Virus record (IMG/VR): IMGVR_UViG_3300002460_000012
Coordinates: 1 to 40,294 of that record
DNA: 40,294 bases
Reading direction: 5' to 3' (one strand)
Source: a virus
Part shown: piece after piece, positions 1-40,294 of the stretch
Position numbering within the stretch: position 1 is the stretch's first letter
Layout: every line of letters starts with the position of its first letter
Translations under genes and position numbers: made by a program
Notes under the pieces: generated by a model
What the model was told of the DNA's origin: nothing
What the model saw: only the letters and a program-made list of their open reading frames with translations
Database searches by the model: none

Positions 1-96
1 TTTTATTTTTCCTCCTACCGCCGTCCCCGCCGCACCAATTAACTGCCCAGGAAGCGCATACATCGCCGCCTGCCTGCCATACACATCACCTAATTG
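1..96. repeat. Terminal direct repeat, left copy (circularisation overlap)
   Basis: These 96 bases are identical to 40199-40294. The repeat lies inside a protein-coding gene that reads cleanly through the join, so the sequence is a circular map of 40,198 bp. A short overlap of this size is typical of assembly closure of a circularly permuted or circular molecule. A true short terminal repeat is possible but less likely. Confidence 0.9.
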
Positions 97-720
97 GGCT
101 TGTGAAGGATAAGCATAATAAGAAGCGGCGGCTTGCGCCCCACTTGCCTGTCTACCCATAGCTTGTTGTCCAAACTGCTGTTGCTGTCCATAAAGATTGG
201 CTAAATTAGCAATATTCTGTTGTCCTATACCTTGTGTATATTGGCTTAATTCACCGCCTCTCGCTAATTCTTGTCCCCTAAAATTCATCCTGTCTTGGGC
301 CTCCCGTATGGAGAGTTCAACCCCAGCACGGCCCATTTGTTCAATTGGTAACCCACTCCTTAATAACCCTCTTTGTTGGTAGGCACGATTTATATAATCT
401 TCAGTAGCTCTTAATGAAGGCTGAAGTTGACTTTCATAAGCTTGGTAGGGGTCTTGGACACCTCTCAAAGTCTGTCCATAATACGCTTTACCGAGTTCTC
501 CGCCTTGTTGTAAAAACTGTTGTTCAGGGTTTAAATAGCCTTGAGGGGCTTGCCCTAAACCCTGTTGGTATCTCATCAACTCGTCAAGAAGTTTACCTAT
601 TTCAAAACTTCTTCCATATTGCTGTGCCTCGGCAGGTGTCTGTTGAGTCGCCTGTGTAATACCTCGCCCAGCTTGGGTGATGCCTTCCTCGGCTGAACTT
701 TTACTTTTCTTACTGCTCAC
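1..720 (-). CDS. Gln-rich putative virion (ejection) protein, runs across the map junction
   Basis: The frame is open from a GTG at 720-718 down to base 1 and ends in TGA at 40196-40198 across the circular join, giving 240 residues. A strong AGGAGGT ribosome site lies just upstream of the GTG. The protein is rich in Gln, Gly, Ala and Tyr, with an N-terminal Ser/Lys stretch and no signal peptide. Its TGA overlaps the next ATG, so it is translationally coupled to the 337-residue coiled-coil protein. Its position between tail genes and two more low-complexity virion-type proteins suggests one of a set of internal or ejection proteins, as in P22 or T7. That role is inferred from context. Confidence 0.8.
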   Translation of the reverse strand, partial: MSSKKSKSSAEEGITQAGRGITQATQQTPAEAQQYGRSFEIGKLLDELMRYQQGLGQAPQGYLNPEQQFLQQGGELGKAYYGQTLRGVQDPYQAYESQLQPSLRATEDYINRAYQQRGLLRSGLPIEQMGRAGVELSIREAQDRMNFRGQELARGGELSQYTQGIGQQNIANLANLYGQQQQFGQQAMGRQASGAQAAASYYAYPSQAQLGDVYGRQAAMYALPGQLIGAAGTAVGGKIK

Positions 721-729
721 CTTACCTCC

Positions 730-1062
730 TCATTTTGCATAAATGTATACATCCTTTTTGGCGTTGTGCCAGTATACAAACTCAAACCTCTGAAAATAAT
801 GTTCTCTGAAGAATTTTCTCAAGAACAATAAGTTGGATGAACGACGAAATTTTCTCTTTATGCACATGTTCTCTATATAGATAAATAACTTACCTCTTTT
901 ATATATCGGCCTCCAAGTAAAGAAACCGGCTACTAACCCATTTTTTATTATAGCCCTTATAGTCCCATTAGCAACTGCATCGGCGATACTTTCATAGGTG
1001 TCCTCTCTTGATGGGACTTCAAGACCTTCCTCGACCATGTAATCTATGAGCTGATTTATCAA
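730..1062 (-). CDS. GNAT-like small protein
   Basis: 110 residues. A short central segment resembles the strand and loop of phage GNAT acetyltransferase-like proteins that sit beside internal virion genes: a glycine-bearing strand (around VAGFFTW) followed by an aromatic, basic stretch. I cannot identify acetyl-CoA binding residues with certainty. It overlaps the upstream signal-peptide gene by four bases (ATGA) and lies ten bases before the GTG of the 240-residue virion protein. A role in virion assembly or modification is inferred from position only. Confidence 0.6.
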   Translation of the reverse strand: MINQLIDYMVEEGLEVPSREDTYESIADAVANGTIRAIIKNGLVAGFFTWRPIYKRGKLFIYIENMCIKRKFRRSSNLLFLRKFFREHYFQRFEFVYWHNAKKDVYIYAK

Positions 1063-1418
1063 TTCCTGATAACCTCGTCCAAATCTTCTTGTGAAATACC
1101 AAGTTCTTTTAGCTTAGTTTTAACTCTTGCTCTGCTTTCTTTCTGGAATTTATCTTTATCTTTTAGATATTGTTCGTAGTTATTGATTATTACTTCAAGT
1201 TCTGCGTCAGTCGGTTGACTAACTCCATTTGTTTCCCAATTAGTAATTTCATATTTACCGTTTGGGAGTTCTTGAGTGTTTATCTTTGCTCCCTCGAATT
1301 TATCCTGTCCTCGAAGCCACCATTCTATTGCAAGAGCAGATGGTCTTTTCGTAGAAGCTTCGCAAAAAGATGTTACTAAAAACCCAACGATTAAAACCAA
1401 AATAATTATTTTTCTCAC
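1059..1418 (-). CDS. Exported small protein in tail module
   Basis: 119 residues. The N-terminus is a textbook Sec signal: basic MRK, a hydrophobic core (IIILVLIVGFLV) and a c-region TSFCEA followed by Ser. The mature part is charged and helical, with many Lys, Glu and Asp. It sits between a tail-fibre-like gene and the GNAT-like gene, all tightly spaced. I do not recognise the family. A signal peptide on a gene embedded in the tail operon is unusual; see findings. Confidence 0.7.
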   Translation of the reverse strand: MRKIIILVLIVGFLVTSFCEASTKRPSALAIEWWLRGQDKFEGAKINTQELPNGKYEITNWETNGVSQPTDAELEVIINNYEQYLKDKDKFQKESRARVKTKLKELGISQEDLDEVIRN

Positions 1419-1426
1419 ATATCCTC

Positions 1427-2353
1427 CTAATCAGGTTCTATCTCACTGATAGTTATGCTCGAGGCCATTACCCCACCATACATTTGAGTGCCCGCTGCGC
1501 CGTTAAACGTTGTTGTGCCCGCATTTTCAATTCCAGCCCTAACCTTAAACGTGGTCGCGGATGTAGTCCCCGCTGTCATATAATGTATGAACGTTATACT
1601 TCGAGTCTCTCCAGCCGTCGTGCTAGATTGAGGAGCTGCCGCGAGCGCGCCAGCGGTTGAATCTTGAAATAATGCCGCAGCCATAACTGAAGCGCTGGCG
1701 TTACTAGTCGCTCCATTCCATACCACTTCTATTTTTAATCTATTAGTGGCGGAGGTCGGAGTGATGGCGAGAGTCATATATTCATCGCCCTCGGTGTTTT
1801 GAGGAATTGTATTATCATTAGGTATTACAGTTGTTCCCGTAGCAACAGCTCCTGTTTGAGTATTTACTACTTGCTTTACCTTACCTCCTCCTGCCGCCCA
1901 CGAGGGATTTGCTCCGTTACCATTGGTCTTTAGAAACTGTCCGTTTGTTCCAGGGCTTAACCATTTAGGAGTTAATGTGGCAAAATCAAAATAGATAACC
2001 GCCCCTGAAGCCGTGCCGGTAGGTCGGGCGAGAGTAGTAGTTGTTCCCGTTCCATCAAAATATATAATTGCTCCACTCGCTACTCCGCTAAAATCACTGC
2101 TTGTCCCGCCATATTGAGTTGTTACAATAGTTCCGTTCCAAGTCCCAGAGGTTATAGTTCCAACCTGTGTTATATCAACGTGGGAGTGAGTATTATATTT
2201 TGATTGGTGTTCAGAAAAGTTAGAGTTCATATCTGATGATTGGATTACGGTATTAGAGGAAAAACTATTCGGAGTAGAAATGGTCGTTGATGGCGTACTA
2301 TAACTGATATTCGCTATCAGTAAAAATCCCATTACTAATAAAATTTTTCTCAT
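1427..2353 (-). CDS. Tail fibre/spike-like protein with signal peptide
   Basis: 308 residues from an ATG at 2353 preceded by AAAGGAGATAT. A GTG-type extension to 2374 is less likely because it overlaps the upstream stop. Residues 1-19 form a Sec-like signal ending ISYS. The mature protein has the Gly/Thr/Ser-rich, beta-repetitive character of phage fibre proteins, with segments such as TITSGTWNGTIV and NGQFLKTNG that recur in many fibre stalks. The C-terminal third looks like a compact beta domain. Likely a receptor-binding or accessory fibre; the signal peptide is unexpected for a cytoplasmically assembled part. Confidence 0.75.
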   Translation of the reverse strand: MRKILLVMGFLLIANISYSTPSTTISTPNSFSSNTVIQSSDMNSNFSEHQSKYNTHSHVDITQVGTITSGTWNGTIVTTQYGGTSSDFSGVASGAIIYFDGTGTTTTLARPTGTASGAVIYFDFATLTPKWLSPGTNGQFLKTNGNGANPSWAAGGGKVKQVVNTQTGAVATGTTVIPNDNTIPQNTEGDEYMTLAITPTSATNRLKIEVVWNGATSNASASVMAAALFQDSTAGALAAAPQSSTTAGETRSITFIHYMTAGTTSATTFKVRAGIENAGTTTFNGAAGTQMYGGVMASSITISEIEPD

Positions 2354-2363
2354 ATATCTCCTT

Positions 2364-2660
2364 TTAAGGCACAACCGTTAAGGGTGAGGCAAGCCATTGT
2401 GTCCCATCTGGGCTTGACACACATACCGTTAAAACTGATTGAGTAGCGCCTACATATAACAATACATCTCCCCTTTTACCGTTTCTTGAACCATTGGGGT
2501 TAGATGTTACTATCTCCATATTGTTGTGGTGATTATATAGGGTTTTCAAATAAGTCCTTGTTTCAAAATCTTTAATTGGCGGAGGCTCTGGGATTAAACC
2601 TGCCCAACAGTTGTTGACCAACAAAGCTAACAATAATATGGTTTGGATGGTAATTTTCAT
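2364..2660 (-). CDS. Small exported virion-module protein
   Basis: 98 residues with a clear signal peptide (MKITIQTILLLALLVNNCWA, cleavage before Gly). The mature part begins Pro-rich, continues with a helix (ETRTYLKTLYNHHNN) and ends in a beta-rich stretch with a DGTQW motif. The helix-plus-beta plan resembles small proteins next to tail fibres in metagenomic podoviruses, but I cannot name the family. The gene ends just before the fibre-like gene and follows the gp10-like tail gene by six bases. Confidence 0.7.
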   Translation of the reverse strand: MKITIQTILLLALLVNNCWAGLIPEPPPIKDFETRTYLKTLYNHHNNMEIVTSNPNGSRNGKRGDVLLYVGATQSVLTVCVSSPDGTQWLASPLTVVP

Positions 2661-2666
2661 ATATTC

Positions 2667-4331
2667 CTAAATCCTCTGGCTTTCCTCGATATACATCTCC
2701 CACCCAAGTATTACCACCGCATTAGTTACTACATCATTATTATAGAAATTTATCTGAAACATATTCTTACCTTTTTCAATCTCATCACGCCCTACTATTA
2801 CCGTATCGCCTCCCCATAAATCCACATCCCACTCTGCTACATCCCATAAAGACTGCGAACTACTTAATGAGATGTCAACTACCTTACCGCTTGCCTCATA
2901 ATCTGATTTACATTCAGCATGGACATACTCTCCACTATTCGATAAAGCGTAAGTCTTTAATAATCTCCAATATTTATCACCTAATCCCACTTCTGGGTAT
3001 CTATACCATTTAGTCTGGTAAAATGACAATATGGCACTTGAGGCTACATTTCCATCATAATAAGTCGTTGAGGGGTATCTATGGACATATCCAGAATAAT
3101 CTGCGAAATATATGGCTTTATCGCTTGAGTCCCCATCTCCTACACACCAAGCTATTGGGTTTATACCCCTGAATTTAGTCCATGCCTGAAAACTTGTATC
3201 AAAGAGCATTACCCTATTGTTTGACTGACTTGCATCTATTGCTATCGCTGTATAGTAATCATCATCAGCGAACCTATATGAAGAATAATCAAGACCAAGT
3301 ATATAAGGGGCTTGTGCTTTATTTATATTTTTAGTGGTATTTATTATTTTTCTTGATATAAACTGGACTTTATACCCGCCATCATATAGACAAAAATCAC
3401 CTTGTTCGGTAGCGAAGAATATCCCATTGTCAGTGGCTTTTACCGACTCAAATGATAGCGTTCCAACGCTATCAATCATCTTTTCAAGTCTAAAGGTATC
3501 CCTTTCCCATCCAGAAAGTCGCCAGATAGTAGTATCCTTGAATATATAAAGAGCGTCATATGCGCTGACTAAAGCTCTAACCTTTGTTCCATCAGCACTC
3601 TGAACATCAAAGAAATCTGTCGCTGTATAGCCTGTAATATCATCTAAGGCACTAAACCACACCCTTGAAGGGCTTGTATTATTACCTGAAAGAAATAGGT
3701 GATTTTTATGATATTCAACTAATGTCGCATTGGGACAATCTGTATCAGAAGTTAATTGTCGTACGTGATTAGTCCCGTCAAAATAATAGGGTTTATAAGT
3801 ATTAACCCCTATCGTAAATACGCATTTATCTTCGGCTATCGCAAAATCAGCTCTATTTATGCCATCATAAGCCGTAACCCAAGACCCAGCGTTGGAAGGA
3901 ACAGCCCCATCTATCGTTACCCAGTGAGCATTTTCAGGGCCACCGGTAGAGGTATAAGCCTTTCGTTTTATAGTAGGAACACCATCTCTATTGGCTAAAG
4001 CTACAAGAAATCTATCTCCATTATTTAGTTCATAAAAGGATAACCCAGTAACCTCAATGATTGTTCCTGTTGATACTTGGACTGGGCTAAATCCTATATT
4101 AAGAGTCCTAAATCCAGTTCTTTTCCTTAATGCGCCGCCAGTATCAAAGATAAAATTCTGTATATCAGTAGCTTCATTGTCAGCTATCTCGGTGGTAGAG
4201 AGTTGCTCATTTATTCCGCCTTGATTTAAAAAATAGCTATATTTACGCCAAGTTACACCAGCTTCAGAATTTTGGCAAAATAATAAGTTAGCTACTAAAC
4301 CAACGACTAAAAGTAGACGCTTCCAACCCAA
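2667..4331 (-). CDS. P22 gp10-like tail stabilisation/tube protein with signal peptide
   Basis: 554 residues from a TTG at 4331, placed six bases after GAGGAG; no signal-less in-frame start is visible nearby. After a Sec-like signal (hydrophobic core LLLVVGLVANLLF, c-region ending NSEA) comes GGINEQ, then ADNEATDIQNF and GGALRKRTGF. This N-terminal pattern is typical of podoviral tail-hub/stabilisation proteins related to P22 gp10. The rest is beta-propeller-like, with repeated aromatic-glycine blades (for example SGYVHRYPST). It overlaps the 3' end of the adaptor gene by 44 bases. It should plug the head and bind the fibre, so a signal peptide here is remarkable. Confidence 0.75.
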   Translation of the reverse strand: MGWKRLLLVVGLVANLLFCQNSEAGVTWRKYSYFLNQGGINEQLSTTEIADNEATDIQNFIFDTGGALRKRTGFRTLNIGFSPVQVSTGTIIEVTGLSFYELNNGDRFLVALANRDGVPTIKRKAYTSTGGPENAHWVTIDGAVPSNAGSWVTAYDGINRADFAIAEDKCVFTIGVNTYKPYYFDGTNHVRQLTSDTDCPNATLVEYHKNHLFLSGNNTSPSRVWFSALDDITGYTATDFFDVQSADGTKVRALVSAYDALYIFKDTTIWRLSGWERDTFRLEKMIDSVGTLSFESVKATDNGIFFATEQGDFCLYDGGYKVQFISRKIINTTKNINKAQAPYILGLDYSSYRFADDDYYTAIAIDASQSNNRVMLFDTSFQAWTKFRGINPIAWCVGDGDSSDKAIYFADYSGYVHRYPSTTYYDGNVASSAILSFYQTKWYRYPEVGLGDKYWRLLKTYALSNSGEYVHAECKSDYEASGKVVDISLSSSQSLWDVAEWDVDLWGGDTVIVGRDEIEKGKNMFQINFYNNDVVTNAVVILGWEMYIEESQRI

Positions 4332-5403
4332 TGGTCGCTCCTCGTTTTATCCTATCCGCTGATTTTCTTCCATACTTTCTATCGGGGGCAAAACTGCCTA
4401 TCTTTAATTTCATCTGTTGTAAGCCATTCAAAAATCTTGACTCATATACATTTTCAGCCTTATTTATGTCGCCCTTCTGACTTAAAATTTCGCTTAACGC
4501 ACCCCATATTAAAAGATGATGATAGTCAGGTGGCATATCGGGTGAGTCATAATCATTCACTAATGGAATGGGAAGCCTGAAATACCTATAATAAAGATGT
4601 CTTGCGGCATTAGGAATGTTGTAAAGTTGAACTACAATATTATCAAGAGGAATGACATAGCTTGCCCCTGCGGTTACTGTAACAGTTTCATATATGGTGA
4701 TTTGGGTATCAGAGTCTACCGTATTAACTGTATACCAATTAGACCCAACTCGTATGCGTGAACGCTTCGTAATGCCTATTATGCTTGACCAAGCTGTCCC
4801 AGAACCTGTTACCGTAGATGTCGCTATACCGAGCGTTCCTGTTGTATAGGTTTGGGTGTCATTACCTACATAAATCGAATAATATGGGTCAGAGAGGGCC
4901 TGCGGGGTAGGAAATAACTCATCGAAGTTTTTAGGAAGTAAGTCTATTGTAAGTAAGCCATTCTGAATTTGCCTAAATGATTTGTATTTATCTACATCAG
5001 CATTAAGACGGTATTCATCTTGAAATATGGAATAGGTTTGTTCGGTAGCGGTGCTACCTTGATATGCTTTATCAATAGTAATACTTGTATCTCCACTTCT
5101 GGCAGTAATCCTGTAATAAGGTTTTTCATTCGCTATTCTTATTTTCCTGCCAACCATAGCGGCAGTCCATACGGTAGTTGTCCCGGATATGGTGGTTGAA
5201 CCATTAGTAACATCGGCTGTTCCCGTAGAGTAATCGTCAGTAGTCGTCAGAATACCATTTCTAAAATCAAGATAAAATGGCCAGTCGTGGAACTGATATA
5301 CTCTATTTAGTGCCACCTGTATCATAGCATTTACCAATGTCCTTTGGTCTTTGACATTGGAAATGTTTTCTACATGAGTCGCCACATCCACACGACGCAA
5401 CAT
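4288..5403 (-). CDS. Head-to-tail adaptor (gp4-like) with duplicated beta domain
   Basis: 371 residues. The N-terminal helices (about 1-50, ALNRVYQFHDWPFY) and C-terminal helical part (about 285-345) match the layout of phage adaptor/connector proteins that bind under the portal. Two related beta-sandwich segments are inserted, at about residues 60-127 and 188-251, each with a Thr/Gly-rich strand, a T-x-W turn, R-I-R strand and a 'DTxITI' strand. It follows a small conserved virion protein and overlaps the gp10-like gene, the usual order portal-scaffold-capsid-adaptor-hub. Confidence in the adaptor role is good; exact family is not confirmed. Confidence 0.7.
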   Translation of the reverse strand: MLRRVDVATHVENISNVKDQRTLVNAMIQVALNRVYQFHDWPFYLDFRNGILTTTDDYSTGTADVTNGSTTISGTTTVWTAAMVGRKIRIANEKPYYRITARSGDTSITIDKAYQGSTATEQTYSIFQDEYRLNADVDKYKSFRQIQNGLLTIDLLPKNFDELFPTPQALSDPYYSIYVGNDTQTYTTGTLGIATSTVTGSGTAWSSIIGITKRSRIRVGSNWYTVNTVDSDTQITIYETVTVTAGASYVIPLDNIVVQLYNIPNAARHLYYRYFRLPIPLVNDYDSPDMPPDYHHLLIWGALSEILSQKGDINKAENVYESRFLNGLQQMKLKIGSFAPDRKYGRKSADRIKRGATIGLEASTFSRWFSS

Positions 5404-5405
5404 TT

Positions 5406-5741
5406 TTAGCTCCCTTCCAATATTCGGACACTGCTTGCGACAGTTGAAATCCCATAAACATCTACTTCGTCAGATATATCTATTTTAATCGTATCTTGCG
5501 GGTTCATAGGATAACCGTTATCTGTTGTTACCCCCGAATGACCTATATAGATTACATTGCTTGAATTATTTAAGATTAAGATGCTTCGTCTTTTATCAAG
5601 AGGAATAGTGGGTATTTTTGTAGCCGCTACGCCTACGGTTACGGCTTGTGGGAGCAGGGCATTTCGTAATAAAATTACATGAAAACGCTTTCCTGATGAA
5701 CCGTCAAAGTAACCTTCGTTTGGAGTGAAAATATCTTTCAT
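5406..5741 (-). CDS. Small conserved beta-rich virion protein
   Basis: 111 residues, no signal peptide. The core RRSILILNNSSNVIYIG, followed by GVTTDNGYPM and an ending DVYGIST, is a pattern I recognise from small phage structural proteins next to adaptors. It is probably a beta-sandwich decoration or head-completion component. It starts four bases after the coiled-coil gene ends and stops three bases before the adaptor gene starts, so it is part of the morphogenesis operon. Confidence 0.6.
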   Translation of the reverse strand: MKDIFTPNEGYFDGSSGKRFHVILLRNALLPQAVTVGVAATKIPTIPLDKRRSILILNNSSNVIYIGHSGVTTDNGYPMNPQDTIKIDISDEVDVYGISTVASSVRILEGS

Positions 5742-5744
5742 AGG

Positions 5745-6599
5745 TTATTCCTTTTTATTCAATAAGGCAAACCGTTTCAATTCTTCTTCTTTTTGAGCTA
5801 AATCTCTTTTCTTTGTATCTAATTTATGCTTTTCTTCATCAAGAATTGACAACATATTTCTTTCTTCCGCTATCTTATCTTGTAAAAAAAGACGTTCTTG
5901 TTCAAGCTTTTCTCTCTCAAGACGCAATGAATTTTCCTGTTTTTTGTATGTTTCTACTAATGGGATTATCTCATTTCTTACTTTTTCTATATTCGATTTT
6001 TCTTTTTCTAAAACCTGTTTTTCAGTCTTTAAAGCATCATCTAAAGCTATGAGAGAACTCTCCTTTAGTTTCAATTCAGCTTCTTTTTTATCATTTGTCT
6101 CTTTTATTAAACTCACTTTATGAAGTTTATCATCTGCGTTTTCAAACTTTTCTTTTGTTTTTACTTGAAGGTCTTTAAGGTTAATATTTAGTTTTTCAAC
6201 TTCAATTCTTTCTTTACTTAATTTCTTTTTTTCATCTTCAAGACTTAAAACTTTTGCTTCCCTTGCCTGTAATTCTTCCATTCTTTTTTCGTGTTCCATA
6301 GTCCCGAACTCTATCCTATGAACATCTTCATCCAGTTTTCTTCTTTTTAAATTCAGGTCATTGTCAAAATCCTGCTTCAGTTTCCTTTTTTCTCTTTCCC
6401 ACTCGGCTTTTTGATTTATTGCGGCTTCGTTTACATTTCTTAATTCGATTGTAGCGAGTGTAATATTATGTTGGATAAAATCCAATTCTTTCTTTTTTTC
6501 CTCTAAAATATATTTTGCACTTTCCAACCAGTCGCCAAATAGCTTCGGGTCATCAGATAAAGTTTTTACTTTATTCACGCTACCCTGTGGTCTTGCCAT
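5745..6599 (-). CDS. Long coiled-coil protein in head-tail operon
   Basis: 284 residues. After a short N-terminal region (MARPQGSVNKVKTLSDD) nearly all of the protein, about residues 25-280, is heptad-rich and highly charged (Lys, Glu, Leu, Arg), predicting a long rod. No signal peptide or membrane segment is seen. The ribosome site is GAGGAGGTAAT. It lies between the O-antigen ligase-like gene and the small beta virion gene. It may be a virion fibre, a scaffold-like assembly factor or a DNA-packing protein; the sequence does not decide. Confidence 0.7.
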   Translation of the reverse strand: MARPQGSVNKVKTLSDDPKLFGDWLESAKYILEEKKKELDFIQHNITLATIELRNVNEAAINQKAEWEREKRKLKQDFDNDLNLKRRKLDEDVHRIEFGTMEHEKRMEELQAREAKVLSLEDEKKKLSKERIEVEKLNINLKDLQVKTKEKFENADDKLHKVSLIKETNDKKEAELKLKESSLIALDDALKTEKQVLEKEKSNIEKVRNEIIPLVETYKKQENSLRLEREKLEQERLFLQDKIAEERNMLSILDEEKHKLDTKKRDLAQKEEELKRFALLNKKE

Positions 6600-6610
6600 A
6601 TTACCTCCTC

Positions 6611-7768
6611 TTAGAGCTTTTCAATAGCGCACCAACCTGTCAAACCAAGAAGGGCTATTGTGGGAACTTCCATTGGAAACGAACCTAACATAAACAAAAG
6701 AAATGTTAAAAACATTGTAAAAAAACAATTCCCAATTTCTTCTTTATATGAATAATTACGAATAGAATTTATAATAAGTAAAACAAATAAAAACACCCCT
6801 AAAATCCCTATTTCCACTAAATATTGAAGCCAGTCATTATGAACTTCATACCATATAGACCTTCCAACTTCATTTTGGGTAACAATATGGAGAGTGGAGA
6901 AAAATCCTATCCCTAAACCAAATAAAGGATTATTTTTAAATAGTTCAACTGTTTTCAGCCATAAATCAGCTCTACCACTCATAAGGGTAGATAATTTCAT
7001 CAAGTTGTGCAATAAACCCGTGTATATAAGAATAAGGATTGTAGCAAAAGATGAAACCAACAATCCCAATCTGACCCATTTGTATTCTCTAAATTTAAGG
7101 AAAGCCCATACAAGTAAAGAGAATATAGAACAAAACCAAGCGAAATGAGACTTAGATAAATATATGGTAAATAAAGATATGGCAAGACCTGCCCAATACA
7201 AAGGTCTCTTAAAATATAGAAACATTGGAATAGTCAATCCTAAATACATCCCTATCAAATTAGGATTATCAAGACAGGCTGACATGCGGTTATCACACCT
7301 ATATTGAACATGTTGTTCCCATAAACCAGGAAAAGTAGCCTTGAGTGGGTCAAAACCAAAGTATTGTAAGAGAGAAAAAACAGAGATTAAGACACTTGAG
7401 ATACACAGAGCTTTAGCTATTCTTATATAATCATCTTTTTCAAATATAGATAAAATACTCAATATAGTCATAATACCTAATGATATATAAATAAAAGGCA
7501 CTAACATATAAAGAGGCGCAGGCTGAACCCTCGCTATATTAAAGAAAATGTAAAAGAAACAGCTTAAAAATAGATAACATATAAAATTAGACAGATACTT
7601 ATTGTGATAAGTATTAGTCAACCCTTTTCGTAGAGCCAAAATAATCATACCCATAAAGATAAATATAAGAAACATGCCTTGTGGTATTCTAAACTGATTT
7701 TGAACTCCCGGTGCAGGATTAAAAATCCACGGCTGAATTAAAAGACATAAAACAAAGAAAGTAGTCAT
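6611..7768 (-). CDS. O-antigen ligase/polymerase-like membrane protein (Wzy_C type), copy 1
   Basis: 385 residues with about ten hydrophobic segments. The signature periplasmic loop is present: SGRADLWLKTVELFKNNPLFGLGIG, split here as SGRADLWLK and FGLGIGFF, followed by VHNDWLQYLVEIGILG. These are typical of the Wzy/WaaL superfamily that polymerises or ligates O-antigen on the periplasmic side of the inner membrane. The gene is a cargo gene between capsid and tail genes, on the late strand. By analogy with phage D3 seroconversion it may alter the host surface to block superinfection. It is preceded by a hairpin (7780-7806) that may damp its expression. Confidence 0.8.
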   Translation of the reverse strand: MTTFFVLCLLIQPWIFNPAPGVQNQFRIPQGMFLIFIFMGMIILALRKGLTNTYHNKYLSNFICYLFLSCFFYIFFNIARVQPAPLYMLVPFIYISLGIMTILSILSIFEKDDYIRIAKALCISSVLISVFSLLQYFGFDPLKATFPGLWEQHVQYRCDNRMSACLDNPNLIGMYLGLTIPMFLYFKRPLYWAGLAISLFTIYLSKSHFAWFCSIFSLLVWAFLKFREYKWVRLGLLVSSFATILILIYTGLLHNLMKLSTLMSGRADLWLKTVELFKNNPLFGLGIGFFSTLHIVTQNEVGRSIWYEVHNDWLQYLVEIGILGVFLFVLLIINSIRNYSYKEEIGNCFFTMFLTFLLFMLGSFPMEVPTIALLGLTGWCAIEKL

Positions 7769-7779
7769 AATTAAATGGT

Positions 7780-7806
7780 GAGGGCTTTTTTCTAAGGAAA
7801 GCCCTC
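7780..7806 (-). terminator. Hairpin between capsid-end gene and ligase gene
   Basis: GAGGGCTTT at 7780-7788 and AAAGCCCTC at 7798-7806 form a perfect nine-pair stem with a nine-base loop. It lies downstream of the capsid/7821 gene stop and 12 bases before the ligase ATG. No clear U-tract follows on the minus strand, so this may be an attenuating or RNA-processing hairpin rather than a full terminator. Confidence 0.45.
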
Positions 7807-7820
7807 GAAAACCTATTTAA

Positions 7821-8369
7821 TTATCTCTCTCCTATCCAAGCCCAGTAAAGACTCGCTGGTTCACCGCCAGCGGCTGTCCTACCGCTAATACTATTATCTT
7901 GCGTCTGCGTTCCAGAAAGCAGAACACCGATAATAGATGAGGTTGCGTTAGCGGGTGTATTCGCCACTCTACCAGATGTAGTAGATGTAGCGACCGTATT
8001 ACCTGCTGCCGCAAGACCCTGCGTGGTAGTAAACCATACTTTGTGAGGCCCTCGGACACATATCTTACCTATTGAGTTATCTTCAATAACTTCATCAGTT
8101 ATACCTAACGCTAACGAACTACCTTCGGTTGTAGTCCCAGTTATATACGCACCGAGCGTAGTTCCACTGGCTACATTTGCCGCCGTAGTATCAAGGATAA
8201 CCACCGCATTTGAAGTTATATCCGACCCACTGTTATTATAGGCATAGATATATACATCGAGTTCCCCTATCTGAATATCGCTTGAATAAGCGTTCGCCCC
8301 TATCTCCGCATAAGCGGAGGAAACCAATAGAAGCGTAGAAATGAAAAGAAAAACAAATAGTTTTTTCAT
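7821..8369 (-). CDS. Exported protein directly downstream of the major capsid gene
   Basis: 182 residues. A classical signal peptide (MKKLFVFLFISTLLLVSSAYA, cleavage before Glu) leads a Thr/Ser/Gly/Ala-rich, beta-type mature domain. The ribosome site is AGGAGATAGA before ATG. The gene starts eight bases after the capsid gene ends, the usual place of a head decoration or fibre protein. Signal peptides are not expected on such proteins. Function is inferred from position. Confidence 0.75.
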   Translation of the reverse strand: MKKLFVFLFISTLLLVSSAYAEIGANAYSSDIQIGELDVYIYAYNNSGSDITSNAVVILDTTAANVASGTTLGAYITGTTTEGSSLALGITDEVIEDNSIGKICVRGPHKVWFTTTQGLAAAGNTVATSTTSGRVANTPANATSSIIGVLLSGTQTQDNSISGRTAAGGEPASLYWAWIGER

Positions 8370-8377
8370 TCTATCTC

Positions 8378-9370
8378 CTATGAGTCTCCGCCAGAAGTCC
8401 TGCCCTGGCGATTGAGGTTATTGCAAACCAAGTTACCTGCCCAATACAATCTACCAACCAGAATATCCTGATTGGTTGGAGCTATGAAATCCCTGATTGT
8501 CATATCCCTATCGGCGTGAACAAGTAGTTTAAAATACTTGAGGTTTAACATGTAAAGAGTATTCGCAGGCTGAAAACCGTCCGCCAATACTGTCGCCCCG
8601 TGGAAATTGATAGTCGGGAAGTCAACATCTCCCACTGTAGGTTCTTTTCCCCTGTAATCATAATTGATTGTCCCTGTCAACGCCGTCAGAAGATTGGCGA
8701 AACCAGAAGCAGTCATCGTAACTACCGTAGGTATTTCATCTCCTCTTGTCAAAAGGACAAATAGGCTTCTCATCGAGGTCAAACCATTGGTAGCAAACGC
8801 CGTTATGGTAGTCCCCAACTGATGCCTCCAGAAGCTGTAAGTTGCCCTCGACAGTGTTCCTACCGTTCCCGTTGTCGCAGATGTGGTCAGATAGGTTTGT
8901 AACCCCGTTATCCCTAAGTCGCTGTCAGCCTCATCGGACATAATACCGATAGATGTTCCTGCCATGTCATTCTTTGCACTCTCTTGAGCCGTCTCAATAA
9001 GAGTTTCAAGATAGTTGACTATGGCGGTATCATCGCTACCGGAGTTTTTAAGAAGGTTAGTTCCGGAAACCGTTATAGCCCAAGTAAGATGCTTTCTTTC
9101 ATAGATAGCAGTCGTTACCGGGTCGGCCTCAACGGTATCACCAAATACCGTTGCGCCAGTATAAGCAGTTCCAGTCTGTAGCTCCTTAAATACCGGAAGC
9201 CAATATTGTCTGCCGCCGGATTCATATTCCTTATGCCCCATCTTGTTTAAGAAATGAAGCAGTGGAATACGGGCAGTAATATTGTCCGCAATCTTCTGTG
9301 CGACTTTAGGATTGGTCAGGGTATTTATGGTCGTCAGTGATAACGACGAAATCGAATTAGGATTCGCCAT
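8378..9370 (-). CDS. Major capsid protein
   Basis: 330 residues. Position directly after an acidic scaffold-like gene, size and composition fit a phage coat protein. Features resembling phage capsid families with an HK97-type fold are an N-terminal helix (LTNPKVAQKIADNITARIPLL), a GGRQYWLPVFKEL strand region (E-loop-like area), and a C-terminal segment where FKLLVHADRDMTIRDF and LVCNNLNRQG end the protein. No signal peptide. HK97 fold assignment is inference; the capsid role is well supported by order portal, scaffold, capsid. Confidence 0.8.
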   Translation of the reverse strand: MANPNSISSLSLTTINTLTNPKVAQKIADNITARIPLLHFLNKMGHKEYESGGRQYWLPVFKELQTGTAYTGATVFGDTVEADPVTTAIYERKHLTWAITVSGTNLLKNSGSDDTAIVNYLETLIETAQESAKNDMAGTSIGIMSDEADSDLGITGLQTYLTTSATTGTVGTLSRATYSFWRHQLGTTITAFATNGLTSMRSLFVLLTRGDEIPTVVTMTASGFANLLTALTGTINYDYRGKEPTVGDVDFPTINFHGATVLADGFQPANTLYMLNLKYFKLLVHADRDMTIRDFIAPTNQDILVGRLYWAGNLVCNNLNRQGRTSGGDS

Positions 9371-9390
9371 AAATTACTCTTTTCTCTCCT

Positions 9391-10308
9391 TTATTTTTTA
9401 CTTGTATCTATAAGGTCTTTCAGAAAACCCTTCCACGGCTTCTTTACATCCAACTTTTCAGAAGCACTTGTAATCCCGCTTCCTGAAGAACTTATAGCGT
9501 TTACATTACTATTAGGTTTCTTTGTTTTTGCGAGAAGAGATTGCTCGATTTCTTTCGGTTCAGCCCTGAAGAAAAGCACCTTCTGCGGTGAGACATTGAA
9601 CTTTACAGCCTCATCCATAATTACATCACGATACTTTTCAATAAGGTCTTTGCCGTATTCTTTTGAAAGTTCATTTATCTGGGTTTCGATTTGACTTTTT
9701 TTGGTTTCAGTATGGCTTCCAAGAAGCAACCCTAAACTTTTCTCAATAGAGTCTATTTTCCTGGTCAAGTCATCTAACCCAGTTTCTTCTTTCAAAAGTT
9801 CCCTTGCTTCCTGAAGGTTTTTTATCGCTTGTTGGCGTTCTTCCAACGCAATACCTGACATAGCCTCGATTTCCTTTATCTTCTTATCGAAACCACGCAC
9901 GGTTTTGTTATTGTCAGAAACGACAGTTTTTGACTTCTTCAACGCATCTAAAGCGGTTTCTGGAGTAAAGCCAAGATTGACTAATTCCTCCATAGCCCTT
10001 TCAAGTGTCTCCACCTTCTTTTTAGATTCATTAAGTTCGGTCAATTTCTGCCTTATGCCTTTATCCCCAAGCGATAACTTTTCTTCCGCAAGTTTCTTAA
10101 TTCGAGGTCTATCCTGCTCTGGCACATCGGATAAATCAACCTTGATTCCCGATATTTCGACAGTTGTTTCACCAGACTTTGTGTCAACTGCTTGGCTTCC
10201 TGATGTGTGCGTGGTATCGGTCGCATCAGTCTTTGAGGTATCCGCCACCTTCGTGTCATTCAAAGCTGATTTGAGAGTATCCCTTACACTTGTATCATTA
10301 CCCGCCAT
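9391..10308 (-). CDS. Scaffolding protein
   Basis: 305 residues, acidic and helical. The first 50 residues are Asp/Thr/Ser-rich and disordered. The middle (about 80-240) has coiled-coil repeats rich in Lys, Glu and Leu, and the C-terminus ends with a short basic/aromatic motif (KKPWKGFLKDL) typical of coat-binding tails of scaffolds. It precedes the capsid gene by 20 bases. It should guide procapsid assembly and leave before or during packaging. Confidence 0.75.
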   Translation of the reverse strand: MAGNDTSVRDTLKSALNDTKVADTSKTDATDTTHTSGSQAVDTKSGETTVEISGIKVDLSDVPEQDRPRIKKLAEEKLSLGDKGIRQKLTELNESKKKVETLERAMEELVNLGFTPETALDALKKSKTVVSDNNKTVRGFDKKIKEIEAMSGIALEERQQAIKNLQEARELLKEETGLDDLTRKIDSIEKSLGLLLGSHTETKKSQIETQINELSKEYGKDLIEKYRDVIMDEAVKFNVSPQKVLFFRAEPKEIEQSLLAKTKKPNSNVNAISSSGSGITSASEKLDVKKPWKGFLKDLIDTSKK

Positions 10309-10354
10309 TGGTCATTTCTCCTTTCATTCATAAGCCCATAATAGGACTTATGTC

Positions 10355-10519
10355 CTATTTCCTACCAAGTATGTTGCCCGACTCAGAGCCGCCCGACCAT
10401 TGCTTATTCCCATTCTTGGAATCAAACATAGGCGATGTAATCGTAGAATTACCGCCTTGCTTTATTCCACCCGTCTTTCCGATGGGCTTGGTCGGAGGGG
10501 AAATTTTTTCACTACTCAT
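10355..10519 (-). CDS. Small disordered protein upstream of scaffold
   Basis: 54 residues (MSSEKISPPTKPIG...). The start has a strong AAAGGAGGGAG site six bases before ATG. The sequence is Gly/Ser/Lys/Pro-rich with no hydrophobic core, and ends NILGRK. Such small Gly/Lys-rich proteins occur in phage head operons. I do not recognise the family. An eight-pair inverted repeat with a four-base loop (10340-10359) overlaps its stop. Confidence 0.6.
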   Translation of the reverse strand: MSSEKISPPTKPIGKTGGIKQGGNSTITSPMFDSKNGNKQWSGGSESGNILGRK

Positions 10520-10548
10520 GAGTTCTCCCTCCTTTTCTTTGTTAAAAG

Positions 10549-10647
10549 TTATTTTCCGGCTATTGCGTTAAATATATTCCCTACATAGACACCGGCCCCC
10601 GCCAATGTATTTAATAACCCGTTCCACAAATTTATAATTACTGGCAT
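10549..10647 (-). CDS. Small hydrophobic protein
   Basis: 32 residues (MPVIINLWNGLLNTLAGAG...). A GAGGAGGTGAGG site precedes the ATG. The peptide is largely hydrophobic and Gly/Asn-rich, long enough for one amphipathic or membrane-associated helix. It sits between two head-operon genes with ordinary spacing, which supports it being real. Function unknown. Confidence 0.5.
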   Translation of the reverse strand: MPVIINLWNGLLNTLAGAGVYVGNIFNAIAGK

Positions 10648-10665
10648 CGTAATCCTCACCTCCTC

Positions 10666-10941
10666 TTATTTATGCACACCAGTTATTTTTTTCGCATTTG
10701 CGCTTGCATAAAATACTTGCTTACCTTTTTTACCTCCATACTGTTTTCGCATTGAAGCTATTATTTTCTCACCCTTTGCCGTCATAGGATTGTTAGGAGG
10801 AAAATGACTTGGAGACATCATCCCGCGGCTCTCTCCCTGTCCGGATAGGACTCTATGCATCATGTCTTTGTGCGTCATATCCTTATTCATCATGCTTGGA
10901 CTATGTTTTGTCATCTCCATAGCTTTCATCGTTATATCCAT
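10666..10941 (-). CDS. Met-rich small head-operon protein
   Basis: 91 residues. The N-terminal half is unusually rich in Met and His (for example MNKDMTHKDMMHR). The C-terminal half, GEKIIASMRKQYGGKKGKQ followed by VFYASANAKK, is a pattern I recognise from small phage proteins near portal and scaffold genes. Preceded by a strong AGGAGGTGATTT site. It is probably a virion or head-assembly component. The Met/His stretch could bind metal, but that is speculation. Confidence 0.6.
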   Translation of the reverse strand: MDITMKAMEMTKHSPSMMNKDMTHKDMMHRVLSGQGESRGMMSPSHFPPNNPMTAKGEKIIASMRKQYGGKKGKQVFYASANAKKITGVHK

Positions 10942-10952
10942 AAATCACCTCC

Positions 10953-11177
10953 TTAAAATCGTTGTCTTGCGAAATTTAATATCCCGCCTTTTGCCGGTTG
11001 AACAACATTTCCCTTAAAATCATTTACCAATCCTTCGGCGATTTTTAACATTCCAAAAGCTAAAATCTTATTTTGTATCGGGCCGGTTATGGTAATTCCT
11101 CCATTTGGTTTAAGGGTAATAACTAAACTGACTTCCTGCTGTTCCTGCGTTTCTATTTTTACCTGTTCTTCGCCCAT
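10953..11177 (-). CDS. Small conserved head-operon protein
   Basis: 74 residues. An acidic, Gln-rich start is followed by strands around SLVITLKPNGGITITGP and a helix ILAFGMLKIAEGLVNDF. The strand-strand-helix layout resembles small phage proteins found next to portal genes. It overlaps the 3' end of the zinc-ribbon gene by 19 bases, implying coupled translation. No function can be assigned. Confidence 0.6.
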   Translation of the reverse strand: MGEEQVKIETQEQQEVSLVITLKPNGGITITGPIQNKILAFGMLKIAEGLVNDFKGNVVQPAKGGILNFARQRF

Positions 11178-11518
11178 CTATACGCATCCTCCACGGCTTC
11201 GTGAATGTTCCTCTTTGAGGTTTCTCTTAAATTTCTTTCGTGATTTCTCTGGACTACTTCCATATCTTTCTTAGAAGTATCATCATGTTTATTATGCTCT
11301 TTAAGAAATCTCCTCCATTGGCTCTTTCCCCGTATCTCAACTGGTTGCCCAGTTACATGAATTGATGTGAACTCCCATAATTTGTCTTTAGAAGTGTAAA
11401 AATTACCTCCGAAGGAGTTTATGGGAGGGATTTCCTCAAAACATTTCCCGCACAAGATTTCCCTGTTATATCTTCTGATAGTGATTACTTCACCGCCACA
11501 TTTACTGCACTCTCTCAA
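11159..11518 (-). CDS. Zinc-ribbon protein (FmdB-like N-terminus)
   Basis: 119 residues. CSKCGGEV and ILCGKCFEE form a four-Cys zinc ribbon near the N-terminus (about residues 4-26). The remainder is helical and basic, with WRRFLKEHNKHDD in the middle and a charged C-terminus. Similar proteins lie next to phage portals. It overlaps the portal gene stop by four bases (ATGA). A role in DNA or protein contact during head assembly is plausible but unproven. Confidence 0.65.
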   Translation of the reverse strand: MRECSKCGGEVITIRRYNREILCGKCFEEIPPINSFGGNFYTSKDKLWEFTSIHVTGQPVEIRGKSQWRRFLKEHNKHDDTSKKDMEVVQRNHERNLRETSKRNIHEAVEDAYRWAKNR

Positions 11519-13539
11519 GTCCCTTCCCCTCCGATTTCTCTACCCTTTGAGGACACTCCCATATTGGCGATGGATTGAAGAATATCCCCTTCATCAGTAA
11601 TGCCCTGTCTTGTTATTTCGGGATTAGTGGATTGAGTCGGAGGCCTCCTATCGCCTGCCTGCGGTTTAATTCCCATACCCATATATTTACCATGTTCAAG
11701 TATGTGCAAATCCACCATTTCTTTTCCTGCCGCTTCCTGATGAGCCTGGATATGAACCGTATGATTTTCATTTGGAGAAACAAGCTGTGGCACGCCGGAA
11801 ATAAGGAGTTTATTTTCTTCCATAGCCACTCTTATTTCCTCATCATCATTAGATAAGATAATCTTATCCACATCTTTTACATATTTGAATGTTTTAAATG
11901 TTAATCTTAACGCCTCATCCTTTTTAAGCCTTTCAGGGGCTATTGACCCAGCGATAGAAATGGCATCAAGCCACTGCTTTCTATCAACAGTTTCGTCTTT
12001 AGGCGGGGCAGTAGAACCAGCGTCAATCCTGAATTGGAGTTCTGCCTTGATTATTCTACGCCTATCATTAGGATTATCTGGAAGCGACGGCCACATATTC
12101 TCCGTAACGGGTTTTCCTATTATCTCTTGAACTTTCTCTTTCGGATAGAATTGCCAAGCAAGTTGAGCCAAAGCTCTCGCCACGCCTACGGTAAAATCCT
12201 CGACCACATCAACCCTTGCGGAAGCCTTTAATTGGAGTCCAGATTGGGCGATCGTGGCTTGAGCCGCCGTCCTCTGGCCCGGTTGGGCCTGGAACATGAG
12301 TTGGCCCATATTTGTCCCCATTTGCAAGTCTTGTTTAATCAAAGCGTCCACATTATAGACATCAGGCGGAAGTGAGGGAATAGTCATGCTCTGAACGCCC
12401 TGTAATGAAGGGACTACGATTATCTGAACACTTTCATTTTCTTCGAGTTGATTTATCTGTTCTTCCGTATATAGCCCGTTTTGGACTAAGATGATAGCGT
12501 TGGCTCTTTTACGGTGTTTAACCATCATAGTCCTTGAACTGGCTTGTTCTAAAATAAGAGGGAAGATTGGCGTGATAGCGTTTACAGGATACGGGTTGGA
12601 CTCATCTTCCTGCGGCAAGGTTTCCTCGAAGATTAGAGGTTTATACGGGAAACCATCCATATCGTAGGGCCAATCTCCCTCAAAATGAATATCGTTATCG
12701 GAAAAGGTAAGTCTCTTTTGTTCTCTTCTATCCCAGGCGTGGTAAAGCCTTAAAATCCTATTCTCATCATCCTCATAATTTCCTCTGTCATTGGAGTAAG
12801 ATGGTTTTTTAATTTGGCTTGAGCCGTCTTTTTCTGAAATCTCTTTAGTTCCTTTAGCCTTATCCTTATTTTTATAAAGGGGATTTGATTTAAAATCCAC
12901 CATAGACACATCTTCTATTTCTATCAACCAAGGCATTTTACCTATTTCATGATACCCCGGAGGCATAAGCATGGCGTGGGAAGGAAGCCAGGAAACAAAG
13001 AGAGAGTATTCTTTAATGTTCAAATCGAGTATGCCCTTTTCCTCAGGAAGAAGATTCTTTTCTTCTTTAAGTCTACCGAGTAGGGCGTTCTTAATATCTT
13101 TAATCAAACTCTTTTGATTTATTTCATCTAACTTTGAGACATCTTCTTCTATCTTGGCGGTATAGCCTAATTTTAACCACCCCGGCGGAGTCAGGAAGGC
13201 CGATAGAATCGCTTTTTTAAATTGTTGTTTAAGGCCAAGCTCTCTCCATTCGTAATTGACTACTTCTTCCATAGTCTCGGCAAAACCCTGGGAAGACCCG
13301 TCAATGTCTCTTGCCTTGATAAACATATAGGGGTCTCTAAAATACACAAGAGGGACTAAATTCGAGACATACCAGTTAGCAAAATGGACATCTACTCTCT
13401 CTGGGTCTACTCCTCCATAAAGTTTCTCAAAGAACTTGCAGTTATAAAGGTCTATGGAATTTTTCCAGATATTTTTCTGTTGCGACTGGACTCCTAAAGC
13501 CTTTTCTTTTCTTCCTATCCAAATATTGTGTTCGCTCAT
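11515..13539 (-). CDS. Portal protein
   Basis: 674 residues, close to the large portals of P22-type phages. It follows the large terminase by one base and precedes the scaffold/capsid set. Typical features are N-terminal helices with aromatic residues (WYVSNLVPLVYFRDPY), a central beta wing, the long MGTNMGQLMFQAQPGQRTAAQA region resembling the helix next to the tunnel loop, and a Gln/Glu-rich C-terminal part. It should form the dodecameric DNA channel at the unique capsid vertex. Confidence 0.85.
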   Translation of the reverse strand: MSEHNIWIGRKEKALGVQSQQKNIWKNSIDLYNCKFFEKLYGGVDPERVDVHFANWYVSNLVPLVYFRDPYMFIKARDIDGSSQGFAETMEEVVNYEWRELGLKQQFKKAILSAFLTPPGWLKLGYTAKIEEDVSKLDEINQKSLIKDIKNALLGRLKEEKNLLPEEKGILDLNIKEYSLFVSWLPSHAMLMPPGYHEIGKMPWLIEIEDVSMVDFKSNPLYKNKDKAKGTKEISEKDGSSQIKKPSYSNDRGNYEDDENRILRLYHAWDRREQKRLTFSDNDIHFEGDWPYDMDGFPYKPLIFEETLPQEDESNPYPVNAITPIFPLILEQASSRTMMVKHRKRANAIILVQNGLYTEEQINQLEENESVQIIVVPSLQGVQSMTIPSLPPDVYNVDALIKQDLQMGTNMGQLMFQAQPGQRTAAQATIAQSGLQLKASARVDVVEDFTVGVARALAQLAWQFYPKEKVQEIIGKPVTENMWPSLPDNPNDRRRIIKAELQFRIDAGSTAPPKDETVDRKQWLDAISIAGSIAPERLKKDEALRLTFKTFKYVKDVDKIILSNDDEEIRVAMEENKLLISGVPQLVSPNENHTVHIQAHQEAAGKEMVDLHILEHGKYMGMGIKPQAGDRRPPTQSTNPEITRQGITDEGDILQSIANMGVSSKGREIGGEGT

Positions 13540-13540
13540 C

Positions 13541-15208
13541 TTACCTCGCCTTTGATAATATTCTTTTCACTCTCGTAACAGCCATTGTCTTATGAATCAT
13601 GCCGAGGGTGAGAAAAGGATTTCTCATCTTCATCCTATCCATCGAGTTATAAAAATTATCCCAGTCATCCGCCGTCATCCCAGTCTTTTTGTCAAGAGTT
13701 TTTATTCTTTGTCCTAATATAAATTCTTCCTCAAACAATTGAGATTGAGCGTCTAAAATATCATCGTGTGAAGTATGCGGAAATTGTAAAAATTCCAACC
13801 TGAAATCCTGTATAAAGTCATGGACTTTTCCATCGTAGATAGACGTGAAATACAACCTTTTGGGCCATAAGATTGACCCTGCCTGATAGCGTCCGGACAG
13901 CCTTTGCTCAATCCTGTCTTGCTTAGAGGCGTGGGAAGATTTGGTCTCTTGAATAAGAAAGAAAACCTTATCCCTAATTTGCCTCTCTTTTATGACTTCC
14001 AAATCCCCGTGCCTGCCGCCTAATACCTCATACTTCACCATTTTGAGGTTCTTAGAGTTTTTTACAAAATTAAATAATATATCTATGCGTTGGAATGATG
14101 TTAATTTATCCCTTACCCCATTTAAGAGATAACACTTCCCTTCTGAATCAAACCCCCAATGTTCGATGACCGTATAGTCGCTTTTCTTGTTCTGCGTGGA
14201 GGCAGGGTCTACGCAGATATATTCGCTCAACCCTTCGGGCAATGTGTCGTAATAATTTATCCATTCATCCCTGAATTTACGGTCTTTAGGGTTAACGGGA
14301 TTTAAATAATACTGCGCTGAGAACTCATAACTCGACATCGAGGGGTCGTCCATCAGTTTTTGTATGCCTTCCTCCGTGAAGCGTTCCTTAAAGAGAATCT
14401 CTCCCGCATCATTCTTTATCGGAACGATAGATTTCTTGAACTCGTTATTCTCTTTCAATTCCGAATAGAGGTCGGCGTAATGATAAGTAGTCCCTACGAC
14501 ATCCTCTTTGGGGTATAAGGGGTTATCAAATAACTGTCTAAGGGAGGCGTAGTAGTCTTTGGTGAGTTTAATCTGTTCTTCATTGGTAACCGAAAGGCGG
14601 GTTACCAGGTCATCCAATTTCATATAATCGAAGTGGAAGCCTGTCAGGTTAGTCCCGACCCCTGCGCACATCACGGTAGGTTCTTTTAATATCTTTACCC
14701 TATTTACAACAGTAAAGTTCTCCGTAGTCCCGAACTCTATTTTCCCATCTTTATTGGGCGTAGGACAAAATTCCTTAAAAAAGAACCTGAAATCCTCATT
14801 GGAAGTAAAATGTTTTTTGATGTTATTAAGGAATGACTTGGCTATATCGAGGGTATTAGAACCAATAAGTATTCTTATATTTACTGAGTTTATTATAAGG
14901 AATATAGTGTGCGCTTCGGTGATTAAACTGGATTTAAAATGACTCCTTGCCCATAACCATAGCTTTCGGGGGTATTCAATATCAACAATATCCCTGATTA
15001 AAGAATAATGAAAAGCCCCTATGTCCCTATAACCTAACAAGAACACCAAAGCAAGAAAATCCTTCTTAAAGACCTCGTCTCGATAGATATACCTTAAAGC
15101 CTCCGCTTTAGCCGTATCATCATACTCCGTATCAGAGATGACTCTTTGAATGAAGTCCTTGACTTCGGGTGAGATAAAGTTATCGTATATATCGAACTTA
15201 TTAGCCAA
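13541..15208 (-). CDS. terL: Terminase large subunit (packaging ATPase-nuclease)
   Basis: 555 residues. The ATPase half has a Walker A-like ARSHFKSSL (87-95) and a Walker B-like YMKLDD (195-200). The nuclease half starts with YICVDPAS (catalytic Asp about 334), a second acidic site is likely near VKYEVLGG (about 391-398), and the final acidic pair is in TSHDDILDAQ (479-488). It drives ATP-powered DNA translocation into the procapsid through the portal and cuts the concatemer. It lies between small-terminase-like and portal genes, the canonical order. Confidence 0.9.
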   Translation of the reverse strand: MANKFDIYDNFISPEVKDFIQRVISDTEYDDTAKAEALRYIYRDEVFKKDFLALVFLLGYRDIGAFHYSLIRDIVDIEYPRKLWLWARSHFKSSLITEAHTIFLIINSVNIRILIGSNTLDIAKSFLNNIKKHFTSNEDFRFFFKEFCPTPNKDGKIEFGTTENFTVVNRVKILKEPTVMCAGVGTNLTGFHFDYMKLDDLVTRLSVTNEEQIKLTKDYYASLRQLFDNPLYPKEDVVGTTYHYADLYSELKENNEFKKSIVPIKNDAGEILFKERFTEEGIQKLMDDPSMSSYEFSAQYYLNPVNPKDRKFRDEWINYYDTLPEGLSEYICVDPASTQNKKSDYTVIEHWGFDSEGKCYLLNGVRDKLTSFQRIDILFNFVKNSKNLKMVKYEVLGGRHGDLEVIKERQIRDKVFFLIQETKSSHASKQDRIEQRLSGRYQAGSILWPKRLYFTSIYDGKVHDFIQDFRLEFLQFPHTSHDDILDAQSQLFEEEFILGQRIKTLDKKTGMTADDWDNFYNSMDRMKMRNPFLTLGMIHKTMAVTRVKRILSKAR

Positions 15209-15217
15209 TTTTAAGAC

Positions 15218-15496
15218 TTAAGTTAAGGAATTAGATAAGATATAATCCTTGTCATTAATAGTAGATAACCCTAAAGACTTCCTCCAATGATATATACACA
15301 TACCATCATGGTTAGGTATATAGAGACCAAAGCAAGTCTCTACCTTACAAGATAGTGGTGATTTATAGTGAGGGTATTTAAGGGGAACGCTAACTTTAGG
15401 AACGCTAAGGAACGCTAACTTTCTACATTTGGAAGAACAGTATTTAGCTGAATTACGCTTACTTTTAAACTCTTTATTACATACCTTACATATCAA
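15218..15496 (-). CDS. Zinc-finger protein between terminase genes
   Basis: 92 residues. CKVCNKEF then YCSSKCRKL forms a four-Cys knuckle (about residues 3-24), the same pattern seen at the N-termini of HNH endonucleases in this genome. A second Cys/His group (CKVETCFGLY, CIYHW) follows. No nuclease motif remains, so it could be a DNA-binding protein or a decayed endonuclease fragment. It begins downstream of the small terminase and ends nine bases before the large terminase start. Confidence 0.6.
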   Translation of the reverse strand: MICKVCNKEFKSKRNSAKYCSSKCRKLAFLSVPKVSVPLKYPHYKSPLSCKVETCFGLYIPNHDGMCIYHWRKSLGLSTINDKDYILSNSLT

Positions 15497-15627
15497 TTGT
15501 AATACCTTTTTTCTAAAATGCTAAAAAATTTTATGTGGCGTGGAGAGGGAAAGTTATTCATATCTCCTCTCCCCTTACCCACCCCGACCCTTTTTACATA
15601 TTCTATAACCTATTACTATATAATGAC

Positions 15628-15996
15628 TTATGGATGCAGTATAGATGATAGTCTATGCTTTGTAAGTAAGGAGTGAGAGTTATCTTCTATTGATAGGTCT
15701 GTTTTATGCTTTTCTGTCATATCTTTAGTAGCGAGTGCCTGGCCCAAAGTATACTTTACTTTGCCTGACTCAAGTCCTTCTTCGCATACTTTCCATGCTT
15801 TATCAATAATCTTTCTCTTAGTAGCTTCTGTCATTATCTCTTTATCAACACACTTTATCACAGGGATGTCATGTCCATGATGATTATATGTAGCTTCCGA
15901 ATACCCGGCGGCTTTTAATGCCTGAACTTTAGATTTACCCTTTAACCTTGCTTCTTTGACTATCTGCTTTCTTATAGGGTTTATTGTTGTTGGCAT
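15628..15996 (-). CDS. Terminase small subunit-like protein
   Basis: 122 residues. The N-terminus carries a helix-turn-helix signature (KGKSKVQALKAAGYSEATY) characteristic of small terminases, which bind the packaging start site and recruit the large subunit. The rest is helical and charged. It is the first gene of the leftward late unit and precedes the large terminase. A palindrome AAAGTATACTTT (15746-15757), matching the operator-like site at 17713, lies inside the coding sequence. Confidence 0.65.
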   Translation of the reverse strand: MPTTINPIRKQIVKEARLKGKSKVQALKAAGYSEATYNHHGHDIPVIKCVDKEIMTEATKRKIIDKAWKVCEEGLESGKVKYTLGQALATKDMTEKHKTDLSIEDNSHSLLTKHRLSSILHP

Positions 15997-16199
15997 ATAG
16001 GTTTTATCTTATTTATTATTATATAGGGGCTATTCGCCCCCTTGAAGTCTCCTCACTATTACACATTACCTTGCGGACTTTAAAAATACCCTCTAATCGC
16101 CTATTACAGGCACGAACTCCTACTACCCTATACCCAAGTATGCCTTTATTTACGATTGATATTACTTTTGTTAAGGATAAAATATTTACATCTTACCCT
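15996..16199. other. Gene-free control region between late and rightward units
   Basis: This 200-base stretch lies between the small-terminase start and the rightward promoter. It holds the candidate late promoter, a GGGGC/GCCCC hairpin (16025-16039), and an open minus-strand frame without any usable start codon. No RNA gene is recognised. Confidence 0.5.
16018..16046 (-). promoter_or_regulatory. Candidate promoter of the late (terminase) unit
   Basis: On the minus strand a perfect -10 TATAAT (16018-16023) follows TTCAAG (16041-16046) with a 17-base spacer; the -35 matches only three of six consensus bases. Transcription would begin near 16011, just ahead of the small-terminase ATG at 15996. 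A GGGGC/GCCCC hairpin sits in the spacer. The weak -35 could require an activator, fitting late timing. Confidence 0.4.
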
Positions 16200-16227
16200 T
16201 GACAATCGTCATATCATAGTGTATACT
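16199..16227 (+). promoter_or_regulatory. Near-consensus sigma70 promoter of the rightward unit
   Basis: TTGACA (16199-16204), a 17-base spacer and TATACT (16222-16227) give an almost perfect host-type promoter. Predicted start is near 16234, about 30 bases before the first ORF. The last 11 bases, TAGTGTATACT, are identical to the leftward early promoter at 29164-29192, with the same spacing. Confidence 0.8.
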
Positions 16228-16264
16228 ATCTATTGAGAGTTGAGAAGCTCTTTGACAGTATCGG

Positions 16265-16735
16265 ATGAGGCGGAGCAAGAGTAAGCGGCCCTTAAAAACT
16301 CGAAAGAGGCGGCCTCAAAGTAAGGGTAAGGGCAGAATGGAGAAAGACCCAATGGACACATTACAAGCGGTATATTTTGGGCAACGACACGCTGATTTTG
16401 CTCATAACGATTTCGCTATTCTTCAGCGTATAGCGAGATTATCCAAAAAACACCAAAAGCAATGCGAAAACGATTGTAATGGTGCAGGGATGGTTAAGGG
16501 CCAGATGTTTTATACCGGCAATATTGACAATTACGCACAGCGTCAATATGGCTATGGTGTAAAATCTGGTATCCTTGAAGATGGGGAAATAACGGTATTC
16601 CAAGCCGAAATAGGAAAGATTGAAAAGAAAATCAATCAACTTATACATGGCACGAAATTCACCGTTGAGTATCAACACGACCCAAGAGGATGGACAGTAA
16701 AAGTATCTTACGAAAAAGATTTTATAAACTGGTAA
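16265..16735 (+). CDS. Unknown early protein with basic N-terminal tail
   Basis: 156 residues from ATG 16265, the first gene after the strong promoter. The first 24 residues are almost all Arg, Lys, Ser and Pro. No ribosome site precedes this ATG, whereas an internal ATG at 16337 has a modest AAGGG before it, so the true protein may be 132 residues. The body is polar, with one Cys pair (CENDC) and an alpha/beta C-terminus (KFTVEYQHDPRGWTVKVSY). I do not recognise it; an early host-takeover or DNA-binding role is inference. Confidence 0.65.
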   Translation: MRRSKSKRPLKTRKRRPQSKGKGRMEKDPMDTLQAVYFGQRHADFAHNDFAILQRIARLSKKHQKQCENDCNGAGMVKGQMFYTGNIDNYAQRQYGYGVKSGILEDGEITVFQAEIGKIEKKINQLIHGTKFTVEYQHDPRGWTVKVSYEKDFINW

Positions 16736-16862
16736 CATAACCGCTTTTACCTTTACTAATCCGATATTGTCATACTTTAATGTAGCCCATATGTTTATTA
16801 TTATCTTTTAAATATATGGCGGGTTCAAAGCCCCTAATACAGATGAAAGCGAGGTGATACGA

Positions 16863-17045
16863 ATGGATAAACTATTAAAACTAATAAAACAGTATCAATC
16901 CTTAACTAATGCAGGAATAATGCTTGAAGGTATGCGGATTATTCTCGCACTCGACGATGAGATAACAAGGTTAAATGGTAATGTTAAAGCAGGAAATAAC
17001 TGTTGCACATTACGAGAATCAGTATCAGAAATGTTATTTAAATGA
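16863..17045 (+). CDS. Small unknown early protein
   Basis: 60 residues from ATG 16863 (MDKLLKLIKQ...), preceded by GCGAGGTGATACGA. A helical N-terminal half (EGMRIILALDDEITRLN) is followed by a short Cys pair. It lies in the rightward operon with similar small genes. No family recognised. Confidence 0.6.
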   Translation: MDKLLKLIKQYQSLTNAGIMLEGMRIILALDDEITRLNGNVKAGNNCCTLRESVSEMLFK

Positions 17046-17076
17046 TAAAAGCATAAACTAAAAGGAGGTGAGAAAG

Positions 17077-17298
17077 ATGATTAAAGATAGAGTTACTGGA
17101 GAAAGATTTAACTCCATAAAATTTAAAGATTATTGCTTCGCTCATCGGCATATAGGAAGACATAAGGATTTTTTAGAGGTTTCCTTGTGGAAAGACCAAG
17201 ATTTACGAACTACCCTTTGCGTTGAGTGCGCCTCTACTAAACAAGATTATATTGCCGCTTGTAAAACAATATGGAAAGATTTAAAAAGAAAATTTTAA
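17077..17298 (+). CDS. Small Cys/His-containing early protein
   Basis: 73 residues from ATG 17077 with a strong AAAGGAGGTGAG site. It contains YCFAHRHIGRH and CVECAS, a possible zinc site split across about 35 residues, and a basic C-terminus. It is one of about a dozen small Cys-rich proteins in this genome. Function unknown; a role as a small host-protein inhibitor or nucleic-acid binder is only a guess. Confidence 0.65.
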   Translation: MIKDRVTGERFNSIKFKDYCFAHRHIGRHKDFLEVSLWKDQDLRTTLCVECASTKQDYIAACKTIWKDLKRKF

Positions 17299-17330
17299 CC
17301 ACCTCCTATGAGGCAGAAAGAGAGGATTTT

Positions 17331-17489
17331 ATGACAAAAAAACATTTCAAGGCAATAGCAGAGATTTTAAGAGGGCGAAGACAAGAGGATGAGGTTATTA
17401 TATCGGCATTAGTGGATGATTTTATAGAGTATTTTAAGACAGAAAATCCCTTATTTAGTGCTGATAAATTCCTAAAAGCAACATTATAA
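17331..17489 (+). CDS. Small conserved phage protein
   Basis: 52 residues from ATG 17331, supported by AGAGAGG six bases upstream; a longer frame to 17271 would overlap the previous gene. The pattern MTKKHFKAIAEILRG then FIEYFKTENPLFSADKFLKA is one I recognise as a widespread small phage and plasmid protein. It is helical. Its molecular role is not known to me. Confidence 0.7.
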   Translation: MTKKHFKAIAEILRGRRQEDEVIISALVDDFIEYFKTENPLFSADKFLKATL

Positions 17490-17511
17490 ACAGTTAAAAA
17501 GGAGGATTTAA

Positions 17512-17703
17512 ATGAGTAAAGAATTACTAAAGAGATTAGAGAATTACAGGGTGGCGAATAAGTTATCAAAGTTAATGTTAAGCAGGGAATTAACCATACC
17601 AGAGAATTATTTATACAGATGGATTAAGAAGGGTTATATTAAAGGGATATATTACAAGGTGTTAGATGAGTATTTAGTCAGTAAAGGGTTTCAAGGGTTT
17701 TAG
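17512..17703 (+). CDS. Helix-turn-helix-like small regulator
   Basis: 63 residues with a clear AAAGGAGG site. Residues about 10-40 (LENYRVANKLSKLMLSREL then PENYLYRWIKKG) fit an XRE-like DNA-binding fold, where LSREL to YLYRW would be the helix-turn-helix. It lies directly before an 18-base perfect palindrome (17713-17730), making it the best candidate for the protein that binds AAAGTATACTTT sites in this genome. That link is inference. Confidence 0.6.
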   Translation: MSKELLKRLENYRVANKLSKLMLSRELTIPENYLYRWIKKGYIKGIYYKVLDEYLVSKGFQGF

Positions 17704-17712
17704 GTTTACACT

Positions 17713-17730
17713 TGTAAAGTATACTTTACA
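17713..17730. promoter_or_regulatory. 18-base perfect palindrome, operator-like
   Basis: TGTAAAGTATACTTTACA reads identically on both strands and lies between the HTH-like gene and the ribosome site of the next gene. Its core AAAGTATAC recurs at 15746-15757 (inside the small terminase gene) and at the -10 of the leftward early promoter (29162-29170). No consensus -35 is spaced correctly here, so it is better read as a protein-binding site than a promoter. Confidence 0.6.
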
Positions 17731-17742
17731 TAAGGAGGAGTT

Positions 17743-17895
17743 ATGTATCAGATAAGGGCGTGGGTCAAGGATAGCGGAAGCGCAGTCAGGTATATCAGGG
17801 AAGGATTAAATACCCTTGAGGAAGTGTTAGACTGTATCAAAGAGGAATTGATAAACCTTGAGGTAATAGAGATAAGTATTTTTCAGAAGTTATAG
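17743..17895 (+). CDS. Small unknown protein, last gene of rightward unit
   Basis: 50 residues (MYQIRAWVKDSGSAVRYI...). AAGGAGGAG lies two bases upstream of the TT before ATG. Alpha/beta composition with an acidic helical C-terminal half. It overlaps the convergent minus-strand gene by 13 bases. The palindrome at 17713-17730 directly precedes its ribosome site, so its translation or transcription may be controlled there. Confidence 0.65.
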   Translation: MYQIRAWVKDSGSAVRYIREGLNTLEEVLDCIKEELINLEVIEISIFQKL

Positions 17896-18164
17896 TTTAT
17901 TTTTCTTAATTTCTGACCTTTTAACTCAAAAGCCCTATATATGGCTTTTAATTCAAGGGTATTCATATCGTAGGGAATTTCCTCGTATCTTTGTTTATTT
18001 ATTGATTTAACCCGTCCTGAATTGATTTTAGGAAGAAAACTCTCTACTTTTTTACAGCATTTAAGGGTCTTTAAGCAGATTTTATGCTTACAATTATTAC
18101 AGATTTTAGTGCCTATATTTAATCCCCGCGGGAATTCCCCACCTGTAAGGGTGGGGTTCTTCAT
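17883..18164 (-). CDS. Cys-rich protein at end of early unit
   Basis: 93 residues. The cluster CNNCKHKICLKTLKCC (about residues 22-37) could bind zinc; the C-terminal half is basic and helical. There is no ribosome site near ATG 18164, and the first 17 residues are encoded by a GC-rich hairpin that resembles an insertion-sequence end. The start may therefore be wrong, or the gene's 5' end was replaced. Last gene of the leftward early unit. Confidence 0.5.
   Translation of the reverse strand: MKNPTLTGGEFPRGLNIGTKICNNCKHKICLKTLKCCKKVESFLPKINSGRVKSINKQRYEEIPYDMNTLELKAIYRAFELKGQKLRKINYNF
17928..17949. terminator. Candidate bidirectional terminator at the convergent point
   Basis: AAAAGCC (17928-17934) and GGCTTTT (17943-17949) pair around an eight-base AT loop, giving A-rich and T-rich flanks on both strands. 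It lies 33 bases after the last rightward gene, where the two units meet. It is inside the coding 3' part of the minus-strand gene, which weakens the call. Confidence 0.35.
18121..18160 (+). mobile_element. Possible remnant of an IS200/IS605-type right end
   Basis: CCCGCGGG is followed by CCCCACC-TGTAAG-GGTGGGG (18137-18156) and TTCTTCA. A GC-rich double hairpin of this form ending in TTCTTCA resembles right ends of TnpB-carrying IS605 elements, and stands out in the AT-rich surroundings. No transposase or tnpB frame is present nearby, so at best it is a solo end. Based on resemblance only. Confidence 0.3.
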
Positions 18165-18187
18165 TTATACGAGCATAGTCCTTAAAT

Positions 18188-18511
18188 CTATTTTCCTTTC
18201 CCTTTCTTATACATCCCCACAAACAATAGCCCGAACCCTATTATCAGGATTATCCATTGTTGCCAGTTAAATCCCGCCTCGTAGCGCAATGTCAGCTTCT
18301 CAGAAAGGCTGTCCTTCACTATATCGAATAGTATTATCGCTCCACCGGCTAACCTGAAAAACATTTTTATCATCTTCTGATACCCTTCCAGTTCGGCTAT
18401 CTTTTTCTCCGCCCCGCTCAGCTCAAGCTCAAGGCGTTGAAGGTGTCCATTGAACTTGGCTTGTGTCCGGTGAAGCTCTGATCGTGTAGTTACCTCATAA
18501 TCATTCGGCAT
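18188..18511 (-). CDS. Membrane-anchored coiled-coil protein
   Basis: 107 residues from ATG 18511, which has AAAGGAG upstream; an in-frame extension to 18595 or 18652 is possible but lacks such a site. A coiled-coil (about residues 15-45, SELHRTQAKFNGHLQRLELELS) precedes a hydrophobic segment, a loop, and a strong C-terminal membrane helix (WIILIIGFGLLFVGMY) with a basic tail. Likely an inner-membrane protein. Function unknown. Confidence 0.65.
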   Translation of the reverse strand: MPNDYEVTTRSELHRTQAKFNGHLQRLELELSGAEKKIAELEGYQKMIKMFFRLAGGAIILFDIVKDSLSEKLTLRYEAGFNWQQWIILIIGFGLLFVGMYKKGKGK

Positions 18512-18581
18512 TACCTTTCTCCTTTCATTTATCTTTAACTCGCTTCCCTTGTGTCCTTTCCAGAATTTTATCTCACCCTTA

Positions 18582-18815
18582 TCAGCGGTTATCATAATTA
18601 TTCCCACAGCGTGGGCATTTGTTATTTTTGAATAGCGCCTCATTCCCACCAAATCCGCATATCTTACATGAAAAAAATTTGGGAGAGTTTTTATATTGTC
18701 TTATTCTTTCAAAGGTTTTAGATTTATTTTCTATAAAATTACAACTCACTTTAGTCAGATATGCGAAAAATAAGAGAAGGACTAAAAGCAGGATAATTGA
18801 ATGGGAGTTTTTCAT
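18582..18815 (-). CDS. Membrane-anchored zinc-ribbon protein
   Basis: 77 residues. One N-terminal membrane helix (SIILLLVLLLFFAYL) is followed by a linker and a C-terminal four-Cys ribbon (CKICGFGG and CPRCGNN). It is coupled to the upstream gene by TAAATG spacing. The ribbon would face the cytoplasm or periplasm depending on orientation. No family recognised. Confidence 0.65.
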   Translation of the reverse strand: MKNSHSIILLLVLLLFFAYLTKVSCNFIENKSKTFERIRQYKNSPKFFSCKICGFGGNEALFKNNKCPRCGNNYDNR

Positions 18816-19217
18816 TTATTCCCCTTTCTTATTGTGGGTTAGTAATTTCAAAAAATCATCAGCGCATATATTACAAAACTCGTGCTGTGTAGGCGAGTAA
18901 TCTTTATTCAATGGGTCAGGCGAAGCATCTAATGGCTTACAATTTTTATTCAATGATAGCAACTCATTAACCATTGCCTCTATCAATACTGGGTCAAGAG
19001 TCTTACCGCTATTAGTTAGAGAACAATATCCCCTTGCTAATGCCCCACTCAATTCCTCTTTTGTTGCTCGGACAATGGTCTTATGCGTTCTCAATGGCAT
19101 ATACCTGTCCATATTATCCGATATGGTCATAGCGATATTTGCTTGATATCCATACCACAGTGCCTCGTCTTTCTTCAACTGCCTTATAAACCACCTTATT
19201 GCAAGTTTAGTTACCAT
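18816..19217 (-). CDS. Unknown helical protein
   Basis: 133 residues from ATG 19217 with GGGAGGAG six bases upstream; the longer frame to 19244 lacks a site. A basic N-terminus and several helices (EALWYGYQANIAMTISDNM, KTLDPVLIEAMVNELLSL) suggest a compact helical protein. A C-terminal CNICADDF pair is present. Early-unit member of unknown function. Confidence 0.65.
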   Translation of the reverse strand: MVTKLAIRWFIRQLKKDEALWYGYQANIAMTISDNMDRYMPLRTHKTIVRATKEELSGALARGYCSLTNSGKTLDPVLIEAMVNELLSLNKNCKPLDASPDPLNKDYSPTQHEFCNICADDFLKLLTHNKKGE

Positions 19218-19230
19218 CCCTACTCCTCCC

Positions 19231-19467
19231 TTATATTTCTTCAATAAATCTTATGTTTTCTACCGCAATATTATGTAGGCGATTAGTCTTGTCTATAATA
19301 ATCGCCGAGGAATAACAAAGAGAAGCAGAGTCGCTATATTCCCCCTGCATACCAAATGCTATAAATCTGCCTGATATATCATCGAGATAAGACTTAGTAT
19401 CCTCATCCCATTTTAGAGTTACAACATTCTTACCAAATAATTCGCTTGCTGACTTTATCTGACTCAT
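19231..19467 (-). CDS. Unknown small protein
   Basis: 78 residues from the second ATG of MSMSQ, chosen because AAGGGAGGA lies eight bases before it but abuts the first. Beta-rich, with NVVTLKWDEDTKSYLDD and a C-terminal strand-helix. Partly overlaps the unsupported extension of the next gene. No family recognised. Confidence 0.65.
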   Translation of the reverse strand: MSQIKSASELFGKNVVTLKWDEDTKSYLDDISGRFIAFGMQGEYSDSASLCYSSAIIIDKTNRLHNIAVENIRFIEEI

Positions 19468-19480
19468 ACTCATTCCTCCC

Positions 19481-19657
19481 TTATCCTCTTACCCATTCCA
19501 CTTGAGGCTGACTGAGTATTTTATCTATTACCGTCGGTGTCATTCCTTTAAAAATACTGATGTCAGGTTTTCTATACCCATAATCCTTATGCCGCACTTC
19601 TTCCCCCCAACATATCGCATTGCATAATAACATTACCGCAACAATAAAATATCTCAT
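19481..19657 (-). CDS. Small exported protein
   Basis: 58 residues. MRYFIVAVMLLCNAICWG is a compact signal peptide with cleavage before Glu-Glu; the mature peptide of about 40 residues is polar with PDISIFKGMTPTVIDKILSQ. GGGAGAGGAATC precedes the ATG. The c-region Cys matches the style of six other signal peptides in this genome. Likely periplasmic. Function unknown. Confidence 0.65.
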   Translation of the reverse strand: MRYFIVAVMLLCNAICWGEEVRHKDYGYRKPDISIFKGMTPTVIDKILSQPQVEWVRG

Positions 19658-19692
19658 GATTCCTCTCCCTCCGTTTCGTTATAACTAATAAA

Positions 19693-19755
19693 GGGTGGAT
19701 TCTTTCATTTTGGTCCTTTCCGTAGGTTATTCATTATAACCTACCTTATCCACCC
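19693..19755 (-). other. Compound hairpin between early genes
   Basis: Outer arms GGGTGGAT (19693-19700) and ATCCACCC (19748-19755) enclose inner arms GTAGGTTAT (19722-19730) and ATAACCTAC (19736-19744) with a five-base loop; a 21-base bulge lies on one side. The minus strand also reads TATAAT inside the inner loop, but no good -35 is seen. It fills most of the 121-base gap and may be an RNA processing or regulatory structure. Confidence 0.5.
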
Positions 19756-19778
19756 AAACCAATATCAAAACTATAAAC

Positions 19779-20042
19779 CTAAAAAGAGCCTATCGTGTCC
19801 ACTCCTGGCTGAAGTTGCACACATACTATCTCCTTTATCTCTCCTTTGAATTCCTTTAAATATTCTGGATAGCCGAGTTTGGCTAATTTTTCAAATATAC
19901 TTATGGCTTCTTTGTAATCTTTGTTTATAATTTCCCAACACAATCTATGGATTGATATTTTGCCTACAATGCGCCACTCTTTGTCTGTAAAATAATCAAT
20001 ATCTTGTCGTCTTATTATTTCCATAGCAAAATCATGGCTCAT
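19779..20042 (-). CDS. Unknown small helical protein
   Basis: 87 residues from ATG 20042, overlapping the previous stop as ATGA. The longer frame to 20117 would overlap the upstream gene heavily. Helices such as DYKEAISIFEKLAKLGYPEYLKEF resemble a TPR-like repeat. The C-terminus ends with a short strand. No family assigned. Confidence 0.6.
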   Translation of the reverse strand: MSHDFAMEIIRRQDIDYFTDKEWRIVGKISIHRLCWEIINKDYKEAISIFEKLAKLGYPEYLKEFKGEIKEIVCVQLQPGVDTIGSF

Positions 20043-20353
20043 TTCATAATTTTTTGCGCTCTGAAGGTCTGCGTCCTGAAGGTATGAGAAAGAGAAGCTG
20101 CTCCATCCCAATACCATAGACGACGAGCATTTCTCATCACAACTTCTTGTCCATTACGACTTTCCAGATAACCTGCAAATACTCCAGCCGAATAAGTCCT
20201 GCAAATAACATATTTCATGCCATTAAATTTTTCTGCCACTTCGTTCTTTGGGCCTTTTGGGATATATTCAATCCCATTTATAATTAACGCTCCATTTTTA
20301 ATATCCAATTGACACCTACCTTTCGCTATATCCTTTTTGGTTAACTTAACCAC
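20039..20353 (-). CDS. DUF6948-like small protein
   Basis: 104 residues from GTG 20353. The segment KYVICRTYSAGVFAGYLES followed by RNARRLWYWDGAASLS is characteristic of a small phage protein family that I recall as DUF6948; its function is unknown. The last 18 residues (HTFRTQTFRAQ...) look unlike the family, hinting at a frameshifted tail. The start overlaps a tiny upstream ORF. Confidence 0.65.
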   Translation of the reverse strand: MVKLTKKDIAKGRCQLDIKNGALIINGIEYIPKGPKNEVAEKFNGMKYVICRTYSAGVFAGYLESRNGQEVVMRNARRLWYWDGAASLSHTFRTQTFRAQKIMK

Positions 20354-20397
20354 GACCTTAAATTGTCAACATTACCCAATATAGTAAGCAAGCTCAC
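20341..20397 (-). CDS. Possible 18-residue leader peptide
   Basis: GTG at 20397 follows GGGGGAGGTGAT at good spacing and reads 18 codons (VSLLTILGNVDNLRSWLS) before TAA at 20343, overlapping the GTG of the DUF6948-like gene. That next gene has a poor ribosome site, so translation of this leader could deliver ribosomes to it. Evidence is limited to signal quality and overlap. Confidence 0.35.
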   Translation of the reverse strand: MSLLTILGNVDNLRSWLS

Positions 20398-20404
20398 AAA
20401 CTAA

Positions 20405-20518
20405 TCACCTCCCCCTAATCTTCCAATACACCGCCAGTATCAATATCTTTATATACGGGGCGAGATACCCTATAAGGGCTAATACCCCAAGACCTGCGAG
20501 GATGAAGACGATGGTCAT
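20405..20518 (-). CDS. Small membrane protein
   Basis: 37 residues (MTIVFILAGLGVLALIGYLA...), nearly all hydrophobic with a basic C-terminus (YWKIRGR). AAAGGAAGGAAG lies before the ATG. One or two short membrane segments. Similar tiny membrane proteins occur in phage early regions; function unknown. Confidence 0.55.
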   Translation of the reverse strand: MTIVFILAGLGVLALIGYLAPYIKILILAVYWKIRGR

Positions 20519-20544
20519 TTTATCTTCCTTCCTTTCATATGGAG

Positions 20545-20895
20545 TTAACCCTCAACATCGTGTAATAAAAATAGCATAAATCGCATTGCCATTTTCTTTT
20601 TATTCTCCGATAATTTCTCATATAACGCTACTACTTCAAGAACATCTGACGACTTCTTGCATATCGGACAACCACTTTTAGCAAGGTCAACGCCATTACA
20701 TCTTGCCTCTAAATAATCTCCTACACGCAAATATTCTATAAATATATGCTCTAACTCAGTAAACTTCTCTTGCCCATAATCTGTCTCGTCGCACAATGTC
20801 CCAAGTTCTCGGCATTTCTGGACTACTTGCCAATGTTGCCACTTATCTTTAACTATCTCTACTGCATCTACAATCTTCTGTTTATCTGGGGTCAT
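20545..20895 (-). CDS. Unknown early protein with CPICKK motif
   Basis: 116 residues, good AAGGAGG site. Helical N-terminal half, then a Cys group (RCNGVDLAKSGCPICKK) that could form a small zinc site with C49-type upstream residues, and a helical C-terminus. It is one of a run of small genes between replication and the early end. No family recognised. Confidence 0.65.
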   Translation of the reverse strand: MTPDKQKIVDAVEIVKDKWQHWQVVQKCRELGTLCDETDYGQEKFTELEHIFIEYLRVGDYLEARCNGVDLAKSGCPICKKSSDVLEVVALYEKLSENKKKMAMRFMLFLLHDVEG

Positions 20896-20896
20896 T

Positions 20897-21058
20897 TTAT
20901 TTATCCTCCTTGAAGATTAGCATTACACTATTGAAAAATGCCTCTTTCTCATCGTGCAAGTAGGGTATTCTATGTTTAGCATGATAATCGTGCCATAACC
21001 TATAAAATGCCATGCGTTCTTTGTCAAATATTAGAGGCAACTTATTCGGGGGCCGCAT
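20897..21058 (-). CDS. Small basic helical protein
   Basis: 53 residues (MRPPNKLPLIFDKERMAFYR...) with AAGGAGC before the ATG. Aromatic and His-rich middle (YRLWHDYHAKHRIPYLHD). The coding 3' end contains the ribosome site of the next gene, showing tight packing. Function unknown. Confidence 0.6.
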   Translation of the reverse strand: MRPPNKLPLIFDKERMAFYRLWHDYHAKHRIPYLHDEKEAFFNSVMLIFKEDK

Positions 21059-21159
21059 TTTTTAGCTCCTTGTTCATATGGCTTAAAAGTCCACCAACAT
21101 TTATGATATTTATTATCGGGCAAAACATAGCGTTTGCAATATACATCGCCTGCTTTCAT
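21031..21159 (-). CDS. Small Cys-containing protein
   Basis: 42 residues (MKAGDVYCKRYVLPDNKYHK...). AAAAGGAAGT precedes the ATG. Four Cys are spread over the peptide; the short beta-like start resembles a small domain. It overlaps the next gene by 28 bases in another frame. Moderate support. Confidence 0.5.
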   Translation of the reverse strand: MKAGDVYCKRYVLPDNKYHKCWWTFKPYEQGAKKCGPRISCL

Positions 21160-21194
21160 ACTTCCTTTTCATTTCTTTCTACCATTAGCCCTCC

Positions 21195-21359
21195 TTATCC
21201 ATCTTTCTGTAATGCCCTCTGATGCCCTTTCCTATCTTCCTTATTCGCCTTATCGTAACAATCCCAACACAATACAGGATAGCCGTGGTCTTCCCGAAAG
21301 CATGCCCCACACCATTCACACATACCGCCTTCCATCATCATATCAGCTATTTCTCCCAT
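21195..21359 (-). CDS. Small zinc-ribbon protein
   Basis: 54 residues. MGEIADMMMEG followed by CEWCGACF and CWDCYDK matches a small phage zinc-ribbon protein pattern that I recognise from many genomes. The four Cys pairs should bind one zinc. A G-rich site precedes the ATG. Molecular role unknown. Confidence 0.7.
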   Translation of the reverse strand: MGEIADMMMEGGMCEWCGACFREDHGYPVLCWDCYDKANKEDRKGHQRALQKDG

Positions 21360-21403
21360 TGCCCCCCCATTCCTGATGTAATTTATCCATCCTATCCCCC
21401 CCC

Positions 21404-21607
21404 TTAGTTTAACCTTTTCGCTATATGCGATACTCTATAACAGTTATCCGCTCTACGTAATTCAAGCTTAAAATCTGTCCATTTAAGTTTTAGAACATCC
21501 CCACGAGCTATCTTCATAAAATCATCATGGATTATTTCTACAATGTATATGGGCTTCTTCCTTGAGAGTTTCATAGAGCCTTTCACAGTTTTCTTTGATA
21601 AACTCAT
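21404..21607 (-). CDS. Small basic protein
   Basis: 67 residues starting with ATG overlapping the previous stop by four bases (ATGA). Basic N-terminus, beta strands (KPIYIVEIIHDDF, DVLKLKWTDFKLEL) suggestive of a small beta barrel. Could bind nucleic acid; no family recognised. Confidence 0.6.
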   Translation of the reverse strand: MSLSKKTVKGSMKLSRKKPIYIVEIIHDDFMKIARGDVLKLKWTDFKLELRRADNCYRVSHIAKRLN

Positions 21608-21960
21608 CTCTCCTCTATTTCTTTTAAGGCTTTCTTGGCTATCGAATATACTGTTGAATGTGGTGTTAACCCTTCGGCGATTATCTCGTAATGCTTTACT
21701 ATATTCTCCAGTGCCTCTTTCGTTTTAGTTAGGCGAAGTTCGAGGGCTTTTACCACCAAAGCGGTCTTGTGCCATTCTTCGATAGGCATTACTATTACAC
21801 TACCCCCAACATTTAACCCGATACCGTTATCTTTTGTAATGTGGATAGATGGTGAGTAAAAATCACCTTTAATTTTACGCCATATTTCTTTATCAGTATT
21901 TAATGCGGCAGTTAGGTCATTGGCGTATCCTTCTTTTACTTTTATCTCAGGGTCTGACAT
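21604..21960 (-). CDS. Unknown protein with alpha/beta layout
   Basis: 118 residues. A beta hairpin region (FYSPSIHITKDNGIGLNVGGSVIVMP) is followed by a long amphipathic helix (EEWHKTALVVKALELRLTKTKEALENI). Preceded by AAGGAGGACT. Early-unit gene, function unknown. Confidence 0.65.
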   Translation of the reverse strand: MSDPEIKVKEGYANDLTAALNTDKEIWRKIKGDFYSPSIHITKDNGIGLNVGGSVIVMPIEEWHKTALVVKALELRLTKTKEALENIVKHYEIIAEGLTPHSTVYSIAKKALKEIEER

Positions 21961-21963
21961 AGG

Positions 21964-22128
21964 TTAGTCCTCCTTATCCATATAATACAGGCACTCTTTA
22001 TTCTTCCTGTATGGGTCAAACATAGATACAGTATCTTTTGGGTGTATCGTGTTATTCAGCCACCAGCGTGAGCAAGTATTTGTTTTTAGGCATTTTGTTG
22101 ACGAACAATAGGTTATGTCTTTAGTCAT
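21964..22128 (-). CDS. Small Cys-rich protein
   Basis: 54 residues. MTKDITYCSSTKCLKTNTCSRWW has three regularly spaced Cys, with a fourth in NKECLYYM. This is a recurring small phage/prophage protein pattern. It overlaps the upstream stop by eight bases. Probably zinc-binding; function unknown. Confidence 0.65.
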   Translation of the reverse strand: MTKDITYCSSTKCLKTNTCSRWWLNNTIHPKDTVSMFDPYRKNKECLYYMDKED

Positions 22129-22432
22129 ATCCTTCTTCCTTTAAGAGTTTCATACCATAGTTCAGGATTTTGAGTTGTAATGTTGCCCCCGCTGCCCACG
22201 CTGCCTTCGTTGCCCCCGCTGCCTCTGCATTAGGACATCCGTCATCCACCCATTTTTTCCAGATTTTATATTTATCAGGATATTTGTCTTTCCATAAATA
22301 CGCTACCTGTTCTGCGGCGAACACACCGTAGGAAACATAATCTCTGTATTCCATTACACGAACTATCATCCAGTTCGCCCAATCATACTTCTTGGCTTTG
22401 ATGAGACGCTTTAGAGTGGTTATTTTGCGCAC
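22121..22432 (-). CDS. Imm-5-like helical protein
   Basis: 103 residues. ANWMIVRVMEYRDYVSYGVFAAEQV and the Ala-rich tail (AEAAGATKAAWAAGATLQLKIL) resemble the repeats of small Imm-5-like phage proteins. The Ala-rich part is encoded by short near-repeats of GCCCCCGCTGCC on the plus strand. Function unknown; an immunity role is not supported by context. Confidence 0.6.
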   Translation of the reverse strand: MRKITTLKRLIKAKKYDWANWMIVRVMEYRDYVSYGVFAAEQVAYLWKDKYPDKYKIWKKWVDDGCPNAEAAGATKAAWAAGATLQLKILNYGMKLLKEEGYD

Positions 22433-23094
22433 CTTAACCCGTCATAATCTACTTTACATTTTTCTTTTTTAAAAACCCAGAAATAACTATGAAACTTTCT
22501 CGCGTGTTGCTGAACTCGATTGTCAGTAAGCCGATTTTTCGCCAATAATACAAAAAGGTCTTTAGGATAAAACCCGTATTTAAGAGCTTCATACATTACC
22601 CAACAATGAGAAAATTTGTTAAGGGCAGCCGATACAATATCTTGGCATTTGAATATCACTATGCCCCCCCCCATAAGTATTCGATAAAATTCCTTCAAAC
22701 TACCTGAATACATACTTTTTAACTCGATCCAGTCCTTAAATCCTGTAAACCTTTTGGCTATAATAGATCCTTCCTTTGCTTCGCCATAAGTATCGCCTGT
22801 TATCACAAATGGCGGGTCAAACATGACAACTTTTATGCTCTGGTCCCGAAGCGGCAATTTGTCGCTTGTGGCCTCTATTACGCCAGGCATTCGCGGGGAT
22901 TTATCAAACTTATGAATAGGCGCCGCTATGCCTTTTTTATAAAAGTTCCCTATTGAATAAGTCGGGTCGCAGTCTATATTTTTTCCATCAGCGTGGAGAA
23001 AAAGAATATCTCTTATTATTTCCTGCTCATCATATCCGATAGAAGATATAATCTTTTTGCCAAATAGCGTCTCTTGACTATACTCTTTATTCAT
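22420..23094 (-). CDS. DNA methyltransferase-like protein
   Basis: 224 residues. DPPF at 93-96 is the catalytic motif IV of amino-methyltransferases (N6-adenine or N4-cytosine). A Gly-rich strand GGGIVIFKCQD (about 142-152) fits the SAM-fold strand after it. A classical FxGxG motif is not obvious, so the SAM-binding end may be divergent. No restriction partner is seen, so it may protect phage DNA or act in regulation. It overlaps the NinG-like gene by eight bases. Confidence 0.75.
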   Translation of the reverse strand: MNKEYSQETLFGKKIISSIGYDEQEIIRDILFLHADGKNIDCDPTYSIGNFYKKGIAAPIHKFDKSPRMPGVIEATSDKLPLRDQSIKVVMFDPPFVITGDTYGEAKEGSIIAKRFTGFKDWIELKSMYSGSLKEFYRILMGGGIVIFKCQDIVSAALNKFSHCWVMYEALKYGFYPKDLFVLLAKNRLTDNRVQQHARKFHSYFWVFKKEKCKVDYDGLRCAK

Positions 23095-23503
23095 TTTCCA
23101 AACTCCTCAACTCATTTCGCATACTTTCCCGTAAGGCGAAAAGATATAGTTTATCGCAACGACCCGCCCACTTTTCACGAGCGAGGAGCTTCTCGCGCCA
23201 ATCATGGCCCCGGAGTTCGACAATGCGCTTCATGGTGAACTCATTTCGCTTGCTTGCGGGTCCGTAATGATGATAATTAAAATGGTGCGGAAGCCAATTT
23301 ACAAGCAGGACATTCTCATCGCAAAACTCTAACCTTGGATTAGTAGATACTTCGAGAATATGAAACCTCCCAAGACCATTCGCCGGCTTTCCTGTAAGTT
23401 CGTCCCGCTCACCACGCTTTAGTTTGAGGATTTGAAAGTGGAGATCGCCGATTTGCTTACGCAGGCGGCCTCGGTCAGATAGTTTGGGGAGGTTGGGTCT
23501 CAT
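23087..23503 (-). CDS. NinG/HNH-like protein with missing zinc cysteines
   Basis: 138 residues. The central part GRFHILEVSTNPRLEF then NVLLVNWLPHHFNYHH, followed by MKRIVELRGHDWREKL, follows the layout of NinG/Rap-type HNH proteins involved in phage recombination. The usual CxxC pairs are absent (LTGKPANG where the first should be; HHFN replaces CN). It may be a metal-independent-fold derivative or an inactive binder. It lies between methyltransferase and radical SAM genes. Confidence 0.6.
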   Translation of the reverse strand: MRPNLPKLSDRGRLRKQIGDLHFQILKLKRGERDELTGKPANGLGRFHILEVSTNPRLEFCDENVLLVNWLPHHFNYHHYGPASKRNEFTMKRIVELRGHDWREKLLAREKWAGRCDKLYLFALRESMRNELRSLENE

Positions 23504-23506
23504 TTG

Positions 23507-24313
23507 TTATGCCCTTTTCATTCTGGCTCGAATTATCGAAGCTCTTACCCATATTCTTTGAAATCTTTTCCATTCTATTGTTTGTGGATTATTTTTTTCA
23601 TCTCGATATAACATAGCAAAAGGCAATGTCCCAATTTCATAGGCCCGCTTTAATCTTATTTCGGCTTTTTCTATCGTGTCGTCTTTATAACCGATTAAAA
23701 CATAACATCGTATTTGCCTATCTCCAAAATATTTTGATAACCGGTTAATCGCCCTTACTAATGGCTTTTCGGCATTAGGATGGTCATAGGCAAGCCATAT
23801 TTGATAAATTTTAAGTCCTCGCAACCATTCTACTATTTCATCGGTTACTCGTGCGGCTTCAAATCCTCCTGCGAACTCTATATGTTTTTGAGTTTTAAGC
23901 ATTGAGAAAACTTTCTCTATATGCGATTTTGAGCAAGCCAATAAATTATTATCCTGAATGATATTACCCTCAACGATAGGTAATTCTCGATGCTTACCTT
24001 CTCGTTTTGGCACAAAACAAAATCCGCAGTTATTTGGGCATCCTCGACTCGTGATAGTTACACCTTTTTTAAGATACATACCAGATACAAACACATCTCC
24101 CGGGTCATCAAAGGCTGGTCCACCGAACCTTATTTTTCCAAAACGTTGCCATTCCTTACAAAGCATATCCAACTTCAATAAATCCCATGTAAAGGAGATT
24201 GATATATGAATCTCATCATATTTAGGCGTAAACAGGTCTGGTGATCCGAAATAAGCATCTTTATCAATAGGCGACATATTTGTTCTTGTTGGAAAAACTC
24301 TTGCTATATTCAT
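23507..24313 (-). CDS. Phage-type radical SAM protein
   Basis: 268 residues. TSRGCPNNCGFCF carries the CxxxCxxC cluster (C92, C96, C99) that binds a 4Fe-4S cluster and cleaves SAM. The N-terminus MNIARVFPTRTNMSP and the region around IQDNNLLACSKSHIEKVF, plus YVLIGYKDDTIEKAE, match a radical SAM family I recall as common in phage genomes; its reaction is unknown to me. It sits between helicase and methyltransferase genes, suggesting nucleic-acid modification, which is inference. Its start overlaps a 19-codon ORF. Confidence 0.8.
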   Translation of the reverse strand: MNIARVFPTRTNMSPIDKDAYFGSPDLFTPKYDEIHISISFTWDLLKLDMLCKEWQRFGKIRFGGPAFDDPGDVFVSGMYLKKGVTITSRGCPNNCGFCFVPKREGKHRELPIVEGNIIQDNNLLACSKSHIEKVFSMLKTQKHIEFAGGFEAARVTDEIVEWLRGLKIYQIWLAYDHPNAEKPLVRAINRLSKYFGDRQIRCYVLIGYKDDTIEKAEIRLKRAYEIGTLPFAMLYRDEKNNPQTIEWKRFQRIWVRASIIRARMKRA

Positions 24314-24369
24314 CCTTTCCTTATTCTATGCGACTTACTTGATTTAGATTTTTTATTGGGTTTTCTCAT
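24310..24369 (-). CDS. Possible 19-residue basic peptide
   Basis: MRKPNKKSKSSKSHRIRKG fits exactly between helicase and radical SAM: its ATG overlaps the helicase stop as TAATG and its TGA overlaps the next ATG as ATGA. Twelve of 19 residues are Lys, Arg or Ser. It may be a real mini-gene or simply a bridge for ribosome coupling. Confidence 0.4.
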   Translation of the reverse strand: MRKPNKKSKSSKSHRIRKG

Positions 24370-25361
24370 TAGTTATCTGAATATAATTGTTCTTGATACT
24401 GATTTATTTCCTCAAATCTAAACATATTTCCCTTAAATAGCATTTCTCTTTCACCCGTAGGGCCGTGCCTATTCTTGGCTATTTTTATCATTATCTTTTC
24501 TGTTGTTTTACCCATTTGTTTTTCTATAATTTTGTATATAATAAGACACACATGGGCCAACTGTTCAATGAATGATGAGCCACGATTATCCTGTAAATCA
24601 GGTTCTTTGTTCATATCCGCACCGCTTGGTAGTCTTCTTAATTGGCTGATTATAAGAATGGCTAATTGATGGGTCTTGGCAAGTTCGGTTATCTTCCTCA
24701 TAAACTCATCGAGGGCTAAACGGTCGTCCTGGCCTTCCTTATCTATGAGTTGGACAAAATCCAAGACTATCAAATCGGGCTTACTATCTTCATAATCGGT
24801 TTCTAATATTTCTATTATATCTGAAATCTTATATCCCTTTTCCATAATCTCAAAGTCTATTGAGTTTATAAAATTAAGAAAGGTCTTGTCTTTAAGGTCA
24901 AAACCTTCCCCAAAATCCCCTACCCTTAACCTGTTATGGTCAAATCCCATTGCCTCGCAGAACATCCTTGATACCAATTGTTCTCCTGTCATTTCAAGAC
25001 TTATAAACAATACCGATTTCCCCTCATCAGCTATATTTTTAGCTATATTTATTGCGAGGGTGGTTTTTCCGCTTGCCGCCCTGCCGGAGATTGCCCAAAC
25101 CTCTCCTTTATGGAGTCCATCCGTGAGTTCATCAATCCACTTAATTCCTGTTGGTAGGTAGGGTTTTCCTCTTTCAGCACGTTCTTGATAAGTTCTTTTT
25201 GTATTTGTCCATAGCTCTGCCAACGTTTTGCCATACGTTCGATTCTGTATAGGTCTTGGGTATGAACTGTGATTATTTCGTTGATAAGAAACCTTATTTC
25301 GGGGTTCTGCCTGTAGCTCACCTTCAACTTTTTGAAGAAGTTTATCTTGTCTTTCGTCCAT
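24369..25361 (-). CDS. DnaB-type replicative helicase, short form
   Basis: 330 residues from ATG 25361, preceded by AGGAG at ideal spacing. The RecA-like motor has Walker A GRAASGKT (93-100), SLEMTGEQL (motif H1a-like), Walker B DLIVLD (196-201) and ISQLRR (motif H3-like). The usual N-terminal primase-binding domain is missing; the first about 65 residues are low-complexity and overlap another frame. It should unwind DNA at the phage fork, loaded by the initiator-like gene upstream, with host polymerase doing synthesis. Confidence 0.85.
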   Translation of the reverse strand: MDERQDKLLQKVEGELQAEPRNKVSYQRNNHSSYPRPIQNRTYGKTLAELWTNTKRTYQERAERGKPYLPTGIKWIDELTDGLHKGEVWAISGRAASGKTTLAINIAKNIADEGKSVLFISLEMTGEQLVSRMFCEAMGFDHNRLRVGDFGEGFDLKDKTFLNFINSIDFEIMEKGYKISDIIEILETDYEDSKPDLIVLDFVQLIDKEGQDDRLALDEFMRKITELAKTHQLAILIISQLRRLPSGADMNKEPDLQDNRGSSFIEQLAHVCLIIYKIIEKQMGKTTEKIMIKIAKNRHGPTGEREMLFKGNMFRFEEINQYQEQLYSDN

Positions 25362-25399
25362 TTCCACTCCTCCCTGAGAGAGTTTATCGTTTTAGACAT
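25049..25399 (-). CDS. Overlapping gene in helicase N-terminus
   Basis: 116 residues in a different frame over 313 bases of the helicase gene. It starts eight bases inside the initiator-like gene end, so it is coupled to it. Its first about 80 residues look like an ordinary helical protein (FLINEIITVHTQDLYRIERM, then RWQSYGQIQKELIKNVLKEE, a pattern seen in small phage replication-region proteins). The last 35 residues fall where the helicase motor is clearly real and look less natural. Both frames may be translated. Confidence 0.55.
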   Translation of the reverse strand: MSKTINSLREEWKWTKDKINFFKKLKVSYRQNPEIRFLINEIITVHTQDLYRIERMAKRWQSYGQIQKELIKNVLKEENPTYQQELSGLMNSRMDSIKERFGQSPAGRQAEKPPSQ

Positions 25400-26075
25400 A
25401 TTGTTTAGTTGGGGTTCTTAGCTTATTTATCATAGATTTGAACACTCCTATGGTATATCCTGCCCTCTGTATAAATGGGTCGTTAGATACGAAAAAGTTA
25501 GACATCGCCACCCTTATGTCATCGTCCGTTAATGACTTTAACAACATTTTAAAGATAGCATTGTCGCTATGTGGGTTAGCTATATACTCTTGGTTAGTAA
25601 GGTGTTTATAATGTTGGTAAAACTCGTTTACGAGTTTGTTACTGGTAGGTTGGTTGGTTAGGTTGGTTGTCTCTTTTTGGACTTCTTTTGGTCTTAAATT
25701 GGACTGTCCATACTTAACCTTAATGTTTTCAAGGATTTCTGGATAGTGCGTCCTGTATCTGGAAGTTAGGTATTTTCCTGCATAGTGCCACCAATCGTGA
25801 ATTAAACGAAAGTTATCTCCTTCGTCTATAAATCCATCCCCATCATTTATCATGGCTTCATAGAACAATTTTGGGTCGCCTTCCCAACAAGCATAATTGG
25901 CTATATCTTCTATGTCCCACTTGGTTATATCACCATCAGTAGCTAACTCTAACACATTGCCCCAGAAAGTAGTTAGGTGTCCAACAGCTAATACAGGCTT
26001 TATGTTGAGTTTTCTTGCTAATTTATTCACCTTTCGGTGTCTTATAAGAACTGTATGTAATTCAAGCCAAGCCAT
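25392..26075 (-). CDS. Replication initiator-like protein
   Basis: 227 residues. MAWLELHTVLIRHRKVNKLARKLNI opening with VGHLTTFWGNVLELATDGDI is a recurrent N-terminal domain of phage replisome-organiser proteins. A winged-helix-like region and DWWHYAGKYL follow; the C-terminal third is linked by a Thr/Asn/Gln-rich tract. AAGAGG precedes the ATG. It lies directly upstream of the helicase, as expected for origin binding and helicase loading. Confidence 0.75.
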   Translation of the reverse strand: MAWLELHTVLIRHRKVNKLARKLNIKPVLAVGHLTTFWGNVLELATDGDITKWDIEDIANYACWEGDPKLFYEAMINDGDGFIDEGDNFRLIHDWWHYAGKYLTSRYRTHYPEILENIKVKYGQSNLRPKEVQKETTNLTNQPTSNKLVNEFYQHYKHLTNQEYIANPHSDNAIFKMLLKSLTDDDIRVAMSNFFVSNDPFIQRAGYTIGVFKSMINKLRTPTKQYV

Positions 26076-26078
26076 TTC

Positions 26079-26270
26079 TTAACCTCTTGTCTGCCAGTAT
26101 TGTTTGTTTAATATAGAGATTTCACTTTTAACTTGGGTTATTTTATAGCGGACTTCTTGCAGGGGCTTGGAGAGTTCAAATTCTTGATGTCTTAATACAA
26201 TAAGACCTTTTTCAAGCTCTACCAACTTGTTCATAATTTCATCTATTGACTCATAGGTTATTTCATCCAT
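26079..26270 (-). CDS. Small coiled-coil protein
   Basis: 63 residues, nearly continuous heptads (IDEIMNKLVELEKGLIVL, then QEVRYKITQVKSEISIL). The start overlaps the previous stop as TAATG, and three bases separate it from the initiator-like gene. Probably an oligomerising accessory protein for replication; inferred from context. Confidence 0.65.
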   Translation of the reverse strand: MDEITYESIDEIMNKLVELEKGLIVLRHQEFELSKPLQEVRYKITQVKSEISILNKQYWQTRG

Positions 26271-26425
26271 TATCTATCCTCACTGGGTTCGTCATTTAAG
26301 TTTTTTTCATACTCATTATACACAAAATCACTCCATAACCCCCTAACTTGTTTGATATTTAAAAACTTATCCACCAAAGTATCGTAGTTGCTTTCCTCGA
26401 AATTGATTAAATCATCTGAACTCAT
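26270..26425 (-). CDS. Small acidic protein
   Basis: 51 residues (MSSDDLINFEESNYDTLVDK...), with AAAGGGAGGCACT before ATG and a TAATG overlap at the end. Acidic and helical, with a Trp/Phe core (GLWSDFVYNEYE). No family recognised; could be a protein-protein adaptor. Confidence 0.6.
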   Translation of the reverse strand: MSSDDLINFEESNYDTLVDKFLNIKQVRGLWSDFVYNEYEKNLNDEPSEDR

Positions 26426-26436
26426 AGTGCCTCCCT

Positions 26437-26607
26437 TTATTTGTAATCATTCCAAGAATTTACACTTTTTGATTTACCACTCCACTTACCGATTTTTTCC
26501 CTTTTATCTCCTAATTTAAAAGATAAACATTTACTCTGATGGTCTTTGGGCTTACCGCACCCGCACCACTCAAACTCTTTTTCTGTATACCCATCTGACA
26601 AATTCAT
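26437..26607 (-). CDS. Small zinc-knuckle protein
   Basis: 56 residues. EWCGCGKPKDHQSKC supplies CxC and H/C ligands for one zinc; the C-terminus is Ser/Lys/Trp-rich. AAGGGGATAG precedes ATG. It starts within the 3' end of the OB-like gene (38-base overlap). Function unknown. Confidence 0.6.
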   Translation of the reverse strand: MNLSDGYTEKEFEWCGCGKPKDHQSKCLSFKLGDKREKIGKWSGKSKSVNSWNDYK

Positions 26608-27064
26608 CCGCTATCCCCTTTACCTTGTCCACTTTATCATCTATGTGGTCATTTTGGGAGGAATGATTTACTATCTCGGTAGCATGGGCGAGAGCATTCA
26701 TGCTAACCATGCGAAATTCCTTACCATCCCAATCAACCTTTTCTTCTTTTACAGGTTCTCTCCAAGCGGTGGGTTCGGGAGAAATGGGGGGCAAAGGGTT
26801 TGAGGGAACGGGTGTTCCTTCCATATCGTATTTAGATACATTTTTAAGGTTTATATACTCGCCATTCTTAACCACCTCCGCCGAAATGGTATCTCCCTCC
26901 ATAAAGGTTAATCCTCCCTGTGGGACGAACATACTTGTAATTATATTGTATTTAGGGTCGTTCAGGGCTGGGTCTCTTACGGTAATAGAGACTTTTTCTT
27001 TCTTTCCATATTGTGTCTCCACTTCTTTAATCAACCCCAATCTAATAACTTTAAGTATCTTCAT
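26570..27064 (-). CDS. OB-fold-like protein, candidate ssDNA-binding
   Basis: 164 residues. The first about 80 residues alternate strands (KEKVSITVRDPALND, YNIITSMFVPQGGLTFMEGD, ISAEVVKNGEYINLKNV) as in small OB folds. A Pro-rich linker (PVPSNPLPPISPEP) leads to a helical C-terminal part with a basic end. This layout and the replication context suggest a single-stranded-DNA-binding accessory protein. It overlaps the previous gene by four bases. Confidence 0.55.
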   Translation of the reverse strand: MKILKVIRLGLIKEVETQYGKKEKVSITVRDPALNDPKYNIITSMFVPQGGLTFMEGDTISAEVVKNGEYINLKNVSKYDMEGTPVPSNPLPPISPEPTAWREPVKEEKVDWDGKEFRMVSMNALAHATEIVNHSSQNDHIDDKVDKVKGIADEFVRWVYRKRV

Positions 27065-27231
27065 AAATCCTCCTTGTATTGATGAGCCATTCCTTTGTCA
27101 TATTCATTCATCTTCTCTTGGATGAAGTCTATCATCCTTTGTAGCGTGTCCAAACCCGATAAATCGTGGGCTTTGGCGTATTCCAATTCTTTATTTATAA
27201 AACTAACCAACTCCAGAGCATTTATGTTCAC
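27061..27231 (-). CDS. Small helical protein
   Basis: 56 residues from GTG 27231, chosen because GGGAGG lies five bases upstream; an ATG at 27246 has no site. Helical throughout (INALELVSFINKELEYAKAH). Ends in ATGA overlap with the OB-like gene. Function unknown. Confidence 0.6.
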   Translation of the reverse strand: MNINALELVSFINKELEYAKAHDLSGLDTLQRMIDFIQEKMNEYDKGMAHQYKEDL

Positions 27232-27343
27232 AATCCCTCCCTTCATTTTGCTGTTGCCAATATTCTATATTATCCATCGTTCTATCGTAAATATCTTTCT
27301 GCCAATCTTGTAAATCCCTCCATATCTCCTGTTCGGGGGTCAT
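27203..27343 (-). CDS. Small acidic/aromatic protein
   Basis: 46 residues (MTPEQEIWRDLQDWQKDIYD...), ATG overlapping the previous stop as ATGA and AAGGAGAG upstream. Trp- and Asp/Glu-rich helix followed by a CEHKC pair. It overlaps the next gene's start by about 29 bases in another frame. Moderately supported. Confidence 0.5.
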   Translation of the reverse strand: MTPEQEIWRDLQDWQKDIYDRTMDNIEYWQQQNEGRDCEHKCSGVG

Positions 27344-27522
27344 TTCACTCTCCTTTTCCATAGGTTTTTATATATCTTTTGAACTATTTTAATACCCCTT
27401 GCCTGAATATTATTCGGTTTTTCAGGCGTGCTATCCAGATACATTCCAAGCGCAAACCTCAATCCTGACCTTTGAATTGGGCTTAATCTTAATAAATATC
27501 TTTTAGGTTTTTTATCTTTCAT
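27340..27522 (-). CDS. Small basic protein
   Basis: 60 residues, strongly basic at both ends (MKDKKPKRYLLRLSP, IYKNLWKRRVK). It overlaps the transglycosylase stop as ATGA. Probably nucleic-acid binding, from charge alone. Confidence 0.6.
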   Translation of the reverse strand: MKDKKPKRYLLRLSPIQRSGLRFALGMYLDSTPEKPNNIQARGIKIVQKIYKNLWKRRVK

Positions 27523-28097
27523 CTTCCATATCCAGGCTCGACTTTTTCCATTGAGCCATTTTTACTTTTATACTGGAATTGTTTAGCGTGTTCTTTAACT
27601 GACAAATATATTTGCATTACATCCCGAACATAATCCCTCGTTTCTTTTGGCATACGGCTTACATCATAGTTCACATTACGAAGTCGTGTTATCCCTCCAT
27701 TATAGGCCGCCAACATCCTTTCAATCGTGTATTTGTCTTTTAGGTAATGGTCTTTGAGGCGGCGAAGATACCAAGTGCCGACGAATTTATTAGTTGTAGA
27801 ATTAAATAAATCACTATATTCTTTGTCGCTTCTTAAAGTTCCTATCCAATTTCTATGTAGTTTAGAAAATTCTTCACAACACCAACAGGTTCGTCCATAG
27901 GTTTCTTTTAATTCTTTAAATACAATCGGTGTTATCTGCATAAGCCCTATCGCTCCTTTGAGGGATATGGCGTTGGGATTTCCATTACTTTCAATTTTTA
28001 TAATGCAAGATAGAAGTTCATCCTCTATCTCATCGGCCCCGCACATAGAGGAGTTTAAAAGGATACAGAATATGGTTAATATAAGAGTTTTTATCAT
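27519..28097 (-). CDS. Secreted lytic transglycosylase (SLT fold)
   Basis: 192 residues. Residues 1-21 are a Sec signal (c-region SSMCGA before Asp). The SLT signature is clear: KIESNGNPNAIS with catalytic Glu36, GAIGLMQITP and AAYNGG (130-135). It cleaves peptidoglycan glycan strands, either as the endolysin or as an entry or remodelling enzyme. Its signal peptide lets it reach the periplasm without a holin. It starts TAATG-coupled to the end of the HNH gene, in the early unit rather than with the holin-like genes. Confidence 0.85.
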   Translation of the reverse strand: MIKTLILTIFCILLNSSMCGADEIEDELLSCIIKIESNGNPNAISLKGAIGLMQITPIVFKELKETYGRTCWCCEEFSKLHRNWIGTLRSDKEYSDLFNSTTNKFVGTWYLRRLKDHYLKDKYTIERMLAAYNGGITRLRNVNYDVSRMPKETRDYVRDVMQIYLSVKEHAKQFQYKSKNGSMEKVEPGYGR

Positions 28098-28720
28098 TAC
28101 AAACTTCCTTCAGTTGGCTCAGACAATCCATTACGGCTATCCTGAGCCCTTGTTTTAATGAGTTTTCGGCTTTTATCTAAGGCTTGTAGGCGAATGGCCT
28201 TCTCTTGGTTAGTCAGGGCGTTCCAAGCTTTTTGTGCTTGAAACTCTCTTTTTTTATATCCTACAGGTCTATCATTTCCGAGTTTTTTATGACATTCCTT
28301 ACAAAGTGTTAATCCATTGTTAATATTCCATAATTCTTCACAGGATATGGCTTCATCAAAAGTTTTTATGCTATTTTTTACTAAAATCAACGCAAATGAT
28401 TTTTTATGATGAGCCACAATCCTTATGTCTTTTAAGCCACATTCTTGACAAGTGAAATCATCTCTTGTAAATACATCGGAACGCCATTGACGATATTCAA
28501 AGGATTTACGTATTTTTCCATTAAGAGGCCAAACCCCACCCTTCCATAATGGGTGTTTATCACCTCTCAAATGAGTTTCTCTAATAGATTTTTTATGCTT
28601 TTCAGAAAGTGTCCTACCGTAAAGTGCTTTGCTAATTTTTTGCTTAGTTTCTTGAGTGCGAGGTCTTTTGCTTAAATTTATTTTAGTTTTTTCTGTTCTT
28701 ATGTATTTTCCACTCGGCAT
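28097..28720 (-). CDS. HNH homing endonuclease fused to a displaced gene tail
   Basis: 207 residues. NUMOD3-like repeats (TQETKQKIS, LSEKHKKSI) precede the HNH core: C91xxC94, HH 104-105, NN 134-135 and C140xxCH143. Residues 158-207 (KREFQAQKAWNALT onwards) are not part of an HNH enzyme; they resemble the C-terminus of the upstream protein (NREYQARKRYDALT). The gene overlaps that upstream gene by 22 bases and is coupled to the transglycosylase. Best explained as insertion into the 3' part of the upstream gene, fusing the native tail to the endonuclease. Confidence 0.8.
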   Translation of the reverse strand: MPSGKYIRTEKTKINLSKRPRTQETKQKISKALYGRTLSEKHKKSIRETHLRGDKHPLWKGGVWPLNGKIRKSFEYRQWRSDVFTRDDFTCQECGLKDIRIVAHHKKSFALILVKNSIKTFDEAISCEELWNINNGLTLCKECHKKLGNDRPVGYKKREFQAQKAWNALTNQEKAIRLQALDKSRKLIKTRAQDSRNGLSEPTEGSL

Positions 28721-28995
28721 ATAGATTTCCTTGCTTTTTCTAATAATTGTCGCATTTGTTCTTTTCTTTCTGGTGTAAGAGCATCATAACGTTTTCGTGC
28801 TTGATATTCTCTATTAAAAAACCCTCCCATTTTAAGTAAATCGGGGTATTTCGCTCCAATTCGCAATCTTGTGGGCTTTTCTACCCTACAAACCTCCTCA
28901 CCTTTAAGGGTTTCCTTCTCATCTGAAAGAGGGTCTAAGGGGCAAACATTGGCATTGCATCTTTGAAATCGTGGACATTCATAATATGGCTTCAT
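28699..28995 (-). CDS. Cys-rich phage protein with endonuclease-linked replacement tail
   Basis: 98 residues. The N-terminus YYECPRFQRCNANVCPLDPL with a later Cys (GEEVCRVEK) is a small zinc-binding phage protein pattern I recognise. The C-terminus (about 62-94) is homologous to the tail now fused to the HNH gene but is AT-richer by eye, like the endonuclease. Its ribosome site is GGAGGG, at the end of the structured leader. The function of the family is unknown. Confidence 0.7.
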   Translation of the reverse strand: MKPYYECPRFQRCNANVCPLDPLSDEKETLKGEEVCRVEKPTRLRIGAKYPDLLKMGGFFNREYQARKRYDALTPERKEQMRQLLEKARKSICRVENT

Positions 28996-29135
28996 AAACC
29001 CTCCAAAAAATCAACCCTGGAGTCCTTTGCGCCTGCGGATCGCTCTTTAGGCCGCCGCCCCTTACGAGAACGGCACTCCAGGGAATTTAGACAATAAAAA
29101 TTGCCGCTCTCGCAAAGGGTTATTTTCTTTCCCAT
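28992..29135 (-). CDS. Small Cys/Arg-rich protein, first gene of early unit
   Basis: 47 residues (MGKKITLCESGNFYCLNSLE...) with three regularly spaced Cys and an Arg/Lys-rich tail. Its TGA overlaps the next ATG as ATGA, and CGGAG lies ten bases upstream. The same bases form strong RNA hairpins (29015-29118), so this could be a coding gene, a structured leader, or both. Length and overlap favour coding; structure favours regulation. Confidence 0.5.
   Translation of the reverse strand: MGKKITLCESGNFYCLNSLECRSRKGRRPKERSAGAKDSRVDFLEGL
29015..29118 (-). promoter_or_regulatory. Structured leader RNA with terminator-like element
   Basis: Minus-strand RNA: 29118-29103 can pair over all 16 bases with 29074-29059, three pairs being G-U. 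On the plus strand those would be A-C mismatches, so the minus RNA is the structured one. The loop contains CCCTGGAGT (29083-29075), which pairs perfectly with ACTCCAGGG (29023-29015), followed after four bases by six U (29010-29005), a terminator-like end. CCTTTGCG and CGCAAAGG (29118-29111, 29031-29024) offer a competing pairing. It lies between the early promoter and the ribosome site of the 98-residue gene. Confidence 0.5.
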
Positions 29136-29163
29136 AAATCTCAATCTCCGATTTTCAAGGTAA

Positions 29164-29192
29164 AGTATACACTAAAGAACCTTTCTTGTCAA
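29164..29192 (-). promoter_or_regulatory. Near-consensus sigma70 promoter of the leftward early unit
   Basis: On the minus strand, TTGACA (29192-29187), 17 bases, then TATACT (29169-29164). Predicted start near 29157. The end of the spacer plus -10, TAGTGTATACT, is identical to the rightward promoter at 16217-16227. The -10 overlaps AAAGTATAC, half of the operator-like palindrome. Confidence 0.8.
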
Positions 29193-29210
29193 TAGTGGTT
29201 TAGAAATAAA

Positions 29211-29272
29211 TAGGGAGTAGGAAAACGCCCCTTTTTTATATTTTTATAGGTGCTAACGATTCCTGCTCCCTA
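29211..29272 (-). terminator. Hairpin at end of late unit
   Basis: Thirteen-base arms (29211-29223 and 29260-29272, TAGGGAGTAGGAA and its near complement) enclose 36 bases. On the minus strand there is one A-C mismatch and the stem is followed by TTTATTT. It lies just after the last late gene (29276) and just before the early promoter, the right place for a terminator. The single U-G pair fits better on the plus strand, so direction is uncertain. Confidence 0.45.
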
Positions 29273-29275
29273 AAA

Positions 29276-29509
29276 TCATTTTGCGTTTTTTATCGCTTCC
29301 GCATCACTTGTTAAGATTTTATCTAATAAAGTCCCCCTATCCATAAGCACCATATCATCATAGGTTTTTATTTTACCTTCTGTGGTAGATACTTCTATGC
29401 CTTTAGGTATTACCCAGACCTTGTTTCGCTCTGGCAGAATAATCAAGCGATTTCTGCAAGCGGGCAAGAGCAGACATAGCGATAGTGATACGAGCAGAAT
29501 CCTTGTCAT
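29276..29509 (-). CDS. Outer-membrane spanin lipoprotein (Rz1-like)
   Basis: 77 residues from ATG 29509. MTRILLVSLSLCLLLPAC ends in a lipobox (LPAC), so the mature protein starts at a lipidated Cys. It overlaps the inner spanin gene in another frame by 107 bases, the arrangement of lambda Rz/Rz1. The mature part is less Pro-rich than Rz1. With the inner spanin it should bridge and fuse the two membranes in the last step of lysis. Confidence 0.65.
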   Translation of the reverse strand: MTRILLVSLSLCLLLPACRNRLIILPERNKVWVIPKGIEVSTTEGKIKTYDDMVLMDRGTLLDKILTSDAEAIKNAK

Positions 29510-29654
29510 TAAGGGCGAATGAAAGTTCCTGTTCCCACTTTGTAATTTCTCTTTCAAGAAATTCCACCTTTCTTTTGGGGTTAAACAAATATTTCAACAC
29601 ACCCCAAGTAATTGTTAAAATTAAACCTATGACAGCTATTACTTGGATAGCCAT
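29403..29654 (-). CDS. Inner-membrane spanin (Rz-like)
   Basis: 83 residues: one N-terminal membrane helix (IQVIAVIGLILTITWGVLKYLF) then a periplasmic coiled coil (EREITKWEQELSFALND, ALARLQKSLDY). Starts one base after the holin-like gene. The overlapping lipoprotein gene supports the spanin assignment. Confidence 0.65.
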   Translation of the reverse strand: MAIQVIAVIGLILTITWGVLKYLFNPKRKVEFLEREITKWEQELSFALNDKDSARITIAMSALARLQKSLDYSARAKQGLGNT

Positions 29655-29843
29655 TTATTTAGGTTTTATATTTGAATTAACTCCCGACCTTAATGCCGCC
29701 AAACCCAATGGAGCTAAAAATAACTCAATCTTTTTTAGAGTATCAGCGTCTATTATTCCAAGAAGATTTAACACTACACCTACACCCATAGCGATAGCCA
29801 CTAAATATGTGCGTTTCCCTTTTAACAACTTTAATATATTAGC
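29655..29843 (-). CDS. Holin-like small membrane protein
   Basis: 62 residues from ATG 29843, which has AAGGGGGGTGAG upstream. NILKLLKGKRTYLVAIAMGVG with LFLAPLGLAALRSGVN is a pattern typical of putative phage holins: a basic start, one or two membrane helices and a hydrophilic end. Directly upstream of the spanin pair, so a lysis cassette. Confidence 0.65.
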   Translation of the reverse strand, partial: ANILKLLKGKRTYLVAIAMGVGVVLNLLGIIDADTLKKIELFLAPLGLAALRSGVNSNIKPK

Positions 29844-29881
29844 CATTATCTCACCCCCCTTATTAGTTTTTCCATGTAAAA

Positions 29882-30022
29882 TCACATATCTTCGCTAAAA
29901 TTTACTCTATTCTCAAACCTATATAATTTACAGATTGGGCATCTACAAAAGAGCCAGTTATGCCATCTCCAAGTCCTTACCTGCCACTTCAATAACAAAT
30001 TTCTTAGAATACTTTGTTTCAT
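29882..30022 (-). CDS. Small Trp/Cys-rich protein
   Basis: 46 residues (MKQSILRNLLLKWQVRTWRW...), ATG overlapping the previous stop as ATGA. WLFCRCPICKLYRF has three clustered Cys. Basic and aromatic, perhaps membrane-surface or zinc-binding. Function unknown. Confidence 0.5.
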   Translation of the reverse strand: MKQSILRNLLLKWQVRTWRWHNWLFCRCPICKLYRFENRVNFSEDM

Positions 30023-30501
30023 TTGAATAAATAAATCAACATATTTAAACCACCAAATAATAGTTCCACGAATTTTTGGTCTAATTTGTATTCTCCCTCC
30101 TCATCTTTCCATTGTTTTATGCCCTCATTACTCGCCCACATTAAAGCAAAGAATACAACTGAACTAAATATAGCTTGATATATAGATTTATACCCTACTA
30201 TGGGAAAAGAAGCCAACCCTGCTAAAAATCCATAAAACAGCCATATTTGCCTCGATTTAAACCATTTTCTCAGATATGAGGTATCGCCATAAGGGAAAAA
30301 ATGGAATGAAATAGTGTAACTAAGTATTGCTAATAGTGGTGTCCATAAATGTAATAAAAAAGAATAAATTATTCCTACGAATAATCCTATTCCTAACCAA
30401 CGCCATAATTTTTGATTTATTGGACACCAACTCCATTGATTTGTGCCACCCCATCTATATAAAAAACTACTTATAATAGGAACAAAAATATTTATTGACA
30501 T
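30019..30501 (-). CDS. Multi-pass membrane protein
   Basis: 160 residues with about four membrane segments (GIGLFVGIIYSFLLHL, LLAILSYTISFHF, IWLFYGFLAGLASFPIVG, AIFSSVVFFALMWAS). C-terminal half ends charged then hydrophobic. No family recognised; a superinfection-exclusion or lysis-timing role is possible from position. Its ATG overlaps the -35 of the HNH promoter on the other strand. Confidence 0.7.
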   Translation of the reverse strand: MSINIFVPIISSFLYRWGGTNQWSWCPINQKLWRWLGIGLFVGIIYSFLLHLWTPLLAILSYTISFHFFPYGDTSYLRKWFKSRQIWLFYGFLAGLASFPIVGYKSIYQAIFSSVVFFALMWASNEGIKQWKDEEGEYKLDQKFVELLFGGLNMLIYLFK

Positions 30502-30523
30502 TTTAATAGTTCTATTATATAAT
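30495..30523 (+). promoter_or_regulatory. Perfect consensus promoter of the antisense HNH gene
   Basis: TTGACA (30495-30500), 17 bases, TATAAT (30518-30523): an exact sigma70 consensus on the plus strand, 23 bases before the HNH ATG, with AAGGGAGA as ribosome site between. It overlaps the start codon of the leftward membrane gene. Confidence 0.85.
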
Positions 30524-30545
30524 TATTATAACAAGGGAGAAAATT

Positions 30546-31118
30546 ATGGGACGAATCAAAGGTAGTAAGGACGGTTCTTATACATTGATAAAAATACTTT
30601 GTGAGTTTTGCCATAAATATTTTGAAGTATACCCTGCACGAATTAGACAAGGTGTTAAATATTGTTCTCGTAATTGCAAAAATAAATCTCTTATTGGTAA
30701 AAAACATACACTTGAACATAATCAGAAAATAAGAATTGGACATTTGGGTAAAAAACATTCTCCAGAATCTATTCAACGAATGAGAATTGCTCAACGAAAT
30801 AGGTCTCCTATGACCGAAGAAACAAGAGAAAAAATATCTAAAGCTCATTCTAAACCAAGAAAAAACGGAAGATGTAGAACAGTAGAGGGATATTTGCTCG
30901 TTTGGTCGCCTGACCATCCTAATAAAAATTGTAACAATTATGTCCTTGAACATCGCCTTATAATGGAAAAACATATTGGGCATTATCTTAAATCTACGGA
31001 GATAGTTCATCATAAAAATGGCATTGTAGATGATAATCGAATTGAAAATCTTGAATTATTTGATGATTGGAAAAAACACATAGCATTTCATAAATCCAAA
31101 ATTTTAAATATTACTTAA
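30546..31118 (+). CDS. HNH homing endonuclease with own promoter
   Basis: 190 residues. A Cys knuckle (CEFCHKYF, YCSRNCKN) and NUMOD3-like repeats (KKHTLEHNQKI, KKHSPESIQRM, MTEETREKIS) lead to the HNH core: LEHRLIMEKHIG, EIVHHKNGIVDDNRIENLEL. It lies antisense inside the late unit with its own perfect promoter and AT-rich composition. It should cut intron-less or gene-less relatives and spread by repair. It overlaps the holin-like gene's 3' end by eight bases. Confidence 0.85.
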   Translation: MGRIKGSKDGSYTLIKILCEFCHKYFEVYPARIRQGVKYCSRNCKNKSLIGKKHTLEHNQKIRIGHLGKKHSPESIQRMRIAQRNRSPMTEETREKISKAHSKPRKNGRCRTVEGYLLVWSPDHPNKNCNNYVLEHRLIMEKHIGHYLKSTEIVHHKNGIVDDNRIENLELFDDWKKHIAFHKSKILNIT

Positions 31119-31326
31119 TAGGATTAGGATTATTGGTTTCAGTATGTCCATTTTCTTTTGTCCTATCGCTTCTACCAAAATATGAAGTATAAACAGCCAC
31201 TACTATCGCTGATACCGCTTCACCACTCAATATCTTGGCATAAGTAGCATAAGCAAAAACAATCCCAGTAATAAGGACTAACCATAAACGGCCCGATAAT
31301 ATTTTATCAATTGTTTTTTGGCTCAT
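31111..31326 (-). CDS. Holin-like small membrane protein 2
   Basis: 71 residues. TIDKILSGRLWLVLITGIVFAYATYAKI and SGEAVSAIVVAVYTSYF give two membrane helices followed by a polar tail (RSDRTKENGHTE). This is a common phage holin-like pattern. It overlaps the previous gene by 20 bases. Two holin-like genes in one genome may form a holin/antiholin pair. Confidence 0.6.
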   Translation of the reverse strand: MSQKTIDKILSGRLWLVLITGIVFAYATYAKILSGEAVSAIVVAVYTSYFGRSDRTKENGHTETNNPNPIK

Positions 31327-31525
31327 CTATTGTCCCCAACATCTTAGATAATTTAAGAAATTCATCTATCTCGTTGCCCAATGAATAATACGAGTCCTTC
31401 AGGTCTTTCGGTATTTCTATTACAGATATTTTCTTGCCTAATTTCCAGTATTTATTTCTTATTTTTGGTAAGAGTCTAATCATGTCGTGAAGTATTATCA
31501 TGTCGCCCTGTATACCTAATTCCAC
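31307..31525 (-). CDS. Unknown small protein
   Basis: 72 residues from GTG 31525, placed just after the zinc-ribbon stop with GGAG nine bases upstream. The frame is open to an ATG at 31621, but that would overlap the zinc-ribbon gene by about 95 bases. Helical and basic (MIRLLPKIRNKYWKLGKK, then YYSLGNEIDEFLKL). Function unknown. Confidence 0.5.
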   Translation of the reverse strand: MELGIQGDMIILHDMIRLLPKIRNKYWKLGKKISVIEIPKDLKDSYYSLGNEIDEFLKLSKMLGTIDEPKNN

Positions 31526-31526
31526 G

Positions 31527-31688
31527 CTAACTTCTCCACTCGCTAATTTCGCCCCACGTTGGTTCTCTTTTCCTGATGATTCCGTGGTCTTGGCACTTGA
31601 ATATATAAATAAAGCCATCATTCACCTTTTCTATCTCTTTGGTCAGTTTATTTTTACAAGCCGGACATCTCAATTCTTTTTTATCCAT
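31527..31688 (-). CDS. Small zinc-ribbon protein
   Basis: 53 residues from ATG 31688, within the 3' end of the upstream gene. CPACKNKL and FKCQDHGI form a Cys/His ribbon about 20 residues apart. Similar in layout to small phage zinc proteins such as Com of Mu, but that identity is not shown. Function unknown. Confidence 0.6.
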   Translation of the reverse strand: MDKKELRCPACKNKLTKEIEKVNDGFIYIFKCQDHGIIRKREPTWGEISEWRS

Positions 31689-32026
31689 TCGATTATTATG
31701 GCTGTTAATACTCCGATTATTAACATCCCTAAAGTCCCCGCCACCTTCCATAACCAGCCGAGTTGCTTATTGGTGCTTATATACCAACTTTGTCGTTCAC
31801 GGCAGGGAAGCCCGTTTATCTTTTCCGTAACATGAGTAACATGATTAGAGAGCTTACTATCGATTTTCTCTATCTTATCACAAAGCGTTAAACGATAAGA
31901 CTTTGTTGTTTCCATCCACTCATTAACTTTAGACGTAAAAGAAGCAAGCTCGACTTTCATATCCTGGACTTCTTCGCTCATTCCTGAATATCCTTTTCTG
32001 CGTTCTGCTCCGTCCCAATTACTCAT
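31670..32026 (-). CDS. C-tail-anchored membrane protein with coiled coil
   Basis: 118 residues. A charged helical N-terminal region (VELASFTSKVNEWMETTKSY, LCDKIEKIDSKLSNHV) is followed by one C-terminal membrane helix (WLWKVAGTLGMLIIGVLTAIII) and a short basic end. This resembles XhlA/holin-accessory proteins. ATG overlaps a tiny upstream ORF. Confidence 0.6.
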   Translation of the reverse strand: MSNWDGAERRKGYSGMSEEVQDMKVELASFTSKVNEWMETTKSYRLTLCDKIEKIDSKLSNHVTHVTEKINGLPCRERQSWYISTNKQLGWLWKVAGTLGMLIIGVLTAIIIEWIKKN

Positions 32027-32090
32027 TGCTCATCAAGAGTTTGTAGAGAAAATCCATGTCTTTAAGCTCGCTATCTATTTGGTCATTCAT
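32019..32090 (-). CDS. Possible 23-residue acidic peptide
   Basis: MNDQIDSELKDMDFLYKLLM... starts with ATGA overlap to the previous stop and ends with a TAA that overlaps the next ATG. Fits exactly between two genes. May be a real mini-gene or a coupling bridge. Confidence 0.4.
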   Translation of the reverse strand: MNDQIDSELKDMDFLYKLLMSNE

Positions 32091-32356
32091 TTTTTGCTCA
32101 CATCCTTTATAAGCTCAATTATCAGTTTTTCTCTTTTATCCTGCTCATCTTTTAAGACTTCCTGCTTCGCTATGTATTTATCGAGGCTTCCCGCAAGTTG
32201 CTGGACGCTGTTCTCTGTCTGTTCCGCTTTTACTTCTACTTTTTCCACTCTCTTAGGTAGCTTTATGACACCCGCAAAAGCCACCCCTATCATTACGAAG
32301 AAAGCGACAAGCCCTATCCATAATTTTATATCAGTCAGAAAATCTTTCGGTTTCAT
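32087..32356 (-). CDS. Membrane-anchored coiled-coil protein
   Basis: 89 residues. One N-terminal membrane helix (LWIGLVAFFVMIGVAFAGVI) then a coiled coil (EKVEVKAEQTENSVQQLAGS, DEQDKREKLIIELIKDV). Overlaps the previous gene by four bases (ATGA). The layout resembles an inner spanin or a lysis accessory. Function not assigned. Confidence 0.6.
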   Translation of the reverse strand: MKPKDFLTDIKLWIGLVAFFVMIGVAFAGVIKLPKRVEKVEVKAEQTENSVQQLAGSLDKYIAKQEVLKDEQDKREKLIIELIKDVSKK

Positions 32357-32709
32357 TCGTTCACCTCCTCAACGGGCTTTGGTTTCGCTTTTACTCCAAG
32401 ATTGTCCGCTTCGGTTATAATAGCGTTAAGACGAGTGAGCATGGAAGAAAGATTGACCCTATTCTCCACAACCTGTTTTTCCCATGCTACGGTATCCTGA
32501 ATAAGTTTATCTCTTTGCTCTATGGCTTTCTCGTAGGTTATGGTCTGAATTACAGGGGTTTCTATCTGAATGGTAAAATCGTCTACTTTAGTTACCGCAT
32601 CTTCCGCAAAGCAAAGTCCGACTACTAACCAACTACTAATAAATAATGTTTGCATTATTAGTAATATAGAGAGTCTATCCTTAATAAATACTAAACTGGT
32701 AATTCGCAT
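32353..32709 (-). CDS. Exported/membrane coiled-coil protein
   Basis: 118 residues from ATG 32709 with GGGAGGAATAA upstream. The N-terminus is a long signal (about 36 residues) ending GLCFA before Glu, with the hydrophobic core LFISSWLVVG. The mature part is acidic and coiled (EKAIEQRDKLIQDTVAWEKQ). Its ribosome site and first five codons are nearly repeated at 33158-33183, beyond the acetyltransferase gene. Confidence 0.6.
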   Translation of the reverse strand: MRITSLVFIKDRLSILLIMQTLFISSWLVVGLCFAEDAVTKVDDFTIQIETPVIQTITYEKAIEQRDKLIQDTVAWEKQVVENRVNLSSMLTRLNAIITEADNLGVKAKPKPVEEVNE

Positions 32710-32720
32710 TTATTCCTCCC
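32695..32720. repeat. Imperfect direct repeat, copy A
   Basis: 26 bases (ribosome site and first codons of the 118-residue gene). Copy B at 33158-33183 matches at 23 of 26 positions. They flank the acetyltransferase gene. Confidence 0.7.
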
Positions 32721-33129
32721 TTTTAATATATACCCTATGCGAGTATTTATACCCTGCCTTAGTAAAAGCTTTTCTTGAAGCTATATTCTTATCTAATATC
32801 TCAGCGACTATTTTCTTAGAATATATTCTTTGCAACTTGTTCGTTCCTTGTTTGATGATTTCTCTGCCTATGCCTTTATCTAAGAATCGTGGGTCTAAGT
32901 TGACGCTTACCGATATATATGACTCGACTTTCCATCTGAATTGCCCCAGCATTACTTTATGCTCATTCTCGGCTATCAGGATATTATTCTTGTTTTTATT
33001 GAACCATTTTCTATGATTCGCCAAACTGACTTTGTCTGTATTAAAAAACCACTTTCTTATTCTATGGTCGTTCCTCCACTTGAATAAATCATTACAGTCT
33101 CTATTTTCCGCCTTACGAAGGCTTATCAT
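32710..33129 (-). CDS. GNAT acetyltransferase, sugar-amine type
   Basis: 139 residues. LRKAENRDCNDLFKWRNDHRIRKW at the start and LDPRFLDKGIGREII (acetyl-CoA binding loop, GxG) with NIASRKAFTKAGY in the last third are typical of GNAT enzymes that acetylate amino sugars in surface glycans (PseH/FlmH-like). It follows the second O-antigen ligase-like gene, suggesting joint surface-glycan change. It lies inside a partial duplication of a gene start. Confidence 0.75.
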   Translation of the reverse strand: MISLRKAENRDCNDLFKWRNDHRIRKWFFNTDKVSLANHRKWFNKNKNNILIAENEHKVMLGQFRWKVESYISVSVNLDPRFLDKGIGREIIKQGTNKLQRIYSKKIVAEILDKNIASRKAFTKAGYKYSHRVYIKREE

Positions 33130-33136
33130 TTTAAGT

Positions 33137-33172
33137 CTAACGAAATATAATTATCGCACTGGTAATTTGCAT
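33137..33172 (-). pseudogene. Remnant of a duplicated gene start
   Basis: MQITSAIIIFR and a stop, immediately after the ligase TAA (TAAATG). The first residues and ribosome site match those of the 118-residue gene at 32709 (MRITS), which is now separated by the acetyltransferase. Best read as the left-over start from insertion of that cassette. Confidence 0.55.
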
Positions 33173-33183
33173 TTATCCTTCCC
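33158..33183. repeat. Imperfect direct repeat, copy B
   Basis: Near-copy of 32695-32720 (23/26). It includes the end of the O-antigen ligase-like gene and the remnant start codon. Confidence 0.7.
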
Positions 33184-34276
33184 CTAAATTTTTAACTTCC
33201 CACCAGGCAAATAGACATATTATCAGGACTGATAGTGAAAAGTGATTGAAGTAATTATGGAACATTATTCCGAAAGGCACTATGGCGAGCGAACCTGCGA
33301 GGGTTGGGTCAATCTTAAACCTAAAAAATCTCTTAAAGGCATTTACAAAAAGCCACACCATCAGGGCTATTCCCCAAAGACCCATTTCTACGCCTCGCTC
33401 CAAGTAATCGTTCCACCCATCTGTCATAGTTCCCCAATTTCCTGTCTTATTATTTACGAGGCTCGGGCCGACGAGCTTGAATGTCCCAACCCCCCAACCT
33501 GTATAAGGTTTAAGCATGATGGTCGTTAAGAATTTACTCTCAAGCTCAATGCGTGAATTTAGTTTGTATTTAAAGGTGAGAATGGGGTTATCGGGTTTGT
33601 GAAGCAGGAAGATATAGGAGACGAGTCCTACGACGACAGCAAGAACCAAAACAATGGCGAATAATCTCCTACTGAGAAAATAACTTGTAAACACACAGGC
33701 GGAAAGCATAAGCCCTATACACGCCCACGAAAGAGAGCATATACAAAGTAATCCCGATATAATGCCTAATATCTTTTTCTTGAATAAAAGTAGGGGGGTA
33801 ACTATCGCCATCCACGCTCCGAAAACATACTTGAACCCGAATAACCCTACCATAGCGGTGTTATGCTTTCGCGCTTCATTAAGACATATAGGATCATGTC
33901 CGGTAGCTTGAAGTAAAACCATGACAGCATTTAAGATTATAACCCCGTAAATAGCGGGTAATATGCCCCTAAAATCCGAATAATTAGCCACTAGGTAAAA
34001 TAAGAGTATGCCTAAAAAGATATAGACTAACGCTAGTATCGATGTGGGTAGAACATTGGAAGGCACAAAGAAAATAGTTATCAACGCCAATGCGGGTAAA
34101 ATATTCAATATAGGATTTATAACCCAACGTTTTGGCTTCATATAAAGCGATGAGATAAAAAGCAGAGGTATGCCTATCTTGTAGACAAGTTCCTGTGTTT
34201 CGATGAAAGAGTGTCCTACCTGATAAGCGGTAGCTGTAAAGAATATTAAGCACCCAAGTATGATTTCAAATATCAT
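33173..34276 (-). CDS. O-antigen ligase/polymerase-like membrane protein (Wzy_C type), copy 2
   Basis: 367 residues with about ten hydrophobic segments. The periplasmic signature is YTGWGVGTFKLVGP, followed by GWNDYLERGVEMGLWG. This is distinct from copy 1 at 6611-7768, so it was acquired or diverged separately. It should act on O-antigen at the periplasmic face. With the adjoining acetyltransferase it forms a two-gene surface-modification cassette, recalling the wzy/O-acetylase pair of phage D3. Its ATG overlaps the end of a gene-tail remnant (ATGA). Confidence 0.8.
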   Translation of the reverse strand: MIFEIILGCLIFFTATAYQVGHSFIETQELVYKIGIPLLFISSLYMKPKRWVINPILNILPALALITIFFVPSNVLPTSILALVYIFLGILLFYLVANYSDFRGILPAIYGVIILNAVMVLLQATGHDPICLNEARKHNTAMVGLFGFKYVFGAWMAIVTPLLLFKKKILGIISGLLCICSLSWACIGLMLSACVFTSYFLSRRLFAIVLVLAVVVGLVSYIFLLHKPDNPILTFKYKLNSRIELESKFLTTIMLKPYTGWGVGTFKLVGPSLVNNKTGNWGTMTDGWNDYLERGVEMGLWGIALMVWLFVNAFKRFFRFKIDPTLAGSLAIVPFGIMFHNYFNHFSLSVLIICLFAWWEVKNLGEG

Positions 34277-34338
34277 GGTTCAACCTCTGCGTGAGTAGCT
34301 GAGTTTAAAAAATACTTTACATTTATATATGTTTTCAT
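34273..34338 (-). pseudogene. Displaced native 3' end of the upstream gene
   Basis: MKTYINVKYFLNSATHAEVEP then TGA, overlapping the ligase ATG. Its last seven residues THAEVEP equal the end of the protein at 34950-35258, on the other side of the HNH gene. Over 21 bases the two copies (34276-34296, 34956-34976) differ at four sites, all synonymous third positions. No ribosome site precedes the ATG, so it is probably a remnant. It fits insertion of the endonuclease at the gene's end. Confidence 0.6.
34276..34296. repeat. Direct repeat flanking HNH gene, copy A
   Basis: 21 bases encoding THAEVEP on the minus strand; 17 of 21 match copy B and all differences are synonymous. Ends at the native ATGA junction with the ligase gene. 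Confidence 0.7.
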
Positions 34339-34346
34339 GCTATGAT
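34338..34346 (+). promoter_or_regulatory. Candidate extended -10 promoter of HNH leader
   Basis: TGCTATGAT on the plus strand fits an extended -10 (TGn-TATGAT). TTTACA lies 19 bases upstream, longer than the usual 17. A start near 34352 would open the leader exactly at its first hairpin arm. Confidence 0.35.
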
Positions 34347-34352
34347 AATTTC

Positions 34353-34452
34353 GCTTATCAAGAACGGATTTACTATATCCACAATTTTGGCCGTGAGTAG
34401 GTGCAGAAACTTAACCGTTTTTGATAAGCCACCGAAAACGGTCTTTTTATTT
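34353..34452 (+). promoter_or_regulatory. Attenuator-like leader before HNH gene
   Basis: Plus-strand RNA has two exclusive hairpins. GCTTATCAAGAACGG (34353-34367) pairs over all 15 bases with 34415-34429, one pair being G-U. ACCGTTTT (34414-34421) pairs with AAAACGGT (34435-34442), followed by CTTTTTATTT, an intrinsic-terminator shape. The first hairpin hides the 5' arm of the second. The leader ends just before the TAGGAG site of the HNH gene. On the minus strand the G-U would be an A-C mismatch, so plus-strand RNA is favoured. Confidence 0.55.
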
Positions 34453-34466
34453 ATAGGAGTAAAATT

Positions 34467-34946
34467 ATGTTGACATATAAAATATGTGTTATTTGTAAAA
34501 AGAAAGTTTTTAAACCTTATGCCGAAAGTCGCAAAGAATTTGCTAATAGAAAATATTGCTCTCTTAATTGTCGATATATAAGCCAAAGAAAGTCCAAAAT
34601 TGGTATAACTTGTAAAGCGTGTAATAAAATTTTTTATGTTCTTCCATATCGCGCAAAAAAACCATATTGTTCTATAAAATGCAGTAATATTGGTAGAATT
34701 GGTAATAAATGGACTCCGGTTGGAGATAAAAATTGCAAATGGAGAGGGGACGGTGCTGGTTATGAAAGCCTTCATAGACGTGTTTATAGACAAAGAGGTC
34801 GCCCACAAAAATGTGAGATATGTGGAACGACAACTGCTAAGCATTATGATTGGGCGAATATAACCGGCAGATACAATGATATATGGGATTATAAAAGACT
34901 GTGTCGTTTGTGTCATAATAGACGCGATAAAGGTTGTATCATATGA
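34467..34946 (+). CDS. HNH homing endonuclease with Cys knuckles
   Basis: 159 residues. Two N-terminal knuckles (C7xxC10, C31xxxC35; C49xxC52, C68xxxC72) precede the HNH core (C116xxC119, H126, D128, N131, C146xxC149). It lies antisense in the late unit, three bases from the convergent end of the signal-peptide gene. Flanking direct repeats of that gene's end mark it as an inserted element. TAGGAG is the ribosome site. Confidence 0.8.
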   Translation: MLTYKICVICKKKVFKPYAESRKEFANRKYCSLNCRYISQRKSKIGITCKACNKIFYVLPYRAKKPYCSIKCSNIGRIGNKWTPVGDKNCKWRGDGAGYESLHRRVYRQRGRPQKCEICGTTTAKHYDWANITGRYNDIWDYKRLCRLCHNRRDKGCII

Positions 34947-34949
34947 GAT

Positions 34950-35258
34950 TTAATTTGGCTCTACCTCTGCATGGGTTCCAACCCAATTCTTCTGTATCAT
35001 TTTCTTAATTATTTTATCATCTACACTGAGTTGATATTTTATATATTTTCTTAACTGCTTAGTTTCTTCCCTATCATCTTTTTGGTCTTGGTTTATCTTA
35101 TCGATTATCTTGTTTAACTTTTGAGCTATTTTGTCATGGTCTTTTACGTCATCAATTGTTACGGGAGTTATCTCAGCAAATACTAAATTAGTAGACATTA
35201 GTAAGATAGTAATTGACATCGTTATTACAATAACAATCGTAAATATCTTATTCAGCAT
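34950..35258 (-). CDS. Exported/membrane coiled-coil protein, HNH-altered end
   Basis: 102 residues from ATG 35258 (an ATG at 35267 is also possible and overlaps the tail-fibre end). A signal or anchor (IFTIVIVITMSITILLM, ending LVFA before Glu) is followed by an acidic coiled region (KIAQKLNKIIDKINQDQKDD). The C-terminus is WVGTHAEVEPN. Similar in layout to the proteins at 32087 and 32353. Confidence 0.6.
   Translation of the reverse strand: MLNKIFTIVIVITMSITILLMSTNLVFAEITPVTIDDVKDHDKIAQKLNKIIDKINQDQKDDREETKQLRKYIKYQLSVDDKIIKKMIQKNWVGTHAEVEPN
34956..34976. repeat. Direct repeat flanking HNH gene, copy B
   Basis: Encodes THAEVEP at the end of the signal-peptide gene, ten bases beyond the HNH stop. 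Partner of 34276-34296. Confidence 0.7.
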
Positions 35259-37668
35259 AGACCCCATATCCTCTTAATGTCCTCGCCGTAGAACCACCCA
35301 GCGAAATCTTGGTTACCGCGTTTGACCCTGAAGGCTGGGAAGTTACGCCTGTCATTGCTCCCCTGTAATAACCGCTTTCCCCTATTTTAGTTATAGGATG
35401 ACAGTCGGTAAATGTAGTCCCGCCGTCTCTTGAAACATCAAGCTTCAGATAAGTATGTTGATCACTTGTAAAAGTGGAATCCATTTTAACTGATACACCC
35501 ATATGTGTAGGCACATTCGGCAAGGGATGAGAAATTGTATGTAAGTATCCAGAGGTAGCCGCGTCTCCCCCATATTCAGACGTAGGGGCTGTAAAGTTTG
35601 AGGTATGGCTAGCCGTACCTTTTATAATGTGCATTTCATCTATCCATCCATTAAAATAATTTGACGAGCCTGGAGAATAAAACCCCGAAGTTAATGCGGC
35701 AGATATATCCGTTAAATCATTTGCACCGAAACTAACCGTTGTTGTTAACGCTAAAGATGTCCCATCTAAAAATATAAAAGCAGACGAGCCAGAACGCACG
35801 AGTTCAATATGATGCCATTCATTTACATTGATAGCTGGAACGTCTGTCGTAACAAAATCAGCCTTATCAACCGAACCTATCCTGGCATAAAAATACAAGT
35901 GATGCGTGGAGTCTTTATAAAATTGATAGCGATTATTTGCGTCCGCAAGTTGTCCTACAATTATTTGACTTCCAGTCATATCGTTAAATCTGACCCAGCA
36001 ATCAATAGTAAAATCACCTGTGCCAAAAGTCCAATCCGCACTGTCGGGAACAGTAATAGAATCACTGTTTCCATCTAATAATAATGAAGCAGTTCCGAAT
36101 TTTTGTTGTGCTGTATCAAGTTGCGCTGTTCCTGCAAATGTTACGGTTCTAGCCCCTGTATCTTCGGTTGTATATGATGTTGCTCCATCTGCTCCATTAA
36201 AATGTATTAGTAATGTCCCAGCAGGTTCACCAGGACTTAAAGCATATTCGTATGTCGAAGCTCCCGTAAAAGACAAGTCGGTTTTTTGACTGACCCCCGT
36301 TTGGTCTACAAAACCATCTACTATCACATTTCCATAGTTTTGATATGAGGAGAGAACATGTCTTAATTGCTCTACTCCCTGAAGGGCTTGGGGAGAAGCG
36401 AGGGTTTGGAAAGTATACCCCCCGCCGCCGCCTCCAGATGAATATTCAGGATGTTGATGATTAGAAGTCAACACTCCACAATTCAAAGTGCCATTGACAT
36501 CGAGTTTATATCCTGGAGTTGTTGTCCCTACACCGACATTCCCATCGGTATCAATTCTCACCTTTTCGGTCGTCGCCGCACCGCTTGTCATTGTTTTAAA
36601 TACTAGGGCCCCTGCCTCTGTTCCTGCCCCAACTGCGGTAGCTATACCCTCAATGGTAGCTACCACTTCGTTATTGCCGGCGGAGGTTTCAACCTCAAAT
36701 TCTTGCCCTGCGCCGATATTAGCGGCAGGAGTGCCTGATGTGGTATGAGTAAGTCTCAAACCTTGCGTAGTAGCGTTCGTTGTTGCGTCATCGGTCTCGG
36801 AATGGATACGCCTATCAGGGGAAGCTGTTCCAACCCCGAAAAGACTGTCGGTCGTTAATACTCCTAACGTTGTATATCCTGCTGAATATTTACGGAAAAT
36901 GAACCCTGCGGCCCCGTCAGCTGTGAGATACCAGTTACCATCGATGTATGGCATATAGGAGTCAGCGGAGCTTGAGCCAAAGATTGCGATACCCGAAACC
37001 CCGGTCGTGTAATTAAGAGCGTAAGTGGCGTTATTAGGGTTACCATTAAAGGCAATCTTTTTATTTGTTGTATCAAATTTAACCCAATCAGTTCCATCCG
37101 CTTGGGCGATATTGATAGCGGTGGTAGAGTTAGCGGAAGGGCGGATGTCCCCCCCCTTGCCTACTATAACATTCCCCGCTTCGATTCCGCCTGAAGTAGC
37201 AACATGTTGAGAACCAAGATTAACGGTAGAAGTAGCCCCAGTATAAGGAACATAAGCAGAATGAATATGTGTTGAGTAATCAGATAAAGGCGTATATTCA
37301 GGGTGAATGTTATCAATACGAGCCGTATAGTCGGGATGGAGATGAACTGAATAATCTGTTAATGGGGTATATTGAGGGTGAAGATGAGAGGTTGAACCGC
37401 TACCGCCAGTTGCGTCATCTTTAAACCATAATCTTTCGCCATCGGTTGACAAAACCTGACTTGAAGCACCACCCAAATTTAGTATTGATACACTTGCCAC
37501 TCCACCAGAAGATGACACTAAACCTTTATCAAATAGTATTTTATAAGGGTAATTAAGATCAGTATCATCTACTTCAGCTACACCTAAACGTTTAGTATGT
37601 TCAAAAGTTTGTGAATAACAGGTGGTAGTTATAAGTAAAAAACATATGCTTAATGCTATCTTTTTCAT
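35248..37668 (-). CDS. Tail fibre with LamG domain and signal peptide
   Basis: 806 residues. Residues 1-19 look like a Sec signal (c-region TTCYS before Gln). About 95-140 holds repeats of HP-D/E-YTPL type. The middle has tail-fibre signatures (GIGTASPDRRIHSETD, GNVGVGTTTPGYKLDVNG). About 484-693 is a concanavalin/LamG-like domain (LLLDGNSDSITVPDSADWTF, WHHIELVRSGSSAFIFLDG, NGWIDEMHI), likely sugar-binding. It is the probable receptor-binding protein. It follows the 436-residue ejection-type gene. Confidence 0.8.
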   Translation of the reverse strand: MKKIALSICFLLITTTCYSQTFEHTKRLGVAEVDDTDLNYPYKILFDKGLVSSSGGVASVSILNLGGASSQVLSTDGERLWFKDDATGGSGSTSHLHPQYTPLTDYSVHLHPDYTARIDNIHPEYTPLSDYSTHIHSAYVPYTGATSTVNLGSQHVATSGGIEAGNVIVGKGGDIRPSANSTTAINIAQADGTDWVKFDTTNKKIAFNGNPNNATYALNYTTGVSGIAIFGSSSADSYMPYIDGNWYLTADGAAGFIFRKYSAGYTTLGVLTTDSLFGVGTASPDRRIHSETDDATTNATTQGLRLTHTTSGTPAANIGAGQEFEVETSAGNNEVVATIEGIATAVGAGTEAGALVFKTMTSGAATTEKVRIDTDGNVGVGTTTPGYKLDVNGTLNCGVLTSNHQHPEYSSGGGGGGYTFQTLASPQALQGVEQLRHVLSSYQNYGNVIVDGFVDQTGVSQKTDLSFTGASTYEYALSPGEPAGTLLIHFNGADGATSYTTEDTGARTVTFAGTAQLDTAQQKFGTASLLLDGNSDSITVPDSADWTFGTGDFTIDCWVRFNDMTGSQIIVGQLADANNRYQFYKDSTHHLYFYARIGSVDKADFVTTDVPAINVNEWHHIELVRSGSSAFIFLDGTSLALTTTVSFGANDLTDISAALTSGFYSPGSSNYFNGWIDEMHIIKGTASHTSNFTAPTSEYGGDAATSGYLHTISHPLPNVPTHMGVSVKMDSTFTSDQHTYLKLDVSRDGGTTFTDCHPITKIGESGYYRGAMTGVTSQPSGSNAVTKISLGGSTARTLRGYGVYAE

Positions 37669-37875
37669 ATTATATGGTAGAGTTTAGATATGTTTATTAC
37701 ATATGTAATTATAGGGTTAATTGTAGGCACGATTTGCTTTGCTTTTAAACTTCCTATGTTTATTATGTTCATAGTGCTTTTTATTCTCGGCCTCCGAATA
37801 AACCTCTTAAAATCCTATAAGCAGTAAAACCTCCAAACCCTTGACTTCTCAATTATTTAATATTGAAATTTAGAT

Positions 37876-39186
37876 TTATCTTTCGCCCACACCACCAATA
37901 GTTCTTAATGCCCCACCAACTGCTATGCCCTCTGCAGTTATTAAACCCGCACGTTTAAGAAAATTTTTAACTCCTCGCAATGTTTGTATTCCCCTTATTC
38001 TGGATATTACATCATTCATTTTTGGTTCAATTTCAGCGAGTCGTTTTAATATTTCTAATTGTTCTGTCCCCTTGACTGCCCCAAGCAATTTTGTGGGAGA
38101 GGGGATTGTTTTTGAAATTCCTTTGGTAAGTTTATCTACTGAAGAAGTAATATCGTATACCTGCTCAGCAACTTGATTAATGGCATCTAAATATCCTCTT
38201 TCTGCCTCCATTCCTGCTCCTGTCAAACTTTCGTCTATTATCTTGTCAAAATCAAAATATGACTTTCTTAACCTTGCTTGCTCTGGAGCAATCAACTCTG
38301 ATTTTTGTCCCCACTTAATATGTTTACTAATAGTGTCTTTTATTTTATACACAAGCCCAAGATTTGCTTTTGGAGGTTGTTCCTTGATAATATTACCCAT
38401 ATCATCCATAAATTCTTTTGGTAATATTGCTTCTCCGACTATTTTTTCGCCTTTTTTAGTTGTGCCATATAAATCATATAAAACTTGATTTGTTTTACGA
38501 TAGTCTATTGGCACATTTGCAGTTTCATTTCTAAATGCTTTGTAATCATTTTGAATTTGTCCTTTAGCAGATTGCCCTAAAGCTTTTGTTTCTTGCGCTA
38601 TATCAAGTGCTGATTGGTGGTCGGCTTTTGCCATTTTTTGCGGAAAATTGGTTATCCATTGACGATACTTGTCATCAAATTTTTTGCCTACCCCAAAAGC
38701 CAATGCTCCAATGCCCGCTTTAAGTCCTGTTCTGTATTGTTCAGGGGTAGTTCGTCGTGCTAATTCTCCCGTAGTTCCAATCGCTCCCATTATCGGTTCA
38801 GGAAATCCAAGTAGTTGTTGTGGTATTTTTTCTACATACCCCTTACTAATATCTGTCGCTTTTTTAACTTCTGGAATGTCTAATAATTGTGTAGCCCCTA
38901 CTCCCATAAGTGTTCCTATTGGGTTCATTACTGCCATTGTAGCACCCCCTAAACCCATAAACTGAGAAAATCCTCTACGAGGGTCTTCTATTGCGCTTCT
39001 GCCAGCTATACTTCCAACCGCCCCTGGAATATTACCAGACAGAATTTGTCCAATTTCAATTGGGTTAATAAATGGTTGTTTAGGTTTTTTTTGAGTAATA
39101 ATGGTAGGTTGTGATACTTCTTCTCCGCTTTGAGGTGTCCATTCTTCAACTATCGGTGTTCCTGATTTAGGTGTCCATTCAGCCAT
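37876..39186 (-). CDS. Putative ejection protein 2
   Basis: 436 residues from ATG 39186, overlapping the previous stop as TAATG; a GTG at 39195 is less likely. N-terminus repeats EWTPKSGTPIVEEWTPQSG. Gly/Ala-rich amphipathic stretches (IPGAVGSIAG, LGGATMAVMNPIGTLMGVGA) alternate with coiled helices, as in podoviral DNA-ejection proteins that cross membranes. No signal peptide. Role inferred. Confidence 0.65.
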   Translation of the reverse strand: MAEWTPKSGTPIVEEWTPQSGEEVSQPTIITQKKPKQPFINPIEIGQILSGNIPGAVGSIAGRSAIEDPRRGFSQFMGLGGATMAVMNPIGTLMGVGATQLLDIPEVKKATDISKGYVEKIPQQLLGFPEPIMGAIGTTGELARRTTPEQYRTGLKAGIGALAFGVGKKFDDKYRQWITNFPQKMAKADHQSALDIAQETKALGQSAKGQIQNDYKAFRNETANVPIDYRKTNQVLYDLYGTTKKGEKIVGEAILPKEFMDDMGNIIKEQPPKANLGLVYKIKDTISKHIKWGQKSELIAPEQARLRKSYFDFDKIIDESLTGAGMEAERGYLDAINQVAEQVYDITSSVDKLTKGISKTIPSPTKLLGAVKGTEQLEILKRLAEIEPKMNDVISRIRGIQTLRGVKNFLKRAGLITAEGIAVGGALRTIGGVGER

Positions 39187-40199
39187 TATTTCCACCCTTG
39201 TTTTCTTGCTTCTTCAATTTCAGGGTCGCCTTCATCCCATTGATGAGATTTCCCAGAAGGAGACATTAAGGTAATTTTATCACTAACCCCTAAATCTTTT
39301 TTAGACAAACTGCCAATTTCCAAATATTGATTTAATCTATTTATATCATATTTTTTGTCTTTGAACTCTTTATATTTTGTGTTTATTCTTTTATCAAGTT
39401 CACCCAATTTAGCCGCATAAACAGGGTTATCTAATAATCCTGCTGATTTAGCATCTCCATATATCTTTTTTCTGACATATCCCAATCCTGCAATGGTTTT
39501 TACAATTCTTGTATCATCTGGGTCATCTTGCAATGGAACAAACCTTTGAGCTGTTTTTTGTTCAGGAATGGAAAAATTTCCCACATCTCCCAATCCTTTA
39601 ACTATCTGTGGACGTAAGGCATCTAATTGGGAAGAAGCTGTGGCGGCAAATGGGTCAAGTCCTAAAGCTCCAGCAACCCCATATTTTAAACCTTCAATTT
39701 TTCCTGCTGGCCCAGCTGAAACTGGAACAGTTTTTAAAAGGTTATCAAATTGGTCTAATATTGGAGTTAAACCTGCAAGTCGTTCTATCCTATCAGATAC
39801 TTTTTTCTTTATGTCTACATCTACCGCTTGTGCTGTTTCTGCTTCAGGCGTCTGTCCAAATTTAACTTTCAAATCTCCTGAAATAGGGTCTAAATCATAA
39901 CCTGTAATACCTATGCCTGATTTTTTTTCAGCCCCACCTAAAGTATCTCCAGCTTGCAATATTTTTATAAATTCCGTAGCTTGTCCTAATTTAGTTTTAG
40001 CAGTTTCTAATTCAATGTCTTTTTTAATCTTTCCTTTCTCTCTCTCAAATACTAACTCTTGTTCTCCCTTCATCCGCATTTCACGCTCTTTTTGTTTTCT
40101 TTCAGCATAGGATTGAGCTATCTGTCCAAATGCTTCGCCAAAAGCTCCTATACCTTTGCGTGCGCCTTCGTAGGTAATTCCAAACGGGTCAGAGGTCAT
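39186..40199 (-). CDS. Putative ejection protein 1
   Basis: 337 residues. N-terminal coiled-coil (about 30-80, Lys/Glu/Arg-rich), helical middle (ILDQFDNLLKTVPV), and a C-terminal small motif MSPSGKSHQWDEGD that recurs at ends of phage virion proteins. It overlaps the 240-residue gene as ATGA across the circular junction. Likely an internal virion protein; no catalytic motif seen. Confidence 0.7.
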   Translation of the reverse strand: MTSDPFGITYEGARKGIGAFGEAFGQIAQSYAERKQKEREMRMKGEQELVFEREKGKIKKDIELETAKTKLGQATEFIKILQAGDTLGGAEKKSGIGITGYDLDPISGDLKVKFGQTPEAETAQAVDVDIKKKVSDRIERLAGLTPILDQFDNLLKTVPVSAGPAGKIEGLKYGVAGALGLDPFAATASSQLDALRPQIVKGLGDVGNFSIPEQKTAQRFVPLQDDPDDTRIVKTIAGLGYVRKKIYGDAKSAGLLDNPVYAAKLGELDKRINTKYKEFKDKKYDINRLNQYLEIGSLSKKDLGVSDKITLMSPSGKSHQWDEGDPEIEEARKQGWK

Positions 40200-40294
40200 T
40201 TTATTTTTCCTCCTACCGCCGTCCCCGCCGCACCAATTAACTGCCCAGGAAGCGCATACATCGCCGCCTGCCTGCCATACACATCACCTAATTG
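40199..40294. repeat. Terminal direct repeat, right copy
   Basis: Exact copy of bases 1-96. It repeats the 3' end of the gene annotated at 1-720. Joining the copies puts that gene's TGA stop at 40196-40198, overlapping the ATG of the next gene as ATGA. Confidence 0.9.

Follow-up and report, generated by a model that had tools for sequence, protein, structure and literature searches.

Why should the gene for a tail nozzle begin with a signal peptide for export by the Sec pathway? It is usually assumed that a tailed phage is put together entirely in the cytoplasm. The question is raised by the window analysed here, a 40,294-base IMG/VR record of a podovirus-like phage that encodes an SU10-type adaptor, a PHROG 9953 capsid protein and a terminase large subunit. 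The region under study is the last part of the structural operon, which runs on the minus strand.

Relatives were collected by nozzle, capsid, ligase and decoration queries. The window and seven of them (L004, L010/L023, which are one virus, L011, L012, L021, L025 and L038) make up the clade of uncultured short-tailed phages discussed below, in which nozzles share 40-55% identity with that of the window. Totals per protein class vary across the clade because several records are fragments, and counts of signals are not independent, the eight viruses being mutually related. The window record looks circularly permuted. Its ejection-like gene at 1-729 is cut by the left end, and the usual downstream neighbour of that gene, in the order found in L004, lies at the right end (39186-40199). 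A search for tRNA genes found none. The L038 contig sits in a Sulfuricurvum MAG, the only one of 397 Campylobacterota genomes with a close match; Sulfuricurvum was set aside as the host, since this single match may be a binning error.

A predicted Sec signal on the tail nozzle

Signals were called with a home-made rule-based predictor, not SignalP; the rule scores a positive n-region, a hydrophobic core of about 10 residues and small residues at -3/-1. Ten well-known Gram-negative signals served as reference and score 5.5-8.6. Shuffled N-termini are scored as signals in 0.4% of cases, and none of 118 control coding sequences is, the controls coming from phages that are relatives, related-nozzle carriers or ligase carriers. 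By this rule the outer virion proteins described below score 4.8-10.1, with the n-h-c organisation of a von Heijne-type Sec signal. A lipoprotein-signal reading was rejected, as inspection by eye found no fitting lipobox.

The nozzle gene (2667-4331, minus strand) starts with a TTG that has AGGAG 6 nt upstream and is located within the adaptor gene (4288-5403), 44 nt before its 3' end. Its signal-coding part spans 24 codons (4260-4331, minus strand), the first 44 nt of which overlap the adaptor gene end. The encoded signal, MGWKRLLLVVGLVANLLFCQNSEA^GVTW, has an n-region, a hydrophobic core and an A-x-A-type site, with a predicted cut after residue 24. The sequence-only reading had described a full signal with its own ribosome site and a TTG start inside the adaptor gene, and both coordinates and translation proved correct. 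It had also seen no signal-less start; indeed, the TTG is the sole ATG, GTG or TTG within the first 50 codons. The window and L038 nozzles have one usable start each, and a hidden signal-less start was rejected because no clade nozzle has a start with a ribosome site at its mature end. Nor is the signal a by-product of gene overlap: nozzle and adaptor genes of the clade overlap by 53, 50, 44, 41, 4, 4 or 1 nt, and the signal is kept in all, including those with 1-4 nt.

On sequence criteria, the product of 2667-4331 can be firmly assigned to the T7 gp12 / P22 gp10-type nozzles. The clade profile matches the signal-less nozzle family with 98.9% probability (E 1e-17, hhalign), and the matched proteins are annotated 'phage stabilization protein' or 'head closure'. 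As in this family, the gene sits behind that of the adaptor (PF24175). The best Foldseek match of a low-confidence model (pLDDT 50) is the phage VP1 portal-tail 8zkk_O (E 3.9e-8), and the T7 tail is also among its matches. Compared with the earlier label, 'gp10-like tail protein', T7 gp12 / P22 gp10-type nozzle is the better name.

Several insertions were observed in these genes and around them. In the 765-aa nozzle of L012 (4150-6447), the C-terminal half is enlarged by an insert of about 200 aa; this stretch and the laminin-G part of the large fibre in the window match the same PHROG. Additional ORFs, at least two of them HNH-like, lie between or behind nozzle and fibre genes in L025 (16561-17310), L038 (16664-17308) and L004 (9269-9742), as if mobile endonucleases settled around these genes. 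In L004, the capsid gene (381-2027) is interrupted by an insert with a homing-endonuclease-like ORF, possibly an intron.

Signals on outer virion proteins and their absence from the core

Three genes next to the nozzle gene, at 2364, 1427 and 1059, had also been said to carry signals, and our rule agrees. They encode, all on the minus strand, a small 98-aa fibre-base-like protein (2364-2660), a fibre-like protein (1427-2353), whose start is corrected from the TTG at 2374 to the better ATG at 2351-2353, and a 119-aa protein (1059-1418) with a weak tail-fibre assembly match (PHROG 8746, E 0.0017). A signal on this last, weakly identified protein would fit if fibres fold outside the cytoplasm. 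Three more predicted signals had gone unnoticed, at 7821-8369, 35248-37668 and 34950-35267. The gene at 35248-37668 (minus strand) encodes a large fibre-like protein with a laminin-G domain. The one at 7821-8369 (minus strand) lies directly behind the capsid gene, as it does in all clade records holding that stretch, and the L038 copy of its product has a weak virion structural PHROG match (E 0.007); we call it decoration-like, its identity being taken mainly from position.

Across the clade, signals are found on 8/8 decoration-like proteins, 7/7 nozzles, the small fibre-base protein in 6/6 viruses, 10/10 fibres and 4/5 large fibres. Altogether 35 of the 36 outer virion proteins in the eight viruses have one, the exception being the large fibre of L012. 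None of the 70 core proteins of the same viruses does (terminase, portal, scaffold, capsid, coiled coil, 111-aa protein, adaptor, GNAT and ejection proteins A-C). In the window, the signal-less set includes the adaptor (4288-5403; PF24175, 37.8 bits vs a cut-off of 27), the major capsid protein (8378-9370; phrog_9953, E 1e-39) and two ejection-like, internal virion proteins (37876-40199; synteny with Mx9 and ctMlz233), all on the minus strand. A Fisher test of outer against core proteins gives 3e-27, a value that is descriptive only, the viruses being related. The split follows the place in the particle, as read from synteny with Mx9-like phages: what is inside or built first has no signal and what is outside has one. 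For the decoration-like, small and ejection-like proteins, the virion role is assigned from synteny and weak similarity. The letters of the signals diverge within the clade, while the n-h-c architecture and the -3/-1 site stay; in the closest pair, L012 and L021, every change in a signal is conservative.

Sequence comparison thus supports genuine signals of conserved architecture on the nozzle and the other outer virion genes. The earlier claim of 'exported tail parts' stands as far as the nozzle and outer genes carry signals with ribosome sites of their own. Its scope has shifted: the set consists of outer particle parts and includes the decoration-like protein, and the adaptor, head and ejection-like proteins are without signal. 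Our searches of the open-licence literature turned up no account of tailed phages whose virion proteins systematically carry Sec signals.

Origin of the nozzle signal

Fifteen outgroup nozzles, among them those of MaAM05, HMO-2011, Mx9, L013 and L029, have no signal and start at the point that matches the mature clade nozzle. It follows that the signal was added in the window clade to an older, signal-less nozzle and was retained there. The sequence-only reading had proposed that homologues starting in the mature region would count against the signal. Such homologues exist in the outgroup only, and every clade nozzle has a signal; their distribution places the gain of the signal in time and is no argument against it. 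The distant L029, with a capsid 28% identical, has signals on decoration protein and fibre and a signal-less nozzle.

A predicted glycan ligase behind the decoration-like gene

In six of the eight clade viruses and in L029, the gene that immediately follows the decoration gene encodes a polytopic protein of the Wzy_C superfamily, which comprises O-antigen ligases, polymerases and O-oligosaccharyltransferases. In the window (6611-7768, minus strand) it passes the PF04932 gathering score with 65.6 bits vs 31.7. Its model (pLDDT 73.8) has WaaL (7tpg) as best match, with a Z score of 18.4 over 333 residues, ahead of RodA and FtsW at about 10. This match came from a second look with VIA-align; Foldseek alone gave no good match, and a PDB sequence search gave nothing. 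Arg266, His310 and Asp312 are conserved, the His being of the catalytic type. NCBIfam OTase models did not match, and the superfamily sequence does not discriminate between WaaL, Wzy and PglL.

In L029, the pairing recurs at 10951-12549, with a signal-bearing decoration gene and a Wzy_C-like gene below the Pfam cut-off, and is accompanied by a signal-bearing fibre and a signal-less nozzle. This pattern links the signals more closely with a periplasmic glycan enzyme than with tailing. L012 and L021 have signals and no ligase behind the decoration gene, both records being fragments. In Halomonas phage YPHTV-1, an O-antigen ligase is encoded among the tail genes and virion signals are absent, which indicates that the enzyme can do without exported virion proteins. 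The window holds a second, weaker Wzy_C-like gene (33173-34276, minus strand), in which Trp replaces the His of the HND motif. It adjoins a gene for a PseH-like sugar N-acetyltransferase (32710-33129), and the two are a possible glycan cassette. N-glycosylation by a PglB-type host enzyme was rejected, as the exported proteins show no enrichment of D/E-x-N-x-S/T sequons. Disulfide folding was likewise rejected as a reason for export: cysteines vary, and are few in many proteins of the set.

Proposed assembly across two compartments

We propose, with roughly even odds (a probability of about 0.5), that the outer virion parts are exported by Sec, stored in the periplasm and joined to filled heads when the inner membrane has opened. 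The decoration-like protein, nozzle, fibre base and fibres would be Sec substrates bound for the periplasm; capsid, portal, scaffold, adaptor, ejection-like proteins and terminase would remain in the cytoplasm and yield DNA-filled heads. Both sets could meet when lysis opens the inner membrane, or earlier at a local breach, making tailing and decoration the last steps, outside the cytoplasm. On their way, the exported proteins may be modified by the ligase whose gene follows that of the decoration-like protein, and such glycosylation is a plausible reason for export. Four elements are supported by sequence: the signals exist, their architecture is conserved, they were gained on a signal-less nozzle, and they divide outer from inner proteins cleanly. 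Export, cleavage, meeting place and timing are inferred from these. One point against the proposal is that a signal-bearing nozzle must dock on a signal-less adaptor, so that the two would have to meet outside the cytoplasm, a step that is not known from tailed phages. The signal-less large fibre of L012 and nozzle of L029 count against it too. In its favour, the likely endolysin, an SLT-type lytic transglycosylase (27519-28097, minus strand; PF01464, 67.8 bits), carries a Sec signal as well, which is in keeping with export of phage products through Sec in this virus.

Modification might instead be the purpose of export, with late assembly as its consequence: the Wzy_C protein would be a PglL-like O-oligosaccharyltransferase that attaches host-type glycans to the exported virion proteins in the periplasm and gives a sugar-coated particle. 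The position of its gene behind a signal-bearing decoration gene, the WaaL fold with its conserved residues, the second Wzy_C protein with the PseH-like acetyltransferase, and the Ser/Thr content of the exported fibres (24-31%, one copy 22%) all speak for it. However, the family also holds LPS ligases and O-antigen polymerases, the signals of L012 and L021 occur without a ligase at that place in their fragment records, and YPHTV-1 combines a ligase among tail genes with signal-less virion proteins; we regard this reading as unlikely.

The hydrophobic segments could also be uncleaved or slowly cleaved anchors, with heads docking at the cytoplasmic membrane to receive tail and decoration, much as filamentous and membrane phages assemble at a membrane. 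We give this little credence, because a short hydrophobic core that is followed by an A-x-A-type site and a polar mature start is the usual mark of a cleaved signal, and because the mature domains would by topology face the periplasm. Exported proteins that act against superinfection are known from phages, and fibres and laminin-G domains could bind surfaces; the exported proteins might thus have a role outside the virion, by coating the surface, blocking receptors or acting as decoys, or the particle might be built from a second pool that is not exported. Yet no second copies of nozzle or decoration protein and no signal-less start were found, and neither protein has an evident surface role, which makes a function of this kind rather improbable. 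That the signals are mispredicted, or are non-functional hydrophobic N-termini, is conceivable with a home-made rule in place of SignalP, but very hard to reconcile with their presence on five families of outer genes across the eight viruses and on 0/70 core and 0/118 control proteins.

Assembly across two compartments, if correct, would define a lineage of tailed phages with cytoplasmic filled heads, Sec-exported outer parts, possibly glycosylated by a WaaL-fold ligase, and completion after the inner membrane opens; we put this statement at slightly less than an even chance. A lineage with export signals consistently on outer and never on inner virion parts would make such assembly testable. 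Export would offer the phage a route to glycosylate or disulfide-fold its surface proteins, and a signal peptide is no ground for excluding a gene from the virion.

Comparison with known systems

Mx8/Mx9-like podoviruses (Myxoctovirus, BUCT555, ctMlz233) have a capsid relative at about 30% identity and the same gene order: capsid, decoration, adaptor, nozzle, GNAT and internal proteins. Unlike in the window clade, none of their tested virion proteins has a Sec signal. The nozzles of T7 (gp12) and P22 (gp10) have the nozzle domain in common with the clade by profile and, in a low-confidence model, by fold; the clade nozzle has in addition a signal peptide of about 20-29 residues. The window ligase resembles the WaaL / Wzy_C superfamily by a Pfam match over the cut-off and by a WaaL-like fold, but differs in being encoded in a phage structural operon. 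Virion proteins made with Sec signals are familiar from filamentous phages, in the coat proteins pIII and pVIII. Filamentous virions, however, are extruded, whereas the phages of the window clade are tailed and have a DNA-packaging head.
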